From an uncultured Eubacteriales bacterium (GTDB lineage: Bacteria; Bacillota; Clostridia; Peptostreptococcales; Anaerovoracaceae): 64,000 nucleotides of DNA. Positions 1 to 64,000 of the stretch are shown here, piece by piece. Numbering within the stretch: position 1 is the stretch's first letter; the number at the start of each line of letters is the position of its first letter. The stretch covers positions 1-64,000 of the forward strand of contig OMZI01000008.1 in NCBI GenBank assembly GCA_900315485.1, read 5' to 3'. The position numbers and the translations under genes are program-made. Below the pieces are notes generated by a model, which saw only the letters and a program-made list of their open reading frames with translations, did no database searches and had not been told where the DNA came from.

Positions 1-2
1 AC

Positions 3-524
3 ACGCCGGTTGTTGTGGTTTATCGGTTTGGATATTACGGAGCTGCTTTCTTGCTTGGCTACTTTGTGTTTTCACATGATGAGGTAATTGCGACACTGAG
101 AAAAAATGTTGTATTGTTGCTTGTTCTTGGTGTAGGTGTTGGAACAGCCTTCTGCATCATGTACTTTGGTGACAACTATTCGGATGCTCCTATCAACAGA
201 TCGATCCTGTTTACAGCTTTCGGATGGTTGGCAAGCATGGCGATTCTTAGCGGTGCAGCAAAGTATGCTGATAAGCAAAACGCTTTTACGGTATGGATGA
301 GTAAAAATAATTTTGGATTATATGTATTTCATTACCTTGGGATATCAACAGTAGCCCTGCTTCTTGGAAAACCAGGTATTCTTCCGGCAGCTATGATTTA
401 TATTATCAGCTTGATTGCAGGTTTTGTGGTGGCATATGCCTTGAACGCCGTAATCTCAAGAATACCATTCTTCAGATGGGCGGTGCTCGGAATAAAGAAA
501 GAGAGAAAAAACGATGTTTCATGA
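3..524 (+). CDS. Acyltransferase family 3 membrane protein, C-terminal part (5' truncated by window)
   Basis: The reading frame is open to the left edge, so this is the C-terminal part of a larger protein; the in-frame GTG at 15 is not a convincing start. It has about four to five hydrophobic segments joined by short polar loops, and the stretch NNFGLYVFHYLGIS resembles the late membrane helices of acyltransferase-3 family proteins, which move acyl groups onto sugars or other envelope molecules at the cytoplasmic membrane. The basic tail (GIKKERKNDVS) would be cytosolic. The stop overlaps the next gene, an XRE-AbrB regulator, by 11 bases, so the two are probably co-transcribed. Base composition is visibly AT-richer than the core genes later in the window. 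The family call is fairly good; the substrate is unknown. Confidence 0.75.
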   Translation, partial: TPVVVVYRFGYYGAAFLLGYFVFSHDEVIATLRKNVVLLLVLGVGVGTAFCIMYFGDNYSDAPINRSILFTAFGWLASMAILSGAAKYADKQNAFTVWMSKNNFGLYVFHYLGISTVALLLGKPGILPAAMIYIISLIAGFVVAYALNAVISRIPFFRWAVLGIKKERKNDVS

Positions 525-942
525 CAATCTGATAACCCTTAGAAAACTGAAAAACATGACGCAGGAAGATATAGCTGATATAGTTGGCGTTTCCCGGCAG
601 TCTGTAGCAAAGTGGGAAACCGGAGAAACTGTTCCCGATTTGGAGAAGTGTAAAAAACTTGCGGAAATATTTGAAGTGTCGCTTGATGATCTGGCTAATT
701 ATGAATCGGAGGATAGCATGGGTATGCCGCTTCCACCAAAAGGGAAGCATCTCTTCGGAATGGTAACTGTAGGTGATAAAGGGCAGATTGTGATTCCTGC
801 TAAAGCAAGAAAGATTTTTGAGATTTCACCTGGAGATCAGTTGGTGGTACTTGGCGATGAAAGTCAAGGACTTGCTATCATGAAATCAGAAAGCATCTTA
901 GCCTTTGCCGATGCAGTCAGGAACGGAACAGTCGTACAGTAA
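514..942 (+). CDS. XRE-family helix-turn-helix / AbrB-domain fusion regulator
   Basis: A 142-residue cytosolic DNA-binding protein. Residues about 5-60 form an XRE/Cro helix-turn-helix (MTQEDIADIVGVSRQSVAKW, the classic 'SRQSVSKWE' recognition helix). Residues about 80-125 form an AbrB/MazE swapped-hairpin domain (TVGDKGQIVIPAKARKIFEI). The combination of two DNA-binding folds in one short protein is a known firmicute architecture, usually acting as a transition-state type or local regulator. The start lies within the end of the upstream acyltransferase gene; a purine-rich stretch (AAGAGAGAAA) precedes it. Its targets are unknown but the translational coupling suggests it controls its own operon. 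Confidence 0.85.
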   Translation: MFHDNLITLRKLKNMTQEDIADIVGVSRQSVAKWETGETVPDLEKCKKLAEIFEVSLDDLANYESEDSMGMPLPPKGKHLFGMVTVGDKGQIVIPAKARKIFEISPGDQLVVLGDESQGLAIMKSESILAFADAVRNGTVVQ

Positions 943-1008
943 CAAATAACGAGGCAATATCAACATAGTCGGCAACGAAGAATACAAGCCGGAAAAGTTA
1001 GCTGATCA

Positions 1009-1047
1009 ACAACTGGTGGAGAGTTTTCTCCCATCAGTTGTTTTTTT
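1009..1047 (+). terminator. Rho-independent terminator after the XRE-AbrB gene
   Basis: The inverted pair CAACTG / CAGTTG (1010-1015 and 1035-1040), extended inward by TGG-GAG-type pairing, is followed directly by a run of seven T residues. It closes the acyltransferase/XRE-AbrB unit. The stretch 950-1050 can be read in one frame as plausible protein, which may be a decayed remnant, but it has no start and no RBS. Confidence 0.8.
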
Positions 1048-1183
1048 ATAATGGACGAAAATGATACAATAAACATGACATATAGTTGTCGTGTTAGACT
1101 TGTTATGATGTGTAAGGAGCGCGGGACATTATCCGCAGGAATGCCGAAGAAACATTGAAAATTTACATGGAGAATTAACAGCT

Positions 1184-1822
1184 ATGGCATTTGATTTCAA
1201 GAAGGCATATAGAGAGTTCTATATGCCGAAGGGGACGCCTTCCATTGTGACTGTTCCGAAGATGAATTTTGTTGCGGTGCGTGGCAGCGGGGACCCAAAT
1301 GATGAAGATGGCGAATATAAACAGGCCATAGGTCTTCTATATGGGATTGCCTTTACGATTAAGATGAGTAAGAAGGGTGATCATCAGATCGAAGGATACT
1401 TCGATTATGTGGTGCCGCCACTTGAAGGATTCTGGTGGCAGGATGGCGTGATCGGCGTTGATTATTCCAATAAGGATTCTTTCCGGTGGATATCCGTCAT
1501 CCGCCTGCCTGACTTTGTAACGAAAGAAGATTTTGACTGGGCTGTCAACGAAGCCACGAAAAAGAAGAAACAGGATTTCTCAAAGGTGGAATTCTTTTCC
1601 TATGATGAAGGTCTGTGTGTTCAGTGTATGCATATCGGGTCTTATGATGATGAACCTGCCACAGTAGAAGCGATGCACAGATTTATGGAAGAGCAGGGAT
1701 ATGATCTTGATATCACGGATCAGAGATATCATCATGAGATTTATCTGAGTGATGCGCGGAAGGTTGCGCCGGAGAAGCTGAAGACAGTGATCCGTCATCC
1801 GATAAAAGTGAAGGAGAGTTGA
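1184..1822 (+). CDS. GyrI-like small-molecule-binding domain protein
   Basis: A 212-residue stand-alone GyrI-like protein (SOUL/GyrI fold, COG4832 type). Recognisable pieces are the N-terminal FDFKKAYREFYMPK and the segment NFVAVRGSGDPND, followed by a conserved LYGIAFTIKMSKK helix and a later EGFWWQDG turn. Members bind small hydrophobic or drug-like ligands; some have been shown to hydrolyse cyclopropanoid compounds, but no specific reaction is provable here. No DNA-binding domain is attached. It sits four bases upstream of the GNAT-YoaP gene and is likely co-expressed with it. The start follows AATTAACAGCT with only a weak RBS (TGGAGAA). Confidence 0.85.
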   Translation: MAFDFKKAYREFYMPKGTPSIVTVPKMNFVAVRGSGDPNDEDGEYKQAIGLLYGIAFTIKMSKKGDHQIEGYFDYVVPPLEGFWWQDGVIGVDYSNKDSFRWISVIRLPDFVTKEDFDWAVNEATKKKKQDFSKVEFFSYDEGLCVQCMHIGSYDDEPATVEAMHRFMEEQGYDLDITDQRYHHEIYLSDARKVAPEKLKTVIRHPIKVKES

Positions 1823-1826
1823 TCTT

Positions 1827-2573
1827 ATGGAGTATATAAGAGTTACAAAGGACAATCTGGAAAAAGAGCACATCTGCTGTGCCATTTCCAATAATAATGA
1901 TGTCCAGGTTTCATCGAAGAAGGCATGGCTGTATGACAGATTTGATGAGGGTCTTGTCTTCCTAAAGAGCGTGGAGCGGGGAAAGTGTTTTATTGAATAT
2001 ATCCCGGCTGAGAATGCATGGGTGCCGATCGATGCTGATGGTTATATGTATATTGATTGCCTGTGGGTGTCCGGATCCTTTAAGGGGCATGGATACTCTA
2101 CAGATCTACTGGATGCCTGTATCGAAGACAGTAAAGAAAAAGGGAAAAAAGGGTTGTGTATACTGGCGGCGGCTAAGAAGAAGCCTTTCCTTGCTGATCC
2201 CAAATTTCTGAAATATAAGGGCTTTACCGTATGCGATGAGGCGGACAATGGTATTCAATTGTGGTATTTGCCATTTGTGACGGATGCAGACAAGCCTCAT
2301 TTCAGGGAATGTGCAAAGCATCCACATATAGACGAAAAAGGATATGTGCTGTATTACACCAGCCAGTGTCCGTTCAATGCAAAATATGTTCCGGTTCTGG
2401 AACAGACAGCCAAAGAGAATGATATACCATTCCATGCTATCCATATCGAAAGCAGAGGAGAAGCGCAGAGTGCACCGACTCCGGTCACAAACTATGCACT
2501 GTTCCATAACGGAGAATACATTACGAATGAGCAGATGAACGACAAAAAGTTCCTTAAGCTCGTGAATGCATAG
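1827..2573 (+). CDS. yoaP: GNAT N-acetyltransferase with C-terminal YoaP-like domain
   Basis: A 248-residue cytosolic protein. The N-terminal two thirds is a GNAT fold (acetyl-CoA binding region near WVSGSFKGHGYSTDLLDACI, residues about 70-92, in place of the canonical Q/RxxGxG/A loop). The C-terminal third from about residue 165 is the YoaP-type domain, which begins with HIDEKGYVLYYTSQCPFNAK, a thioredoxin-like beginning with a single cysteine, and ends with EYITNEQMNDKKFLKLV. The architecture matches B. subtilis YoaP, whose substrate is not established. The RBS is AAGGAGAG just before the start, within the end of the GyrI-like gene. It is followed 9 bases later by the TfoX remnant. Confidence 0.85.
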   Translation: MEYIRVTKDNLEKEHICCAISNNNDVQVSSKKAWLYDRFDEGLVFLKSVERGKCFIEYIPAENAWVPIDADGYMYIDCLWVSGSFKGHGYSTDLLDACIEDSKEKGKKGLCILAAAKKKPFLADPKFLKYKGFTVCDEADNGIQLWYLPFVTDADKPHFRECAKHPHIDEKGYVLYYTSQCPFNAKYVPVLEQTAKENDIPFHAIHIESRGEAQSAPTPVTNYALFHNGEYITNEQMNDKKFLKLVNA

Positions 2574-2582
2574 GAGGCTAAC

Positions 2583-2770
2583 ATGGCATCAACAAAAGAA
2601 TATCTGGACTTTTACTGTCGGCCGTGAAGCTTATGCCGAAGGCCACTATGGAAATTCCATATGATGGAGCGAAGGAAATGATCCTGGCAGATGATATAGA
2701 TAACAGGGAATTTTTATGCAAGTTAGTCCGGAGCATGTGGGAAGAGCTGCCGGAAAAGAAAAAGAGATGA
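2583..2770 (+). pseudogene. Internally deleted TfoX N-terminal-domain (Sxy-like) gene
   Basis: An RBS (TAGGAGG) and ATG start a frame reading MASTKEYLDF and then stop at a TGA after four unrelated residues. In another frame the sequence resumes with AVKLMPKATMEIPYDGAKEM, then ILADDIDNREFLCKLV, and ends with WEELPEKKKR and a stop at 2768-2770. Both pieces match the beginning and the end of TfoX N-terminal domain proteins of about 105 residues; the roughly 35-40 central residues, including the RxMMGEY-type core of the family, are missing and the frame is shifted. This is a broken gene, not a short functional one. A 25-codon frame (2767-2844) overlapping its stop is unrecognised and probably meaningless. 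Confidence 0.8.
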
Positions 2771-2991
2771 CGGTAATTGTTATTTGCATGGAGACATGTT
2801 CTCGGAGCATATATAGTGAGATTCGAAAGATGATACAGGGATAATCAGAAGAGGGGTTAAGGTAAGAATTCCCGGATAGGCCATCATATAATCAACATAT
2901 AACGAATATACAGTCTTTACAGCAAAGGCGTTAAATGTTAAATATATGAGGCGGCTGTTTTTTTATGTCCGTTTCAGATAACAGGAGAAAG

Positions 2992-4320
2992 ATGAAGAAA
3001 GCAATTACTGTCATGTTACTTTTAATACTTGCGATATCCTCCGCCGGCTTTGAGGTGTCGGCGGCTTATGATGACCGCAGTGACTATCGTGAACATGACA
3101 AGCGTTTCCGCAATTCTCTTATTGTAGATGGTATCGACGTATCGTCTTATCAGGATGATGACATAGACTGGAAAGGCGCAAAAGCATCGGGAATAGATTT
3201 TGCTGTAATGCGGATTTCCGTTACGCTCAACAGATCGGGCAGCCTTGAGTCCGACAAATTGTTCAGGGAACATTTTAACAATGCGAGAAGAGCCGGGATG
3301 ATGTGCGGCGTCTACGTATTCTCCCAGGCAGTAAATACTGAGGAGGGCGCAAGGGAGGCAGAGTTTGCCATATCAAGACTGCAGAAGCTTGGAATAGGAC
3401 CTGAAGATCTCATGCTGCCTGTATATATGGACTATGAGTTCTTTAACAAGGGCGGAAGCAGACTCAGCGGGCTCTCAGAAGAGGATGCTGTAGCAGCTGC
3501 TAAGGCCTTTTGCAAAACTGTTAGGTCATACGGATATGATGCAGGGATATATGCAAATTCATATTTCTTCTCTAATTATCTGAATAATGGCCGGGACCTG
3601 CCTGAGAATACAGATTTCTGGATCGCTCAGTACAGCAGCTCGATAAACTCAGAATGCAGCTATACTAAATGGCAGTACAGCAGCTCGGCAAAGGTTGATA
3701 CTGATTCAGGATCAGCTGACAGAGTCGATATCAATTACTGGTATATCGATAAGGAGACTGAAGAATCTGCAATAAACATCTCCGGAAACACCTCTGCTGA
3801 CTATACAGGTGATCCGGTACTGCCTGAATTCGGGATCCATTACAAAGGCAAACATCTTGTAAAAGGCGTCGACTATATAGTCGGAGGCATAAGGAATATA
3901 GATATAGGATCGGAATCATATGCTTATATCAAAGGCATAGGAGATTACGAGGGTTACGCACTTGTGCCTGTCAATATCGAAAACGACATATATGAAAAGA
4001 TCAATCTTCCGGCAAAGGTCATCACCGGCACCAACCTGAAGGATACTGGTTATCTGGTATATTCCGATACAGGAAGGACAACAATAGGCATAATACCTGA
4101 GGGAACGACTGTTGGAGAGCTGCTGTCCGATATAGATATCTCAAGTGAGGACTACTATACAGGGGTCATAGACTCTCAGGGCAACCGCCTTGCAGAAAGG
4201 GAAAAAGTCAGTTTCAGCAATATGATAGGCGTATTCAGCTGCGAAGATGACACGCTTATCGGAACTGTTGATATAGAGACTGAAACCGAAAAAGGAATCA
4301 ACCATCTGAGACACAAGTGA
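2992..4320 (+). CDS. Secreted GH25 (lysozyme-like) glycoside hydrolase
   Basis: A 442-residue exported muramidase-type enzyme. The signal peptide (MKKAITVMLLLILAISSAGF, cleavage probably after EVSA) favours the ATG at 2992, which has AGGAG four bases upstream; the ATG at 2965 has no RBS. The GH25 catalytic domain spans about residues 43-265: GIDVSSYQ with Asp49, WKGAKASGIDFAVMR, and MDYEF with Asp147 and Glu149, the family's catalytic acidic pair. Residues about 270-335 look like a bacterial Ig-like module (a G..L..G.DY and G.GDYEG pattern), followed by an unassigned beta-rich tail. It would cut peptidoglycan glycan strands, for remodelling or against competitors. It is monocistronic, ending at a terminator. 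Confidence 0.88.
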   Translation: MKKAITVMLLLILAISSAGFEVSAAYDDRSDYREHDKRFRNSLIVDGIDVSSYQDDDIDWKGAKASGIDFAVMRISVTLNRSGSLESDKLFREHFNNARRAGMMCGVYVFSQAVNTEEGAREAEFAISRLQKLGIGPEDLMLPVYMDYEFFNKGGSRLSGLSEEDAVAAAKAFCKTVRSYGYDAGIYANSYFFSNYLNNGRDLPENTDFWIAQYSSSINSECSYTKWQYSSSAKVDTDSGSADRVDINYWYIDKETEESAINISGNTSADYTGDPVLPEFGIHYKGKHLVKGVDYIVGGIRNIDIGSESYAYIKGIGDYEGYALVPVNIENDIYEKINLPAKVITGTNLKDTGYLVYSDTGRTTIGIIPEGTTVGELLSDIDISSEDYYTGVIDSQGNRLAEREKVSFSNMIGVFSCEDDTLIGTVDIETETEKGINHLRHK

Positions 4321-4359
4321 AGAGCTGCAAAGATACAGATCGGGCTTTTCCCGGTGAAT

Positions 4360-4396
4360 GCAGCAGTATTTCTGAAAGAAGTGCTGCTGCTTTTTC
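4360..4396 (+). terminator. Rho-independent terminator after the GH25 gene
   Basis: GCAGCA (4360-4365) pairs with TGCTGC (4385-4390), followed immediately by TTTTT. It separates the lysozyme gene from the membrane XRE regulator. Confidence 0.75.
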
Positions 4397-4550
4397 TTCG
4401 CTCAGACCTTCTTCCGGTACCCGCTTTATGATGAATGCGGTTCTGTCAATTGTATTCCCCTGCAGCAATCGTTAAAATAATAAAGAAGAGCCAGTTGCAA
4501 CCACTGGTTGACAGATTGAAAAGCCTGATTGGTAGAGTGCAACCCGTAAA

Positions 4551-4567
4551 AACTGTAAATTACAGTT
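4551..4567. promoter_or_regulatory. Palindrome upstream of the membrane XRE gene (candidate operator)
   Basis: A perfect inverted repeat AACTGTAA-A-TTACAGTT lies 41 bases upstream of the XRE start. The heptamer GTTGCAA flanks it on the right (4565-4571) and recurs at 4494-4500 inside a second, looser dyad (CCAGT...ACTGG, 4491-4507). This is a typical arrangement for an autoregulated XRE promoter; binding is inferred, not shown. Confidence 0.5.
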
Positions 4568-4607
4568 GCAAGCCAGAAGGAAAGCACTTGAATCAGGAGG
4601 AACTGAA

Positions 4608-5597
4608 ATGATATTAGCAGACAAGATAATAGAAAACAGAAAGAAAAAAGGCTGGTCACAGGAAGAGCTGGCAGACAAGCTCGGCGTATCGAGACAGTCG
4701 GTATCCAAGTGGGAGGGAGCTCAGGCGGTTCCTGATATGAAGAAGATAGTTCTGATGTCTGAGATATTCGGCGTCAGCACGGACTATCTTCTGAGAGATG
4801 ATATAGTGATCGCGGACACGGATGAAACAGCACCGGTCGACAGAGGTCTCGAAGATACCGTAAGAAGTGTATCCATGGAAGACGCTTCTTCATTCCTTGA
4901 ACACAACGAGCGCGTTGCATCAAGGATTTCGACAGGCGTTATGATGTGCATACTGTCACCTGTTCTGCTCATAGTTGTGGCAGGGCTGGCTGAAGCGGGC
5001 TTCATTAGTCTCAGCGGCGCGGCTGCAGAGGCGGGCGGAACTGCGATTCTTATCATCATAGTTGCGATCGCTGTTGGCCTGTTTATCATGGAAGGAATGA
5101 GGGGCAAACCTTATGAATACCTCGACAATACAGCTATCGATACAGAGTACGGCGTCAGCGGGATGGTCAGGGAGCGCAGAGATGGTTATGCCGAGAAGCA
5201 CACCAGACTGCTGATCCTGGGAATCATGATGTGCATTATCGGTGCTGTGCCTATGCTGATCATGGAGATGACGAGGTATTCCAACAATACCGATCTGCTC
5301 CCTGTTATCGGAGTTGCCGCAATGCTGATCATAGTAGCGGCCGGTGTTAAACTGATCGTGCTGACATGTATAAGACAGGGAGGCTATGACAGGCTGCTTG
5401 AAGAAGGCGACTATACCAGACTCAACAAGAAAGCCGGCAAGTATGACGGAATTTACTGGGCCATCGCAACTACGATATATCTTGGGTGGAGCTTTGTGAC
5501 CATGAGATGGGAAATGACCTGGATAGTATGGCCGGTCGCAGGAGTTCTCTTCGCTGCATACAGAGAAGTAATGAAAGCTATTGTCAGATCAAGATAA
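4608..5597 (+). CDS. XRE-family regulator with C-terminal membrane domain
   Basis: A 329-residue protein. The start at 4608 is chosen because CAGGAGG lies 7 bases upstream; an upstream ATG at 4566 has none and sits in the palindromic control region. Residues 1-65 are an XRE helix-turn-helix (GWSQEELADKLGVSRQSVSK). A charged linker follows, and from about residue 105 there are five to six hydrophobic helices, e.g. ILIIIVAIAVGLFIMEGM and LGWSFVTMRWEMTWIVWPV. Membrane-anchored XRE proteins of this type are common in Clostridia and are thought to sense envelope state. The next gene starts 18 bases downstream, so an operon with the GNAT gene is likely. Confidence 0.82.
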   Translation: MILADKIIENRKKKGWSQEELADKLGVSRQSVSKWEGAQAVPDMKKIVLMSEIFGVSTDYLLRDDIVIADTDETAPVDRGLEDTVRSVSMEDASSFLEHNERVASRISTGVMMCILSPVLLIVVAGLAEAGFISLSGAAAEAGGTAILIIIVAIAVGLFIMEGMRGKPYEYLDNTAIDTEYGVSGMVRERRDGYAEKHTRLLILGIMMCIIGAVPMLIMEMTRYSNNTDLLPVIGVAAMLIIVAAGVKLIVLTCIRQGGYDRLLEEGDYTRLNKKAGKYDGIYWAIATTIYLGWSFVTMRWEMTWIVWPVAGVLFAAYREVMKAIVRSR

Positions 5598-5614
5598 AAA
5601 GGAGCAACTGCACA

Positions 5615-6334
5615 ATGGATCTGTCAGGATATGATGGAAAATATGTCCGCGTCAGGGATATATACGGAGAAACTATCTCAGGGCGCGCAGAATACGGCAG
5701 CCGTGAATTCCTGGAGTGCGAATGGGGAGGAAAAGAAGACGGCATTTTCATCGAGGATTTCATAATCTACAATTCACAGATCGGATCCATCGAAGAAATC
5801 GTACCGCATGGGACGGCCGAACTGTGGACAGAGAATCTGGTCCTGCGAAGATACCGCCCGGATGACGCTGAGCAGCTGTACAGATACTTCGGATCGGACC
5901 CTGATATGTATATGTACTCCGGATGGAATCCGTATGCGACTCCTGAAATGACGAAGGAGACCATTCAGCAGTTTATCAGCAGCTATGAGGATGAGCACTC
6001 ATACTCGTGGGTGATGGATGCTCATGGCGATGATGTTGTAGCCGGGACCATAGGAGCATATGACTACAGGGATGGACAGATAGAGGTTGGATTCAGCGTT
6101 GCAAAAGGCTGGCAGGGACGTGGCTTTGCAACTGAAGCCCTGATGAAAGTGCTTGAATACCTGACAGAAAACGAGGGTATATCCTGCGTAACTGCCTGGT
6201 GTGCTGCGGAGAATACCGCCTCGAAGAGAGTCCTGGAAAGATCCGGAATGAAACATGTACGCACTGAGGCGAGGGGTCTTGCAGTCGGTGACATGACATT
6301 TGATAAACTGATATATGAATACCGGAGACCTTAG
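5615..6334 (+). CDS. LSM-like domain / GNAT N-acetyltransferase fusion
   Basis: A 239-residue protein with its start at 5615, ten bases after AAAAGGAG; the longer frame beginning at 5486 lies inside the upstream gene. Residues about 1-65 look like an LSM-like small beta-barrel (YDGKYVRVRDIYGETISGRA ... FIEDFIIYNSQIGSIEEI). Residues about 75-235 are a GNAT domain of the RimJ/RimL type (ENLVLRRYRPDDAEQLYRYF; acetyl-CoA loop GWQGRGFATEAL; terminal NTASKRVLERSGM). The enzyme would acetylate an amine on a protein or small molecule. The N-terminal barrel is recurrent in clostridial GNATs, with unknown purpose. Confidence 0.82.
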   Translation: MDLSGYDGKYVRVRDIYGETISGRAEYGSREFLECEWGGKEDGIFIEDFIIYNSQIGSIEEIVPHGTAELWTENLVLRRYRPDDAEQLYRYFGSDPDMYMYSGWNPYATPEMTKETIQQFISSYEDEHSYSWVMDAHGDDVVAGTIGAYDYRDGQIEVGFSVAKGWQGRGFATEALMKVLEYLTENEGISCVTAWCAAENTASKRVLERSGMKHVRTEARGLAVGDMTFDKLIYEYRRP

Positions 6335-6364
6335 AGAGGTGACGGATAGCATATTAAAAAACAG

Positions 6365-6398
6365 CAGCCCTGTCCGGGATGATTACCGGACAGGGCTG
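6365..6398. terminator. Bidirectional terminator between converging genes
   Basis: A 13-bp perfect stem, CAGCCCTGTCCGG (6365-6377) with its complement at 6386-6398. On the minus strand it is followed by a strong T run (from AAAAAA at 6357-6362), so it is an excellent terminator for the small minus-strand gene; on the plus strand the T tract is short. Confidence 0.85.
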
Positions 6399-6466
6399 TT
6401 CTGTCATTGTCACTTGAGTATAGCTGTTCTATCAATGCCATTCATTAATGAATCACTGAAGACTCA

Positions 6467-6670
6467 TTATGCAGGAATGACTTCGAAGATGTTGTTGTCG
6501 GTCTCGTGGAAAGACTCAAGTCTGGTCATTATGCCTTTTACAGCTTTCTCGGAGTATGCCTTTGCCTCGTCTGCATCAAAGGTGTTGATGAAGCAGTGCT
6601 CTTTGTTTGAAAGAGCTGCGACATAGCCCGTTTCGTTGCTATACCTGTTAGTCCATTTGATCTTGACCAT
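6467..6670 (-). CDS. Small conserved-looking cytosolic protein of unknown function
   Basis: A 67-residue acidic protein. The start is placed at 6670 (MVKIKWTNRYSNETGYV) because AAAGGAGG ends ten bases upstream; the ATG three codons earlier sits right against the RBS. It has no membrane segment. It reads as a compact alpha/beta protein with an alternating hydrophobic pattern (KIKWTN, YVAALS, HCFINTF) and a Glu/Lys-rich helix. I do not recognise the family. It is transcribed opposite to the GNAT gene and ends before a strong terminator, which supports a real single-gene transcript. Confidence 0.65.
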   Translation of the reverse strand: MVKIKWTNRYSNETGYVAALSNKEHCFINTFDADEAKAYSEKAVKGIMTRLESFHETDNNIFEVIPA

Positions 6671-6936
6671 GATAGTCATACCTCCTTTCTGCTGATTTTA
6701 ATTTCCATATAAGCCCATATAAGGTTAAATATTTGGACCTTAAATACCATATTAGGACTTTCCATCCAAGAATTCAATGCCTTACGGCAATAAAAAAACA
6801 ACCTGACTGTCACATACGTGGCCGGAAGGGAGCGGATCAGCTAAACAGAGTTTAAGATAATACGGGCTCTCTGTGTGATACACTTTCGATATGTAAAGAA
6901 TACTTTACTTAGATGTTTTCGCAGGGAGGAAATCCT
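6671..6936. promoter_or_regulatory. Divergent AT-rich promoter region with dyads
   Basis: The gap between the small minus-strand gene and the carboxypeptidase gene is AT-rich and holds two dyads: AAGGT...ACCTT at 6721-6741, inside a larger CCATATAAGG / CCTTAAATA imperfect symmetry, and GTAAAG-AATA-CTTTAC at 6893-6908, 29 bases before the carboxypeptidase start. No clean -35/-10 pair could be assigned. Confidence 0.4.
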
Positions 6937-8277
6937 ATGAAAGATCTTATCAGGCAAAATTCTGTAATAAAAGGCGCGGCTTCTGCGTTACTGGCGCTTG
7001 CGCTTGTTATGACATCGGTCATTCCGATGGCGGCATTCGATACATATGCTGTAACAGAGACAGGACAGACCGGAACGAAAGCGGCAGATGTACAGGCAGC
7101 AGCTGAAAGCAAAACGGCTACTGTAATCAGCAACTGCCCGGTCTCATATAACAAGAGCCTCAGTGACACGCTTGAGATAACAGCTGATGTACAGCCTGCC
7201 GGAGGCAGAGAAGTTCAGCTGCAGAGATACAGCAGTACTGATGACACTTGGACCACGATCGTGGTTTCACATGCCGATCAGGAAAATGCTGACGGGACAG
7301 CGCCGGTAGAAGCAGCAGTATCCGAACCGGCAAAAGAAAATGAAGTAAAAACTGAAGCGGCAAATGAAAAAGAAACACCTGCTGTGAATGTAAGATTTGC
7401 AGTTCCGGGAGAGGAGAGAGCGAAGACCAACTCCCTCTGGAGGATCTATGTCCCGGCGACTGACGATGCAGCTGAAGCATACAGCGAGAATATAAAGGTC
7501 ACAACACAGAACCTCGAAAGTCCCGAACTGTCGGCCAGAACCGCCTGCATATACAGGATAGATGATAAAGGCGAGGGCAGCCTGATCTTTTCGAAAAACG
7601 CAGACATGCAGCATGCCCAGGCAAGCACGACCAAGCTGATGACAGCGGTCCTGCTTCTTGAAAGCGGACTCATCGATTCAACAGCAACGATATCTAAATA
7701 TGCAGCACGCACGCCATACGCAAGCGGACGCCTGGCTGCAGGCGATGTCTACAGCAACAGAGATCTCCTGTACGCTATGCTGGTACCGTCATCAAACGAT
7801 GCGGCTACCGCTGTCGCTGAGAGAGTAGGCGGAAGTGAGGCAGGTTTTGTCAATATGATGAATGCAAAAGCACAGGAGATGGGCCTGACGAACACTCATT
7901 TCAGGAATGCTCACGGGCTGGATGCGGACGGACATTATACCACCGCGTATGAGCTTGCCAGGCTTACGGCATATGCGTATACCTTCCCTGAGATCAGAGA
8001 CTGCTGGGCGACCAGATACAAGACGATCAAGAGCCTTAAGAGGGGCAGAAGATGGACCTTCTGGTCTACAAATGCCATATTCGGATATATCAGCAACTTC
8101 CTGGGAGGTAAGACCGGAACAGAAGGCAATGCCGGATGCTGTTTTGCCGGAGTATACACATACGGCGGCAGCACTTATGTGACTGTTGTACTCGGCAGCG
8201 GATACGGTTTCTCACGCTGGAGCGATACGAAGAAACTGCACCGGTACATTCAGGATCATGCATCGACCGGATACTGA
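6937..8277 (+). CDS. D-alanyl-D-alanine carboxypeptidase (peptidase S11, low-molecular-weight PBP)
   Basis: A 446-residue exported penicillin-binding protein that trims the terminal D-Ala from peptidoglycan stem peptides. The start at 6937 follows GGGAGG; the ATG at 6913 does not. Residues 1-32 are a signal peptide. Residues 40-200 are a low-complexity Ala/Glu-rich region plus a beta domain, unusual because S11 enzymes normally carry their extra domain at the C-terminus. The catalytic domain follows with all three motifs: Ser230-T-T-Lys233, Ser285-Ser-Asn287 and Lys392-Thr-Gly394 (GGKTGTEGNAG). No C-terminal amphipathic anchor is evident. It ends at a terminator and is probably monocistronic. 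Confidence 0.9.
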   Translation: MKDLIRQNSVIKGAASALLALALVMTSVIPMAAFDTYAVTETGQTGTKAADVQAAAESKTATVISNCPVSYNKSLSDTLEITADVQPAGGREVQLQRYSSTDDTWTTIVVSHADQENADGTAPVEAAVSEPAKENEVKTEAANEKETPAVNVRFAVPGEERAKTNSLWRIYVPATDDAAEAYSENIKVTTQNLESPELSARTACIYRIDDKGEGSLIFSKNADMQHAQASTTKLMTAVLLLESGLIDSTATISKYAARTPYASGRLAAGDVYSNRDLLYAMLVPSSNDAATAVAERVGGSEAGFVNMMNAKAQEMGLTNTHFRNAHGLDADGHYTTAYELARLTAYAYTFPEIRDCWATRYKTIKSLKRGRRWTFWSTNAIFGYISNFLGGKTGTEGNAGCCFAGVYTYGGSTYVTVVLGSGYGFSRWSDTKKLHRYIQDHASTGY

Positions 8278-8297
8278 TCATTAAGAAAAGAAACACA

Positions 8298-8326
8298 GGC
8301 GGCTTCTGCGGGAGCCGTCTTTTGTT
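8298..8326 (+). terminator. Terminator after the carboxypeptidase gene
   Basis: GGCGGCT (8298-8304) pairs with AGCCGTC (8313-8319, one G-T pair), followed by TTTTGTT. Confidence 0.7.
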
Positions 8327-8465
8327 GTGCAGTTTTGTTAACGGATAATATTATTTTTCCCTGATTCCTGCAAATAAATCACTACTTCCGACATCCCTAT
8401 TGAACCGGATACCGGATTGCTGCACTATGTTGGAAAAGCTGACGGTAAGGAGAAGGGAGAAAGAC

Positions 8466-9449
8466 ATGACTATTCAGGATTTTGTACTCAGGGCGGAGAC
8501 GGCAGTGCATGAGTATTTTGAGGGAAAAGATGCCGGAGAGATAAACACGGAGCGCATCGAGATAGTGAAAGCGAATGATGCAAGAGTCCACGGACTGAGG
8601 CTTTCCCGCGAGGGCGTGTGTGCAGGATGGAATGTGTATCTGGATGATCTGTATGAAAGGTATCAGGATGGAGAGGACCTTGAGTGCCTTCTTGAGGAAG
8701 CTGCCTTCAGATGCGAGGAAGGACTCGGTTTCAGAGCACCTCTGTCACCGGATGATCTCAGACTTGATTTTGACAGCATAAGGGACAGACTGTCCGTAAG
8801 GCTGCTCGGTGTCGCACACAACATGAGTTACATGGACGGAAAACCGTATATCGATGCCGGCTGCGGGCTTGCACTGATAGCAACCGTCGGGTGCGACGGC
8901 GGAGCCTCAAGTGAATGGTTCCTGTCAGTGACAGATGAGCTGCTGAAAAATGAGATAAGGACAAGCCGGGAGGAACTGCTTACTGCGGCGCTTGAGAACG
9001 CAGTAAAGAATGAGCCTCCGATGCTGGTGAGTCTTGAGGATTATGTACATTCCGGTTACGGCTATCCGGTAACAGCACAGAACTTCCTTGAAGAGCCGGA
9101 TATAGATGAGTACAGAAGATGCAGAGCTCTGATGCTTACCAATGAAAGTATGGTCTTCGGAGCAGCGGTGCTGTTCTATCCTGGAGTGACAGAACGGATA
9201 GCCGAAGTGCTCGGCTGCGGATATTATGTGCTTCCGAGCTCTGTGCATGAGGTGATGATCATATCCGAGTCAGCGGATCCTGACCTGAGAGGTATGATGG
9301 AGACTGTGAGGGAGGCAAACAGGACCGTTGTCAACAGAAGTGATTTTCTGTCGGATGATGTTCTCTACTACGATACAGAGTCTGAAAAGTTGAGAGTTGT
9401 AACTGGCCACCGTAAATGCGATAATGACTGCAGACGCGTCACGGCATGA
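8466..9449 (+). CDS. DUF5688-family protein
   Basis: A 327-residue cytosolic protein resembling the DUF5688 family found in Lachnospiraceae and relatives. Typical elements are a short N-terminal helix, NDARVHGLRLSREG, the YLDDLYERYQDGEDLE helix, a central LLGVAHNMSYMDGKP segment, and a late LPSSVHEVMII strand. The function is unknown; some members resemble regulators or immunity-type proteins, but I see no catalytic motif. The start at 8466 follows AAGGAGAAGGGAG; the ATG at 8400 has no RBS. Its stop overlaps a rejected ATG of the next gene, placing it in an operon with the DUF2974 protein and probably aspartate kinase. Confidence 0.72.
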   Translation: MTIQDFVLRAETAVHEYFEGKDAGEINTERIEIVKANDARVHGLRLSREGVCAGWNVYLDDLYERYQDGEDLECLLEEAAFRCEEGLGFRAPLSPDDLRLDFDSIRDRLSVRLLGVAHNMSYMDGKPYIDAGCGLALIATVGCDGGASSEWFLSVTDELLKNEIRTSREELLTAALENAVKNEPPMLVSLEDYVHSGYGYPVTAQNFLEEPDIDEYRRCRALMLTNESMVFGAAVLFYPGVTERIAEVLGCGYYVLPSSVHEVMIISESADPDLRGMMETVREANRTVVNRSDFLSDDVLYYDTESEKLRVVTGHRKCDNDCRRVTA

Positions 9450-9469
9450 TCATTTTACAGGAGAACATA

Positions 9470-10597
9470 ATGCCTAATATATCCGACTATCTTGAGTGGA
9501 GATGCGATATTCCTTTTGCGCATGATCCCTTCAATGATGTGGACAATCTCATACTTGCGGAACTGTCATATACACATTTTGACGGCGCTGTTCCTGCTGA
9601 CGGCAAACGGACTCCGCTCAGGAAGGTGTATAAGACATTCTTTGAAATAAACTCACGGGAAAAGCTCGAGAAGAGTGATGACATGCTCGCAAAAACGGCA
9701 TTCCTGATGGACGGTATGATGGAAGGGCGCAGGTTCTCCGGCACGCAGATATCTGATTACGTGGATATCGTGGATACTGACAGGGATATGCAGATGTCCG
9801 CAGTCACCTTCATACTGGAAGACGGGACCGCATATATAGCATTCAGAGGAACAGACAACACAGTCGTAGGCTGGAAGGAAGATTTCAACATGAGCTATCT
9901 TCCGGAGACGGGAGGACAGCGTGAAGCTGTCGCCTACCTCAACAGAGTCGGTAAGAAACTGAGAAGACCGATCAGAGTCGGTGGACACTCCAAGGGCGGC
10001 AACTTCGCAGTATATGCGTCGGCATTCTGCGACAAGTCTGTGCGCGACCGTATTATAGCAGTATATTCGAATGATGCCCCGGGATTCAGAAGAGAGGTAA
10101 CGGAATCTGAAGAGTACAGAGCGGTGATCGAAAAGGTGAAGAGCATCGTTCCTGAGTCATCTGTAATAGGGCTGCTGCTGTCGAGCGAAGCAGCTCACAA
10201 ATACATGGTAGCAAGCTCGGTAAAAGGCATGCTGCAGCACGACGGAATGACCTGGCAGGTGAAAAGAAATGAATTTGTACGGACTGAACAGTCGGATTTC
10301 GGCAGATTCATCAAAGATACCCAGAAGGACTGGCTCAGCAGGATAGATGACAGATCAAGAGAGAAATATGTCAACACTCTGTTCTCTCTGCTGGAGGCAA
10401 CAGGTGCAGACACCTTCAGCGAGATGAAAGGCCAGAAGCTGAAAAGTCTTGAACAGATCCTGAATACAGTGAGGGATATGCCGGATGAAACACAGAAGCT
10501 GATGCTGGAAATAACAGGAGAACTGATAGGCAGCGGCGGCAGGACGATAATGCAGGCGCTTGCAGACCTGAAACAGGATAAAGAAGACAATAAATAA
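9470..10597 (+). CDS. DUF2974 (Mbeg1-like) lipase-type alpha/beta hydrolase
   Basis: A 375-residue cytosolic protein. The start at 9470 has AGGAG seven bases upstream. The centre carries a lipase-like core: TFILEDGTAYIAFRGTDNTV (the FRGTD strand typical of class-3 lipases) and the nucleophile elbow GGHSKGGN with Ser174. The acid is probably Asp in YSNDAPGF; a final catalytic His is not obvious. This pattern is DUF2974/Mbeg1-like, predicted esterase or lipase, with no known substrate. The C-terminal 130 residues are helical. It lies 20 bases after DUF5688 and 23 before aspartate kinase. Confidence 0.85.
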   Translation: MPNISDYLEWRCDIPFAHDPFNDVDNLILAELSYTHFDGAVPADGKRTPLRKVYKTFFEINSREKLEKSDDMLAKTAFLMDGMMEGRRFSGTQISDYVDIVDTDRDMQMSAVTFILEDGTAYIAFRGTDNTVVGWKEDFNMSYLPETGGQREAVAYLNRVGKKLRRPIRVGGHSKGGNFAVYASAFCDKSVRDRIIAVYSNDAPGFRREVTESEEYRAVIEKVKSIVPESSVIGLLLSSEAAHKYMVASSVKGMLQHDGMTWQVKRNEFVRTEQSDFGRFIKDTQKDWLSRIDDRSREKYVNTLFSLLEATGADTFSEMKGQKLKSLEQILNTVRDMPDETQKLMLEITGELIGSGGRTIMQALADLKQDKEDNK

Positions 10598-10620
10598 AAA
10601 GAAGGGAAAGAGGAGCAGTA

Positions 10621-11937
10621 ATGGGAGTAAAAGTACTTAAATTCGGGGGATCATCAGTTGCTGATGCCGGACAGCTGAGAAAGATAAAAAATATCATAGA
10701 GTCAGACCCTGACAGGAGATATGTTGTAGTATCCGCGCCGGGCAAGCGGAGCAGCAGTGACAGCAAGGTAACAGACCTTCTGTTCATGCTCAAGGCACAG
10801 GCTGACAACAACATACCGTGGGAATCGCTTCTCGGCGTTATCCGAGACAGGTATACGTCCATTGCGGATGAGCTCGGGATAGAGACGGACCTCGATGAGA
10901 GATTCGAAGAGATCAGAGCAAGACTGAGAGAAGGATGCTCTGAAGCGTATGTTGTAAGCCGCGGGGAATACCTTTCGGCAGCTCTCATATCCGCATATCT
11001 CGGATATGACTTCGTGGACACTCAGAGTCTGATCAGATTTGATCAGAAGGGAAGGCTTCTCACAGAGGAAACCAATGTGCGTCTTAAGGCAGAGCTAGCA
11101 AAGCATGAGAGAGCGGTCCTGCCGGGTTTCTACGGCGGATACGAAGGCAGCGGTGATGTGTGCCTGTTCTCACGCGGCGGATCCGATGTAACGGGATCGC
11201 TTGTTGCACGCGCTGCAGATGCGGATATATATGAGAACTGGACCGATGTATCGGGAATGCTCATGGCTGACCCGAGGATCGTAAAGGACCCTGCACCGAT
11301 AGAGAGGATCTCGTATATCGAGCTCCGCGAGCTTTCATATATGGGAGCCAGTGTTCTTCATGAAGAGGCAGTCTTCCCGGCAAGGATGTCTGACATTCCT
11401 ATCAATATAAGGAATACGAATGCTCCGGAGGATCCGGGTACGGTCATAACCAATTCCGGAGATGACGAGGACGGCAAGGTCATCAGCGGAATAGCAGGCA
11501 AGCCTGATTTTACCGTTATCTCCATCTACAAGAATATGATGAACAGGGAGATCGGATATGTAAGGCGGGCTCTTACCGTCATTGAGGAAGCCGGGATCCC
11601 GTTCGATCATATACCTACAGGCATCGATTCACTGTCAATGGTAATCGAGACGTCTGCTCTTGAAGACAAGCTGAACGATGTACTTGATGAGCTGAAGCTC
11701 AGACTCAAGCCTGATGAGATCAGCGTTGAGGACAACATCGCGCTGATAGCAGTCGTCGGAAGGAAGATGAGCAGGACTCCGGGTGTTGCTGCAAGGATAT
11801 GCTCTGCTCTTGCGCAGAACGGTATCAACATCCGCATGCTCAATCAGGGCACCAGCGAGATCAATATAATCGTCGGCGTCGAGGCTAAGGACTTCGAGAA
11901 GGCTGTGAATATCATATACAGCGAATTCATGGCATAG
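10621..11937 (+). CDS. lysC: Aspartate kinase
   Basis: A 438-residue enzyme that phosphorylates aspartate, the first step of the lysine, threonine, methionine and diaminopimelate pathways. The N-terminal amino-acid-kinase domain begins with VKVLKFGGSSVADAGQL (KFGGSSV motif), includes the aspartate-binding segment FSRGGSDVTGSLVA and NWTDVSGMLMADP, and runs to about residue 290. Two ACT regulatory domains follow (FTVISIYKNMMNREIGYV and IALIAVVGRKMSRTPGVAAR ... GINIRMLNQGTSEINIIVGV), so feedback inhibition by an amino acid is expected; which one cannot be read. No riboswitch is visible, as the gene follows DUF2974 by 23 bases. The RBS is GGGAAAGAGGAG. Confidence 0.95.
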   Translation: MGVKVLKFGGSSVADAGQLRKIKNIIESDPDRRYVVVSAPGKRSSSDSKVTDLLFMLKAQADNNIPWESLLGVIRDRYTSIADELGIETDLDERFEEIRARLREGCSEAYVVSRGEYLSAALISAYLGYDFVDTQSLIRFDQKGRLLTEETNVRLKAELAKHERAVLPGFYGGYEGSGDVCLFSRGGSDVTGSLVARAADADIYENWTDVSGMLMADPRIVKDPAPIERISYIELRELSYMGASVLHEEAVFPARMSDIPINIRNTNAPEDPGTVITNSGDDEDGKVISGIAGKPDFTVISIYKNMMNREIGYVRRALTVIEEAGIPFDHIPTGIDSLSMVIETSALEDKLNDVLDELKLRLKPDEISVEDNIALIAVVGRKMSRTPGVAARICSALAQNGINIRMLNQGTSEINIIVGVEAKDFEKAVNIIYSEFMA

Positions 11938-12000
11938 TCCCCTGATGCCGGGCGGACGGGATCGCTGTAGCAGCGGTCATATAATAACAGAATGTAAGAG

Positions 12001-12037
12001 AAAAAGGTGCGGCTGATATCTCACAGCTGCACCTTTT
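12001..12037. terminator. Bidirectional terminator between lysC and the 29-residue ORF
   Basis: AAAGGTGCGGCTG pairs with CAGCTGCACCTTT across an eight-base loop; the plus side is followed by TTTTC, the minus side by TTTTT. It serves aspartate kinase and the converging tiny gene. Confidence 0.8.
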
Positions 12038-12063
12038 CTCCATTGTAAGATGTAAGTAAGGTA

Positions 12064-12153
12064 TTATTTGTTATAGGAATGTTCCTTTGCGATAAGTCCT
12101 GCGTTGAATGCGATTGAAATTCCCATGCTTGCGATTACATATGCTACTCCCAT
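12064..12153 (-). CDS. 29-residue single-pass membrane peptide
   Basis: A tiny reading frame with a well-formed RBS (AAAAAAGGAGACAG, seven bases before ATG). It encodes MGVAYVIASMGISIAFNAG plus the polar tail LIAKEHSYNK. Residues 3-22 can form one membrane helix; the charged end would face the cytosol or exterior. A larger frame that includes it (to 12444) has no RBS. A terminator lies directly downstream on its strand and a TTGACA hexamer about 75 bases upstream, so it has the marks of an independent transcript. I do not recognise the family; it could be a regulator of a membrane protein or a type I toxin-like peptide, though no antisense RNA is evident. Confidence 0.55.
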   Translation of the reverse strand: MGVAYVIASMGISIAFNAGLIAKEHSYNK

Positions 12154-12412
12154 TTTTTCTGTCTCCTTTTTTACTGATATTTTTACCCGGCCGCCTCTTA
12201 TGTGGAGCCGGTGTTTTTGTCTGTCAATAAAATAACACACGCTGTAACCCTTGCAAAATGGGTGTTTTGAACATCCGTTATTACTAAAGGTAATACCCGT
12301 TAGAGGAAGTATGCCTGCCTGCAAAAAGGCGCCTGACTGTTGACATTGCTGCATCTGCAATGAGAGAATCAGTGCGGGTAATTTGCGGCAGATGATTAAG
12401 AAAGGAACAGAC

Positions 12413-12700
12413 ATGATAAGGCATATAGTAATGTTTAAGATCAAGGATGAGTATAAGGATGAGATACCTCAGCTGGTTGAGAACTTCTATGGGATGAAAG
12501 GAAAGATAGAAGGCATGCTGGATCTTGAGGCGGGGGCGGATATCCTGCACAGCGAGAGGTCGTATGACCTCGCTCTCATAACTGTATTTGAAAACAGGGA
12601 GGCGTTCGATGCATACCAGACACATCCGGTGCACATGCCTGTGAAGAAGCGCATGCATGAAGTGCGCTCCGGATCGGTCGCGTGCGATTTCGAGATATGA
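12413..12700 (+). CDS. Dabb (stress-responsive A/B barrel) domain protein
   Basis: A 95-residue dimeric ferredoxin-like barrel protein. The family signature is clear: MIRHIVMFKIKD at the start, a central helix, the YDLALITVFENREAFDAYQTH strand-helix unit, and HPVHMPVKKRM before the end. Bacterial Dabb proteins are small cytosolic proteins of mostly unknown function; plant members respond to stress and a few act as cyclases. The start at 12413 is preceded by AAAGGAACAG; the upstream frame from 12383 lacks an RBS. It is separated from the scaffold/GGGtGRT operon by a promoter, so it is probably a separate unit. Confidence 0.85.
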   Translation: MIRHIVMFKIKDEYKDEIPQLVENFYGMKGKIEGMLDLEAGADILHSERSYDLALITVFENREAFDAYQTHPVHMPVKKRMHEVRSGSVACDFEI

Positions 12701-12762
12701 TGACTGTTTTCTCATGCACCGTTCGCTACAGATAAAAACCTGCTATTGTATTTTTATTATTC

Positions 12763-12792
12763 TTGCCTGAATCAGGCACAATACAATATAAT
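12763..12792 (+). promoter_or_regulatory. Palindromic promoter of the scaffold-GGGtGRT operon
   Basis: TTGCCT (12763-12768), an 18-base spacer and a perfect TATAAT (12787-12792) form a sigma-A promoter 76 bases before the scaffold gene. The -35 box lies inside a perfect palindrome TGCCTG-AAT-CAGGCA (12764-12778), itself nested in ATTGTA...TACAAT, so a repressor or activator binding site is likely. Confidence 0.65.
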
Positions 12793-12868
12793 AACAAAGT
12801 ACGGAAAATCTCGCCGGGCTGAATATGCGGCGCGGCGTTCAGATCACTTATTACAGGAGGTAAGTATT

Positions 12869-13561
12869 ATGATTTACTCAGCAGAAGTGAACAGCATGTG
12901 TCCTGTTCATCAGGGCGTGCACCACGGCGCTGCACCGATCCCTGAAGAGGGTCTCTGGGTCAAGTCCAAGGAACTCAAGGACGTTTCCGGATATACCCAC
13001 GGTATCGGCTGGTGTGCACCGCAGCAGGGTGCCTGCAAGCTTTCACTCAACGTTAAGGACGGCGTTATCCAGGAAGCTCTCGTAGAGACTATCGGATGCT
13101 CAGGAATGACTCACTCGGCAGCTATGGCAGCTGAGATCCTTCCGGGACTCACGATTCTCGAGGCTCTCAATACAGACCTGGTATGCGATGCTATCAACAC
13201 AGCAATGAGAGAGCTCTTCCTGCAGATCGTATACGGCCGCACACAGAGTGCGTTCTCAGAAGACGGCCTGCAGATCGGAGCAGGTCTCGAGGACCTCGGC
13301 AAGGGAACAAGATCGATGGTCGGAACAACATACGGCACACTCGCCAAGGGACCTCGCTATCTCGACCTTACAGAGGGATATATCACACAGCTTGCACTTG
13401 ATGAAGATGATGAGATCATCGGATACAAGTATCTCAACTTCGGCAAGATGATGGACTTCATCAAGGCAGGAGATGATCCGGCAACAGCAGTAGAGAAGGC
13501 ATCCGGTCAGTACGGCCGCGTTGCAGATGCGGTCAAGCTCATTGACCCTCGCAAAGAATAA
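12869..13561 (+). CDS. NifU/IscU-like iron-sulfur scaffold protein paired with GGGtGRT
   Basis: A 230-residue protein with a NifU-like core: GIGWCAPQQGACKLSLNV (Cys49, Cys56), VETIGCSGMTHSAAMAAEI (Cys77) and LVCDAIN (Cys106), plus Cys11 near the start. These cysteines sit where iron-sulfur scaffolds bind clusters. An extended C-terminal half (GTTYGTLAKGPRYLDLTEGY) is not part of classical NifU. The start at 12869 has AGGAGG eight bases upstream; the ORF that begins at 12746 runs through the promoter and is rejected. Codon choice is strongly biased, as in ribosomal protein genes, suggesting high expression. The 18-base gap to GGGtGRT indicates a two-gene operon. Cluster binding is inferred. 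Confidence 0.8.
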   Translation: MIYSAEVNSMCPVHQGVHHGAAPIPEEGLWVKSKELKDVSGYTHGIGWCAPQQGACKLSLNVKDGVIQEALVETIGCSGMTHSAAMAAEILPGLTILEALNTDLVCDAINTAMRELFLQIVYGRTQSAFSEDGLQIGAGLEDLGKGTRSMVGTTYGTLAKGPRYLDLTEGYITQLALDEDDEIIGYKYLNFGKMMDFIKAGDDPATAVEKASGQYGRVADAVKLIDPRKE

Positions 13562-13579
13562 TACAGGGAGGAAAGAGAT

Positions 13580-14599
13580 ATGATTACATTTGAATCTTAT
13601 GAAAGAAGAGAAAAACAGATCCTTTCCAAGCTGGCTGAGTACGGTATCGGATCTATCGAAGAAGCAGAGCAGATCACCAAGGACGCAGGACTTGATGTAT
13701 ATCACATAGTAGAGAACATCCAGCCTATCTGCTTCGAGAACGCAAAGTGGGCTTACACAGTAGGCGCTGCTATCGCTATCAAGAAGAACTGCCGCAAGGC
13801 TGCTGATGCAGCTGCTGCGATCGGCGAAGGCCTTCAGGCTTTCTGCATCCCTGGTTCTGTAGCTGACCGCCGTAAGGTAGGTCTCGGCCACGGCAACCTC
13901 GGAAAGATGCTCCTCGAAGAGGACACTGAGTGCTTCGCATTCCTCGCAGGACACGAGTCATTCGCAGCTGCTGAGGGAGCTATCGGAATCGCATCCAAGG
14001 CTAACAAGGTCCGTCAGAAGCCGCTGAGAGTAATCCTCGACGGACTCGGCAAGGACGCTGCTCAGATCATCTCCAGAATCAACGGATTCACATATGTTGA
14101 GACTGAATATGACTATTTCACAGGCGAGCTCAAGGAAGTGTTCCGCAAGTGCTATTCCAAGGACCCTGAGAGCCCGAGAGCAAAGGTAAACTGCTACGGC
14201 GCCAACGATGTACAGGAAGGCGTTGCTATCCTCTGGCATGAGAATGTTGACGTTTCCATCACCGGTAACTCAACAAACCCTACAAGATTCCAGCATCCTG
14301 TAGCAGGAACATACAAGAAGGAACGTCTCGAGGCAGGCAAGAAGTACTTCTCAGTAGCTTCCGGCGGCGGCACAGGCCGTACTCTGCATCCTGACAACAT
14401 GGCAGCAGGTCCTGCATCATACGGTATGACAGATACCATGGGACGTATGCACTCTGATGCACAGTTCGCAGGTTCTTCATCTGTACCTGCACACGTAGAG
14501 ATGATGGGTCTCATCGGAGCAGGAAACAACCCGATGGTAGGAATGACTGTTTCCGTAGCTGTTTCTGTAGAAGAGGCTGCTACTGCAGGAAAATTCTAG
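13580..14599 (+). CDS. GGGtGRT protein
   Basis: A 339-residue conserved protein named after its motif, seen here as SGGGTGRTLHPDNMAAGP, followed by the highly conserved C-terminal GRMHSDAQFAGSSSVPAH and MVGMTVSVAVSVEEA. An Ala-rich N-terminal half (GAAIAIKKNC, AAAIGEGLQAF) may bind a cofactor or ligand. The biochemical role of the family is not established. It nearly always accompanies the NifU-like scaffold gene found just upstream here, which suggests an iron-sulfur or redox-linked enzyme. No membrane segment or signal peptide. It shares the strong codon bias of its partner, and the operon ends at a 14-bp-stem terminator. Confidence 0.9.
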   Translation: MITFESYERREKQILSKLAEYGIGSIEEAEQITKDAGLDVYHIVENIQPICFENAKWAYTVGAAIAIKKNCRKAADAAAAIGEGLQAFCIPGSVADRRKVGLGHGNLGKMLLEEDTECFAFLAGHESFAAAEGAIGIASKANKVRQKPLRVILDGLGKDAAQIISRINGFTYVETEYDYFTGELKEVFRKCYSKDPESPRAKVNCYGANDVQEGVAILWHENVDVSITGNSTNPTRFQHPVAGTYKKERLEAGKKYFSVASGGGTGRTLHPDNMAAGPASYGMTDTMGRMHSDAQFAGSSSVPAHVEMMGLIGAGNNPMVGMTVSVAVSVEEAATAGKF

Positions 14600-14634
14600 A
14601 CTGAAGAGACCTGATCACTTAATCTGAAAGGCTG

Positions 14635-14674
14635 CACCGGCGGCTGTCTGACATGACAGCTGCCGGTGTTTTTC
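14635..14674 (+). terminator. Terminator of the GGGtGRT operon
   Basis: A 14-bp stem (CACCGGCGGCTGTC with its near-perfect complement) and a six-base loop, followed by TTTTTC; a strong intrinsic terminator. Confidence 0.9.
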
Positions 14675-14806
14675 ATTGCCTGCAAGCCTTGCAACAGCTA
14701 CGCTCTGTGAAATATAATCATTATGTATGAGAATGCCTTTACAGGGGGCGAATGTGCATTCGGGAGATATATGATAATGACTTCTGAATAAAAGGAGAAC
14801 CAAGAT

Positions 14807-15931
14807 ATGAGTGACGGATATGCAAAGCACTCAAGACCTGAGGATGAAGTGAAAAAGAGCGGACCAGTAGGTAAGCTGCTGAAGTTCATCGGGACTGTAC
14901 TGCTGATCGTCGTGCTGCTTGTGGCGGGGCTGATAGGGTTCCTCTCAGTAACTGAGTACAAGCCTGCGGACTCTGAAGAGATCGCTGTGGAAGGCGAAGC
15001 ATCTGAAGAACTGGCGCCGGGCGATGACCTTACGGTCATGTCGTGGAACATAGGATACGGGGCGCTCGGTGACAATGCCGACTTCTTCATGGACGGCGGC
15101 AAAGGAGTAAAGACCGCAGACGAGGAGAGAGTGATGTCCAACATGGAGGGTATCATCGAAGAGACTTCCTCGCTTGACCCGGATATCATCATGTTCCAGG
15201 AAACTGACAGGGACTCCACCCGTTCGAATCACATAAATGAATATAAGATGCTGCAGGATACCTATCAGGAATACTGTTCGTCATTTGCGAACAACTTCAA
15301 GGTAGCATTCCTGCCATATCCGGTGCCGCCGATGGGAAAGGTCGACTCAGGCATAGCGACCTTCTCGTCATATCCGGTATCAGGGGCTGAAAGGATCCAG
15401 CTGCCTATACCTTTCTCATGGCCTGTAAGGATGGCCAACCTGAAGCGCTGCGCCCTTATATCCCGCGTACCTCTTAAGGGTACAGATAAGGAACTGGTGC
15501 TGGTCAACCTACATCTCGAGGCATATGACGACGGTGAAGGCAAGAAAGCACAGACTGCAATGCTTGCAGATATACTTCAGGCGGAAAAGGAAAAAGGCAA
15601 TTACGTGATAGCCGGAGGAGACTTCAATCAGACGTTCTCATCTGCTGATATATCCTCATATGTGGTCAAGCCTGATAACTGGCAGGCGGGCATGCTGGAT
15701 GAAACGCAGTTCGCAGAAGGCTGGCAGTTTATGATGAATGAAAAGGTCCCAAGCTGCCGCAGCCTGATCGAGCCTTATATCAATGCAGACAAGGATGACT
15801 TCCAGTACTATCTAATAGACGGATTCATCGTTTCAGATAATATCAAAGTGACAGGCGTAGAGAATCAGGATCTCGGATTTGTTGTATCCGACCATAATCC
15901 TGTATACATGAAACTGCAGCTTGTCAAATAA
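14807..15931 (+). CDS. Membrane-anchored endonuclease/exonuclease/phosphatase family protein
   Basis: A 374-residue protein. A cytosolic basic N-terminus is followed by one membrane helix (residues about 25-48, IGTVLLIVVLLVAGLIGFLS), placing the catalytic domain outside. The EEP fold shows its metal and catalytic motifs in order: MSWNIGYG (Asn), MFQETDRDS (Glu), VNLHLEAYDDG (His), AGGDFNQTF (Asp, Asn) and VVSDHNPVY (Asp, His). The family cleaves phosphodiesters or phosphomonoesters of nucleic acids, phosphoinositides or sphingolipids; the extracellular location argues for a lipid or secreted substrate. RBS AAAGGAG. The next gene begins 13 bases later. Confidence 0.88.
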   Translation: MSDGYAKHSRPEDEVKKSGPVGKLLKFIGTVLLIVVLLVAGLIGFLSVTEYKPADSEEIAVEGEASEELAPGDDLTVMSWNIGYGALGDNADFFMDGGKGVKTADEERVMSNMEGIIEETSSLDPDIIMFQETDRDSTRSNHINEYKMLQDTYQEYCSSFANNFKVAFLPYPVPPMGKVDSGIATFSSYPVSGAERIQLPIPFSWPVRMANLKRCALISRVPLKGTDKELVLVNLHLEAYDDGEGKKAQTAMLADILQAEKEKGNYVIAGGDFNQTFSSADISSYVVKPDNWQAGMLDETQFAEGWQFMMNEKVPSCRSLIEPYINADKDDFQYYLIDGFIVSDNIKVTGVENQDLGFVVSDHNPVYMKLQLVK

Positions 15932-15944
15932 TACGGAGGAAATG

Positions 15945-16343
15945 ATGGCAGAACTTAAGCCGGGTATTACCGGAAAGGCAGAGGATGCTGTAACTGAAGA
16001 GCGCACTGCTGCATCAATGGGAAGCGGAGGCCTGAGAGTCTATGCAACACCGAGGATGACGGCAATGATGGAATATACGGCCTGGTCCAGTGTCGAACCA
16101 TTCATGGAAGAAGGTATGGGGACAGTCGGAACCAGGCTTGACATCTCCCATGTGGCAGCAAGCCCTGTCGGATCGCATATAAGTTACGAGAGTGAACTTA
16201 CTGAGATCGACAGGCGCAGACTTGTATTCAGTGTCAAAGCGTTCGACGATGCCGGACTCATCGGAGAAGGCGTCCACGAGAGATTCATAATAGATAATGC
16301 AAAATTCATGTCCAGAGCCGAGAGCAAGCTGGAGAACAGATAA
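15945..16343 (+). CDS. FlK-like hotdog-fold thioesterase
   Basis: A 132-residue acyl-CoA thioesterase. Thr35, Glu43 and His69 (YATPRMTAMMEYTAW and DISHVAASPVG) have exactly the spacing of the catalytic Thr-Glu-His of fluoroacetyl-CoA thioesterase FlK, whose relatives in Clostridia probably hydrolyse other short acyl-CoAs. The start at 15945 is the second of two tandem ATGs, better spaced from GGAGG. The gene lies between the EEP phosphatase and the pyrophosphatase with short gaps, in one operon. The specific acyl-CoA cannot be read from sequence. Confidence 0.85.
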   Translation: MAELKPGITGKAEDAVTEERTAASMGSGGLRVYATPRMTAMMEYTAWSSVEPFMEEGMGTVGTRLDISHVAASPVGSHISYESELTEIDRRRLVFSVKAFDDAGLIGEGVHERFIIDNAKFMSRAESKLENR

Positions 16344-16367
16344 ATATCACATAGTGGGGGAAACTAC

Positions 16368-17993
16368 ATGAGCAAAGTATACATAACAGGGCATCGCAAT
16401 CCGGATCTCGACAGCCTGTGCGCTGCTCTCTCTTATGCAAAACTCAAGAACATGACTGACATGGAGAACGAGTACGTTCCGGTGCATTGCAGCCCGGTTT
16501 CTGACGGCGTCAGAAAACAGATGGAAGCTATGGGGCTGGAGATACCGGTCTATAAGAAGGATGTAAGACCTAAGGTCAAGGACGTGGTGATGGTACCTGC
16601 AACGCGTTTCCAGACATCGCAGCCTATTTTTGATCTGGTCCAGACATATAACACGGAGAACCCGCCTGTCATCCCGCTTTTCGAAGGAGAGGCGTTCAAA
16701 GGGCTCCTCAGCGTGGACGACATCACGGGATGGTTCCTTGAGGACAACAGGGAGACTGTACCGGTATATAAATTCAGTACGGATAATATCCTCAGAGTCA
16801 TTTCCGGAAAGCTCCTGCACAAGGGAACAAAGGAGGAAATAGAAGGATCGCTTCTGGTAGGAGCGGCAGCTTATGATGCTTTCTGCTCATTTATAGATGA
16901 GTTCCCGCAGTGCATCGTGGTGATGGGCTACAGAAAAGAGCACATGGAATATGCTGTAAAACAGCAGGTGCCTGCAATCATAATAACAGCCGCAGATGTG
17001 GATGGAGGTGTTCCTGACCTTGACCTTTCCGGGTACGAGGGATCCGTATTCATGACAGACCTCGGAACAGCAGAGACCATCCGCAGAACAAGGATGGCTG
17101 AGCCGCTTGAGACCATGATGGAGATCGGGACTGAGACTGTAGATGCAGAGGATCTCTTCATAGATGCCAAAAGCACTCTGGCCAACTCCCGCACCCGCGG
17201 CCTTGCAGTCATGGAGAACGGTGAGTTTGCAGGATTCGTATCGAGAAGATGCTTCCTTGATGCTCCTAAGTACAAGGTGATCATGGTCGACCATAATGAG
17301 CCGGCGCAGAGCATCGAAGGAATAGAGACTGCTGATGTCATCGAGATAATAGACCATCACAGGCTGGACTCAGTATCCACTCAGATGCCTATATTCATCG
17401 ATGCAGAGCCTCTCGGCAGCACCTGCACGATCATCTACCAGCAGTATATAAGACACGGTATCATGCCGGATGCATATATAGCGAAGGTAATGCTTACCGG
17501 AATCATTTCAGATACGCTTATTCTCAGGAGCCCTACGACTACAGCATCGGATATAAGTACTGTTGAGATGCTCGCAAGGCTCGCTAGGATCCCGAGCATT
17601 GAGGAGTTCGGTGAGAAACTCTTCAGCATTACTGACAACCTTGAGACGCAGGATCCGGAAGAGAGTATCCTCGCAGACTTCAAGAAGTACGAATCAGGCG
17701 GAGTCCGCATGGGCATCGGCCAGTGCGAAGTGACTACCCTCGGAAATGTCAGAGACTATGCGGACAGATATATTGAAGCACTGGAAGCCATAAAGACCAG
17801 AGAGGGCCTCGACTGGACACTTCTGATGATCACAGACGTGCTGAGAGAGAAGAGCGTTCTGCTTGCATCTGACTACAGGGCCAACAAGGATCTTCCGTAT
17901 GTTATGAAGGCAAAACAGATATACAACATGCCGGGAGTCATGAGCCGCAAGAAGCAGCTCCTGCCGACACTGATTTCTATTACTGCGAAGTAA
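16368..17993 (+). CDS. ppaC: CBS/DRTGG-containing family II manganese-dependent inorganic pyrophosphatase
   Basis: A 541-residue cytosolic enzyme that hydrolyses pyrophosphate to phosphate. The DHH domain starts with YITGHRNPDLDSLCAALSY (His8, Asp12, Asp14 metal ligands). A regulatory insert follows: a CBS motif (VVMVPATRFQTSQPIFDLV), a DRTGG domain, then a second CBS (AEDLFIDAKSTLANSRTRGL). The DHH part resumes with IMVDHNEPAQS and IIDHHRLDS and ends in a DHHA2 domain with TSDTLILRSPT-like and SRKKQLLP motifs. In this class the CBS pair binds adenine nucleotides, so activity should follow AMP/ADP versus ATP or diadenosine polyphosphates. RBS GGGGGAA. Length fits the CBS-type enzymes. Confidence 0.93.
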   Translation: MSKVYITGHRNPDLDSLCAALSYAKLKNMTDMENEYVPVHCSPVSDGVRKQMEAMGLEIPVYKKDVRPKVKDVVMVPATRFQTSQPIFDLVQTYNTENPPVIPLFEGEAFKGLLSVDDITGWFLEDNRETVPVYKFSTDNILRVISGKLLHKGTKEEIEGSLLVGAAAYDAFCSFIDEFPQCIVVMGYRKEHMEYAVKQQVPAIIITAADVDGGVPDLDLSGYEGSVFMTDLGTAETIRRTRMAEPLETMMEIGTETVDAEDLFIDAKSTLANSRTRGLAVMENGEFAGFVSRRCFLDAPKYKVIMVDHNEPAQSIEGIETADVIEIIDHHRLDSVSTQMPIFIDAEPLGSTCTIIYQQYIRHGIMPDAYIAKVMLTGIISDTLILRSPTTTASDISTVEMLARLARIPSIEEFGEKLFSITDNLETQDPEESILADFKKYESGGVRMGIGQCEVTTLGNVRDYADRYIEALEAIKTREGLDWTLLMITDVLREKSVLLASDYRANKDLPYVMKAKQIYNMPGVMSRKKQLLPTLISITAK

Positions 17994-18006
17994 TTACGGG
18001 AGGGAA

Positions 18007-19698
18007 ATGAAAACCAACTGGTATAAGGAAGCGGTGGTATATCAGGTATACCCGTTCAGCTTCATGGATTCGGATAATGACGGGATGGGGGACATACCTG
18101 GCATTATTTCAAAGCTTGACTATATAAAAGACCTCGGAGCGACAGCCATATGGTTCTCGCCGCTTTACGTGTCTCCGTGCAGGGACTACGGATACGATGT
18201 CGCTGACTATAAGGCGATAGACCCGAAATTTGGGACGATGGAAGATTTTGACCGATTGATGGAGGAGTGCCGCAAACGCGGCCTCAGGGTGATCATGGAC
18301 ATGGTCCTGAACCATACAAGTGATCAGCACCCGTGGTTCAGGGAGGCGCTGAAGGATAAGAATTCCCCGTACAGGGATTACTACATCATCCGGAAAGGCA
18401 GATGGGCAGGCAGGAAGAAGAATAAACTGATCCCGCCTACCAACTGGACATCTTCGTTCACGGGTTCTGCCTGGCAGAGGATAGATGGTACAGATGAGTT
18501 CTATCTGCATCTCTTCGCACCTGAGCAGCCTGACCTCAACTGGGAGAATCCGGCTGTACGGGACGAGATAATCGATATACTGAAGTTCTGGCTGGACAAG
18601 GGCGTCAGCGGCTTCAGATTCGATGTGTTCAACATGTACTCCAAGGTATATCCTCTGAGGGATGACAGGTCGCCTGTCAGGTTCCAGAAGGGGACGCCGT
18701 ACTATGTCGACGGACCGAGGATGCATGAGTTCCTGAAGGAAATGAATGACAGGGCGCTGTCCCTGTATGATTCATACACAGTAGGCGAGTCATACATACC
18801 TGATCCGGAGCATGCTTCGAGATATATAAGTGAGGAGTCGGGAGAGCTCGATACTATTTTCGACTTTGAACACCTCAACGCGGACAACAACCTCAAGTTC
18901 ATGCCGAAACCATTCGACCTCAGAGTGTTCAAGAAAGGGCTGATCGAGCCGCAGCTCAGACATCACGGCCGCGGCTGGAACACGCTGGTCCTTGAGAACC
19001 ATGACAACCCGAGGAGCGTGTCGAGATTCGGTATCAATACTAAGAAATACCGCTACGAAGCGGCGACATTCCTCGCACTGGTCACCTTCATGGGATGGGG
19101 CACCCCGTTCATATATCAGGGTGAGGAGATCGGGATGACGAATTCGGATTTCCGCAGCATGAGCCAGCTGAAGGACCCTGTTTCGCATTTTGTATATGAC
19201 ATGATGACAGGGCAGCTCCATATTCCGGGCAAAGCGGCTTTTGCCATGATCCGCAGAGGTGCCAGGGATCACGCCAGGACACCGATGCAGTGGGACGGAA
19301 GCGTGAACGCGGGATTCAATACCGGAGCTGAACCGTGGCAGTGCATCAACAGCAATTACAGGGATATAAATGCTGAGAAGGACCTTGCATCGGAGAAGTC
19401 CGTATACAGGTTCTACCAGAAGCTGCTTGAGATCAAGAAGACGGATAAGACGGCCATATACGGTGAGACGATCGAATACGACCCTGACAACAGGAAGATC
19501 ATCATGTACTCGCGTACATATGAGGGCAGAAGACTCCTGATAGCCGGCAACTTCTCCGGAAAGAAGACAGAGTGCATCATACCTGATGATTTTGCCCTTA
19601 CAGAACTCAACATAAAGCTCACCAATTATGACAGGAACAGGGTTGAACGGGTAATGGAACTCGAACCATACGAGGCGATATTATTCGAAGAAATGTGA
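18007..19698 (+). CDS. malL: GH13 alpha-glucosidase (oligo-1,6-glucosidase type)
   Basis: A 563-residue cytosolic enzyme that releases glucose from the non-reducing end of short alpha-glucosides. The TIM barrel begins WYKEAVVYQVYPFSFMDS; conserved regions are DMVLNHTSDQHPWF, GFRFDVFNM (nucleophile Asp206), YTVGESYIPDP (acid/base Glu261) and LENHDNPRS (Asp333). The segment DNDGMGDIPGI is the calcium-type loop of this subfamily. The closest types are oligo-1,6-glucosidase, isomaltase and trehalose-6-phosphate hydrolase; these cannot be told apart safely here, and no PTS or ABC sugar transporter is adjacent. The RBS GGGAGGG is close before the ATG. It ends at a palindromic element. Confidence 0.9.
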   Translation: MKTNWYKEAVVYQVYPFSFMDSDNDGMGDIPGIISKLDYIKDLGATAIWFSPLYVSPCRDYGYDVADYKAIDPKFGTMEDFDRLMEECRKRGLRVIMDMVLNHTSDQHPWFREALKDKNSPYRDYYIIRKGRWAGRKKNKLIPPTNWTSSFTGSAWQRIDGTDEFYLHLFAPEQPDLNWENPAVRDEIIDILKFWLDKGVSGFRFDVFNMYSKVYPLRDDRSPVRFQKGTPYYVDGPRMHEFLKEMNDRALSLYDSYTVGESYIPDPEHASRYISEESGELDTIFDFEHLNADNNLKFMPKPFDLRVFKKGLIEPQLRHHGRGWNTLVLENHDNPRSVSRFGINTKKYRYEAATFLALVTFMGWGTPFIYQGEEIGMTNSDFRSMSQLKDPVSHFVYDMMTGQLHIPGKAAFAMIRRGARDHARTPMQWDGSVNAGFNTGAEPWQCINSNYRDINAEKDLASEKSVYRFYQKLLEIKKTDKTAIYGETIEYDPDNRKIIMYSRTYEGRRLLIAGNFSGKKTECIIPDDFALTELNIKLTNYDRNRVERVMELEPYEAILFEEM

Positions 19699-19727
19699 CA
19701 AAGGGGACGGTCCTTTTGACACATTCC
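19696..19727. repeat. Short palindromic element of the REP/RAYT-associated type
   Basis: TGTGACAAAGGGGACGGTCC continues as TTTTGACACA, so the outer parts TGTGACAAA.GG and CC.TTTTGACACA pair around GGACGGT. It overlaps the alpha-glucosidase stop codon. From memory, near-identical GTGACAAAGGGGACGGTCC sequences occur dispersed in many bacteria next to genes for REP-associated tyrosine transposases. It may also serve as a terminator (TTTT on the 3' side). No transposase is in the window. Confidence 0.5.
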
Positions 19728-19759
19728 ATTCTTTATATATGAAAGGACGGTATAAAACT

Positions 19760-20932
19760 ATGACGATGGGATATTATGCTCCGACGAATGTGCACTTCGG
19801 TGCCGGGGCAGAGGATAAGGTGGCTGAGGTTCTCAAGGCTGAAGGCGCAACCAAGGTTCTTATTCATTTCGGCGGCGGCTCTGTAAAGAGATCCGGGCTG
19901 CTGGACAAGGTGGAAAAACTTCTGAGCGAAGGCGGGATCGAATACGTTGAGCTCGGCGGCGTCGTTCCTAATCCGAGAGTGAGCCTTGTGCGCAAAGGTA
20001 TAGAGCTGGTAAAAAGCGAAGGCGTCGACTTTATTCTTGCTGTAGGCGGCGGCTCTGTTCTCGACAGTGCCAAGGCTATCGGCTACGGTGTTTACGGCGG
20101 AGGAGATGTATGGGACTTCTACTGCGGCAATAGGAAGGTCGAGGGGACCCTTCCTGTAGGTGTTATCCTGACACTGGCTGCCACAGGATCTGAGATGAGT
20201 GACTCATCGGTAATCACAAATGATGAGACTGACCCGATATACAAGAGAGGCGTCAACACGGATTTCGGCAGGGTAAAATTTGCACTGCTCGATCCTGAAC
20301 TCACATACACAGTATCGAAGTATCAGACTGCATGCGGTGCAACGGATATCATGATGCACACACTCGAGAGATACTTCCACCAGGGATATGCTCTCGACTT
20401 CACAGACCAGATGTCGTTCACTCTTCTCAAAGAGGTAATGAAGAATGCTCCGGTCGCACTCGAGCATCCTGATGACTATGATGCAAGAGCCAACATCATG
20501 TGGTGCGGCACACTTTCACATAACGGACTCATGGCTACAGGAAACGCAAACAAAGGCGACTGGGCATGCCACCAGATAGAGCATGAGCTCTCCGCTGAGC
20601 ATGACGTAGCACACGGCGCCGGCCTTGCAGCTATATGGGGATCCTGGGCGAGATACGTCCTGAGCGTTGATCCGGAAAGATTCGTAAAGCTCGGAGAGGG
20701 CGTGTTCGGTGAGAGTGACCCTGTCAAGGCGATTGAGAAGTTCGAGGAGTTCTTCAGATCGATCGGCATGCCGACAGACATAAAGGGGCTGGGTCTCGAT
20801 TTCGACGAGGCAGCATGCCGCACTGCAGCGCTCGGAGTAACATTCCAGAATGCGCGTAAGATCGGAAACTTCAAGGTGCTGGATACTGAGGATATCTTCA
20901 ATATCTACATGATGGCAGCCGGATTGAAATAG
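19760..20932 (+). CDS. Iron-containing alcohol dehydrogenase (butanol dehydrogenase type)
   Basis: A 390-residue group III alcohol dehydrogenase. The N-terminal nucleotide-binding half has the GGGSV loops (VLIHFGGGSVKRSGL and FILAVGGGSVLDSAKAIGYG), and the metal-binding half has TLAATGSEMSDSSVI, ATDIMMHTLERYF and CHQIEHELSAEHDVAHGAGL with the Asp/His iron ligands. The pattern is that of BdhA/BdhB/YqhD-like enzymes that reduce short-chain aldehydes with NAD(P)H during fermentation. The start at 19760 follows GAAAGGACGG at 12 bases; the ATG at 19739 lies inside that RBS and is unlikely. It ends just before the cruciform-like element. Confidence 0.9.
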   Translation: MTMGYYAPTNVHFGAGAEDKVAEVLKAEGATKVLIHFGGGSVKRSGLLDKVEKLLSEGGIEYVELGGVVPNPRVSLVRKGIELVKSEGVDFILAVGGGSVLDSAKAIGYGVYGGGDVWDFYCGNRKVEGTLPVGVILTLAATGSEMSDSSVITNDETDPIYKRGVNTDFGRVKFALLDPELTYTVSKYQTACGATDIMMHTLERYFHQGYALDFTDQMSFTLLKEVMKNAPVALEHPDDYDARANIMWCGTLSHNGLMATGNANKGDWACHQIEHELSAEHDVAHGAGLAAIWGSWARYVLSVDPERFVKLGEGVFGESDPVKAIEKFEEFFRSIGMPTDIKGLGLDFDEAACRTAALGVTFQNARKIGNFKVLDTEDIFNIYMMAAGLK

Positions 20933-20941
20933 TTCAGAATA

Positions 20942-21035
20942 CAGCGCAGACAGTTCTTACTGCTCGCGTCCTCGAAATGCAGCATATCTTAATGGCATTT
21001 CTGCGGAATACTCGCAGTCAGAACTGTCTGCGCTG
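20942..21035. repeat. 94-nt cruciform-like structured element
   Basis: The outer arms CAGCGCAGACAGTTC (20942-20956) and its exact complement (21021-21035) extend by TTACTGC/GCAGTCA to 22 pairs with one mismatch. Inside is a second hairpin, GAAATGC (20974-20980) with GCATTTC (20995-21001). There is no T tract, so it is not a plain terminator. It has the look of a miniature mobile element or a structured RNA; one copy in the window, hence no repeat evidence here. Confidence 0.6.
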
Positions 21036-21104
21036 ATTGTAAATAAAACAGACTGCACATCTGCAAATGAAATATTTCATTAGTGGTGAAAGGAAGGGGA
21101 GAGA

Positions 21105-21839
21105 ATGAAACCTGAGATTGAACAGCTTAAGAAGATAATCGATGAGAGCAATAATATAGTTTTCTTCGGCGGGGCAGGTGTCTCAACTGAGAGCGGTATC
21201 CCTGATTTCAGGAGTGCCAACGGTCTGTACAACCAGGATCTCGGCAGGACGGTATCCCCTGAAGAGATGATATCGCACTCCTTCTATGTAAGGCACACGA
21301 AAGACTTCTATGAATTCTACAAGGACAAGCTTATATACAAGGATGCTAAGCCGAATGCATGCCACAAGGCGCTTGCTGAGCTCGAGAAGCAGGGCAAGGT
21401 GAGAGCGATAGTCACTCAGAATATCGACGGGCTGCATCAGCTCGCAGGGAGCAAAACAGTATTCGAGCTTCACGGCTCGGTTCTCAGAAACTACTGTGAG
21501 AAATGCCATGCTTTCTACGACGTGGACAAGGTGCTTGAGTCCGACGGCGTTCCGTACTGCGACAAGTGCGGCGGCAGGATCAAGCCGGATGTAGTGCTGT
21601 ATGAAGAGGGCCTGGATGAGGATGTGATAAACGGAGCTGTCAATGCGATAGCACAGGCAGACACTCTGATCGTCGGCGGCACTACGCTGATCGTCTATCC
21701 TGCGGCAGGACTCATCAGGTATTTCCGCGGAAAGAACCTGGTACTGATCAACATGTCGGCCACACAGGCGGATAAATCGGCTGACCTTGTCATAAGAGAT
21801 CCGATCGGAGAAGTATTCAGTCAGGTGATGGGCTGGTAA
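21105..21839 (+). CDS. cobB: NAD-dependent protein deacylase (sirtuin)
   Basis: A 244-residue cytosolic Sir2-family enzyme that removes acetyl or other acyl groups from lysines using NAD. Motifs are complete: FFGGAGVSTESGIPDFRS (NAD binding), TQNIDGLHQLAG, the catalytic His in FELHGSVLRNY, and a zinc site with CEKC and CDKC. GGTTLIVYPAAGLIRYF is the late NAD-contact strand. The start has GGAAGGGGAGAG upstream. It is a single gene behind the cruciform element and faces the yedF pair. Given several acetyltransferase genes in the window it could counteract some of them, but no link is shown. Confidence 0.93.
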   Translation: MKPEIEQLKKIIDESNNIVFFGGAGVSTESGIPDFRSANGLYNQDLGRTVSPEEMISHSFYVRHTKDFYEFYKDKLIYKDAKPNACHKALAELEKQGKVRAIVTQNIDGLHQLAGSKTVFELHGSVLRNYCEKCHAFYDVDKVLESDGVPYCDKCGGRIKPDVVLYEEGLDEDVINGAVNAIAQADTLIVGGTTLIVYPAAGLIRYFRGKNLVLINMSATQADKSADLVIRDPIGEVFSQVMGW

Positions 21840-21865
21840 CAGCCTGAGTCATACGGGCAAAATAA

Positions 21866-21896
21866 ACGGGCCATGCTCTCTGTGAGCATGGCCCGT
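21866..21896 (-). terminator. Terminator of the yedF-DUF3343 unit (convergent with cobB)
   Basis: A 13-bp perfect stem ACGGGCCATGCTC with its complement and a five-base loop. On the minus strand it is followed by TTTATTTT, so it is primarily the end of the minus-strand unit; it may also slow cobB read-through. Confidence 0.85.
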
Positions 21897-21907
21897 AAAA
21901 TTGGCTG

Positions 21908-22186
21908 CTACTTGATATGTGCTATTTTGTCACACTGAATATCTCCGGTTTCAGGATCGCGCAGAACGTGATAGTAAGCGTAGTCCTCCGGGGTCAGCTT
22001 GCTGCTTTCCCTGAAAATCTCTTCGGCATTCTCGCGCCTGTCAGGTCTGATCCTTACGGAAATACCGCAGCTGGCCGAGATGAATCTCGGTACCGGCATA
22101 ATGGTCACCTCTGCAGGCTTGAGAAGCTTCTCTGTTGAGATAGCAGCGTGCGTTGATTCAAATGTGAGCAGATAATATTCGTTCAT
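21908..22186 (-). CDS. DUF3343 protein (putative Se/S carrier-like)
   Basis: A 92-residue protein of the DUF3343 family: MNEYYLLTFESTHAAISTEK at the start, then VTIMPVPRFISASCGISVRI with the single conserved Cys in the SCG turn. These proteins are often annotated as putative selenium or sulfur carrier proteins and travel with yedF, as here; the actual reaction is unproven. It lies 88 bases downstream of yedF on the same strand, past a hairpin. Its RBS is weak (TTAAGAACG). No selD, selA or selB is present in the window. Confidence 0.85.
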   Translation of the reverse strand: MNEYYLLTFESTHAAISTEKLLKPAEVTIMPVPRFISASCGISVRIRPDRRENAEEIFRESSKLTPEDYAYYHVLRDPETGDIQCDKIAHIK

Positions 22187-22205
22187 AACGTTCTTAATTA
22201 TACAT

Positions 22206-22233
22206 AATCGCGGGCTTTTGTAAACCCGCGATT
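22206..22233 (-). terminator. Hairpin between yedF and the DUF3343 gene
   Basis: AATCGCGGG (22206-22214) pairs with CCCGCGATT (22225-22233). On the minus strand the following sequence is ATGTATAATT, a poor T tract, so it probably reduces rather than stops transcription into the DUF3343 gene. Confidence 0.55.
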
Positions 22234-22274
22234 TTGTGTTAACAAGTGATTGCCTTATCCTCTTTTGCAGATCA

Positions 22275-22850
22275 TTACAGCTTGATGACCTTGCTTACTT
22301 CCTGCATAGCACCGAGGATGTCGTACATGTTGCTGACTGTTCCGACCTTGAGCTCGTCCTTGAGGCCGTAGAAGTTGAGGCATGTTCCGCATACGAGGAC
22401 CTGGGTTCCCTTTTCGATGAGGGTGTTCAGGTTCTCAACGATCTGTGGCTCAACGCCTGTTACCAGCTTGACGCCTTCGTTCATGAAGAGAACGTATGAA
22501 GGAACCTTGTCGGACTCGCTGAGTGTGAAGATAGCCATCTTTGCGAGGTTTCCGCCGAGCTCGGAATCGTTGGTTCCGATAGCGTTAGTGTTGAAGAATA
22601 CAGCGTATGTGTCTGCTACGTCTACGTGTGCGTTCTTCTTGGTCTCGCCGTTAGCGAACTTTACGAGGAACTTGTCGCCGCATGGTTCGCTTGTTGCAGG
22701 TCTTCCGAGTGAGTCGCCGAGTCTTGTCAGGTTGTCGATCTGAGTCTGTCCGTCTACGATGATCTCAACATCCTGCTCGCCTGCCTCGAGCTCTTTCTTA
22801 GCCATGATTACAGGAATAGGGCACTGCTTGCCGCCAGCATCAATTCTCAT
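22275..22850 (-). CDS. yedF: YedF, sulfurtransferase-like selenium metabolism protein
   Basis: A 191-residue protein. Residues 1-70 form a TusA-like domain with its CPxP motif in RIDAGGKQCPIPVIMAKKEL (Cys9). The C-terminal DsrE-like part carries QVLVCGTCLNFYGLKDELKV, the CGTC motif typical of YedF. TusA-like proteins pass persulfide sulfur, and YedF is proposed to do similar work for selenium in organisms that make selenophosphate. Codons are highly biased, suggesting strong expression. The RBS (GGAGGTAATACT) precedes ATG at 22850. The role in this organism depends on whether selD exists elsewhere. Confidence 0.9.
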   Translation of the reverse strand: MRIDAGGKQCPIPVIMAKKELEAGEQDVEIIVDGQTQIDNLTRLGDSLGRPATSEPCGDKFLVKFANGETKKNAHVDVADTYAVFFNTNAIGTNDSELGGNLAKMAIFTLSESDKVPSYVLFMNEGVKLVTGVEPQIVENLNTLIEKGTQVLVCGTCLNFYGLKDELKVGTVSNMYDILGAMQEVSKVIKL

Positions 22851-23137
22851 TAGTATTACCTCCGGTTATTTATAAAATTGCAAGCGGAAGGGCTGCTCCG
22901 GCATACTGCTGTCAGCTCTGCCGCTGTTTTTAACACCAAATAATAATATACTATTAATGCACTGCAGTGGCCTATTGAAAAAATCTATACCGGATGGCCT
23001 GAAAACTGCCAGTCTGCAATCCGGATAATATGGGAGCATTTGTCTGCAAAAATATACCGCAATGAGGTGTTTCGCTGTGACTTTTGCGCCCCTGATATAG
23101 TATGATTATATGGATTACAGAGCAGGAAGGAAAACAC

Positions 23138-23767
23138 ATGGTTATATTCGATCTGGACGGAACTTTATGGGATTCCGGAGACTCGGTAGGAGAGTCATGG
23201 AACATTGTTATACAGCGTGCAGGGTATGATCTCACGGTCACTGCTGATGACCTCAGGCGCAATATGGGCAAAACGATGAATGAGATCGCGGACGATCTTT
23301 TCGGTTTTCTGCCTGAGGAAGAACGTTATGCTCTTGCGAGGAGATGTGAAGTCTTCGAGAATGCATACATCACGGAGCACGGCGGCAGGCTGTTCGAAGG
23401 AGTACGTGAGACTCTGAAAGAACTGTACGATGCAGGCGTGAAAATGAGCATCGTCAGCAACTGCCAGGAAGGGTATATCCCGGCTTTTCTCACATCAATG
23501 GACATGCACAGGTACTTCATCGACTATGAGGAGTGGGGAAGAAGCGGACTTCTCAAGGCTGACAACATACGCCTGGTCATGGAGAGGAACGGTGCAGAAA
23601 AAGCTGTGTATGTAGGAGACATCCAGAAGGATGCAGACGCCTCCGCAAAGGCGGGTGTTCCGTGCATATGGGCGGCATACGGATTCGGACATATCGATAA
23701 GCCTGCAGGAGTGCTGAATGAGTTCGGTGATCTGCCGCAGGTCCTGAAGGATTTAGGCTATTTATAG
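23138..23767 (+). CDS. HAD-superfamily hydrolase (phosphoglycolate phosphatase-like)
   Basis: A 209-residue phosphatase. Motif I is VIFDLDGTLWDSG (nucleophile Asp5, acid/base Asp7), motif II MSIVSNCQEGYI (Ser/Asn), motif III is the Lys in GLLKADNIRLVM, and motif IV YVGDIQKDADASAKAG with the metal-binding Asp pair. The helical cap between residues about 15-85 places it in subfamily I (Gph/PgmB-like). Substrate unknown; Trp after DGTL is typical of a clostridial subgroup. The start at 23138 follows AGGAAGGAAAACAC. The MFS gene begins 20 bases later, so these may be co-transcribed. Confidence 0.88.
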   Translation: MVIFDLDGTLWDSGDSVGESWNIVIQRAGYDLTVTADDLRRNMGKTMNEIADDLFGFLPEEERYALARRCEVFENAYITEHGGRLFEGVRETLKELYDAGVKMSIVSNCQEGYIPAFLTSMDMHRYFIDYEEWGRSGLLKADNIRLVMERNGAEKAVYVGDIQKDADASAKAGVPCIWAAYGFGHIDKPAGVLNEFGDLPQVLKDLGYL

Positions 23768-23787
23768 AATTAAGAAAGCGATAAACC

Positions 23788-25122
23788 ATGAAGCTTAATA
23801 ACAAAAGAACCGTACTTGTAGGTCTGGCATTCCTGTCCATCTGTGCTTTCTGGCAGATGTATGACAATGTAGTGCCTCTCATACTCACCAAGACATTCCA
23901 TCTCAATGAGACTTTTTCGGGTACTATTATGGCCGCGGACAACGTGCTTGCGCTGTTCCTGCTGCCGTTCTTCGGCACCCTTTCTGACAGGACGCGCAGC
24001 AGGCTCGGCAAGAGAACGCCTTACATACTTGCCGGGACCGCGGCCGCTGTCATCCTTCTCAACATACTTCCTGTACTTGACAACAGCTACTACGCATCCC
24101 CGTCGCCGGGCAAGATGGCGGCTTTCATAATACTGCTCGGACTGCTGCTCATTGCGATGGGAACATACCGCTCACCTGCTGTAGCACTCATGCCTGATGT
24201 GACGCCAAAGCCTCTGAGGTCCAGGGCCAATGCCATCATCAACCTGATGGGCGCGGTAGGAGGGATAATCTATCTGGCTGTTGCTGCAGTCATGTACCCG
24301 AATTCAAAAGTGCTCGGCCTGGATCATGTGAATTATCAGCCTCTGTTTATCGTCGTTTCAGCCATCATGATCGTTTCGATCGCGGTCATGTTCGCGACTA
24401 TAAGAGAGCCTCAGCTGACAGCAGAGAATCAGGCGCTTGAAGCTCAGCATCCTGAGTGGAATCTTGCTGAGGACGACGGCAGCGGCAACGAAGTGCTGCC
24501 TCAGAATGTCAGGAGGAGTCTTATGTTCCTCCTCGCATCGATCGCCCTGTGGTTCATCGGATACAATGGCATCACAACGTGGTTTACGACTTATGTCGAT
24601 CTGGTCATGGGACAGGGACTCGGAGGAGCTTCGACATGCCTCCTGATCGCAACCGGCGGAGCGATCATTTCATATATCCCTATCGGCCATATAGCGCACA
24701 GGATAGGAAGAAAGAGAACTATAATGATCGGCATCGTGCTGCTCGCGGCATGCTTCCTCGGCGGATTCTTCCTGACGACAGCATTCCACAGCATCAACGC
24801 TGTCATGTTCATAGTCTTTGCACTCGTAGGCTTTGCATGGGCGGCTATCAATGTAAACTCGCTGCCTATGGTCGTTGAGATGTGCAGGGGCTCGGATATA
24901 GGCAAATTCACAGGTTATTACTATACGGCTTCCATGGCGGCTCAGGTCGTCACACCGATCCTTGCGGGATTCCTGATGAGGAACGTAAGCTACAAGGTGC
25001 TCTTCCCGTATGCGGCATTCTTCGTTGCAATGAGCTTTGTAACCATGACACAGGTCAGGCACGGCGATGCTGCTCCGGAGGCAAAGGGCGGACTGGAAGC
25101 ATTTGAAGACATGGATGATTAG
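23788..25122 (+). CDS. MFS transporter (SLC45/GPH-like)
   Basis: A 444-residue, 12-helix membrane transporter. The loop after helix 2 is FFGTLSDRTRSRLGKRTPYI, the DRT-x-LGKRxP signature shared by MFS sugar transporters of the SLC45/sucrose and GPH-like branch; the equivalent loop in the second half is IAHRIGRKRTIMIGI. A long hydrophilic loop lies between helices 6 and 7 (residues about 210-240). Substrate probably a sugar or glycoside, by analogy only. It is followed nine bases later by a glycerophosphodiesterase gene, which could use an imported ester, but this pairing is speculative. Confidence 0.85.
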   Translation: MKLNNKRTVLVGLAFLSICAFWQMYDNVVPLILTKTFHLNETFSGTIMAADNVLALFLLPFFGTLSDRTRSRLGKRTPYILAGTAAAVILLNILPVLDNSYYASPSPGKMAAFIILLGLLLIAMGTYRSPAVALMPDVTPKPLRSRANAIINLMGAVGGIIYLAVAAVMYPNSKVLGLDHVNYQPLFIVVSAIMIVSIAVMFATIREPQLTAENQALEAQHPEWNLAEDDGSGNEVLPQNVRRSLMFLLASIALWFIGYNGITTWFTTYVDLVMGQGLGGASTCLLIATGGAIISYIPIGHIAHRIGRKRTIMIGIVLLAACFLGGFFLTTAFHSINAVMFIVFALVGFAWAAINVNSLPMVVEMCRGSDIGKFTGYYYTASMAAQVVTPILAGFLMRNVSYKVLFPYAAFFVAMSFVTMTQVRHGDAAPEAKGGLEAFEDMDD

Positions 25123-25131
25123 TTAAAGGAA

Positions 25132-25953
25132 ATGAAAGGTATAAGCTTACTTACAGATACATTGAGGGATGCCAGGATAATGACAGGGCGCACGGGCAGG
25201 ATGCCGGAGCCGAGGGAAGTGAAACTGGCGGAGCGCTATGCTCACAGAGGCTATCATGACAAGCCGCATATCCCGGAGAATTCGATGGCAGCCTTCAGAA
25301 GGGCGGTCGAGCACGGTTTCCCGGCAGAGTTCGATGTACATATGATCGCAGACGGAAGCCTTGTGGTCTTTCATGATGAATCTCTTGAAAGACAGACCGG
25401 CGTCAGCGGAGAGATAGAGGATTACGATATAGTCAACCTCAGCCGGCTGAGACTTGAAGGCACGGATGAGCAGATCCCTACTCTTGATGAGGTGCTGAAC
25501 CTGTACGAACACACTGGTCTGCCGCTTCTGATCGAACTCAAAGTGGCGCGCGGCAATTACCGCATACTTACGGAAGCTGTATGCAGGAGACTCGACAGCT
25601 ATACCGGTGAATATACGGTCGAGAGTTTTGACCCGAGAGCGTTGATGGTGCTGCGCAGGATAAGGCCTGAAATAAGAAGAGGGCAGCTGGCGCAGGATTT
25701 CATAAAGAACAGGGAAGGACTGCCGTTTCACCAGGCGGTACTCCTGACCAATCTGGCGTTCAATAAAATAGTGCAGCCTGATTTCATCGCTTACCGGTTC
25801 TCCGACAGGATGGTGCCTGCGCTCAGAAGAGCGGCCAGGAAGGAAGGCATCCCGGAGGCGATGTGGACGATAAAGACACCTGAAGACTACAGAACTGCAG
25901 TAAGAGAGGGCTGCGTCCCTATATTCGAGCAGTTCGATCCGGATAATATGTAA
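25132..25953 (+). CDS. ugpQ: Glycerophosphodiester phosphodiesterase
   Basis: A 273-residue cytosolic GDPD enzyme that splits glycerophosphodiesters into glycerol-3-phosphate and an alcohol. The motifs are AHRGYHDKPHIPENSMAAF (catalytic His with HRG, Glu of PEN), AEFDVHMIADGSLVVFHD (Glu-x-Asp metal ligands, catalytic His), and PLLIELKV (Glu-x-Lys). A C-terminal ERMVPA-like segment and MWTIKTPED (the VWTVN strand) complete the barrel. The ATG at 25132 is tight against AAAGGA; ATG at 25180 is an alternative. Neighbours are an MFS transporter and an E2-like protein. Confidence 0.92.
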   Translation: MKGISLLTDTLRDARIMTGRTGRMPEPREVKLAERYAHRGYHDKPHIPENSMAAFRRAVEHGFPAEFDVHMIADGSLVVFHDESLERQTGVSGEIEDYDIVNLSRLRLEGTDEQIPTLDEVLNLYEHTGLPLLIELKVARGNYRILTEAVCRRLDSYTGEYTVESFDPRALMVLRRIRPEIRRGQLAQDFIKNREGLPFHQAVLLTNLAFNKIVQPDFIAYRFSDRMVPALRRAARKEGIPEAMWTIKTPEDYRTAVREGCVPIFEQFDPDNM

Positions 25954-25971
25954 AACGAAAGGAAAAGATCA

Positions 25972-26829
25972 ATGAAGAACAAAAGAAGAGACGGCGTGAG
26001 AGTCAAAGGTCTGGACGGATATCACAATATCCTTCCGTACATCATGCCTAAGAGGACTGAGGCGGAAGTCTCCATGACAGAGCAGTTCGACGTAACGGAT
26101 CTCGTGAAGTACATGAAGGAGAGGAATGAAGAGGAAGGCGTAAACATCAAGATCTTCCATTCGATCGTCACTGCAGTGGCAAGGACTGTTTATCACAGGC
26201 CGAGACTCAACTGGTTCATCTCCGGCAGATACTATTATGAGAGACCGGATATCACGTTCTCATTCGTCGTAAAGCAGAAGTTCGAAGATACTGCTGACGA
26301 GACTCTCATGTTCATGAAGGTAGAGCCGGACATGAATATCGATTCCATCTCGAAGCTGATCCTCGGCGACGTCAAGAAGGTCCGTAAGGCCAAGAGCAAC
26401 GACCTTGACAAGCTGATGAACTTCGTAGGCAGCCTGCCGAGACCTTTCCTTGAGGGATTCTTCGCTACTCTCAGAAGGCTCGAGTACCACGGTGTGATGC
26501 CTAAGGCTCTGACAGCAGGAGACCCTAACTACTCATCGGTACTGCTGTCCAACCTTGGATCGATCGGCGCTGATTCCTGCTACCATCACCTGAGCAACTA
26601 CGGGACCTGCTCAGTAATGATCACCATAGGCAAGCTGCATCAGGAGCAGAAGCTGATGTATGACGGGACATGGCAGCCGCGTGATGTGATCAACTGCACA
26701 TTCAATATCGATGAGAGACTGGCTGACGGGTTCTATTATGCAAAATCCCTGAGGATCATGAAGTATCTCCTTGAGCATCCTGAGGCAATGGAAGAGCCTA
26801 TCTCGCAGACTGTGCCTGTAGAACTGTAA
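25972..26829 (+). CDS. E2-type (2-oxo acid dehydrogenase) acyltransferase-fold protein lacking the catalytic His
   Basis: A 285-residue protein with the chloramphenicol-acetyltransferase / E2 catalytic fold. Recognisable parts are MTEQFDVTDLVKYMKERNEE (the first E2 strand-helix), HSIVTAVARTVYHRPRLNWF and the C-terminal NIDERLADGFYYAKSLRIM, which corresponds to the E2 motif DHRxxDG. At the position of the catalytic His there is Glu248 (E-R-L-A-D-G), and there is no lipoyl or subunit-binding domain and no E1/E3 gene nearby. It may therefore be a non-canonical acyltransferase or a binding protein. [14 protein letters not shown]; it follows the GDPD gene by 18 bases. Confidence 0.8.
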   Translation: MKNKRRDGVRVKGLDGYHNILPYIMPKRTEAEVSMTEQFDVTDLVKYMKERNEEEGVNIKIFHSIVTAVARTVYHRPRLNWFISGRYYYERPDITFSFVVKQKFEDTADETLMFMKVEPDMNIDSISKLILGDVKKVRKAKSNDLDKLMNFVGSLPRPFLEGFFATLRRLEYHGVMPKALTAGDPNYSSVLLSNLGSIGADSCYHHLSNYGTCSVMITIGKLHQEQKLMYDGTWQPRDVINCTFNIDERLADGFYYAKSLRIMKYLLEHPEAMEEPISQTVPVEL

Positions 26830-26888
26830 TTAATTGCGGATGTGCAGTTTTGCACAGACTGTGAGAGTTAATTAAAAGGGGGTATATA

Positions 26889-29267
26889 ATGGCGGGACCT
26901 GGTCCGGGACGTATGGGCGGCCCGATGAGATTCCTCACCGATGAGGAAAAACAGAACATGCCCAAAGTGACGAAGGCGCTGCTTGTCAGGATACTGAGCT
27001 ATCTCAAGCCGTACTGGCTGCAGTTCATCTTCGTATTCATCGCGATACTGCTGTCGGCAACTGTGGGACTGCTGCCGTCGATCATAACCGGCCGTATCGT
27101 TGATGAGGCACTTGTAGGAAAGAACATGGAGCTGCTTATCAGGCTGCTCCTTATGGCTTTTGCTGCGCTCACTGTAAGCCAGCTGGTCGGTGTGCTTGAG
27201 AACTACATCAATGCGTGGATATCCCAGAAGATAATCTTCGACATGCGCAATCAGATGTATAAACATCTCCAGTACATGCCGCATTCCTTCTTCACGACCG
27301 AGAAGCAGGGAGACATCATCACAAGGATGAACACCGACATAAGCGGTGTCAGCTCTGTCATCAGCGGCACTCTCTCGAACATAGTCAGCAATGTCGCGAC
27401 GGTAGTCACGACTCTTGTTGCACTGTTCAGCATGAGCCCGCATCTTGCGGTAGTGGGCATACTGGTCATACCGCTTCTCATTCTTCCGACGAGGACTGCA
27501 GGCCGCACGAGATGGAAGTATCTCACGCAGAGCCAGGCCAAGAGCGATGAACTCAATCAGAAGATCGACGAGACGCTGTCGGTCAGCGGCTCGATGCTGG
27601 TCAAGATATTCACCCGCGAGCAGAAGGAATATGACGACTTTGTCAAAGTCAACAGGGAGGTGACGGACCTCAACCTCAAGGAGCAGAGATCCGGCCAGCT
27701 CTTCAGAGTCGTCATGGGAATGTTCACCCAGGTCGGACCGCTTCTCATATATTTTGCCGGAGGGTATTTCATAATAAAGAACATCGACCCTGATCTTACG
27801 GTCGGTATCATTACTGCGACGGTAGCTCTTATCAACAGGCTGTACCGTCCGATAGAGCAGCTTCTGAATCTCTCCGTAGACTTCACAAGATCGCTGGCAC
27901 TTTTCACCCGTATCTTCGATTATTTTGACAGAGAGAACACTATAGTATCGCCGGAGAACGGCGAGAAGCCGGATGTGGACAACAAGCCGATCACTTACGA
28001 GCATGTTGCGTTCAGCTACAACCCTGAGAACCCTATTCTTACGGACGTGAACTTCGAGGTGCCGGGCGGATCCATGTATGCGATAGTGGGTCCTTCGGGT
28101 TCGGGCAAATCGACAGTAGTCAATCTCATTCCGAGACTGTACGACGTGAACGGAGGAAGCGTTAAGGTCGCGGGCGTAGACGTCAGGGATTTTGACCTCG
28201 AATATCTGAGATCGAAGATCGGAGTCGTGACGCAGGAGACCTATCTCTTCAACGGGACGATACTTGAGAACCTGAAGTACGCCAACGATAACGCAACGAT
28301 GAAAGAGATCGAAGAGGCGTGCAGGATAGCCAATATCCATGATTTCATAAACAGTCAGCCTGATGGTTATAATACCCAGGTCGGCAACCGCGGACTCAAG
28401 CTCTCGGGCGGTGAGAAACAGAGGCTGTCTCTGGCAAGAGTCATACTCAAGGATCCTAAGATCCTGATCCTCGATGAGGCGACTTCAGCCCTCGATTCGA
28501 TTTCCGAGAATTCCATAAAGGATGCGCTCGAGAAGATGATGAAGGGCAGAACGAGCATAGTCATCGCGCACAGACTTTCGACTATCCTGAAGGCGGACAG
28601 GATCCTCGTCGTCAAGGACGGGGTCATCGCGGAGCAGGGCACTCATGAAGAGCTCCTTGAGCTGGGCGGCACTTATAAGGAACTGTATGAGACACAGTTC
28701 CGACAGGCAATCGACAGCGAGGCTGCAAGGAATGACTCTGAAGAGGCTGAGGAAAGTGACGGCCTGAAAACAGAGACTCTGTCCTCGCAATACTCAGTAA
28801 AAAGGATCACTGAGTCGGACATTTCAGCTGTCTACAGGCTGGCCAAGTCCAACTCAAAGTATTACGAATACATGAATACGGTTCCGACAAGAGAGAGCCT
28901 GACGGAGATCATCTCAGAGCTTCCTGAAGGAGCGCAGAGGCACTGCAAGCATTTTGTCGGATTCTATAACGACGATGATGTGCTGGTCGCTGTACTTGAC
29001 CTTATCACCGGATATCCTGAAGGCGATGATGCCTTCATAGGATGGTTCATGGTTGACGGTGCTATGCAGGGGCGCGGCGTAGGTTCTCAGATAATAGCTG
29101 ATGTCAGAGCTGCGATGAAGGCTGCCGGATACGACTATCTGTCGCTCGGCTGCAGCAGCAACAATGAAGAGGCGATGGCCTTCTGGAAGAACCAGGGCTT
29201 CCGCGAGACAGGAGAACAGCAGGAAGCAGACGGATATACCGTCGTCGGACTGGCGAAAGATATATAG
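26889..29267 (+). CDS. ABC exporter (fused membrane and ATPase domains) with C-terminal GNAT domain
   Basis: A 792-residue protein. Residues about 30-330 are the six-helix exporter domain (LSYLKPYWLQFIFVFIAIL; FFTTEKQGDIITRMNTDI coupling helix). Residues about 370-605 are the ATPase: Walker A GPSGSGKST (401-409), Q-loop VVTQETYLFNG, signature KLSGGEKQRLSLAR, Walker B ILILDEATSALD and IAHRLSTI. Residues 635-792 are a complete GNAT acetyltransferase (VKRITESDISAVYRLAKSN; acetyl-CoA loop MQGRGVGSQIIADVR, 726-740; AFWKNQGF). The frame is continuous and no internal start with an RBS is seen between the parts, so this looks like a true fusion. As homodimers such exporters move lipids, drugs or peptides; the GNAT could modify the cargo or a regulator. 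Confidence 0.88.
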   Translation: MAGPGPGRMGGPMRFLTDEEKQNMPKVTKALLVRILSYLKPYWLQFIFVFIAILLSATVGLLPSIITGRIVDEALVGKNMELLIRLLLMAFAALTVSQLVGVLENYINAWISQKIIFDMRNQMYKHLQYMPHSFFTTEKQGDIITRMNTDISGVSSVISGTLSNIVSNVATVVTTLVALFSMSPHLAVVGILVIPLLILPTRTAGRTRWKYLTQSQAKSDELNQKIDETLSVSGSMLVKIFTREQKEYDDFVKVNREVTDLNLKEQRSGQLFRVVMGMFTQVGPLLIYFAGGYFIIKNIDPDLTVGIITATVALINRLYRPIEQLLNLSVDFTRSLALFTRIFDYFDRENTIVSPENGEKPDVDNKPITYEHVAFSYNPENPILTDVNFEVPGGSMYAIVGPSGSGKSTVVNLIPRLYDVNGGSVKVAGVDVRDFDLEYLRSKIGVVTQETYLFNGTILENLKYANDNATMKEIEEACRIANIHDFINSQPDGYNTQVGNRGLKLSGGEKQRLSLARVILKDPKILILDEATSALDSISENSIKDALEKMMKGRTSIVIAHRLSTILKADRILVVKDGVIAEQGTHEELLELGGTYKELYETQFRQAIDSEAARNDSEEAEESDGLKTETLSSQYSVKRITESDISAVYRLAKSNSKYYEYMNTVPTRESLTEIISELPEGAQRHCKHFVGFYNDDDVLVAVLDLITGYPEGDDAFIGWFMVDGAMQGRGVGSQIIADVRAAMKAAGYDYLSLGCSSNNEEAMAFWKNQGFRETGEQQEADGYTVVGLAKDI

Positions 29268-29304
29268 CAGAACACAATACTTATCCTACTGAAAGAAGCA
29301 GACG

Positions 29305-30549
29305 ATGATGCAGACTAAACTTGGCACTAAATTCTGGATAGCGATGGCCGTGTTCGGACTCATGGGACAGGTCGCATGGGTCGTGGAGAACATGTACTTC
29401 AATGTGTTCATATACAAAATGTTCCATGCCTCGCCGGCGGATATTTCTGCGATGGTCATGGCAAGCGCTGTCACTGCGGCGCTGACTACGATCATCATGG
29501 GAGCAGTGTCTGACAAGGTCGGAAAGCGCAAAGCGTTCATGAGCGCAGGATACATCATCTGGGGCATCAGCATCATCAGTTTTGCATATATCAAAAGCAT
29601 ATTCATGACGATAGTCATGGACTGCGTGATGACATATTTCGGATCGACAGCCAATGATGCCGCGTACAACGCGTGGCTGACTGACAGGGGAGACTCCACC
29701 AACAGGGGGAAGATCGAAGGCGTCAATTCGATGATGCCTCTCGTCGCGATACTGGTGGTATTCGGCGGGTTCATGAGCTTCAACCTTGATACCCACGAAG
29801 CATGGACGACCATCTACTACATAATCGGCATCGCAACGACACTTATTGGTATTGCGGGCTGGTTCATGATAGAGGACGCGCCGGATCTGAAGCCGGTAAA
29901 GGAAAGTCTCGGTGAGACGCTTGCATACAGCTTCAGGCCGTCCGTGGCGAGGGAGAATAAGACTCTGTATCTCGGGCTCCTGAATTTTGCAGTGTTCGGC
30001 ATCTCGATACAGATATTCATGCCGTATCTTCTGATCTACTATGAGAAGACACTCGGCATGGATAATTACGTCCTCATATTTGCGCCGGCCATCATTCTGG
30101 CGGCGGTGTTCACTGTGTTCTACGGAAGGCGGTATGACAGCAAGGGATTCATGGGCAGTATAGTGCCTGCGATGCTCATGCTGCTGCTCGGCTATGCGGT
30201 GCTGTTCTTCACGAAGACGACAGTGCCTGTGTTCATCGGATCGCTTCTGATGATGTGCGGATACCTTTCCGGAATGTCCGTGTTCGGAGCCCTCATAAGG
30301 GACAACATACCGGAGGGCAGATCGGGCCAGTTCCAGGGAGTCAGGATCATAGGGCAGGTGTTCATACCGGGCCTCATCGGGCCGGCTGTCGGAGCGCGGA
30401 TCCTCAGAGATGCCGAGGTGATCACAAACAGTGACGGTACAACTTCATTCCTGCCTGACAGGGTGATCTGGTCTGCAGCTGCAGCGGTCCTTGTGATACT
30501 GCTGGCTGTGCTCGCCTGCACATTCGGAAAGGGCAAAAAATGGAACTGA
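29305..30549 (+). CDS. MFS transporter
   Basis: A 414-residue, 12-helix transporter. The N-terminal half has FGLMGQVAWVVENMYFNVFI in helix 1 and GAVSDKVGKRKAFMSAGYII after helix 2; the central loop (FMIEDAPDLKPVKESLGETL) is short. The charged helix-1/2 region with Glu (VVENMY) is typical of GPH/SLC45-like symporters; the substrate is unknown. The start is the first of two ATGs, after a weak AAAGAAG. Its 3' end overlaps the GNAT-AlkD gene by ten bases, so the two are translationally coupled. Confidence 0.83.
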   Translation: MMQTKLGTKFWIAMAVFGLMGQVAWVVENMYFNVFIYKMFHASPADISAMVMASAVTAALTTIIMGAVSDKVGKRKAFMSAGYIIWGISIISFAYIKSIFMTIVMDCVMTYFGSTANDAAYNAWLTDRGDSTNRGKIEGVNSMMPLVAILVVFGGFMSFNLDTHEAWTTIYYIIGIATTLIGIAGWFMIEDAPDLKPVKESLGETLAYSFRPSVARENKTLYLGLLNFAVFGISIQIFMPYLLIYYEKTLGMDNYVLIFAPAIILAAVFTVFYGRRYDSKGFMGSIVPAMLMLLLGYAVLFFTKTTVPVFIGSLLMMCGYLSGMSVFGALIRDNIPEGRSGQFQGVRIIGQVFIPGLIGPAVGARILRDAEVITNSDGTTSFLPDRVIWSAAAAVLVILLAVLACTFGKGKKWN

Positions 30550-31790
30550 CATTCAGAAAAGCAACATCCGATGATCTTGAAGACATCGTGAGAATATATG
30601 ACAAAAGCCACGATGCAGAGGAAGCCGGGCTTACGACAACGGGCTGGAAGAGAGGCATATATCCTGTCCGCTCTGTTGCGGAGGCTTCGCTTGCGCGCGG
30701 CGACATGTATGTGGCTGAGCTGACGGATGATGAGCATCCTGAGCCGTGGATCATCGCGACCGGTGTGATCAATCAGATCCAGGTGGACGTATATGCGGAC
30801 TGCGACTGGATATACAGAGGGCCTGATGAAGATGTCTCTGTTCTCCACACACTTGCTGTAGATCCCGATGCAAGGGGCAAGGGGGCAGGTCCTGCGTTCG
30901 TAAGATTCTGGGAGGGCCTTGCAGCTGAGCAGGGCTGCTCGATACTCAGGATAGACACGAATGCGCTCAATAAAAGAGCGCGCAATATGTATGCAAAACT
31001 GGGATACATCGAGTCCGGCATAGTCCCGACAGTTTTCAACGGACTGAAGAATGTAGACCTCGTAATGATGGAAAAATTCATCGGGACAGATATACAGAGG
31101 CGTCTCAGGGAGATGCAGGATGCTGAATATGCAGACTTTCAGATGGCGCTGATCCCGGGCAAGGAACATGAGTGTGCGATTGGCGTACGGACTCCGCAGC
31201 TCAGGGGTTTTGCAAAAGAGCTGTACAGAGCGTCACAGAAAGGCGGCGATGCCGCGCGGCGTGAGCTTGAAGAATTCATGGGGACGCTGCCGCACAAATA
31301 CTTCGATGAGATGCAGCTCCACGCGTTCGTGATCTCAGAGATAAAGGATTTTGATACTTGTATTGCAGAGGTCGAAAGATTTTTGCCTTACATAGACAAC
31401 TGGGCGACCTGCGACCAGCTTTCACCTAAGACATTCAAAAAACACAGGCACGAGCTGCTGACGTACATCGGCAGATGGCTCGGTTCGGAGCATACATATA
31501 CGGTCAGGTTCGGGATACTGATGCTGATGCAGCATTTCCTCGATGAGGACTTTGATATATCATATATGGACAGGATCGCAGAGATCCGGTCGGATGAATA
31601 CTATATAAACATGATGATCGCGTGGTACTTTGCGACGGCACTGGCAAAGCAGCCCGGACCGGCTCTGGCAGTGCTGGAGGAGCAGAGGCTGGCAAAGTGG
31701 ACACATAACAAGGCGATACAGAAGGCGATCGAAAGCCGCAGGATAACCGATGAGCAGAAGTCGTACCTGCGCACACTTAAAATCAGGTAA
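30540..31790 (+). CDS. GNAT acetyltransferase / DNA alkylation repair (AlkD-like) fusion
   Basis: A 416-residue fusion. Residues about 1-178 are a GNAT domain (LTFRKATSDDLEDIVRIYDK; LHTLAVDPDARGKGAGPAFV with the acetyl-CoA loop; NKRARNMYAKLGYIESG). Residues about 190-416 are an AlkD-like HEAT-repeat DNA glycosylase domain (IGVRTPQLRGFAKELYRAS; FLPYIDNWATCDQLSPKTF, with the Trp/Asp of the AlkD substrate cleft; SDEYYINMMIAWYFATALAK; KWTHNKAIQKAIES). AlkD relatives excise positively charged alkylated bases. The fusion may join acetylation of a DNA-damaging compound with repair, but this is inference. It overlaps the upstream MFS gene and is two bases from rarA. Confidence 0.87.
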   Translation: MELTFRKATSDDLEDIVRIYDKSHDAEEAGLTTTGWKRGIYPVRSVAEASLARGDMYVAELTDDEHPEPWIIATGVINQIQVDVYADCDWIYRGPDEDVSVLHTLAVDPDARGKGAGPAFVRFWEGLAAEQGCSILRIDTNALNKRARNMYAKLGYIESGIVPTVFNGLKNVDLVMMEKFIGTDIQRRLREMQDAEYADFQMALIPGKEHECAIGVRTPQLRGFAKELYRASQKGGDAARRELEEFMGTLPHKYFDEMQLHAFVISEIKDFDTCIAEVERFLPYIDNWATCDQLSPKTFKKHRHELLTYIGRWLGSEHTYTVRFGILMLMQHFLDEDFDISYMDRIAEIRSDEYYINMMIAWYFATALAKQPGPALAVLEEQRLAKWTHNKAIQKAIESRRITDEQKSYLRTLKIR

Positions 31791-31792
31791 TT

Positions 31793-33136
31793 ATGAGTCA
31801 GATAAGCTTGTTTGAAACAGAGAATAACAGCAGTCAGCCGCTGGCAGCCAGGATGCGCCCGAGAAATCTCGATGAATACGTCGGGCAGGAGCATCTTGTC
31901 GGAAAGGGCAAAGTCCTCAGAACAATGATAGAGAGGGACAGTGTATCCTCGATGATCTTCTGGGGGCCTCCGGGCGTGGGAAAAACCACGCTTGCGCAGA
32001 TAATCGCTGCCGGCACCAACGCGCAGTTCATCACGTTCAGCGCGGTCACGAGCGGGATCAAGGATATCAAGAACGTCATGCAGCAGGCCGACAGGATGAC
32101 GGCGCTGGGAGCAAGGACCATCGTGTTCGTGGACGAGATCCACAGATTCAACAAGGCACAGCAGGATGCATTCCTCCCGTTCGTTGAGAAGGGCAGCATA
32201 GTGCTTATCGGAGCGACTACAGAGAATCCGTCATTCGAGGTCAACGGCGCTTTGCTGTCGAGATGCAAGGTGTTCGTTCTGCATCAGCTGAGCCAGGAGA
32301 ATATAGCTCAGCTTATCAGAAACGCGCTGGCAGATCCGAGAGGGTTCGGTGACATGGATGTCAGGATCAGTGACGATGAGATCAATGCGCTTGCTGCATT
32401 CGCCAACGGTGATGCGAGAACAGCACTGTCGACGCTTGAGATGATGGTTCTGAACGCAGAACACAGCACGGACAAAAGCGGCAGGGAGGTCGTGACAATC
32501 ACGTCCGATGACTTCGAGCAGTGCACGTCAAGGAAGTCGCTCCTCTATGACAAGCAGGGTGAAGAGCACTACAACCTGATCTCCGCGCTTCACAAGTCCA
32601 TGCGCAATTCGGATGCGGATGCGGCAGTGTACTGGCTGGCCCGCATGCTCGAATCGGGTGAGGACCCTATGTACATAGCAAGGCGCGTGACAAGGTTCGC
32701 GGCAGAGGATGTAGGCCTCGCCGATCCGAGAGCTCTTGAGCTCTCGGTCGCGGCATTCCAGGCATGCCACCTTATAGGAATGCCGGAGTGCAGCGTGCAC
32801 CTCACCGAGGCCGTCATATACAATGCCCTCGCGCCTAAGTCCAATGCCATGGAGGTCGCTTACATGCAGGCCGCAGCCGATGCCAACAGGAGCATCGCAG
32901 AGCCTGTGCCGCTCCACATAAGGAATGCTCCGACCAGGCTCATGAAAGAACTTGATTACGGCAAGGGGTATGTGTATGCGCACGACACGGAGGACAAGAT
33001 CGCAGATATGGAGTGCCTGCCTGAGAACCTGCGCGGCACCGAGTATTACCACCCGGGAGACCAGGGCTTTGAGCCGAGATTCCGCGACAGATACGAGGCG
33101 ATAAAGAAATGGCGTGAGGAGCACAGGAAAAAGTAA
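31793..33136 (+). CDS. rarA: Replication-associated recombination protein A (RarA/MgsA AAA+ ATPase)
   Basis: A 447-residue clamp-loader-like AAA+ ATPase acting at stalled replication forks. N-terminal LAARMRPRNLDEYVGQEHLV, Walker A FWGPPGVGKTTLA, Walker B IVFVDEIHRFNKAQQDAFLP, sensor 1 IGATTENPSFEVNGALLSRC, then the C-terminal tetramerisation part including the conserved PEDPMYIARR-like segment (SGEDPMYIARRVTRFAAED) and AVAYNALAPKSN-like motif. The start lies two bases after the GNAT-AlkD stop, so co-expression with a DNA repair domain is likely. Length is usual for the family. Confidence 0.95.
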   Translation: MSQISLFETENNSSQPLAARMRPRNLDEYVGQEHLVGKGKVLRTMIERDSVSSMIFWGPPGVGKTTLAQIIAAGTNAQFITFSAVTSGIKDIKNVMQQADRMTALGARTIVFVDEIHRFNKAQQDAFLPFVEKGSIVLIGATTENPSFEVNGALLSRCKVFVLHQLSQENIAQLIRNALADPRGFGDMDVRISDDEINALAAFANGDARTALSTLEMMVLNAEHSTDKSGREVVTITSDDFEQCTSRKSLLYDKQGEEHYNLISALHKSMRNSDADAAVYWLARMLESGEDPMYIARRVTRFAAEDVGLADPRALELSVAAFQACHLIGMPECSVHLTEAVIYNALAPKSNAMEVAYMQAAADANRSIAEPVPLHIRNAPTRLMKELDYGKGYVYAHDTEDKIADMECLPENLRGTEYYHPGDQGFEPRFRDRYEAIKKWREEHRKK

Positions 33137-33189
33137 CTCGCGATATGCGCTTTTGCACTAATACAGTACAATTCGGGCGCAGAATTATA

Positions 33190-33219
33190 ATGACATCAAC
33201 AACTCTGTTGTGATATACT
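33190..33219 (+). promoter_or_regulatory. Promoter of asnS
   Basis: ATGACA (33190-33195), an 18-base spacer and TATACT (33214-33219). It lies 90 bases before the asnS start and fits the sigma-A consensus with one mismatch in each box. Confidence 0.65.
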
Positions 33220-33223
33220 TTTT

Positions 33224-33246
33224 AGGCTGGTGCATTATGCCAGCCT
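33224..33246 (+). promoter_or_regulatory. Leader hairpin of asnS mRNA
   Basis: AGGCTGG (33224-33230) pairs with CCAGCCT just downstream of the predicted transcription start. No T-box (no GGTGG-type antiterminator motif) is present in this short leader, which sets it apart from many clostridial tRNA synthetase leaders. Confidence 0.45.
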
Positions 33247-33308
33247 AAATTTATTTAAGAAATATGCAAGGGCCCGGTCAAGGACCTGAGCATACGGGAT
33301 CAAAAAGC

Positions 33309-34703
33309 ATGAAAGATATAGAGATCAGAGAATTATTCAGTAACACACAGGCATACGCTGACAAGGAAGTCGTCGTAAGAGGCTGGGTGAGAGGCAACCG
33401 CAGCTCCAACCAGTTCGGATTCATCTCACTCAACGACGGGACATTCTTCACACCGGTACAGGTAGTGTATGAAGCAGACCGCATCAGCAATTATCAGGAG
33501 GTAGCAAAGTACCGCCTGAGCGCAGGCATCATGGTAAGAGGTACACTCGTACTCACACCTGAGGCAAAGCAGCCGTTCGAGATCAAGGCAGATGAGATCG
33601 TTCTCGAGGCCGATTCCGAACCTGACTATCCGCTTCAGAAGAAACGCCACACGATGGAATTCCTCAGAGAGATCGCACACCTCAGACCGAGGAGCAACAC
33701 CTTCTCCGCAGTATTCAGAGTAAGAAGCGTTGCAGCATATGCGATCCATCAGTTCTTCCAGGAGAGAGGATTCATCTATGCACATTCGCCTGAGATCACA
33801 TGCAGCGATGCAGAGGGCGCCGGCGAGATGTTCCAGGTTACAACTCTCGATCTTGACAACATTCCGCGCAATGAGGACGGAACCATAGACTACACTCAGG
33901 ATTTCTTCGGCAAGAAGGCGAACCTGACAGTATCCGGTCAGCTCGAGGCAGAGATCATGGCACTGGCTTTCCGCAACGTATATACATTCGGACCGACTTT
34001 CAGAGCTGAGAACTCAAACACTGCGAGACATGCATCCGAGTTCTGGATGATCGAGCCTGAGATGGCATTCTGCGACCTGCAGGGAGACATGGACATAGCT
34101 GAGGCAATGATCAAGTTCATCATTAGCGAAGTTCTGAGAAAATGTCCTGAGGAGATGAAGTTCTTCAACAGCTTTGTCGACAAGGGACTTCTCGAGAGAC
34201 TCGACAACATCGTCAATTCAGACTTCGAGAGGATCACATACACACAGGCTGTTGAGATCCTGCAGAAGTCCGGAAAGAAGTTCGAGTATCCGGTAGAGTG
34301 GGGACTTGAGCTCCAGACCGAGCACGAGAGATATCTAACCGAGGAAGTCTTCAAGAAGCCTATCTTCGTAACAGATTATCCGAAGGACTGCAAAGCGTTC
34401 TACATGAGGCTCAACGATGACGGAAAGACGGTAGCTGCATGCGACATGCTCGTACCGGGCGTCGGAGAGATCATCGGCGGCAGCCAGAGAGAAGAGCGTT
34501 ACGATGTGCTCCTTAAGAAGATCGAGGACATGGGACTCACCGCAGACGACTATGACTGGTACCTCGACCTCCGCAAGTACGGCGGCGTCAAGCACGCAGG
34601 CTACGGACTCGGTTTTGACCGTATCCTCATGTACATGACGGGCATGAGCAACATCAGAGACGTCCAGATGTTCCCGAGAACACCTGGAAACGCAGAGTTC
34701 TAG
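33309..34703 (+). CDS. asnS: Asparagine--tRNA ligase
   Basis: A 464-residue class IIb synthetase that charges tRNA-Asn. The N-terminal OB fold ([20 protein letters not shown]) binds the anticodon; class II motif 1 lies near [20 protein letters not shown], motif 2 [20 protein letters not shown], and motif 3 [20 protein letters not shown]. The Asn-type rather than Asp-type call rests on the [16 protein letters not shown] and [16 protein letters not shown] segments. The ATG at 33309 ([11 protein letters not shown]) matches the family's usual N-terminus; the frame also opens at 33264. Neither has a good RBS, unusual for a gene with such biased codons. Confidence 0.95.
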
Positions 34704-34786
34704 AAAATGTTGATTACAGCCTGCAGGGCGGGCTGACAAAATAAGATATTAAAGAAATACAATATATAACTTACCAGGAGGAACAA

Positions 34787-36727
34787 ATGAAAGGTTATTC
34801 AAGCGACAAGATCCGCAACATCGTACTGCTGGGCCACGGCAGCACAGGCAAGACCACTTTCCTCGAAGCAGGACTGCTCAACACTAAGGTGATCAGCAGA
34901 CTCGGAAAAGTTGAGTCCGGCAACACTGTATCTGACTATGAGAAGATGGAGATCGAAAAAGGATACACCATCAACCAGACTCTCGTACCTGTAGAGTACA
35001 ATGGAACCAAGCTCAACTTCATCGATACTCCGGGATTCTTCGATTTCGCAGGAGAGGCAAGAGCTGCACTTTCCACAGGCGCTACTGCTATTATCATGGT
35101 AGACGCTTCTTCCGGCATCCAGGTCGGAACAGAGAAGGCCTGGGACCTTGTCAAGGAATATAACGCACCTACATTCTTCGTTATCAATAAGATCGACAAG
35201 GACAACGTTGTTGTTGAGGACGTTATCGCAGCTCTTCAGGACAAGTTCGGAAGCGCTGTTGTAACTCTTGATGACAAGGACGCTCTCAACGAGGCGGTCG
35301 CAAGTGCTGACGAGGAACTCATGGAGAAGTTCTTCGAGGGCGAGGAGTTCACAGATGAAGAGTTCGCACACGGCCTTGCTACAGGTATCCACAACGGAGA
35401 CATCATGCCTGTACTCACAATGAGTGCTATCACAGGCGAGGGAGTTGATGTAGTACTCGACTCACTCTGCAAGTATGTACCAAAGCCTGCAACAGTCGTT
35501 ACACCGGCTAAGGACGCTGATGACAACGACATCGAGATCGCATGCGATCCTGCAGGAGACCTGGTGCTCTTCGTATTCAAGACTCTGGCAGATCCGTTCC
35601 TCGGAAAGATCTCATATGCAAAGGTAGTATCCGGAACACTTAAGTCCGGTGCTGATGTTTACAACCCACGTTCAGAGAAGTCTGAAAAGCTCGGTTCCGT
35701 ATTCTTCGTAAGAGGAAAGAACCAGGAGATGACAGACACTGTAGTCGCAGGTGACATGGTTGCTCTCGGAAAGCTCCAGAACACCAAGACCGGCGACACA
35801 CTCTGCGCTAAGAACAAGCAGGTAAGAATCCCTGCTATCGCATTCCCAAGCCCATGCTACTTCATCGCTGTAGAAGCAGCAGACAAGAATGAAGACGAGA
35901 AGATGGCTCAGGGTCTTGCAAGACTCATGGAAGAGGATCCTACATTCGTACTCGAGAGAAATGCTGAGACACATCAGACTCTTCTCGGCGGACAGGGAGA
36001 CATCCAGCTCGGAATCATCCAGGCTAAGCTGAAGGACAGATACGGAGTATCCGTAAATGTTGTTCCTCAGAAGATCGCTTACAGAGAGACCATCAAGGGC
36101 AACTCCGATGTTCAGGGTAAGCATAAGAAGCAGTCCGGCGGTGCAGGACAGTATGGTGACGTTCACATCAGATTCTCACCTTCACAGGAGCCTGGCCTCG
36201 AGTTCTCAGAAGAGCTCTTCGGCGGATCCGTTCCTAAGAACTACGTACCTGCAGTTGAGAAGGGACTTCTCGAGTGCATGGAAAAGGGACCTCTCGCAGG
36301 ATGCAAAGTACAGAACATCAAGGCCGTTCTCTATGACGGTTCATATCACGAAGTAGACTCCAACGAAGTTTCCTTCAAGATCGCTGCATCTCTCGCATTC
36401 AAGAAGGGTATCGTAGAGGCTAAGCCTTGCCTCCTCGAGCCTATCATGAAGCTTGAGATCACAGTTCCTGAAGCATACGTAGGAGCTGTAATGGGCGACC
36501 TCCCTAACAGAAGAGGTATCGTAATGGGAATGGACCCTACAATGAACGGTACTGTTCTTCACGCTGAGGCTCCACAGTCAGAGCTCTTCGACTATGCTAT
36601 CGCACTCAGATCGATGACTCAGGCAAGAGGATCATTCACAGTAGAGTTCTCAAGATATGCAGAGCTGCCAGGCAACCTCGCAGACAAGGTAATCGCAGCT
36701 TATAAGGCTTCCCAGGAAGAGAAGTAA
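34787..36727 (+). CDS. EF-G-like translational GTPase paralogue (FusA2/TetM-like class)
   Basis: A 646-residue GTPase. P-loop LLGHGSTGKTTFLE (16-24), G3 DTPGFFDFAGEARA, G4 VINKIDKDN, G5 SAIT. Domain II and EF-G domains III-V follow (KIAYRETIKGNSDVQGKHKK; YVGAVMGDLPNRRGIVMGM). In G3 the catalytic His of EF-G/EF-Tu is replaced by Phe84, and the switch I RGIT is altered (EKGYTIN), as in the EF-G-2-like paralogues. It is shorter than EF-G (about 690). The function is unclear; the canonical fusA probably begins just beyond the window's right end. RBS AGGAGG. Codons are strongly biased, suggesting abundant protein. Confidence 0.88.
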   Translation: MKGYSSDKIRNIVLLGHGSTGKTTFLEAGLLNTKVISRLGKVESGNTVSDYEKMEIEKGYTINQTLVPVEYNGTKLNFIDTPGFFDFAGEARAALSTGATAIIMVDASSGIQVGTEKAWDLVKEYNAPTFFVINKIDKDNVVVEDVIAALQDKFGSAVVTLDDKDALNEAVASADEELMEKFFEGEEFTDEEFAHGLATGIHNGDIMPVLTMSAITGEGVDVVLDSLCKYVPKPATVVTPAKDADDNDIEIACDPAGDLVLFVFKTLADPFLGKISYAKVVSGTLKSGADVYNPRSEKSEKLGSVFFVRGKNQEMTDTVVAGDMVALGKLQNTKTGDTLCAKNKQVRIPAIAFPSPCYFIAVEAADKNEDEKMAQGLARLMEEDPTFVLERNAETHQTLLGGQGDIQLGIIQAKLKDRYGVSVNVVPQKIAYRETIKGNSDVQGKHKKQSGGAGQYGDVHIRFSPSQEPGLEFSEELFGGSVPKNYVPAVEKGLLECMEKGPLAGCKVQNIKAVLYDGSYHEVDSNEVSFKIAASLAFKKGIVEAKPCLLEPIMKLEITVPEAYVGAVMGDLPNRRGIVMGMDPTMNGTVLHAEAPQSELFDYAIALRSMTQARGSFTVEFSRYAELPGNLADKVIAAYKASQEEK

Positions 36728-36739
36728 TTGCGACTTCGG

Positions 36740-36766
36740 TAGAATCATTTCTTCGAATATACGGCG
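36740..36766 (+). repeat. Partial copy of the post-stop hairpin repeat
   Basis: TAGAATCATTTCTTCGAATA plus TACGGCG matches 24 of 27 bases of the unit junction at 46412-46438. It contains only the left arm and start of the inner hairpin; the right arm is absent. It lies 13 bases after the stop codon of the EF-G-like gene, as the full copies lie after their genes. Confidence 0.7.
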
Positions 36767-36773
36767 TATTAAG

Positions 36774-36802
36774 ACTCCCGGACTTTTGTCCGGGAGTTTT
36801 TT
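36774..36802 (+). terminator. Terminator after the EF-G-like gene
   Basis: ACTCCCGGAC pairs perfectly with GTCCGGGAGT over a four-T loop and is followed by six T residues. Confidence 0.92.
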
Positions 36803-36905
36803 CATATCAAGTCTGCTGTTCCTTCATGGCGAAAAAAGAGTTATAATGACGAAAACGATTTAGAGCAATTAACGCTGATCATATACATAACAGAAGGGAC
36901 TAAAA

Positions 36906-38108
36906 ATGTACTATATTGACGAAACCAACGCTAAGAAGCACGTATATCCTACGTACGGCAGACAGTTCGATTCATACAGGTGGTATAAGCCGGTCTTCAC
37001 AGGGGCGCTGTTTGCAGCCATATATATGGTGCTGACGCTGGCTGGGATCATGGCGGTCAAGATATGGGCCGGAGCTGCAGCGGGAGACACTACCGGAACT
37101 GATACCATGAACAAAATGATGGAGATCATATCGGGCGGATATGACACGATGGACATGTCAGACCCGCTTCAGTCCGTGCTCCAGCTGGGAAGCCTTGCTA
37201 TAGCTATACCTTCGCTCTGGCTTGCATCACTCATAGTCAGGGACCGTCCGATGTCATCCTATTCATCATCAAGAGGAGGGTGGAGCCGCAGGGTCTTCTG
37301 GAGATGCATGCCTGTAGCCTTCATCATCAACGGCCTGCCTATAATCATCAACGATGTCATCATAGAGAAGGGCTATCAGAATTTTACTGTCAAATTCACT
37401 GTTCTGAGCTTCATCCTTCTTACCATACTCGGTCCTCTGCAGTGCATAGCCGAGGAGTATATGTTCAGAGGATTTGTCATGCAGACGTTCGGATCCTGGT
37501 TCAGGATCCCTGTGATCGCGGTCATCCTGCAGGCACTTATCTTCGCCGCAGGACATCCTTACAACAGGATCGGTCAGATAGCGATAGCTATCAGCGGAGC
37601 AGCCTTCGCACTGTCTGCGTGGTTCGGCAGGGGACTTGAGGTATCCGCGGCTCTTCATATAGTAAACAACATGACTATCTTCTACCTGCAGGGGTTCGGC
37701 ATGACTACCGTGTCATCCGACACCAGTGTTTCGGAGATGCTGATAGACCTCGGCATAGCTGTTGTATATGTCGCTGTCATCTTCTGGCTCAGCAGGAAGA
37801 CCAGATGGTTTGATAAAGTCAGAAAGGATGATGCTGCAAGAGTAAATGCAAAGCTGGCTGAGAAAAAGGCGAAAAAGGCAGCAAAAAAAGCAGCCAGGGC
37901 TGCAAGGAAAGCCGGAACAACCGTGTTTGAAGCTGCCGGCAATGCAGGTTCAGCTGCTGATGTTGTTTCTGAAAGGGCGGAAAACATCACTGAAGCTTCG
38001 CCGGAGATGTACTATGATACTGCCGCAGCCGGTGAAGTTCCTGAGTTTGACTATACCCGCAGGACAGAAAGCCGTTCCGCAGAAGGCGGCAAGCACTTCA
38101 AGCATTAA
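36906..38108 (+). CDS. CPBP-family intramembrane metalloprotease
   Basis: A 400-residue, roughly eight-helix membrane protein. The CPBP (Abi) motifs are ILGPLQCIAEEYMFRGFVMQ (the EExxxR pair and Gly), ALIFAAGHPYN (first metal-binding His) and AALHIVNNMTIFY (last His with Asn). Family members are intramembrane proteases or immunity proteins; the substrate is unknown. The C-terminal 90 residues form a Lys/Ala-rich cytosolic tail (EKKAKKAAKKAARAARKAG) followed by an acidic region, an unusual extension. RBS AGAAGGGAC. It converges with radA. Confidence 0.87.
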   Translation: MYYIDETNAKKHVYPTYGRQFDSYRWYKPVFTGALFAAIYMVLTLAGIMAVKIWAGAAAGDTTGTDTMNKMMEIISGGYDTMDMSDPLQSVLQLGSLAIAIPSLWLASLIVRDRPMSSYSSSRGGWSRRVFWRCMPVAFIINGLPIIINDVIIEKGYQNFTVKFTVLSFILLTILGPLQCIAEEYMFRGFVMQTFGSWFRIPVIAVILQALIFAAGHPYNRIGQIAIAISGAAFALSAWFGRGLEVSAALHIVNNMTIFYLQGFGMTTVSSDTSVSEMLIDLGIAVVYVAVIFWLSRKTRWFDKVRKDDAARVNAKLAEKKAKKAAKKAARAARKAGTTVFEAAGNAGSAADVVSERAENITEASPEMYYDTAAAGEVPEFDYTRRTESRSAEGGKHFKH

Positions 38109-38146
38109 GTGCATATTAACTTAAAATAATGAAAGCTCTATTTCTC

Positions 38147-39589
38147 TTATCCTATAAATGCCTTGATCGCATCCCGTATATTGGACGCGCCGATTATGCG
38201 GATGCCCTTGCTTCCGTCAGATCCCGGAGGAGTGACTGTTACGGTCCTGCCCGAATCAGACACGTTCACTTTGCCTGACTCAGCCGACTGACGGGCATTC
38301 CTGTCAGGAAGGATCACTGCCTCATATCCGAGGCGGACCGCTTCCTGAACTATCTTCTCGGTATTAGGTATGGACCGGAGGTGACCGGTAAGACCGACTT
38401 CGCCTACGGCAACTATGCGCCTTGAAGATGTCTTCCCTTTGAAAGAGCTGTAAATGGCGAGTGCGACAGCGAGGTCCGTTGCGGTGCTGCCGGTATTCAT
38501 TCCGCCGACTACATTTACATATACGTCATAATTGAGCAGGTTCAGGCCTGCTTTTTTCTCGAGAACAGCAAGGATCATGCTGAGCCTGTTGTAGTTGATC
38601 CCCACGGCTGTCCTGCGGGCAAAACCCACGTTGGCCTGGGTCACAAGGGCCTGTATCTCGAAGAATACCGGGCGGCTTCCTTCGTATACGGCAGAGATGA
38701 CGGAGCCTTCCTCGCAGCTGTCGTTCTCTATAAGGCTGCCGCTGAGGTCGGATACTTCGATCATGCCTTCGGATGTCATTCTGAAAGCACCGATCTCATC
38801 AGTAGTGCCGAATCTGTTCTTGAAGGACCTCAGTATTCTCAGATCCCTGTCACGCTCACCGGCAAAACTCAGGACACAGTCGACCATGTGCTCGATCGTT
38901 TTAGGACCTGCGAGCTCTCCCGACTTGGTAACGTGCGCAACGATGAAGACCGGCACGTTATTGGTCTTGGCGAACTTGATGAGCAGGTTGGAGCATGCTC
39001 TTATCTGTGTGACACTGCCTGCGACCGAGTCGACCTCGGATGAGTACATCGTCTGGATCGAGTCGATGATGAGAAAGCATGGCTTCATGTCCCCGCATAC
39101 TGCGAGGATGTTTTCGATGCTTGTCTCCGGGTAGATGTACAGGTTGTCACTCACACTGCCTGCACATACGCGGTCGGCTCTCAGTTTGACCTGCTCCTCG
39201 GACTCCTCTCCGCTTACATACAGTACTGTCCCGTATGAGGACGCGATGCTGTTCGCAGACTGGGCTATGAGTGTTGATTTTCCTATACCCGGCTCACCGG
39301 ATATGAGGACAAGTGAGCCGAGGACGATGCCGCCTCCGAGTACACGGTCGAGCTCACCAATGCCTGAACTCATGCGTGCGTAGTCAGAGGTGCCGACGCT
39401 TCCCAGCTTGACCGGCCTGCCCTCTGTGCCTGTGCGGCGTCTGCTGTCGACGGACGGCTCCCTGAGATCGCTGATTTTGTGCTCTACTATAGTGTTCCAG
39501 CTGCCGCAGTACGAACACTGCCCCTGCCAGGAGAGGTATTCGTTGCCGCATTCTGTGCACATATATACTGACTTCTGTTTCTTGGCCAT
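38147..39589 (-). CDS. radA: DNA repair protein RadA
   Basis: A 480-residue RecA-like ATPase that helps branch migration in recombination. Zinc finger CTECGNEYLSWQGQCSYCGS (Cys11, 14, 26, 29), Walker A LISGEPGIGKSTLIAQ, Walker B FLIIDSIQTMYS, the RadA-specific KNRFG motif (FKNRFGTTDEIGAF), and a C-terminal Lon-protease-like domain (GGMNTGSTATDLAVALAIYS; VGEVGLTGHLRSI). Length is normal. It lies downstream of the two-component system on the minus strand, past a hairpin. The RBS is AGG followed by TAAAC, moderate. Confidence 0.96.
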   Translation of the reverse strand: MAKKQKSVYMCTECGNEYLSWQGQCSYCGSWNTIVEHKISDLREPSVDSRRRTGTEGRPVKLGSVGTSDYARMSSGIGELDRVLGGGIVLGSLVLISGEPGIGKSTLIAQSANSIASSYGTVLYVSGEESEEQVKLRADRVCAGSVSDNLYIYPETSIENILAVCGDMKPCFLIIDSIQTMYSSEVDSVAGSVTQIRACSNLLIKFAKTNNVPVFIVAHVTKSGELAGPKTIEHMVDCVLSFAGERDRDLRILRSFKNRFGTTDEIGAFRMTSEGMIEVSDLSGSLIENDSCEEGSVISAVYEGSRPVFFEIQALVTQANVGFARRTAVGINYNRLSMILAVLEKKAGLNLLNYDVYVNVVGGMNTGSTATDLAVALAIYSSFKGKTSSRRIVAVGEVGLTGHLRSIPNTEKIVQEAVRLGYEAVILPDRNARQSAESGKVNVSDSGRTVTVTPPGSDGSKGIRIIGASNIRDAIKAFIG

Positions 39590-39619
39590 GTTGTTTACCT
39601 GTAGTTACCGGATATAAAT

Positions 39620-39638
39620 GGCGGCTGCAGGAGCCGCC
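39620..39638 (-). terminator. Hairpin between the histidine kinase and radA
   Basis: GGCGGCT and AGCCGCC (39620-39626, 39632-39638) form a seven-base stem; on the minus strand ATTTATAT follows. It is a weak terminator that may lower radA read-through. Confidence 0.5.
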
Positions 39639-39659
39639 TTGGATTAACTGTCTGTGATT

Positions 39660-41168
39660 CTATTTCTCCGTGTCGGACTGGATCTGCTCGTCAGCCTTGT
39701 CCTTGCCGTTCTTGTTCTTAGGAGAAGGCTTCCTTACGGTATCCATCTCGAACCAGAAGTCCGAGCCCTTGCCTTCCTCGCTCTTTACGCCGTATTTTGC
39801 ACTGTGAAGGTTGAGGATGCTCTTGGAGATCGCAAGGCCCAGGCCTGTTCCTTCAATGTCGCGCTCGTGGTTGGCAGACGTCCTGTAATATTTGTCCCAT
39901 ACGTGAGACTGCTCATCTGACGGTATGCCTACACCGTGGTCGATGCAGTGGAAGGTGACCTTCTTATTGCTTTTGACAAGCTTGATGTCTATGAACTTGT
40001 TGTCTCCGGAATACTTGACGGCATTGGAGACAAAATTGGTCATGACCTGCATGATCCTGCTCCGGTCGCCCATGACATATGCCGGCTTGCAGGGGTGGAA
40101 GTGCACTTCGTATCCCTGTGATGAACCGAGAACCATGAAACTCTCATATACATCCTCTGCCGCCTCGGCAAGATCAAATACCTCGCGGTGCATCTCAACA
40201 TTGTTGGACTGCAGGTTGGAGACGGACAGCATGTCTGTTACGAGGCGGTTGAGCCTCTCGGTCTCGGATATGATTATCTGAAGGTCGGCATTCCTCTTTT
40301 CAGGATTGTCGCCTGAGATATCTATTATCTTTTCAGCATATGACCTGATCATCGTCAGCGGAGTCTTGAGGTCGTGCGAAACATTCGCAAGGATCTCGCG
40401 CTGGTAGAAATCAGTCCTCTCCATCTCATAGGAGGCCTTGTTCAGGGCACGTGCAAGCTCCTTGGTCTCGGTGAATGCAGCGCCGTCAAAACGTACATTG
40501 TAGTTGCCCTGTGAGAGCTCCGTCGCAGACCTTGTCAGATTCTCTATCGGCGAGGTTATACGCCTTGAAAGTGCATAGGCGAGGAAGCATGCGATGGAAA
40601 GCAGAATGAACGTTATGTATCCGAGCATGTTCTTCACTATCCTGATTGTGATCTGATCAGGGTACAGAGGAGATATGATATAAAGCGAAGCTGTATCGTG
40701 TCCGGATCCTATCCGGGACGCATAGACAAGACGTGCCTCCGAATCAGAAGAACCGGTGTGCCGCGTTTCGGCGACACTGTCAGTATCTGATGCTGCAAGC
40801 CTGCTGTCGATCCTTGTGATATCGTCTGCAAATCCGGCCTTCTCCGGTGATATGCCTGAACCATTGTACTCAAGCGTTTCTTCGAAGTTTTTTATCTGAA
40901 TATATATACCGTTGATCTCGGCAGTCTCGACAACATATTTGTCAAAGCCTGTCGATCCCTTGAGGTACTGGGCTTCGACCGCGTCAGCTGTACGGATGAC
41001 CTCCTGCGTGCGCATCTTCTGATAATACGTATCAAGGAAGAATGATGTCAGCACCCAGAGAAAGGCGACAAGAATCATGGCATACATCAGGAACGACAAC
41101 AGGGTCGTCGTCTTGATGCTGCTTGTGTCGAGCTTTTTCGGTTCGTTGAGATTCTTGTCCGGTGACAT
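39660..41168 (-). CDS. Sensor histidine kinase
   Basis: A 502-residue membrane kinase. Helix 1 (LLSFLMYAMILVAFLWVLTS) and helix 2 (LGYITFILLSIACFLAYALS) enclose an extracytoplasmic sensor of about 140 residues without a recognised fold. A HAMP linker (RRITSPIENLTRSATELSQG) leads to the H box ANVSHDLKTPLTMIRSYAEK and the ATPase domain: N box MTNFVSNAVKYSG, G1 DHGVGIPSDE, G2 GTGLGLAISKSIL. The acidic/basic C-terminal tail is unstructured. The response regulator gene ends five bases upstream, so they form one cognate pair. The stimulus is unknown. Confidence 0.93.
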   Translation of the reverse strand: MSPDKNLNEPKKLDTSSIKTTTLLSFLMYAMILVAFLWVLTSFFLDTYYQKMRTQEVIRTADAVEAQYLKGSTGFDKYVVETAEINGIYIQIKNFEETLEYNGSGISPEKAGFADDITRIDSRLAASDTDSVAETRHTGSSDSEARLVYASRIGSGHDTASLYIISPLYPDQITIRIVKNMLGYITFILLSIACFLAYALSRRITSPIENLTRSATELSQGNYNVRFDGAAFTETKELARALNKASYEMERTDFYQREILANVSHDLKTPLTMIRSYAEKIIDISGDNPEKRNADLQIIISETERLNRLVTDMLSVSNLQSNNVEMHREVFDLAEAAEDVYESFMVLGSSQGYEVHFHPCKPAYVMGDRSRIMQVMTNFVSNAVKYSGDNKFIDIKLVKSNKKVTFHCIDHGVGIPSDEQSHVWDKYYRTSANHERDIEGTGLGLAISKSILNLHSAKYGVKSEEGKGSDFWFEMDTVRKPSPKNKNGKDKADEQIQSDTEK

Positions 41169-41173
41169 CGGTC

Positions 41174-41851
41174 CTATCCTTCGTATTCGAACTTATATCC
41201 CACGCCTCTGAGGGTCACGATGAACTTCCTGTAAGGGCCTAGGCTGTTGCGCAGATTCTTGACGTGAGTGTCGATCGTACGGTCATCCCCGAAGAAATCA
41301 TATCCCCAGATATCCGAGAGAAGTCTGTCTCTCGAAAGAGCGATGTTTTTGTTCTGTATCATGTAGAAGAGCAGATCGTATTCCTTAGGGGTCAGCTCTA
41401 TGCGCTTTCCGTCGACAGATATGGTGCGAGCTGCAAAATTCACTTCGAGCCCGTCGAATCTCTCGATGGTCTGCGATGATTTGTCCGATGCGTCCACACG
41501 GCTCAGGACCGCGTTGACTCTTGCCATGAGCTCCTTAGGGCTGAAAGGCTTGACTACATAGTCATCGATACCCAGCTCAAAACCGAAGAGCTTGTCATAC
41601 TCTTCTCCGCGGGCAGACAGCATGATCACAGGGATGTTCTTGATCTTCTGGATCTCCTTGACAGCGCTGAAACCGTCGAGCTTAGGCATCATGACATCCA
41701 TTATGATCAGATCGTAATCGTTCAGCTTGACCATGCCGATGGCACTCATGCCGTCAGCAGCTTCTTCTGCAACATATCCGCTGAATTCAGCGTATTCCTT
41801 GATGACCTCGCGGATCTTATCCTCGTCATCTACTATAAGAAGTCTTTTCAT
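41174..41851 (-). CDS. OmpR/PhoB-family response regulator
   Basis: A 225-residue regulator. The receiver domain has LLIVDDEDKIREVI (acidic pocket), phosphorylation site Asp in LIIMDVMMPKLDGF, conserved Thr/Ser replaced by VIMLSARGEEYD, and Lys in VVKPFSPKELMAR. The C-terminal winged helix has KRIELTPKEYDLLFYMIQNK and FFGDDRTIDTHVKNLRNSLG. The start at 41851 is chosen because AAGGAG lies eight bases upstream (AGAAGAAGGAGTTGCC); the frame from 41884 lacks one. A minus-strand TATAAT at 41893-41898 is a likely -10 box, without a good -35. It precedes its kinase gene and is divergent from carD. Confidence 0.93.
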   Translation of the reverse strand: MKRLLIVDDEDKIREVIKEYAEFSGYVAEEAADGMSAIGMVKLNDYDLIIMDVMMPKLDGFSAVKEIQKIKNIPVIMLSARGEEYDKLFGFELGIDDYVVKPFSPKELMARVNAVLSRVDASDKSSQTIERFDGLEVNFAARTISVDGKRIELTPKEYDLLFYMIQNKNIALSRDRLLSDIWGYDFFGDDRTIDTHVKNLRNSLGPYRKFIVTLRGVGYKFEYEG

Positions 41852-42013
41852 TTCGGCAACTCCTTCTTCTGTTTTATAAATCAATTCAAAAAATTATATC
41901 ACATACTGAGCAGGTGAGAAAATATTTGAAAGCAAAAGGTGGGGCAAGTATAATGTGTTAGGCTTGTGAAATAATCGTCAACGGGAGCGTCATAAAAATT
42001 TTCAAAATCATTA

Positions 42014-42042
42014 TTGACAACTGCGTGGATGAGGAGTACAAT
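42014..42042 (+). promoter_or_regulatory. Upstream promoter (P1) of carD
   Basis: TTGACA (42014-42019), 17-base spacer, TACAAT (42037-42042). It is a near-perfect sigma-A promoter, 74 bases before the CarD start. Confidence 0.8.
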
Positions 42043-42059
42043 TTATTATTTTTACCCCA

Positions 42060-42088
42060 TTGACAATTGAGCGAGTTAAATATATAAT
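42060..42088 (+). promoter_or_regulatory. Downstream promoter (P2) of carD
   Basis: TTGACA (42060-42065), 17-base spacer, TATAAT (42083-42088): the exact consensus. The transcript would start near 42095, after the ATG at 42092, which rules that ATG out as the main start and supports 42116. Confidence 0.85.
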
Positions 42089-42115
42089 ACCATGTATCAG
42101 AAGGGAAACAATCCA

Positions 42116-42595
42116 ATGCATAAATTCAGTATAGGCGACCACATTGTATATCCTATGTACGGTGCGGGCATCATCACAGATATTGTGGAAAAAGATTTTC
42201 TGGGTGAAGCTCGGATCTATTATAGTGTGTCGCTTCCATACTCCCGCATGGATGCCTCCGTCCCCGTTGACAACTGTGAGAAGCTCGGAGTCAGATCTAT
42301 TATCGATAAGTCCAGAATCGCCGAGGTCATCGAGGTACTCAAGGGAGAAACGGAGAAGATGAATCCCAACTGGAACAAGAGATACCGCGAGAACACCGAG
42401 AGAATGCAGACGGGTGATGTGCTCGAAGTAGCTGCGGTAGTCAGGAATCTGGTGAGGACGGACAGAGCCAAGCCTCTTTCCACCGGGGAGAAGAAACTCC
42501 TCGGGACCGCCAAGCAGATACTCGAGAGTGAGCTCATCTACTCGGGAGGGTACACGATGGAGGAAGCCGACCATCTGGTCGAATCGAACATATAA
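42116..42595 (+). CDS. carD: CarD-family transcription regulator
   Basis: A 159-residue regulator. The N-terminal RNA-polymerase-interacting domain (FSIGDHIVYPMYGAGIITDI; YYSVSLPYSRMDASVPVDN) is Tudor-like and in CarD/CdnL binds the beta subunit to stabilise open complexes. The helical C-terminal domain (EKKLLGTAKQILESELIYSG) contacts DNA at the upstream bubble edge. The start at 42116 lies about 11 bases after AAGGG and within the transcript from P2. Two strong promoters suggest constitutive, high expression. It ends at a terminator before ispF. Confidence 0.9.
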   Translation: MHKFSIGDHIVYPMYGAGIITDIVEKDFLGEARIYYSVSLPYSRMDASVPVDNCEKLGVRSIIDKSRIAEVIEVLKGETEKMNPNWNKRYRENTERMQTGDVLEVAAVVRNLVRTDRAKPLSTGEKKLLGTAKQILESELIYSGGYTMEEADHLVESNI

Positions 42596-42600
42596 GACTC

Positions 42601-42629
42601 CGGGCCGGAATACCGGCCCGTTTATTTTG
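42601..42629 (+). terminator. Terminator of carD
   Basis: CGGGCCGG and CCGGCCCG form a perfect eight-base stem with a four-base loop, followed by TTTATTTT. Confidence 0.88.
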
Positions 42630-42680
42630 CCCGTATCATCTGTACGGATAGAAAAACAGTGAATACTGTCCAAATTCTCA

Positions 42681-42709
42681 TTGAAAGAAACTATACATTA
42701 TTTTATAAT
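42681..42709 (+). promoter_or_regulatory. Promoter of ispF-proS
   Basis: TTGAAA (42681-42686), 17-base spacer, TATAAT (42704-42709), 36 bases before the ispF start. Confidence 0.78.
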
Positions 42710-42744
42710 GGCAAAAGGTATCGCTTAAACGGAAGGATATATCT

Positions 42745-43236
42745 ATGACTACAAGAGTAGGAACAGGATATGATGTTCATAAGCTCGTCCCGGAAAGGGC
42801 TCTGATCCTATGCGGGACTCCAGTCCCCTATGAAAAGGGGCTTCTCGGCCACTCGGATGCCGATGTGGCAGCGCATGCCGTGATGGATGCACTGCTCGGT
42901 GCGGCAGGCCTCGGAGACATCGGAAGGCATTTTCCCGACAGTGACGAGAAATACAGAGGCGCGGATTCAATGAAACTCATGGCTGAAGTCAGAGACATGA
43001 TAGCCGGATCCGGCGAGGAGGTCAGCATAAATAATGTCGATGTGACCATAATCGCACAGGCCCCCAGGCTTGCGCCGTATAACGAACAGATGAGACAAAA
43101 TTTAGCAGATACGCTCGGGATACCTCTTTCAAGAGTGAATGTCAAAGCGACAACGGAGGAAGGACTCGGGTTTACAGGCAGGGGCGAAGGCATAGCCGCG
43201 ATCGCGACCTGCGCAATAGAAGGGAGATTTGAATAA
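42745..43236 (+). CDS. ispF: 2-C-methyl-D-erythritol 2,4-cyclodiphosphate synthase
   Basis: A 163-residue enzyme of the MEP isoprenoid pathway; it cyclises CDP-methylerythritol phosphate with loss of CMP. Motifs: [11 protein letters not shown] (Asp and His zinc ligands), [20 protein letters not shown] (zinc His, substrate loop), [17 protein letters not shown] and the end [20 protein letters not shown]. It functions as a trimer. Its stop codon overlaps the proS start (TAATG), so proS is translationally coupled. ispD is not in the window. Confidence 0.95.
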
Positions 43237-45014
43237 TGAGATTATCTAAGAACCACCTTAAGACTCTTCGTGAGGCACCAGCTGATGCAGTACTCGAGAG
43301 CCACAAGCTGCTTGTAAGAGCAAACATGATCAAGCAGGAAGCTGCCGGAATCTATATGTATCCGAAGCTGGGCTGGAGAACTGTAAGAAAAATCGAGCAG
43401 ATCGTCAGAGAAGAAATGGACTATATCGACTGCCAGGAGATCTACATGCCGCACGTCAACCCTGCTGAGCTCTGGCAGGAGACAGGAAGATGGTATGCAT
43501 ACGGACCTGAACTCTGGAGAATCAAGGACCGTAACGGCAACGACTTCATCCTGAACCCTACCTGCGAAGAGATCTTCACAGACTTTGTCCGCAAAGAGTG
43601 GTCATCATACAAGGAGCTCCCGTTCTCACTGTACCACATCCAGTTCAAGTACAGAGACGAGTCCCGTCCGAGATACGGACTTCTGAGAACAAGAGAGTTC
43701 ATCATGAAGGATGCGTATACATTCGACGCTACACCTGAGGATATGGATATCGCATACATGAGACAGTATCATGCATACGAGAAGATATTCACAAGATGTG
43801 ACCTCGATTACAGAATCGTAGAGGCTGACAACGGCCCTATCGGCGGCAGCCTTTCACACGAGTTCTCCGCGCTCTCTGACTGGGGTGAATCAGATATCCT
43901 GTACTGCGACAACTGCGGAATGGCAGCTACAGTAGAGAGAGCTGAGTTTACAGACGAGAAGCCTGTAGAGGAAGAGATGAAGCCGACTGAGGTCGTATTC
44001 ACACCTGGAACCAAGACCATCGAGGATGTCTGCAATTATCTGAACCTCCCTGTTGAGAAGTCCATCAAGGCTCTTATGTTCACTACATATGATGATGATC
44101 TGCAGCCTAAGGATTACGTCACATGCTTCATCAGAGGTGACAGACAGCTCAACATGATCAAGCTCGTAAACGCTCTCAACATTCCTGAGCACTACATCGA
44201 GTTCTCCGATGAGACAGTTGCAGGCCCTGCAACAGGCAGCGTTGCCGGATTCACAGGCCCTGTAGGACTCAAGAACTGCATCGTAGTAGTAGACTCCGAG
44301 CTCGTAGGAACAGTTAATATGTGCGCAGGTGCCAACCAGGAAGACCACCACATGCTGAACGTATGCTACGGCAGAGATTACACAGGTGACATCGTTACAG
44401 ATATCAAGACACTTCAGGAAGGAGACCCATGTCCGCACTGCGGCAAGCCGGTCAAGTTCAGAAGAGGTATCGAGGTCGGACAGGTATTCAAGCTGGGACT
44501 CAAATACTCCGAATCCATGAATGCAACATTCAAGGATGAGAAGGGCGAGGATCACCCTTACTGGATGGGATGCTACGGTATCGGTATCACAAGAACGATG
44601 CAGGCTATCGTAGAGCAGCACCATGATGAGAAGGGTATCATCTGGCCTCTTGCTACAGCTCCTTATCATGTCATCGTTACTGTAATCAAGCCAAGTGACG
44701 AAGTTCAGCTTAACATGGCTTATGACATCGAGAAGAAGCTCGAATCCATGGGCGTTGAAGTAATGGTAGATGACCGTGATGAGAGACCTGGCGTCAAGTT
44801 CAACGATGCAGACCTGATCGGAATTCCTATCAGGATCACAGTCGGCAAGCATGCTGCTGACGGCAAGGTTGAGTACAAGCTCCGCCGCGAGGATGCTCAC
44901 GAGATAATGACTGTAGAGGAGGCTATCGCTAAGGCTAAGGCTCTTGTTGATCTCGAGGGAGACGGAAGATACTTCTTCTCAAGACTTTCTGAGGAGACAA
45001 TGAACGCTCACTAA
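43236..45014 (+). CDS. proS: Proline--tRNA ligase
   Basis: A 592-residue bacterial-type class II synthetase that charges tRNA-Pro. N-terminal catalytic part with SHKLLVRANMIKQEAAGIYM, motif 1 near WRTVRKIEQIVREEMD, motif 2 QFKYRDESRPRYGLLRTREF, an editing INS domain of the YbaK-like type (residues about 240-395, FITRGDRQLN-like and GPVGLKNCIVVVDSELVG), then motif 3 MGCYGIGITRTMQAIVEQ and the anticodon-binding domain. The INS domain indicates editing of mischarged alanine. Codons are strongly biased. It ends at a terminator. Confidence 0.97.
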   Translation: MRLSKNHLKTLREAPADAVLESHKLLVRANMIKQEAAGIYMYPKLGWRTVRKIEQIVREEMDYIDCQEIYMPHVNPAELWQETGRWYAYGPELWRIKDRNGNDFILNPTCEEIFTDFVRKEWSSYKELPFSLYHIQFKYRDESRPRYGLLRTREFIMKDAYTFDATPEDMDIAYMRQYHAYEKIFTRCDLDYRIVEADNGPIGGSLSHEFSALSDWGESDILYCDNCGMAATVERAEFTDEKPVEEEMKPTEVVFTPGTKTIEDVCNYLNLPVEKSIKALMFTTYDDDLQPKDYVTCFIRGDRQLNMIKLVNALNIPEHYIEFSDETVAGPATGSVAGFTGPVGLKNCIVVVDSELVGTVNMCAGANQEDHHMLNVCYGRDYTGDIVTDIKTLQEGDPCPHCGKPVKFRRGIEVGQVFKLGLKYSESMNATFKDEKGEDHPYWMGCYGIGITRTMQAIVEQHHDEKGIIWPLATAPYHVIVTVIKPSDEVQLNMAYDIEKKLESMGVEVMVDDRDERPGVKFNDADLIGIPIRITVGKHAADGKVEYKLRREDAHEIMTVEEAIAKAKALVDLEGDGRYFFSRLSEETMNAH

Positions 45015-45039
45015 TCTGAGCACTTACAATAAGTAAAGC

Positions 45040-45077
45040 AAAGCGCCTGGCTTCAGTTGTGAGGCCGGGCGCTTTTA
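45040..45077 (+). terminator. Terminator of ispF-proS
   Basis: AAGCGCCTGG (45041-45050) pairs with CCGGGCGCTT (45065-45074, one G-T pair) and TTAA follows. T-tract short but stem GC-rich. Confidence 0.78.
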
Positions 45078-45102
45078 ACAGAACACATTTTTACGGGACT
45101 GC

Positions 45103-45735
45103 ATGAACATACTTACTGAGCTGTTTATCTTATTCTTTAAACTCGGAGCCTTCACCATCGGAGGCGGCGTTGCTATGCTTCCATTGCTGCAGAACACCCT
45201 GATACATGAGAAGAAGTGGTTCAGTGAGGAAGAGTTCGTGGATATAGTTGCGGTGTGCCAGAGTCTGCCGGGTGTCATTGCGATCAACATGGCTACATAC
45301 GTCGGATATAAGAAAAAAGGTTTCCTCGGTTCGCTAATATCGACAATCGGGGTTGTACTGCCATCGTTCGTAATGATCCTGCTGATTGCTACATTCATCT
45401 CCAACCTCGGGGATAACAGGATCGTAATGGGCGCGATGGCGGGGCTCAGAGCAGCAGCTCTCGGACTCGTGGTGGTGGCGGTCATCCAGCTGTCCTCGGC
45501 TGTGTTCAAAGGAAAGTGGACGATAATTGCTGCGGTGCTGAGCTTCGTGCTCATAGCGGTATTCAGGATAAATACGGCATATGTAATTCTGCTGTTCGTA
45601 ATACTTGGAATCGCGAGTGCGCTTGCCGGCAGCAGGCTGAAGAAGAATACTGCCGGAGAAGCGGAGGCTGCAGAGGCAGGGATGACAGATGGAAGGAAGC
45701 CTTCTGAAGACGGAACGGAAGGAGGCGGCAGATGA
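45103..45735 (+). CDS. chrA: Chromate transporter-family protein, first subunit
   Basis: A 210-residue membrane protein with about five to six helices. The N-terminal FILFFKLGAFTIGGGVAMLP and the following VAVCQSLPGVIAINMATYVG are hallmarks of the CHR domain, which in the short-chain form works as a pair with its neighbour. Known members export chromate or transport sulfate-like anions; in many anaerobes the substrate is unproven. The C-terminal 30 residues are an acidic tail (AEAAEAGMTDGRKPSEDGTE). Its stop overlaps the second subunit's start (ATGA). RBS weak. Confidence 0.88.
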   Translation: MNILTELFILFFKLGAFTIGGGVAMLPLLQNTLIHEKKWFSEEEFVDIVAVCQSLPGVIAINMATYVGYKKKGFLGSLISTIGVVLPSFVMILLIATFISNLGDNRIVMGAMAGLRAAALGLVVVAVIQLSSAVFKGKWTIIAAVLSFVLIAVFRINTAYVILLFVILGIASALAGSRLKKNTAGEAEAAEAGMTDGRKPSEDGTEGGGR

Positions 45736-46340
45736 TATTCTGGGAACTCTTTATAAGTTTTGTCAAAGTAGGACTGCTCGGATTCGGCGGAGGACTGGCT
45801 ATAGTAAGACTTATCTATGACAGCATCCAGCCTTTTGTCGACATGACACCTGAGATGTTTGCCAACATAGTGGCGATATCCCAGATCACACCGGGGCCGC
45901 TTGCCGTCAACACGGCTACTTATGTCGGATATGAGACGGCCGGTATCGGAGGGGCGGCGTCGGCTACGTTCGGCGTAGTCCTGCCTGCATTCATACTTGT
46001 CAGCATAGTTGCCAGGATGATACAGCAGTTCAAGGACAGCAGGATAGTCCAGGGTGCACTTACCGGAATAAGGCCGGCGACCATGGGACTCATCGGAGCG
46101 GCAATAGTAACGCTGATCGTTCCGTCCATAGCCGGCGACACAAGACTGGGCACCGGGCTGCTGCGCAGCCTCGGAGCGGACATGTCGGGAGGCATAGGCG
46201 GCCTCATAACGGGATGCCCGGTGGATATAATAGCAATACTCATTGTGGCGGCAACGGTCATCCTCATGACTAAATATAAGAAAAGCCCGTTCATAGTGCT
46301 GATTATAATGGGATGCATCGGGGCGGTACTTGGTGTATAA
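45732..46340 (+). CDS. chrA: Chromate transporter-family protein, second subunit
   Basis: A 202-residue membrane protein, homologous to the first subunit: LFISFVKVGLLGFGGGLAIV and AISQITPGPLAVNTATYVGY correspond to the same two signature segments. Short CHR proteins of this kind insert in opposite orientations and act as heterodimers. The start overlaps the stop of the first subunit by four bases, so the two are made in equal amount. The stop codon TAA is the beginning of the first hairpin repeat unit. Confidence 0.88.
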   Translation: MIFWELFISFVKVGLLGFGGGLAIVRLIYDSIQPFVDMTPEMFANIVAISQITPGPLAVNTATYVGYETAGIGGAASATFGVVLPAFILVSIVARMIQQFKDSRIVQGALTGIRPATMGLIGAAIVTLIVPSIAGDTRLGTGLLRSLGADMSGGIGGLITGCPVDIIAILIVAATVILMTKYKKSPFIVLIIMGCIGAVLGV

Positions 46341-46507
46341 TGTTCTCTACGAATATACGGCGTTGCCGTAAGGTAGAGAACATTGATCTCCGGAGGCAGG
46401 GCTCCTCCGATAGAATCATTCCTACGAATGTACGGCGTTGCCGTAAGGTAGAGATGATTGATCTCCGGAGGCGGGGCTCCTCCGATAGAATCATTCCTAC
46501 GAATATA
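46339..46507 (+). repeat. Tandem 75-bp hairpin repeats (two full units and one partial)
   Basis: Units begin at 46339, 46414 and 46489 (period exactly 75). Each has a left arm, the inner hairpin ACGGC-GTT-GCCGT, a right arm, then TTGATCTCCGGAGGC and GCTCCTCCGATAG with a CGGAGG/CCTCCG hairpin. Unit 1 arms are AATGTTCTCTAC and its exact 12-base complement; unit 2 arms are AATCATTCCTAC and GTAGAGATGATT. The arms differ between units but stay complementary, the mark of selected structure. The first arm starts in the TAA stop of the chromate transporter gene. A third start (AATCATTCCTACGAATATA) is truncated before cysS. Confidence 0.9.
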
Positions 46508-46550
46508 TTTCTATGAAGAAAAATGAAAAATCACAGGAGGTTTACTACAC

Positions 46551-47951
46551 ATGTATATCTATAATACTCTGACCAACCGCAAGGAAAAATTCGTGCCTAT
46601 TGAAGAGGGAAAGGTCAAGATGTATGTCTGTGGACCTACTGTCTATAACTTCTTTCATATAGGAAACGCAAGACCTTTCGTCGTATTCGATACGCTGAGA
46701 AGGTATTTCAAATACAGAGGGTATGAGGTCAAGTTCGTTCAGAACTTTACTGATGTTGACGACAAGATCATCAACAGAGCCAAGGAGGAGGGCATCACTG
46801 CTCCTGAGGTATCCGAGAAGTATATCAAGGAGTATTTTGAAGATGCCGGTTCTCTCAACGTCATCAAGGCAGACGTTCATCCTAAGGTTTCCGAGCACAT
46901 TCCTGAGATCATCGACTTTGTACAGACGCTGATCGACAAGGGTTATGCTTATGAAGCTGACGGCGATGTCTACTATTCGACAAGAAAGTTCGAAGAATAC
47001 GGCAAGCTGTCCGGACAGAACATCGATGACCTCGAGAGCGGCGCAAGGATCGCTGTCGGCGAAGTCAAGAAGGATCCTCTGGACTTTGCTCTGTGGAAGG
47101 CCCGCAAGGAAGAGTCGGAGATCGCATGGGAGTCCCCATGGGGCATGGGAAGACCGGGCTGGCACATCGAGTGCTCGACCATGGCCAAGAAGCACCTCGG
47201 TGACACGATAGACATCCACGGCGGCGGACAGGACCTTACATTCCCGCACCATGAGAACGAGATCGCGCAGTCAGAAGCGTGCAACGGAGTTCCTTTTGCA
47301 CACTACTGGATGCACAACGGATACATCACAGTTGATAATGTCAAAATGTCCAAGTCTCTCGGAAATTTCTTCACCGTAAGAGATATCCGCAAGGAGTACA
47401 CAGGAGACTTCATCAGGTTCTTCCTGCTGTCAGGACATTACCGCAGCCCGATCAACTTCAGCGACAGCCTGATGCATGCATCCAAGCAGGGATATGACAG
47501 GATAGCTACTGCTATCGAGACCCTCGAGTTCCTTAAGAAGAACGGAACTGATGAGAAGATGCAGGGCGAGGATGAGCTGATTGCTTCGTTCGATAAGTTC
47601 AGGGACAGATTTATCGAAGTAATGGATGATGACCTCAATACTGCAGATGCCATTTCCGTAATATTCGAGATGGTATCCGAGATCAATGTTGCTGTCAAAG
47701 ACGGCGCATCGAAGTCATATGCTGAGGAGGCTCTGAAGAGGATAGATGAACTTACTGAGGTGCTCGGAGTATTCAGAGATACTGATGACGAAGCAGGTAT
47801 AGGCGATGACATCCAGGCTCTGATCGACGAGAGACAGGCTGCCCGCAAGGAGAAGAACTGGGCAAGAGCTGACGAGATCAGAGACCAGCTCGCCGCAATG
47901 GGCATCACTCTCAAGGACACACCGCAGGGTGTACAGGTAATCAGAAACTAG
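46551..47951 (+). CDS. cysS: Cysteine--tRNA ligase
   Basis: A 466-residue class Ia synthetase. Zinc-binding Cys27 in [20 protein letters not shown] with the HIGN (HIGH-like) signature; the other zinc ligands in [10 protein letters not shown] and [22 protein letters not shown] (KMSKS loop); helical DALR-type anticodon domain to the end ([20 protein letters not shown]). RBS AGGAGG, 13 bases before the ATG, close to the repeat array. No T-box leader: the upstream gap is filled by the hairpin repeats instead. Confidence 0.97.
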
Positions 47952-48023
47952 TAACAATAACACGCATTTGACGGATCATAAGGTTAAGGATCGGAGCGGC
48001 AGATTCTGCCGGGGAGGTTCTGA

Positions 48024-48182
48024 ATGAAGCTGAACATCAACTCGGAAAAACTGTTTCAGAACGGAGCTAAGAATCCGGCAATGCTGGCCGGAGTGGTGGT
48101 GCTTTACGGCGTTGCAATGGCTGCAGCGGTGATAAAGAGCATCAGGGACAGCGAAGGCGGAAAAGAGGCATCCGGCAAATAA
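48024..48182 (+). CDS. 52-residue single-pass membrane protein
   Basis: A short gene with a strong RBS (GGGGAGG, six bases before ATG) encoding MKLNINSEKLFQNGAKNPAM, a membrane helix (LAGVVVLYGVAMAAAVI) and a charged tail ending in EASGK. Its stop codon overlaps the mrnC start (TAATG), so the two are translationally coupled. I do not recognise the family. The N-terminus is amphipathic and the tail basic/acidic mixed, so the C-terminus could be cytosolic. The conserved position between cysS and mrnC would be worth examining in relatives. Confidence 0.7.
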   Translation: MKLNINSEKLFQNGAKNPAMLAGVVVLYGVAMAAAVIKSIRDSEGGKEASGK

Positions 48183-48574
48183 TGACAAAAACAGAAATAA
48201 ACATGATAAACACTACTTCGCTTGCATATCTCGGAGATGCTGTATATGAAGTGATCGTAAGAGAGATGATACTTGCGAAGTACCCGCTTGATGCGGGCAA
48301 AGCGCACCGGCATGCGGTGAGATACGTTTCCGCAGGCGGACAGGCGAAGGCTGCAAGAGCCATGATAGAAAAGGGATTTCTGACGGAAGAAGAAGAGCAC
48401 CTCCTTAAACGTGCGCGCAATCACCGCACGATGTCCCGGCCTCAGCATGCCGATCCGAAGGACTACAAATTCGCGACCGGATTTGAGGCTCTTCTCGGGT
48501 ATCTGCACCTCGCAGGTGAGAAGGACAGGATCGCAGAGATCACATCGGAAGCCTTCCGTATAATAGAAGAATAA
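48182..48574 (+). CDS. mrnC: Mini-ribonuclease III
   Basis: A 130-residue RNase III-like nuclease that matures 23S rRNA ends in Firmicutes; it has the catalytic domain but no double-stranded RNA-binding domain. The signature is TTSLAYLGDAVYEVIVREMI (with the catalytic Asp in LGDAVYE) and YKFATGFEALLGYLHLAG (the second Glu in FEALLGYL). The start is shared with the stop of the 52-residue protein. The position after cysS is the usual clostridial one. Confidence 0.95.
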   Translation: MTKTEINMINTTSLAYLGDAVYEVIVREMILAKYPLDAGKAHRHAVRYVSAGGQAKAARAMIEKGFLTEEEEHLLKRARNHRTMSRPQHADPKDYKFATGFEALLGYLHLAGEKDRIAEITSEAFRIIEE

Positions 48575-48594
48575 CTTGGAGAAGAAAACAGCAG

Positions 48595-48619
48595 AATCCC
48601 GTACAGAAGCGGGATTTTG
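48595..48619 (+). terminator. Weak terminator after mrnC
   Basis: AATCCCG and CGGGATT form a seven-base stem followed by TT, G, C; partial read-through into pgeF is likely. Confidence 0.55.
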
Positions 48620-48645
48620 CATTAAAAGAGCTTACAGGGCAGACC

Positions 48646-49542
48646 ATGAGAATAAAGTACTCGAATGAAAACCGGATATTCAGCCTTCATACAGACGGCA
48701 TACCGTATCTGTCCTTTGACATGCTCGACAGCCTCGGAGTCCCCAATCTGTATACGACAAGGTTTCTCTCATATGACAGCGAAACCGGAGCAGGAGCAGA
48801 AGGGCTGCGCGTTGCGGTCATGAATGATGAGCCTGCTGAGGAGGCTTCACCTGTAGTGAGAGGCAACAGAGACAGGCTTGCACGCCAGCTGGGATCGTCG
48901 CTTGACCGTGAGTGCATAACCGATCAGAAGCATACCAATTATGTGCATGTCGCTGCCGCCGGCGATCTGGGGCTCAGGGAGAAACCGCTTCACATGCAGT
49001 ATGTCGACGGCGTCGTTACGGATATCCCCGGTGTGTTGCTGACGGTCTTCGGCGCCGACTGTCCGTCGGTGTATATAGCTGATCCCGTGCGCAAAGCGAT
49101 AGGCCTTGTGCATGCGGGGTGGAAGGGCACACTCGGAAGAATACCTGAAGTCGCTGTGGCGAATATGGTCGTGAGATTCGGCTGCGACCCTGCAGACATG
49201 TACGCGGCGATAGGGCCGGGAATATGCAGGGACTGCTACGAGATGGGCGATGAAGTATATGACGCTTTCGCTGAACAGTGGAGTCCGGAGGAGGCTGACC
49301 GGATATTCTCAAGATACCCTGCTGCTGATGCTGACGGAAATGAAATACCGGGAGGCAAGTATCATCTGGACCTCAGGGAGGCGAACCGGATGACTCTGAT
49401 AAGAGCCGGGGTCCCGGCAGACCACATAGAAATATCCAATGTATGCACCATGTGCAATGCGGATATCTTCTATTCATACAGGGCCCGCCGCATGGAAAAC
49501 GAGCAGGCGGCGATGATGATAAACAGATTCGGCGATATCTGA
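48646..49542 (+). CDS. pgeF: Laccase-domain (YfiH/PgeF) protein, purine nucleoside or peptidoglycan-editing enzyme
   Basis: A 298-residue protein of the DUF152/laccase-domain family. Conserved zinc/copper-site pieces are VTDIPGVLLTVFGADCPSVY (Cys), IGLVHAGWKGTLGRI (His), MYAAIGPGICRDCYEMGDEV (Cys) and the C-terminal HLDLREANRMTLIRAGV. Family members have been described as polyphenol oxidases, as purine nucleoside phosphorylase/adenosine deaminase enzymes (LACC1-like), and as editors of UDP-MurNAc peptides (PgeF); which applies is not readable. The start has only a weak RBS (CAGGGCAG). folA follows after 24 bases. Confidence 0.9.
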   Translation: MRIKYSNENRIFSLHTDGIPYLSFDMLDSLGVPNLYTTRFLSYDSETGAGAEGLRVAVMNDEPAEEASPVVRGNRDRLARQLGSSLDRECITDQKHTNYVHVAAAGDLGLREKPLHMQYVDGVVTDIPGVLLTVFGADCPSVYIADPVRKAIGLVHAGWKGTLGRIPEVAVANMVVRFGCDPADMYAAIGPGICRDCYEMGDEVYDAFAEQWSPEEADRIFSRYPAADADGNEIPGGKYHLDLREANRMTLIRAGVPADHIEISNVCTMCNADIFYSYRARRMENEQAAMMINRFGDI

Positions 49543-49566
49543 CAGGACCACTGAAAGGAGAGAACT

Positions 49567-50091
49567 ATGAACCTTATAGTAGCTGCTGACAGGAACTGGG
49601 GAATAGGGAAAAACAACGGACTGCTTGCATCACTTCCGACTGATATGAAGTACTTCAGGGAACATACGACCGGAAAAGTCGTAGTGATGGGAAGAAAGAC
49701 GCTTGAATCGATGCCGGGCGGAAAGAGGCTGCCAAAGCGTGTGAATTATGTGCTTACTGCCAATGAGGATTATGTGGCCGAAGGATGCCACATAGTTCAC
49801 TCTGAATATGAGCTGTTTGACTCATTATCCAGATACAGACCTGATGATGTGTTCCTCATAGGCGGCGGATCCCTGTACAGGAGATTCTACAGATACTGCA
49901 ACAGGCTCTACGTTACTAAGATCGATGCTGTTCTGGACGCAGATACCTTCATACCTGATTTTGACGAAGACCCTGACTATGAGATCATCTCCGAAAGCGA
50001 TCCGGTAACGGAAAACGGGCTGACCTACAGATTCGTTGTGTACCAGAAGACCAAGGAAGGGCTGGACCGCTCCAGAACGCTGAATTTCTGA
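49567..50091 (+). CDS. folA: Dihydrofolate reductase
   Basis: A 174-residue enzyme reducing dihydrofolate with NADPH. The family signature is complete: MNLIVAADRNWGIGKNNGLL, LPTDMKYFREHT (catalytic Asp), VVMGRKTLESMPG (NADPH loop), DDVFLIGGGSLYRRF and YVTKIDAVLDADTFIPDF. Loop positions are not obviously altered, so trimethoprim sensitivity is expected but not provable. RBS GAAAGGAGAG. No thyA is adjacent; rlmB follows. Confidence 0.95.
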   Translation: MNLIVAADRNWGIGKNNGLLASLPTDMKYFREHTTGKVVVMGRKTLESMPGGKRLPKRVNYVLTANEDYVAEGCHIVHSEYELFDSLSRYRPDDVFLIGGGSLYRRFYRYCNRLYVTKIDAVLDADTFIPDFDEDPDYEIISESDPVTENGLTYRFVVYQKTKEGLDRSRTLNF

Positions 50092-50133
50092 TGCCCGGGG
50101 ATAACTGATAATTAAACATAGAAGAATACAGAA

Positions 50134-51141
50134 ATGAGCAAGAAAGAAAACAAGAGATACAGAGACGCCGACCGCAAGACCGCACCGAAGAGGGGCGGCA
50201 AGAACAGACGCGACTACGGCGATACTTATACATATGAGCCGAAGAGAAAGTCTGCGGCAGGCGGACGCAAGACAGCGGCTGCCGGAAGAAAACCTGCCGG
50301 CGGCAGGAAGCCTGCACAGGCGCAGAAGAGAGACGACAGACGCAGGGTTCTCGGCTTTGATATGAACGAGCCGTTTGAGACTGCAGCCAATATCGGAGCT
50401 GACGGGCTTGAGGTCGTGGCAGGAAGGAATCCTGTGACCGAGGCTCTCAATGGCGACCGCGATGTCGAGAGAGTCTTCATAGCTGACGGAGCAGAAGGTT
50501 CGGTTTCGAAGATCGTGGCTATAGCGAAGGAGCAGGGCGTCATAGTTGACTTTGTTCCTAAGGAGAAGATTGACGCAATGGCACCGGGAGCAAAGCATCA
50601 GGGTGTCGTCGCCAAGGTCAGCGAGTACAGTTATGCTGACATGGACGAGGTTTTCGAAAGAGCGGAAGCTGCCGGAGAGGATCCGTTCATAGTCATTCTC
50701 GACGAGGTCACTGATCCGCACAATCTGGGAGCTGTCATCCGTACAGCTGAATGCGCCGGCGCTCATGGCGTAATAATCCCTAAGAGAAGAGCCGCATCGC
50801 TTACCCAGACGGTTGCACTTTCTGCTGCCGGAGCTGTTGAGACCATGCCGGTCGTCCAGGTGACCAATATCGCAAGGACGATCGAAGACCTCCAGGACAA
50901 GGGCGTATGGGTAGGCGCCGCCGATATGGACGGCGAGACATATTACGAGGCCAACCTTACCGGACCTATCGCCATCGTCATCGGAAACGAGGGCAAGGGA
51001 GTCGGAAGACTTGTCAAGGAGAAGTGCGACTTTGTGCTCTCCATCCCTATGTACGGCAGCATCAACTCACTCAACGCATCCAATGCGGCAGCTGTCCTCA
51101 TGTACGGGATCAGACGTGCGAGAACGGAGGCGGCAAAGTAA
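50134..51141 (+). CDS. rlmB: 23S rRNA 2'-O-methyltransferase RlmB (TrmH family)
   Basis: A 335-residue SPOUT methyltransferase expected to modify G2251 of 23S rRNA. Residues 1-80 are a very basic, Ala/Gly/Arg-rich extension (RKTAAAGRKPAGGRKPAQAQ) beyond the usual protein length of about 245, likely an RNA-binding tail. The L30e-like substrate domain starts near VVAGRNPVTEAL; the knot has the motifs VILDEVTDPHNLGAVIRTAE (motif 1), GPIAIVIGNEGKGVGRLVKE (motif 2) and IPMYGSINSLNASNAAAV (motif 3). RBS weak (AGAAG). A hairpin follows the gene. Confidence 0.93.
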   Translation: MSKKENKRYRDADRKTAPKRGGKNRRDYGDTYTYEPKRKSAAGGRKTAAAGRKPAGGRKPAQAQKRDDRRRVLGFDMNEPFETAANIGADGLEVVAGRNPVTEALNGDRDVERVFIADGAEGSVSKIVAIAKEQGVIVDFVPKEKIDAMAPGAKHQGVVAKVSEYSYADMDEVFERAEAAGEDPFIVILDEVTDPHNLGAVIRTAECAGAHGVIIPKRRAASLTQTVALSAAGAVETMPVVQVTNIARTIEDLQDKGVWVGAADMDGETYYEANLTGPIAIVIGNEGKGVGRLVKEKCDFVLSIPMYGSINSLNASNAAAVLMYGIRRARTEAAK

Positions 51142-51157
51142 CATAAACAGTCTTGTG

Positions 51158-51192
51158 TTTTTGCGGAAAACAATCAGGGTTTTCCGCAAAAA
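51158..51192 (+). terminator. Hairpin closing the rlmB transcript, next to the ribosomal operon promoter
   Basis: TTTTGCGGAAAAC pairs with GTTTTCCGCAAAA; there is no free T tract after the stem, so termination efficiency is uncertain. It lies five bases before the -35 box at 51197. Confidence 0.55.
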
Positions 51193-51196
51193 TTCC

Positions 51197-51225
51197 TTGA
51201 CTTTGACTTTCTAAGTGAGTATTAT
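51197..51225 (+). promoter_or_regulatory. Promoter of rpmG-secE-nusG
   Basis: TTGACT (51197-51202), 17-base spacer, TATTAT (51220-51225). The transcript leader would be about 130 bases. Confidence 0.75.
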
Positions 51226-51293
51226 TATCGAGCGACTTTATGATTACTGATTCGGAGGGACGGGGAACCGCTCTTCGGATTTTAGATTGAAAA

Positions 51294-51328
51294 GATGCGT
51301 TTTGCATCGATTCGTAAGACGCATTTTT
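51294..51328 (+). promoter_or_regulatory. Leader hairpin before rpmG (attenuator-like)
   Basis: GATGCGT (51294-51300) can pair with ACGCATT (51319-51325), followed by TTTTC; alternatively GATGC pairs with GCATC nearby. A switch between these two forms would control entry into the operon; this is inferred from structure only. Confidence 0.45.
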
Positions 51329-51363
51329 CAAAGCAATTACCATTAGATTAAGGAGAAACAGAA

Positions 51364-51525
51364 ATGGCAGCAGGAGTAAGACAGAAAGTCATCCTTGCAT
51401 GCACAGAGTGCAAGCAGAGAAACTACAATACAATGAAGAACAAGAGAAACAATCCTGACAGAATTGAACTCATGAAGTATTGCAAGTTCTGCAACAAGGA
51501 GACTCTCCACAAGGAGACTAAGTAA
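51364..51525 (+). CDS. rpmG: 50S ribosomal protein L33
   Basis: A 53-residue ribosomal protein. The zinc-ribbon form is present: CTEC near the start ([18 protein letters not shown]) and CKFC near the end ([17 protein letters not shown]), so all four cysteines are intact; organisms with this form depend on zinc for it. AAGGAG lies eight bases before the ATG. It opens the rpmG-secE-nusG operon, as in other Clostridia. Confidence 0.95.
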
Positions 51526-51549
51526 TTTTCGGATCAACGGAGAATTATC

Positions 51550-51846
51550 ATGGCTAACAACAAGACTAACGGAAGCGAAGAGCTCGCAAAGCAGGCAGCA
51601 CAGGCTTCCGCAAAGAAGCAGAGCCAGAATAATCAGAAGGGCGACAAGAAAAAGGGTGGCCTGTTCGCATACCTCAGAGGTGTCAGACAGGAGTTCCGTA
51701 AGGTCGTATGGCCTACAAGAGAGGAACTGACAACTGATACTATCGTAGTTATCGGCTGCGTTGTTTTCTTCGCGGTTGCATTCTGGCTGATCGACACAGG
51801 ATTCCTTGCAGCACTCAAGGGTATTCTGGGCATCACATTATCCTAG
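51550..51846 (+). CDS. secE: Preprotein translocase subunit SecE
   Basis: A 98-residue membrane protein. Residues 1-40 are a hydrophilic Asn/Lys-rich region, then the conserved YLRGVRQEFRKVVWPTREEL amphipathic helix and a single membrane helix (VVIGCVVFFAVAFWLIDTGF). SecE stabilises SecY in the translocon. RBS CGGAGAA. It is followed 17 bases later by nusG. Confidence 0.95.
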   Translation: MANNKTNGSEELAKQAAQASAKKQSQNNQKGDKKKGGLFAYLRGVRQEFRKVVWPTREELTTDTIVVIGCVVFFAVAFWLIDTGFLAALKGILGITLS

Positions 51847-51863
51847 TCCAAGGAGTATAACAT

Positions 51864-52514
51864 ATGGCAGATATGGTTAACATGGAAGACATGACAATCG
51901 CAGCAGAAACTGCCGCTGCTGAAGAGGCTGAAGAGAAGGCTGCCAGAGAAGTAAGAACTTCGGTATCGCCGCTCGAAGGAGAAGGCCTCAGAGGTGACGG
52001 AACTGCCAAGTGGTATGTTGTCCACACATATTCAGGCTATGAGAACAAGGTCAAGACCAGCATCGAGAGAATGGTCGAGTACCGCGGAATGCAGGACCTT
52101 ATTCTTGAGGTCGTTATCCCGACCGAAGAGAGGATCGAGATCAAGGACGGCGTCAAGAAGGTCAAGACCCGCAAGCTCTATCCGGGATATGTCGTGATCA
52201 AGATGATCGTTAATAATGAGACCTGGTACCTCGTACGTAACACAGAGGGCGTTACAGGTTTCGTAGGACACGGATCAGACCCGATTCCGCTGACCAAGGA
52301 AGAGATCGTAAGAATGGGCATCGAGAAGCTCAAGATCGATCTGGACATCGAAGTCGGCGATACAGTACGTATCATCGGCGGAGTTTTCGAAGGCCAGCTG
52401 GGTATTGTCGAAGCTATCAACCCTGAGAAGCAGATAGTCAAGACAAGAATATCCATGTTCGGAAGAGACACACCTGCAGAGATCGAGTTCTCACAGGTAA
52501 GCAAACTCAAATAA
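51864..52514 (+). CDS. nusG: Transcription termination/antitermination protein NusG
   Basis: A 216-residue factor. Residues 1-48 are an acidic N-terminal extension (TAAAEEAEEKAAREV) not found in short NusG. The NGN domain (AKWYVVHTYSGYENKVKTSI; PGYVVIKMIVNNETWYLVRN) binds RNA polymerase at the clamp, and a KOW domain at about 165-216 (GDTVRIIGGVFEGQLGIVEA) contacts Rho or ribosomal protein S10. RBS AAGGAG. Followed by rplK. Confidence 0.96.
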   Translation: MADMVNMEDMTIAAETAAAEEAEEKAAREVRTSVSPLEGEGLRGDGTAKWYVVHTYSGYENKVKTSIERMVEYRGMQDLILEVVIPTEERIEIKDGVKKVKTRKLYPGYVVIKMIVNNETWYLVRNTEGVTGFVGHGSDPIPLTKEEIVRMGIEKLKIDLDIEVGDTVRIIGGVFEGQLGIVEAINPEKQIVKTRISMFGRDTPAEIEFSQVSKLK

Positions 52515-52587
52515 GATCTTAAACAGATCCGCGCGACCTGTTGAGATATAAAAATGAGAAAGCGATTTCTCAGGAAAGGAGATATCA

Positions 52588-53013
52588 ATGGCAAAGAAGA
52601 TCGACGGCTATATCAAGCTTCAGATCCCTGCCGGCGGAGCTACACCTGCACCACCAGTCGGACCTGCACTCGGACAGAAGAGCGTTAACATCATGGACTT
52701 CTGCAAGCAGTTCAATGCGAAGACTCAGGATCAGCAGGGAATGATCATTCCTGTAGTTATCACAGTATACACAGACAGATCATTCACATTCGTATGCAAG
52801 ACACCACCGGCTGCAGTTCTTATCAAGAAGGCAGCAGGCATCGAGCATGCATCCGGAACACCTAACAAGACTAAGGTTGCTTCCATTACTTACGCACAGG
52901 CAGAAGAGATCGCTAAGACCAAAATGCCGGATCTCAATGCAGCATCCCTCGAGGCAGCAGTAGACATGATCAAGGGAACAGCTCGCAGCATGGGAGTTAC
53001 GGTAACTGAGTAA
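52588..53013 (+). CDS. rplK: 50S ribosomal protein L11
   Basis: A 141-residue protein of the ribosomal stalk base; binds 23S rRNA and the RelA/EF-G region. Conserved [40 protein letters not shown], then the C-terminal rRNA-binding [20 protein letters not shown] and [13 protein letters not shown]. Preceded by GAAAGGAG. A hairpin TGAGAAA-GCG-TTTCTCA-type at 52555-52572 lies just upstream. Confidence 0.97.
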
Positions 53014-53015
53014 TG

Positions 53016-53046
53016 CAGTGGGAGGCGTAATGCCGTTAGTACCACC
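53016..53046 (+). promoter_or_regulatory. Candidate L1-binding control site between rplK and rplA
   Basis: GTGGGAGGCGTAATGCCGTT followed by AGTACCACC can form a bulged hairpin (GTGG/CCAC outer pairing, GGC/GCC inner) ending at the rplA ribosome binding site. Structures like this carry L1 autoregulation in bacteria; recognition is by position and shape. Confidence 0.55.
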
Positions 53047-53057
53047 AAGGAGGAAAA

Positions 53058-53753
53058 ATGAAAAGATCAAAGAGATACGCAGAGCTCGCAAAGACATATG
53101 ACAAGCATGAGCTCGTAGACGTACAGACTGCAGTTAAGCAGATCAAGAGCTTTGAAAATGCAAAGTTCGACGAGACAGTTGAAATGCATTTCCGTCTCGG
53201 AGTTGACGGAAGACACGCAGATCAGCAGGTAAGAGGCGCTATGGTACTTCCTCACGGAACAGGTAAGTCCAAGAAGGTTCTCGTTTTCGCTAAGGGACCT
53301 AAGGCAGAGGAAGCACAGGCAGCAGGAGCTGACTTCGTTGGCGCTGAGGACATGGCTGACAAGATCAAGAATGAGAACTGGTTCGAATTCGACGCAGTAG
53401 TTGCTACACCGGATATGATGGGTGTTGTAGGACGTCTCGGTAAGATTCTCGGACCTAAGGGACTCATGCCTAACCCGAAGTCGGGAACAGTTACAATGGA
53501 CCTCACTAAGGCTCTTGAGGACATCAAGGCTGGTAAGGTTGAGTACAGACTTGACAAGGCTAACATTATTCACTGCATCATCGGCAAGAAGTCGTTCACA
53601 GAAGAGCAGCTCGTTGAGAACGCTAACGCTCTCATCCAGGCTATCGCTAAGGCTAAGCCGGCAGCAGCTAAGGGACAGTACTTCAAGAGCATCAGCATTG
53701 CAGCAACAATGAGCCCTGGTGTCAAGATCAACCCGGCAACAGTAACTCAGTAA
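53058..53753 (+). CDS. rplA: 50S ribosomal protein L1
   Basis: A 231-residue protein forming the L1 stalk; also expected to autoregulate its operon. Family pieces: [40 protein letters not shown], the conserved [20 protein letters not shown], and the end [30 protein letters not shown], spacing five. It is followed by an L10-type leader. Confidence 0.97.
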
Positions 53754-53761
53754 GAAGTTAC

Positions 53762-53880
53762 ACAACTGAAACAGAATATCCACCTGAGACAGCGGGTGCT
53801 GTAAAAGGCTTAATTTCCCGCCGAGGTACAATTCATAAATTGGACCCCGCAGTCTGTCTCACAGAAAGCGGGGTATTTTG
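53762..53880 (+). promoter_or_regulatory. Ribosomal protein L10 leader with terminator-like hairpin
   Basis: The segment CCTGAGACAGCGGGTGCTG, then TTAATTTCCCGCCGAGGTA (53783-53827), has the conserved parts of the L10(L12)4-binding leader (GAGACAG, a GGGTGC/CCCGCC stem, CGAGGT). It is followed by ACCCCGC / GCGGGGT (53844-53850 and 53868-53874) with ATTTTGT, a terminator-like stem. The L10-L7/L12 complex is expected to bind and reduce rplJL expression. Confidence 0.88.
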
Positions 53881-53932
53881 TACCTGCAAAAGACTACACT
53901 AGGCGAAGGGATATCGCCGGAAAGGAGAAACA

Positions 53933-54424
53933 ATGTCTGAAGCAGCAAAGCAAGCTAAGCAGGTCGTTATCGACGAGATCAAGGAAAAGTTTGAAAACGC
54001 TTCTTCCGTAGTAGCAGTTGACTACCTCGGTATCACTGTAGAAGAAGCAGATGCACTGAGAGCTAACCTCCGTAAGGAAGGCGTAGGCTTCACAGTATAC
54101 AAGAACACCCTTATCAAGAGAGCTATCAGCGGTACTGACTATGAGCAGTTCGGTGATGTACTCAAGGGTTCCACAGCTCTTGCATTCAGCGGTGATGATA
54201 TCACAGCAGGCGCAAGAGTACTTGCAAAGGCCATCAAGGATTACAAGAAGATGGCATTCAAGGGCGGCGTAGTTGAAGGTCAGGTTTATGACAAAGCCAT
54301 GGTAGAAGAGTTCGCTACGATCCCTTCAAGAGACGAGCTCATCGCAAGGTTCATGGGCAGCATCCAGAGCCCGATGACAAAGCTCGCACTTACCCTCAAA
54401 GCAATCGCAGAGAAGGAAGCTTAA
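53933..54424 (+). CDS. rplJ: 50S ribosomal protein L10
   Basis: A 163-residue stalk protein that anchors L7/L12 dimers to 23S rRNA. N-terminal KQAKQVVIDEIKEKFENASS, VAVDYLGITVEEADALRANL, YKNTLIKRAISGTDYEQF and the helical C-terminal L12-binding tail ALTLKAIAEKEA. RBS AAAGGAG. It is under the L10 leader upstream and followed by rplL after 73 bases with a short palindrome (GCGGCAT-G-ATGCCGC, 54448-54462). Confidence 0.97.
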   Translation: MSEAAKQAKQVVIDEIKEKFENASSVVAVDYLGITVEEADALRANLRKEGVGFTVYKNTLIKRAISGTDYEQFGDVLKGSTALAFSGDDITAGARVLAKAIKDYKKMAFKGGVVEGQVYDKAMVEEFATIPSRDELIARFMGSIQSPMTKLALTLKAIAEKEA

Positions 54425-54497
54425 TAAGCAAAACATTTACTTTAAGAGCGGCATGATGCCGCAAGGTTCACAGATAATTTGAAAAAGGAGAAAAATA

Positions 54498-54866
54498 ATG
54501 AATAAGGATCAGATCATTGAGGCTCTGAAGAGCATGACAATCCTCGAGATCAACGAGCTCGTTAAGGCTCTTGAGGAAGAGTTCGGCGTAAGCGCAGTAG
54601 CAGTAGCAGCTCCAGCAGCAGGCGGCGCAGCAGCAGCTGACGCAGCTGAGGAGAAGAGCGAATTCAACGTAATCCTGAAGGAGATCGGTCAGGAAAAGAT
54701 CAAGGTTATCAAGGCTGTAAGAGAAGCTACAGGACTTGGCCTGAAGGAAGCAAAGGCTCTCGTAGACGGAGCACCTGCTGCAGTTAAGGAAAACGTTGAG
54801 GCATCCGAGGCTAACGCACTGAAGGAAGCTCTCGAGGCTGTAGGCGCTGTAGTAGAACTCCAGTAG
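54498..54866 (+). CDS. rplL: 50S ribosomal protein L7/L12
   Basis: A 122-residue acidic stalk protein, present in several copies per ribosome. N-terminal dimerisation part ([20 protein letters not shown]), an Ala/Gly/Val hinge ([20 protein letters not shown]) and the globular factor-binding domain ([38 protein letters not shown]). RBS AAAAGGAG. Followed by a structured 209-base gap before rpoB. Confidence 0.98.
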
Positions 54867-54903
54867 TTCATACTTCAGAAACGAAGATTTAAACTTACAA
54901 ATT

Positions 54904-55034
54904 GGACCATGCGATATTGGTCCGACCCACGCAATATAATGAGCCCCGGCTAACGAGGCTCATTTCGTGCGTTTACGGGGCGCCAAAAACCCCTTAAAAA
55001 TGGCAAAAAGATGTTCTTTTTGAAAAACATCTTT
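54904..55034 (+). promoter_or_regulatory. Structured rplL-rpoB intergenic leader
   Basis: Four hairpins in a row: GGACC/GGTCC (54904-54923), ATGAGCC/GGCTCAT (54939-54963), GGGG/CCCC (54977-54993) and AAAGATGTT/AACATCTTT (55007-55034). The last has no long T tract after it. Partial termination or RNA processing between rplL and rpoB, as known in other bacteria, is plausible. Confidence 0.55.
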
Positions 55035-55075
55035 AAGGAAAGAAGAAACTAGAGAACTTTTTAAAGGAGTGAAAC

Positions 55076-58000
55076 ATGCCACATCCAATACAGGTTGGTA
55101 GAAAAGAACGTATGACTTTCTCCAAGATCAATGAAGTTTGCGAAATGCCTAACCTCATCGATGTACAGACAAAGTCGTACAAGTGGTTTATGGAAGAGGG
55201 CCTCAGCGAGGTTCTCGAGGATGTATCGCCTATCCGTGATACAACCAATACTCTCAGCCTTGAGTTTGCTGATTATCACTTCTCGGATACTCCTAAGTAT
55301 GACCAGGAAGAGTGCAAGGAAAGAGATGCTACTTATGCTACATCCCTTACAGTCAAGGTCAGACTGATCAACCGTGAGACCGGTGAGATCAAGGAGCAGG
55401 ATGTTTTCATGGGAGATTTCCCTCTCATGACAGAGAAGGGTACATTCGTATACAACGGAGCTGAGAGAGCCATTGTTACACAGATGGTACGTTCTCCGGG
55501 ACCTTACTTTGATGTTGCGACTGACAAGTCCAACCAGAAGCTGTTCAGCTCACAGGTGATCCCTAACAGAGGAGCATGGCTCGAGTATGAGACAGACTCC
55601 CAGGGCATCCTGTATGTAAGGGTCGACAGAACAAGAAAACAGCCGCTGACATCCTTCCTCAGAGCACTCGGAATCATCGATCCTGAGGCACTTGCACTGA
55701 GCAGCAACGAGGACATCCTCGCTATCTTCGGCGATGACGAGAGACTCCTCAAGACTCTTGAGAAGGATACAACAAGAAACAGCGCTGAGGGACTCAGAGA
55801 GCTGTACAGAAGACTGAGACCGGGAGAGCCGCCTACAGTAGAGAACGCAAGATCCATGCTGATGGCACTTCTCTTCGATGAGAGAAGATATGACCTGGCC
55901 AAGGTCGGAAGATTCAAGTATAACCGTAAGCTCGGTCTTCACGACAGACTGGTCGACACAGTAGCAGCTGAAGATGTCATCGATCCTAACACAGGCGAAG
56001 TGCTTGTTGAAAAGGGCGGCGAGATCTCAAGAAGCATGGCTATGGAGATCGAGGACGCAGGTGTTGAGGCTGTATTCGTATACAGCAAGACAGAAGGCAA
56101 GGAAGACGTTGTTACCAAGGTTATCGGAAACAACTTCGTAGATCCTGCCAAGTACGTCGACATCGACCTGACACCTTACAAGCTGTCCGAGAAGGTCTTC
56201 TATCCTGTCCTGATGGATATCATCAAAGAGGCAGACGGTGACGAGGACAAGCTGAAGGCAGGTATCGCAAACAGAAAGAAAGAGCTCAGCCCTAAGCACA
56301 TCATCCTTGAGGATATCATTGCTTCGGTCAGCTACTTCCTGAACCTGAACTGCGGAATCGGTGACATCGACGACATCGACCACCTGAGCAACAGAAGACT
56401 CAAATCCGTCGGCGAACTTCTGCAGAACCAGTGCAGAATCGGTTTTGCCAGAATGGAGAAGACTATCAGAGAGAGAATGACTACTGAGAACTCAACACCT
56501 CAGCAGCTCATCAACATCAGGCCTGTAACTGCAGCTATCAAGGAGTTCTTCGGATCATCCCAGCTGTCACAGTTCATGGACCAGAACAACCCTCTTGCCG
56601 AGCTCACTCACAAGAGGAGACTGTCAGCGCTCGGACCTGGCGGACTTTCAAGAGAAAGAGCCGGCATGGAGGTCAGAGACGTACATTACTCACACTACGG
56701 AAGAATGTGCCCTATAGAGACACCTGAAGGTCCTAACATCGGACTTATCGGTTCTCTGACAACATACGGCATCATCAATGAATATGGATTTATCGAGACC
56801 CCTTACCGCAAGGTAGACAAGGAGAGAGGCATCGTAACTAACGATGTTCACTACCTCGCTGCTGCAGATGAAGATCTCATGATCGTAGCACAGGCCAATG
56901 AGCCGCTCGACGAAGAGGGACACTTCATCAACAACAAGGTAGCAGTAAGAGGAATCAAGGGTGAGATCACCATGGTATCGAAGAATGAAGTAGATTACAT
57001 GGACGTTTCACCTAAGCAGGTAGTATCTGTTGCTACTGCAATGATCCCGTTCCTCGAGAACGACGACGCTAACCGTGCTCTGATGGGATCCAACATGCAG
57101 AGACAGGCAGTACCTCTGCTCGTAACCGAGGCTCCGTATGTAGGAACAGGTATCGAGTACAAGGCAGCATGCGACTCCGGCGCAGTAGTGCTGTGCAAGA
57201 GCGCAGGTACAGTTTCGTACGTAGATGCCAACAAGGTTCTCATCACAAGAGATGACAACGGCATGGTAGATGAGTACAGAATGCTCAAGTTCAAGCGTTC
57301 CAACCAGGGTACATGCATCAACCAGAGACCTATCGTAAGCTATGGCGAGCACATCGAGGCAGGAGAGGTCGTCGGAGATGGTCCTTCCACTAACCTCGGT
57401 GAGATCTCACTCGGCAAGAACCTCCTCATTGGATTCATGACATGGGAAGGCTACAACTACGAGGACGCTATCATCCTCAACGAGAGACTCCTCATGGACG
57501 ACGTTCTCACATCCCTGCACATCGAGAAGCACGAGTGCGAGGCAAGAGACACCAAGCTCGGACCTGAAGAGATCACAAGAGACATTCCTAACCTTCCTGG
57601 CGAAATGCTCAAGGAGCTCGATGAGGACGGTATCGTAAGAATCGGAGCAGAAGTCAAGTCCAACGATATCCTCGTAGGAAAGCTGACTCCGAAGAGCGAG
57701 ACAGACCTCACACCGGAAGCAAGGATGCTCCGTGCTATCTTCGGTGAGAAGTCCAAGGAAGTAAGAGACACATCCCTCAAGCTGCCTCACGGCGAAGAGG
57801 GTATCGTAATCGATGTCAGAGTATTCGACAAGACCAACAGCACAGAGCTGCCTCCTGGAGTAAACAAGATCGTAAGAGTCTATGTTGCTACCAAGAGAAA
57901 GATCAACGTCGGAGACAAGATGGCCGGACGTCACGGTAACAAGGGTGTTATCTCAAGGATCCTGCCGCAGGAGGACATGCCGTTCAAGGAAGACGGTGAG

Positions 58001-58930
58001 CCGCTGCAGGTAATGCTGAACCCTCTGGGCGTACCTTCACGTATGAACGTTGGACAGGTACTCGAGGTACATCTCGGACTTGCTGCAAAGTCCAAGGGAT
58101 GGTACATCGCAACACCGGTATTCGACGGTGCAAGCGAGAAGGACGTTATCCAGATGCTCAAGGAGGAAGGCTATCCTGAAACAGGTAAGCTGAGACTCAG
58201 AGACGGACGTACAGGTGAGTATTTTGACAGCCCTGTAACAGTAGGCTACATGTACATGCTCAAGCTCCACCATCTGGTAGACGACAAGATCCACGCAAGA
58301 TCGATCGGACCTTATTCCCTCGTAACTCAGCAGCCTCTCGGAGGTAAGGCTCAGTTCGGAGGACAGAGATTCGGAGAGATGGAGGTATGGGCACTCGAGG
58401 CTTACGGTGCTGCATACACACTCCAGGAGATCCTCACAGTCAAGTCCGACGATATCATCGGAAGAACGAAGACATACGAATCGATCATCAACGGCGTCAA
58501 TATTCCTGAGCCTGGTATTCCTGAGTCCTTCAAGGTACTCATCAAGGAACTCCAGTCACTCGCTCTGGATATCAAGACCAAGGCCGGCGATGACAGTGAG
58601 ATCAGGATCAGAGAGACTTCAGAATATGACGGAGCTCTGACACTTGACAGAATGCTCAGCGAGACCGACAGGAAAGCTGAGAAGGAAAGAAGAGAACATG
58701 AGCAGGACAGAGTCGCTGAAGAGGAAGCGGCACGCATCAATGCTGAAGAGCAGGATGATGACGCAATGAGCGATGAGGAGATCAGCGGTCTCTCAGCATT
58801 CCTCGACAGCATGGCGGCAGCTGCTGCACCGGCAGAGCCTGACATGGATCTCACAGAAGCAGTTGAAATGGAAAGCCTTGATGAGCTTAAGGACGCTGAA
58901 GCCAACGAGACTTTCGCAGAGGAAGAGTAA
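55076..58930 (+). CDS. rpoB: DNA-directed RNA polymerase subunit beta
   Basis: A 1284-residue core polymerase subunit. It starts [20 protein letters not shown] and has the rifampicin pocket [20 protein letters not shown] then [13 protein letters not shown], with Asp502, His512 and Ser517 (E. coli 516, 526, 531) all in the drug-sensitive form. Later conserved parts are [40 protein letters not shown] (active-site region) and [20 protein letters not shown]. The C-terminal about 90 residues are an acidic Ala/Glu extension ([20 protein letters not shown]), longer than usual. RBS AAAGGAG, spacing six. Followed by rpoC after 18 bases. Confidence 0.98.
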
Positions 58931-58948
58931 GAAAGGGGAGGAAATATT

Positions 58949-61900
58949 ATGATGACAGACAACAATCAGGATCTCAGAAATATTGAGTCCCTTCAGATCA
59001 AACTCGCAAGCACAGAGGAGATGCTGAGCTGGTCACACGGTGAGGTAACCAAGCCTGAGACCATCAACTACAGATCCCTGAAGCCTGAGTTCGACGGACT
59101 CTTCTGCGAGAGAATATTCGGACCTACCAAGGACTGGGTATGCGGATGCGGTAAGTACAACAAGATCCGCTACAAGGGACTTATCTGCCCTTACTGCGGA
59201 GTAGAAGTAACCAAGGCCAAGGTCAGAAGAGAGAGAATGGGACACATCAAGCTCGTATCTCCTGTATCCCACATCTGGTACTTCAAGGGCATTCCTTCAA
59301 GAATAGGTCTCGTCCTCGACATGACACCTAAGGAACTGGAAAAGATCCTGTATTTTGCATCTTATGTAGTTACAGATCCTGGTGACACACCGTTCCAGTA
59401 CAAGCAGGTAATCGAAGAGGAAGAGTACAACGAAGCACGCGAGATTTACGGCAAGAGCTTCGAAGCAGGCATGGGTGCTGAGGCAGTAAAGAAGCTGCTC
59501 CAGGACATCGATGTAGACCAGATGGCTGCCGATCTGAGAGAGCAGATGGCTACAGCTTCGGGGCAGAAGAAGATCAGACTTGTCAAGATCCTCGAGGTAA
59601 TCGAGGCGTTCAAGCAGTCCGGAAACAAGCCGGAGTGGATGATCCTCGACGTTATCCCGGTAATCCCGCCTGAACTCAGACCTATGGTACAGCTCGACGG
59701 AGGCAGATTCGCAACATCCGACCTCAACGACCTGTACAGAAGAGTAATCAACAGAAACAACAGACTTAAGAAGCTGGGAGAGCTCGGCGCTCCTGATATC
59801 ATCATCCGTAACGAGAAGAGAATGCTTCAGGAATCCGTTGACGCACTTATCGACAACGGCAGAAGAGGCAGACCGGTACAGGGTGCAGGCGGCCGTAAGC
59901 TCAAGTCCCTCTCAGACATGCTCAAGGGTAAGCAGGGAAGATTCCGTCAGAACCTCCTCGGTAAGAGAGTAGACTTCTCCGGACGTTCCGTAATCGTAGT
60001 AGGACCTGACCTCAAGTTCTATCAGTGCGGACTTCCTAAGACAATGGCTCTCGAGCTGTTCAAGCCTTTCATCATGAGAGAGCTGACTGAGAGAGAGATC
60101 GCTCAGAACACCAAGCAGGCAAGACTGATGGTAGAGAGAGCCGACACAGAAGTATGGGACGTTCTTGATTACGTGATCAAGGATCACCCGGTACTGCTGA
60201 ACCGTGCCCCTACACTGCACAGACTCGGTATCCAGGCATTTGAGCCGGTACTGGTCGAGGGCAAAGCTATCAAGCTGCATCCGCTCGTATGTACAGCGTT
60301 CAACGCCGACTTCGACGGAGACCAGATGGCTGTTCACGTACCTCTGTCAGTAGAGGCACAGGCTGAGGCAAGATTCCTCATGCTGTCAGTAAACAACATC
60401 CTGGCACCTAAGGACGGATCGCCTATCACGATCCCGACTCAGGATATGATCCTCGGATCATACTACCTCACACATCCGGGCAGCGAAGAGAGAAACCGTC
60501 CGGCAGAGAGAGGCGACGGCAAGTGCTTTGCCGACTACGATGAGATGATCATGGCATACCAGACAGGCGTTGTTGGTATCCATGCAAGGGTCAAGGTAAG
60601 ACGCTACGCATATCCGGGAGATCCGGGCAAGCTGGTAGAGTCAACTGTAGGAAGATTCATCTTCAATAAGGGACTTCCTCAGGACCTCGGATTCGTAGAC
60701 AGAGAGAAGGATCCGTATTCACTCGAAGTAGACTTCCTCTGCGAGAAGAAGGCTCTCGGAAAGATCATCGCAGCATGCTTCAAGGTACACGGCAATACCG
60801 AGACAGCTCTGATGCTTGACTACATCAAGGATACAGGCTATCACTACTCGACAGTAAGTGCCGTAACGATCAGTATTTCCGACATGGAGATCCCTGAAGC
60901 CAAGGCTGAGATCGTAGGAGCTGCAGAGAAGGAAGTAGATACTTACGAAGCTCTCTACAAGCGCGGACTCATGTCCAACAAGGAGAGATACGACAAGGTC
61001 ATCTCCACATGGAGAAAGGCTACAGCAGATACTGCTGATGCTCTGATGGAAAACCTCGGCAACATGAATAACCTGTACATCATGGCTAATTCCGGTGCGA
61101 GAGGTAACAAGTCACAGATCAGCCAGATCGGCGGAATGAGAGGACTTATGGCCAACGCTACAGGTCACACTGTAGAGATCCCTATCAAGTCCAACTTCCG
61201 TGAAGGACTGTCCATACTGGAGTACTTCATTTCATCAAACGGTGCCCGTAAGGGTCTGACAGATACAGCTCTGAGAACAGCTGACTCGGGTTATCTGACA
61301 AGAAGACTTGTAGATATCTCCCACAGCATCATCATCAATGAAGAGGACTGCGGTACTGATGAAGGTATCGAGATCCGTGCATTCATGGATGGCAAGGAAG
61401 AGATCGAAAAGCTCTGGCAGAGAATCGCCGGCAGATACACCATCGAGGACGTTGTTGATCCTCAGACAGGTGAAGTGATCATCGGAGCAAACGAGTACAT
61501 CACGGATGACATGGCTCTCGAGATCGAGAACCGCGGAGTCAAGACCGTCAAGATCAGATCCGCAATGACATGCCGTGCAAAGAGCGGACTTTGCGCTAAG
61601 TGCTACGGCAAGAACATGGCTACAGGCAGAATGGTTCTCCCTGGCGAAGCTGTTGGTATCATCGCTGCTCAGTCGATCGGTGAGCCGGGTACACAGCTGA
61701 CCATGAGAACATTCCATACCGGTGGTGTAGCCGGATCCGATATCACTCAGGGTCTTCCGAGAGTTGAGGAGCTGTTCGAGGCACGTAAGCCTAAGGGTCT
61801 CGCTGAGATCTGCGAGGGCGACGGTGTTGTAACAGCTATCGAGCCTAGAGAGGACAACAAGACTGACGTAGTCGTAAGAGAAGAAGGCGGCGAGAGGAAC

Positions 61901-62614
61901 TATGTAATTCCGTTCGGCGCAAGGATCAACGTCGAGGTCGGTCAGGAAGTCAAGGCCGGTGATTCGATCACAAGAGGTCCGCTTGATCCTCATGACATCA
62001 TGAGACTCAACGGAGTTCAGGGCGTATATGAGTATCTCCTCAGAGAAGTTCAGAGAGTATACAAGACACAGGGTGTAGACATCAACGACAAGCACGTTGA
62101 GATCATCGTAAGTCAGATGCTCTCCAAGTACAAAGTTGAGAAGCCTGGTGATACAGGTCTTCTCCCTGGCGGACAGTATTCAAGAAGAGAGCTCGAGGAA
62201 GCCAATGCCAAGGCTGAGGCTGAAGGCGGCGAACCTGCAACTGCAAACAGACAGCTGCTCGGTATCACCAAGGCTGCTCTTGCTACTTCATCGTTCCTGT
62301 CAGCTGCATCCTTCCAGGAGACCACAAGAGTACTCACAGATGCTTCCATCAAGGGTAAGACTGACAGACTTGAAGGTCTCAAGGAGAACGTCATGATCGG
62401 TAAGCTCATCCCTGCAGGTACCGGTATGAAGAGGTACAGTGAGGTCGAGGTCGACTACGGTGACAACGACTGGATGATGCACGGTGATGACCAGCCAAGG
62501 ATCTACGAAGATGTTCCTGCACCTGCACCTGAAACAGCAGAGCAGGCAGAGGAGCAGAACGAAGAGCCTGAAGAAGAGCCGGTAGTTTATGGCGAAACAG
62601 TTATTCTCGAGTAA
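58949..62614 (+). CDS. rpoC: DNA-directed RNA polymerase subunit beta'
   Basis: A 1221-residue subunit with the catalytic magnesium motif [16 protein letters not shown] (Asp454, 456, 458). The N-terminal zinc finger is [20 protein letters not shown], and a second zinc site is [15 protein letters not shown]. Bridge and trigger regions include [20 protein letters not shown] and [21 protein letters not shown] short acidic tail ([20 protein letters not shown]) extends the C-terminus. The start has GGGGAGG eight bases upstream; a second ATG follows directly. It is followed by a hairpin and a new promoter. Confidence 0.98.
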
Positions 62615-62654
62615 GCGAAAAATACTTCGTTTTACTAAATAAATAAGGGTAACA

Positions 62655-62690
62655 GTCAGCGATTGCGGTGTTATTTCACCTCAATCGCTG
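62655..62690 (+). terminator. Hairpin between rpoC and rpsL
   Basis: TCAGCGATTG (62655-62664) pairs with CAATCGCTGA (62681-62690) over a 16-base loop. It lacks a T tract (TTGACTCTG follows), so it may be a processing site or attenuating structure. Confidence 0.55.
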
Positions 62691-62728
62691 ATTGACTCTG
62701 TTGTGCAGACAAAAATACCGCCGAAGTA

Positions 62729-62757
62729 TTGACTTTACAATGCTTTGACAGTAAGAT
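62729..62757 (+). promoter_or_regulatory. Probable promoter of rpsL-rpsG
   Basis: TTGACT (62729-62734), 17-base spacer, TAAGAT (62752-62757). The -10 box is only a moderate match. It is 73 bases before rpsL. Confidence 0.5.
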
Positions 62758-62829
62758 TATGAAGTTCGAGACTCTCTTTATGAGAGCTGGAAACTCATAA
62801 CAAAAAATCTAGGAAGAAAGGAGAAAAGA

Positions 62830-63246
62830 ATGCCTACAATTAACCAGTTAGTACGTCAGGGCAGACAGAGCACTGTCAAGAAGTCTACAGCACCTGCACT
62901 TGGTAAGAACATGAACACACTTCGCAAGACTCTTACCGACGTTAATTCCCCTCAGAAGAGAGGAGTATGCGTAGCAGTTAAGACTGTAACTCCTAAGAAG
63001 CCGAACTCAGCTCTGAGAAAGGTTGCAAGAGTACGTCTTACCAACGGAATGGAAGTTACTGCTTACATCCCTGGTATCGGACACAATCTGCAGGAGCACT
63101 CTGTTGTTCTTGTAAGAGGCGGAAGAGTTAAGGACCTCCCTGGTGTTAGATATCACATCATCAGAGGAACACTTGATGCATCCGGCGTTGCAAACCGTGG
63201 ACAGGGCCGTTCAAAGTACGGTGCAAAGAGACCTAAGAAAAAGTAA
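62830..63246 (+). CDS. rpsL: 30S ribosomal protein S12
   Basis: A 138-residue protein of the decoding centre. [40 protein letters not shown] (Lys in [10 protein letters not shown] is the streptomycin-sensitive form), and [20 protein letters not shown] (second streptomycin loop, also wild-type). RBS GAAAGGAG. Its TAA stop is the first part of a hairpin repeat copy. Confidence 0.98.
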
Positions 63247-63325
63247 GCATTTCATTGATCATACGCCGTTGGCGTAAGGAAGAAATGCTTGATCTACGGA
63301 GGCAAGCTCCTCCGATAGAATCATG
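63245..63325 (+). repeat. Single copy of the post-stop hairpin repeat
   Basis: The left arm AAGCATTTC starts in the TAA stop of rpsL; the inner hairpin is TACGCC-GTT-GGCGTA; the right arm GAAATGCTT (63282-63290) is complementary. It continues with GATCTACGGAGGC and GCTCCTCCGATAGAATCAT, the same hairpin and end as in the 46.3 kb array. The arm bases differ from both 46.3 kb units but are again self-complementary. The rest of the 229-base gap before rpsG (63326-63460) has no clear gene. Confidence 0.88.
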
Positions 63326-63418
63326 CAAACTAATACTCAGTACAGGGCATTCTTTATTCTATATAGAGAGCGCCACGGGGGCCGGCCGGCGAGTAAGGCA
63401 GCTGAATCTGCTGTCTGA

Positions 63419-63946
<528 letters not shown>

Positions 63947-63990
63947 TCTGCGCAGGTACTGTATGCAGAAGAGAATCTTGGAAAACATGT

Positions 63991-64000
63991 AGAAAGGAGG
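63991..64000 (+). promoter_or_regulatory. Ribosome binding site of the gene beyond the window
   Basis: AGAAAGGAGG is a perfect Shine-Dalgarno sequence at the very edge, 44 bases after rpsG. By usual order the next gene is fusA (elongation factor G). Confidence 0.7.

Follow-up and report, generated by a model that had tools for sequence, protein, structure and literature searches.

The window analysed here, a stretch of 64,000 nucleotides, carries short hairpin repeats at two places on its forward strand. Near 46 kb, the second of two chromate-transporter genes (45,732–46,340, + strand; Pfam Chromate_transp) ends in a TAA stop codon (46,338–46,340) that overlaps a TATAAT sequence (46,336–46,341, + strand), a candidate −10 box upstream of cysS. 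The repeats begin inside this overlap, with an insertion point that can be written as TAT^AAT or T^AA, and the same T belongs to the stop codon and to the TATAAT. From position 46,339, two 75-bp units lie head to tail on the + strand (unit 1, 46,339–46,413; unit 2, 46,414–46,488). Directly 3′ of unit 2, on the same strand, is a 23-bp remnant, the left half of a further unit (46,489–46,511), which is also present behind a single unit in three sister records (L209, L076, L439). The second place is the rpsL/rpsG intergenic region, where unit 3 (63,245–63,318, 74 bp, + strand) has the T of the rpsL TAA stop (63,244–63,246, + strand) as its left edge and the AA as its first bases. An additional copy follows an EF-G gene just beyond the window (C36:66,070). 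The preliminary description had recognised two full units and a partial one; the two 75-bp units at 46 kb stand, whereas the copy at 63.2 kb is complete and the partial one is that at 46,489. It had also noted two cases in which the left arm starts inside a TAA stop, which is what we find at the two stop codons just given, for units 1 and 3 of the three. In M. kristiansenii and M. timidum, the TATAAT upstream of cysS is likewise embedded in the final chromate-transporter codons and no element is present there; GGTGTATAAT also occurs in both without the element (L214, L215).

A unit is about 75 bp long and consists of two hairpins, H1, with variable arms around a fixed inner hairpin (ACGGCGTTGCCGT), and then H2. 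H1 runs from AA and the left arm through a loop and the inner hairpin to the right arm and TT, its left arm opening with AA that follows a T; the commonest type of unit ends in GATAR. In unit 1, H1 spans 46,339–46,384 (arms AATGTTCTCTAC / GTAGAGAACATT) and H2 spans 46,385–46,413. The corresponding parts of unit 2 are 46,414–46,459 (arms AATCATTCCTAC / GTAGAGATGATT) and 46,460–46,488, and those of unit 3 are 63,245–63,290 (arms AAGCATTTC / GAAATGCTT) and 63,291–63,318. The inner hairpin at 63 kb reads ACGCCGTTGGCGT, and H2 in the window units is GATCTnCGGAGGC..GCTCCTCCGATAR. The complementary arm pairs reported earlier can be read directly from the sequence: TGTT/AACA in unit 1, TCAT/ATGA in unit 2 and GCAT/ATGC at 63.2 kb. 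These four-base pairs bear out the proposed compensatory change of the outer stem, though not throughout, as only seven of the nine outer H1 pairs of unit 2 are Watson–Crick, with one G.T and one A.C. RNA folding gave z-scores of −5.0 for unit 1, −4.2 for unit 3 and −1.9 for unit 2, for which 12 of 200 shuffles folded equally well. Rfam returned no match to positions 46,000–47,000 up to an E-value of 5.

Searches with the core of the unit, in this genome and its relatives, uncovered a wider family of copies. In the window genome, the H2-stem pattern gave seven forward matches and one reverse match, against none for a reversed control, and the H1 model finds nothing at the reverse match. With one mismatch allowed, the inner core by itself discriminates less well, giving 15 forward and 2 reverse matches where the control gave 2 and 5. 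The H1 model detects 12 strong copies and one weaker copy in a degenerate array, and some copies in this genome carry a different H2 (CTAATTCGCTCGACAAGCTCGCGAATTAA). The closest cysS relatives of the window genome include rumen MAGs and Mogibacterium, a genus assigned to Anaerovoracaceae by NCBI, from which we infer that it probably belongs near Mogibacterium. The element is present in 31 of 36 genomes of the same genus and in none of 24 genomes of other families. An order-wide draw of 297 genomes, not split by family, added 14 further genera of the window's family: its 35 positive genomes all belong to that family and represent 15 genera. Units in the other genera are often 78 bp long and mostly start with TGnTATAATG, which many unit ends recreate at the next junction, in arrays of up to nine. 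Neither the exact core pattern nor the H2 pattern matched any IMG/VR viral contig.

The 165 copies analysed within the genus are the better-scoring of its matches; 144 are first copies, of which 142 are distinct. Most were found with a paired-stem model and only the best were kept, an ascertainment toward paired copies, and one multi-copy group of genome G008 is over-represented among them. At the G008 loci L134–L140, L467–L469 and L471, there are seven near-identical copies with common flanks within a larger long-hairpin repeat (CACCGG...CGGTGTC), and copies that begin only at the right arm. They may mark where a different and larger element ends, or where the assembly broke. At four other loci (L079, L080, L129, L174), a third H2 type (about GCGAAATACTCGACAAGCTCGCATTTCGAC) precedes a common block like GAGCCTGAAACCCAGTAAAGAGAGGAGG, possibly another repeat or a leader. 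An identical unit with identical flanks occurs in three genomes (L100 in G020, L182 in G026 and L374 in G215, the last of another genus), which could reflect recent transfer or bin contamination.

Arm covariation was assessed by pair counts set against shuffles and slid controls. In an alignment of 11 copies, covariation was 0.399 against 0.144 in shuffles, with none of 500 as high, while the count of pair types was ordinary (53/500 shuffles). Before the larger alignment was built, 42 of the 144 first copies were removed because they had a different H2 type, were of odd length or were duplicates, and 97 of the remaining 102 were used; those omitted were L137, L139, L191, the minus-strand copy of L193, and L195 (one unpaired outer cell). 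Across H1 and H2 of these 97 copies, covariation was 0.316; shuffles gave 0.133, again with none of 500 as high, and slid controls no more than 0.126. Double-change cells numbered 266 (91 in shuffles; 0/500 as high) and fell at 17 of the 25 pairs (12.2 in shuffles), and further pair types were not above shuffles in the same copies (70/500). By score and by double-change cells, though not by pair-type count, the hairpins are therefore a structure-constrained family.

The complementarity of the outer arms is nearly complete. Over the nine outer H1 pairs, 817 of 819 cells are Watson–Crick and the other two are G.T (91 rows with 25 arm sequences; six of the 97 rows have a left-arm gap and were dropped, five for gap placement and one being L058, which belongs to a degenerate array and pairs poorly). 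When all 104 distinct first-copy stems are counted, L058 included, 928 of 936 outer cells are Watson–Crick, with four G.T, three A.C and one other. Over all 25 pairs, G.T (67) outnumbers A.C (22); 51 of the G.T cells fall at pair 13–37 and at two H2 pairs. This excess would suit parts that act as RNA or on the + strand, and speaks against a purely DNA-level reading. Because paired stems should not be preselected, an exact-H2 search was also run on 47 genomes. It found matches in 26 of them, against none for the reversed control; 85 places were listed and 78 distinct occurrences examined, exact H2 favouring undecayed units. Of the 69 first copies recovered in this way, 56 pair at all nine positions (21 arms), one pairs at eight, and 12 are unpaired in the spacing tested. 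By eye, the left arm is missing in eight of the 12, and two contain runs of N; of the others, L475 has a matching arm and an enlarged loop, and L471 has an arm and no inner hairpin.

The covariation first seen in three units thus extends to the first copies of the family, but inner array copies and decayed copies break the pairing, the outcome that the preliminary description had named as a refutation. Among 18 distinct inner-copy stems compared without gaps, 125 of 162 outer cells are Watson–Crick, and these copies are often one base short in the left arm. In arrays of genus g31, a single unit may combine the left arm of one neighbour with the right arm of another, as expected under unequal recombination. 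In unit 2 of the window, the left arm is identical to the downstream remnant and the right arm to that of G063, a sister genome with a single unit at this place; such a mixture of arms fits an origin by unequal recombination.

The preliminary description had left a choice between selection on the stem and copying of one arm against the other. Copying is favoured by the near absence of G.T and A.C intermediates in the outer arms, although selection alone could also be responsible. In sister records whose upstream 300 bases are 91–95% identical, the same site holds AATCATCTC/GAGATGATT or AATGTTCTC/GAGAACATT, an arm change of two pairs at one site. Together, the near lack of intermediates and this two-pair change speak for templating. 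There is a real chance that such arm copying is a feature new in kind.

The left edge of the element follows a T, mostly as T^AA; a T stands there in 129 of the 144 first copies listed, in matches to a model that itself favours T. Sixty of these 144 copies lie on an in-frame stop codon, required to end a frame open for at least 60 codons, compared with 12 and 11 in the control frames. Thirty-three lie on TATAAT, 17 of them with the TG of an extended −10 box, and eight lie on both stop and box. The remaining 59 lie on neither, which counts against the mobile-element reading developed below. In the other genera, 35 of 42 first copies are on TATAAT, 33 of the 35 with the extended −10 TG. The stop codon or box is rebuilt by the element's own AA(T). 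The right flank opens with AA at 34 of 47 stop sites, 25 of 29 promoter sites and 10 of 48 other sites, a pattern that looks as if the target were T^AA. The left AA is found at the other sites too, and is therefore mostly the unit's own. A targeting arm, suggested earlier as a property of the element, is not the rule: the left arm and right flank are alike at 20 of 125 sites (score ≥11; about 1.2 expected), mostly, by eye, where pieces of a second unit follow.

The proteins encoded at stop sites form 34 clusters. Twenty were run through Pfam and 19 had a match, mostly to translation or central metabolism: EF-G (two), EF-Tu, IF-1, S2, S12, GroEL, SecY, MetK, two aminoacyl-tRNA synthetases, PFK and acetate kinase, among others. 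Genes of these types are, in general, strongly expressed. In several decayed copies (L460, L463 and L464, with the left arm or all of H1 lost, and L430, with all of H1 gone), the upstream gene still seems to be stopped; by eye, the replacement stops are TAA, TAG or TGA formed from other bases. Downstream of the promoter copies, an open frame is present in 61 of 73 groups, with most starts 50–150 bases past the last H1. No clear −35 box accompanies these copies, whose best matches to one average 2.8 of 6 bases compared with 2.5 for the other copies; this, too, counts against the mobile-element reading. A regulon was considered and set aside, as the downstream proteins look unrelated by eye.

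The position of the promoter copies bears directly on what the pairing is for. Transcription starts about seven bases downstream of a −10 box. Where a copy sits on a promoter, its outer arm takes in the last bases of TATAAT and a few beyond, and would be largely untranscribed from that promoter. In 23 distinct stems from TATAAT sites, all 207 outer cells are Watson–Crick. Pairing in these copies is likely to act at the level of DNA. Covariation is normally taken as proof of RNA function, and here it is extreme where the arm is probably untranscribed from that promoter.

These observations weigh against a purely 3′-end RNA family, one of the two readings offered by the preliminary description. 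Under that reading, post-stop hairpins would be mRNA structures under selection that stabilise or insulate the messages of strongly expressed genes, and the RNA stem would be what matters. Stop-site genes such as those for EF-G, EF-Tu, S12 and GroEL agree with it, as do the excess of G.T over A.C in H2 and pair 13–37 and the strong predicted folds of units 1 and 3. The TATAAT sites of the genus and, above all, of the other genera, with their fully paired outer arms, do not, and neither do two interrupted tRNA genes and the many orthologous rpsL sites without a unit. We regard selection on 3′-end RNA as a rather unlikely account of the family.

Comparison with relatives shows that empty orthologous sites exist. 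Of 30 loci corresponding to one promoter site (L151), four are occupied, with one unit in G033 and G006, two in G026 and three in G012. The nearest empty sites (G004, G024, G014, G017) each have an uninterrupted TATAAT stretch and undisturbed flanks. The rpsL site is occupied, empty or decayed depending on the species; many orthologues are without the element and decayed remnants of H1 exist there. In genome G017 (82% complete, 5% contamination), units on the antisense strand interrupt two genes of one tRNA cluster within the anticodon (L149; 1002–1077, 76 bp, and 2553–2627, 75 bp). Joining the flanks yields tRNA-Val(tac) and tRNA-Met(cat), neither of which is detected with the inserts present. 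The targets are CTTGT^AAGG and CTTAT^GAGG. No target duplication is present at the tRNA-Met(cat) site; elsewhere one to three bases of duplication are possible, since at T^AA a duplicated A, AA or AAT is indistinguishable from the unit's own start. Reading the inserts as tRNA introns seemed unneeded. Another tRNA-Val of different sequence opens at the end of another G017 contig, which ends two bases past the anticodon arm and shows this tRNA only partially. Units also lie in or beside tRNA-Thr-like sequence (L082, L083, L085, L126, L143, L162, L172, L173), several of them at the D-loop, where by eye the right junction has gained a base or had one altered; this, too, counts against the mobile-element reading.

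It might be argued that the repeat does not move at all, being an old sequence that has stayed where it is, has changed through tandem duplication and through template switching during replication, and has been lost in some species. The arrays with mixed arms and truncated units would be expected from such a history. Copies sharing a site also resemble one another more than they resemble other copies, some sites apparently being inherited, and the two-pair arm change in the sister records took place at one site. Template switching is indeed a published route to multibase compensatory changes (PMC8794818). Evolution in place does not account for empty sites with undisturbed flanks or for interrupted tRNA-Val and tRNA-Met genes. 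A further site speaks against it: at the GluRS/GlnRS stop of the window genome, a unit with a different H2 lies, by eye, ahead of a remnant that looks like the unit present in G001, a sister genome, as if one stop had been hit twice. We consider the absence of mobility unlikely.

We therefore return to the small mobile element that was the other reading offered at the outset, and that the empty sites and interrupted tRNA genes support. In our judgement, the repeats are somewhat more probably than otherwise a family of non-coding, non-autonomous mobile DNA elements of Anaerovoracaceae, about 75–78 bp long, that move as a folded single strand. The structure would act as single-stranded DNA, and the folded element would enter transiently open DNA of transcribed loci, mobilised by an enzyme encoded elsewhere. 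Template switching, at movement or at replication, might re-copy one arm from the other and so keep the two complementary; hairpins with unpaired arms might be unable to move; or both might apply. Arrays would then grow by unequal recombination, which can leave a unit with arms of different origin. More tentatively, the right arm may be rewritten against the left at each move by hairpin-primed copying, leaving the arm sequence free to vary and yet fully paired each time, and the element may enter open T^AA sites of transcribed DNA, cutting and restoring a stop codon or −10 box in one step; we hold this doubtful, though possible. Neither a mobilising enzyme nor an excised form was seen in the genomes analysed. 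If the element is mobile, it would be parasitic, with ends that put stop codons and promoters back in place, and insertions at the ends of core genes (rpsL, fusA, tuf, groEL) would be tolerated for that reason. It would also provide a natural test of DNA-level causes of covariation, such as template switching and single-strand mobility, against selection on RNA.

A candidate for the enzyme is a Y1 transposase (RAYT or TnpA), which would make the repeat a REP/BIME or an IS200/IS605-derived element. Hairpins, the lack of inverted termini and apparently little or no target duplication suit such an origin, and Y1_Tnp was found in 21 of 40 genomes of the genus. Stem loops of IS605 in Borrelia, near lipoprotein genes, show compensatory changes near stop codons (PMC2775950). 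In the window genome (G000:C19), a truncated left half of the element (arm and inner core; L322, about 52,117–52,149) is followed, after about 150 bases, by an IS200-type Y1 gene. However, this was the only part of a unit at the 20 Y1/RAYT gene places scanned with the H1 model (22 sources), and none of these places has a RAYT flanked by inverted units. The single-contig genome G238 (98% complete) has at least 11 copies of the element and no Y1_Tnp match, whereas the element-free G081 has 11 Y1_Tnp. The GT(A/G)G head is absent as well, the left edge being mostly TAAG or TAAT in the 97-row alignment. To judge from G238, a Y1 transposase seems not to be required, though the enzyme could also have been lost or have diverged. 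Movement by a Y1 transposase appears very improbable to us. A RAYT-like Y1 protein of about 253 aa is encoded at G000:C35:67,516 (L323), with no adjoining units.

The element shares traits with several known systems. MITEs of the RUP, Correia and ERIC type are short, non-coding, intergenic and folded, and lie partly at promoters, as does the element. It differs from them in having no terminal inverted repeat across the unit, which runs from AA to GATAR through two separate hairpins, and in showing no target duplication at the single judgeable site (tRNA-Met). Putative mobile promoters are repeats that bring along or re-form a −10 box in front of genes that are not related to one another. The element does so too; however, at the site with empty relatives the box pre-exists and is restored by the insertion, and the copies at stop codons are as a rule without such a box.

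With REP/BIME sequences, which are small intergenic palindromes in clusters, often near gene ends and with complementary stem changes (PMC2817692), the element has all of these traits in common. Unlike them, it has two dissimilar hairpins per unit and direct rather than alternating tandem copies, and it sits exactly on stop codons and −10 boxes. IS200/IS605 derivatives (PATEs) and free IS605 stem loops resemble it in having hairpins and no inverted termini, and differ in that H1 and H2 are dissimilar, the target is little more than T^AA and G238 has no Y1 gene. The IS605 stem loops of Borrelia are the closest published parallel in the literature examined. Template-switching hairpins likewise change several bases in a compensatory way without intermediates, and their published description concerns RNA genes and not a mobile repeat family (PMC8794818). 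Among the matches listed from an open-access library were related classes, such as REP/RAYT, and papers that look unrelated, with no description of such an element, which by that library alone appears to be undescribed. It works like a parasite of the REP/MITE type, while failing the defining features of both, the RAYT flank and head of the one and the inverted ends of the other.
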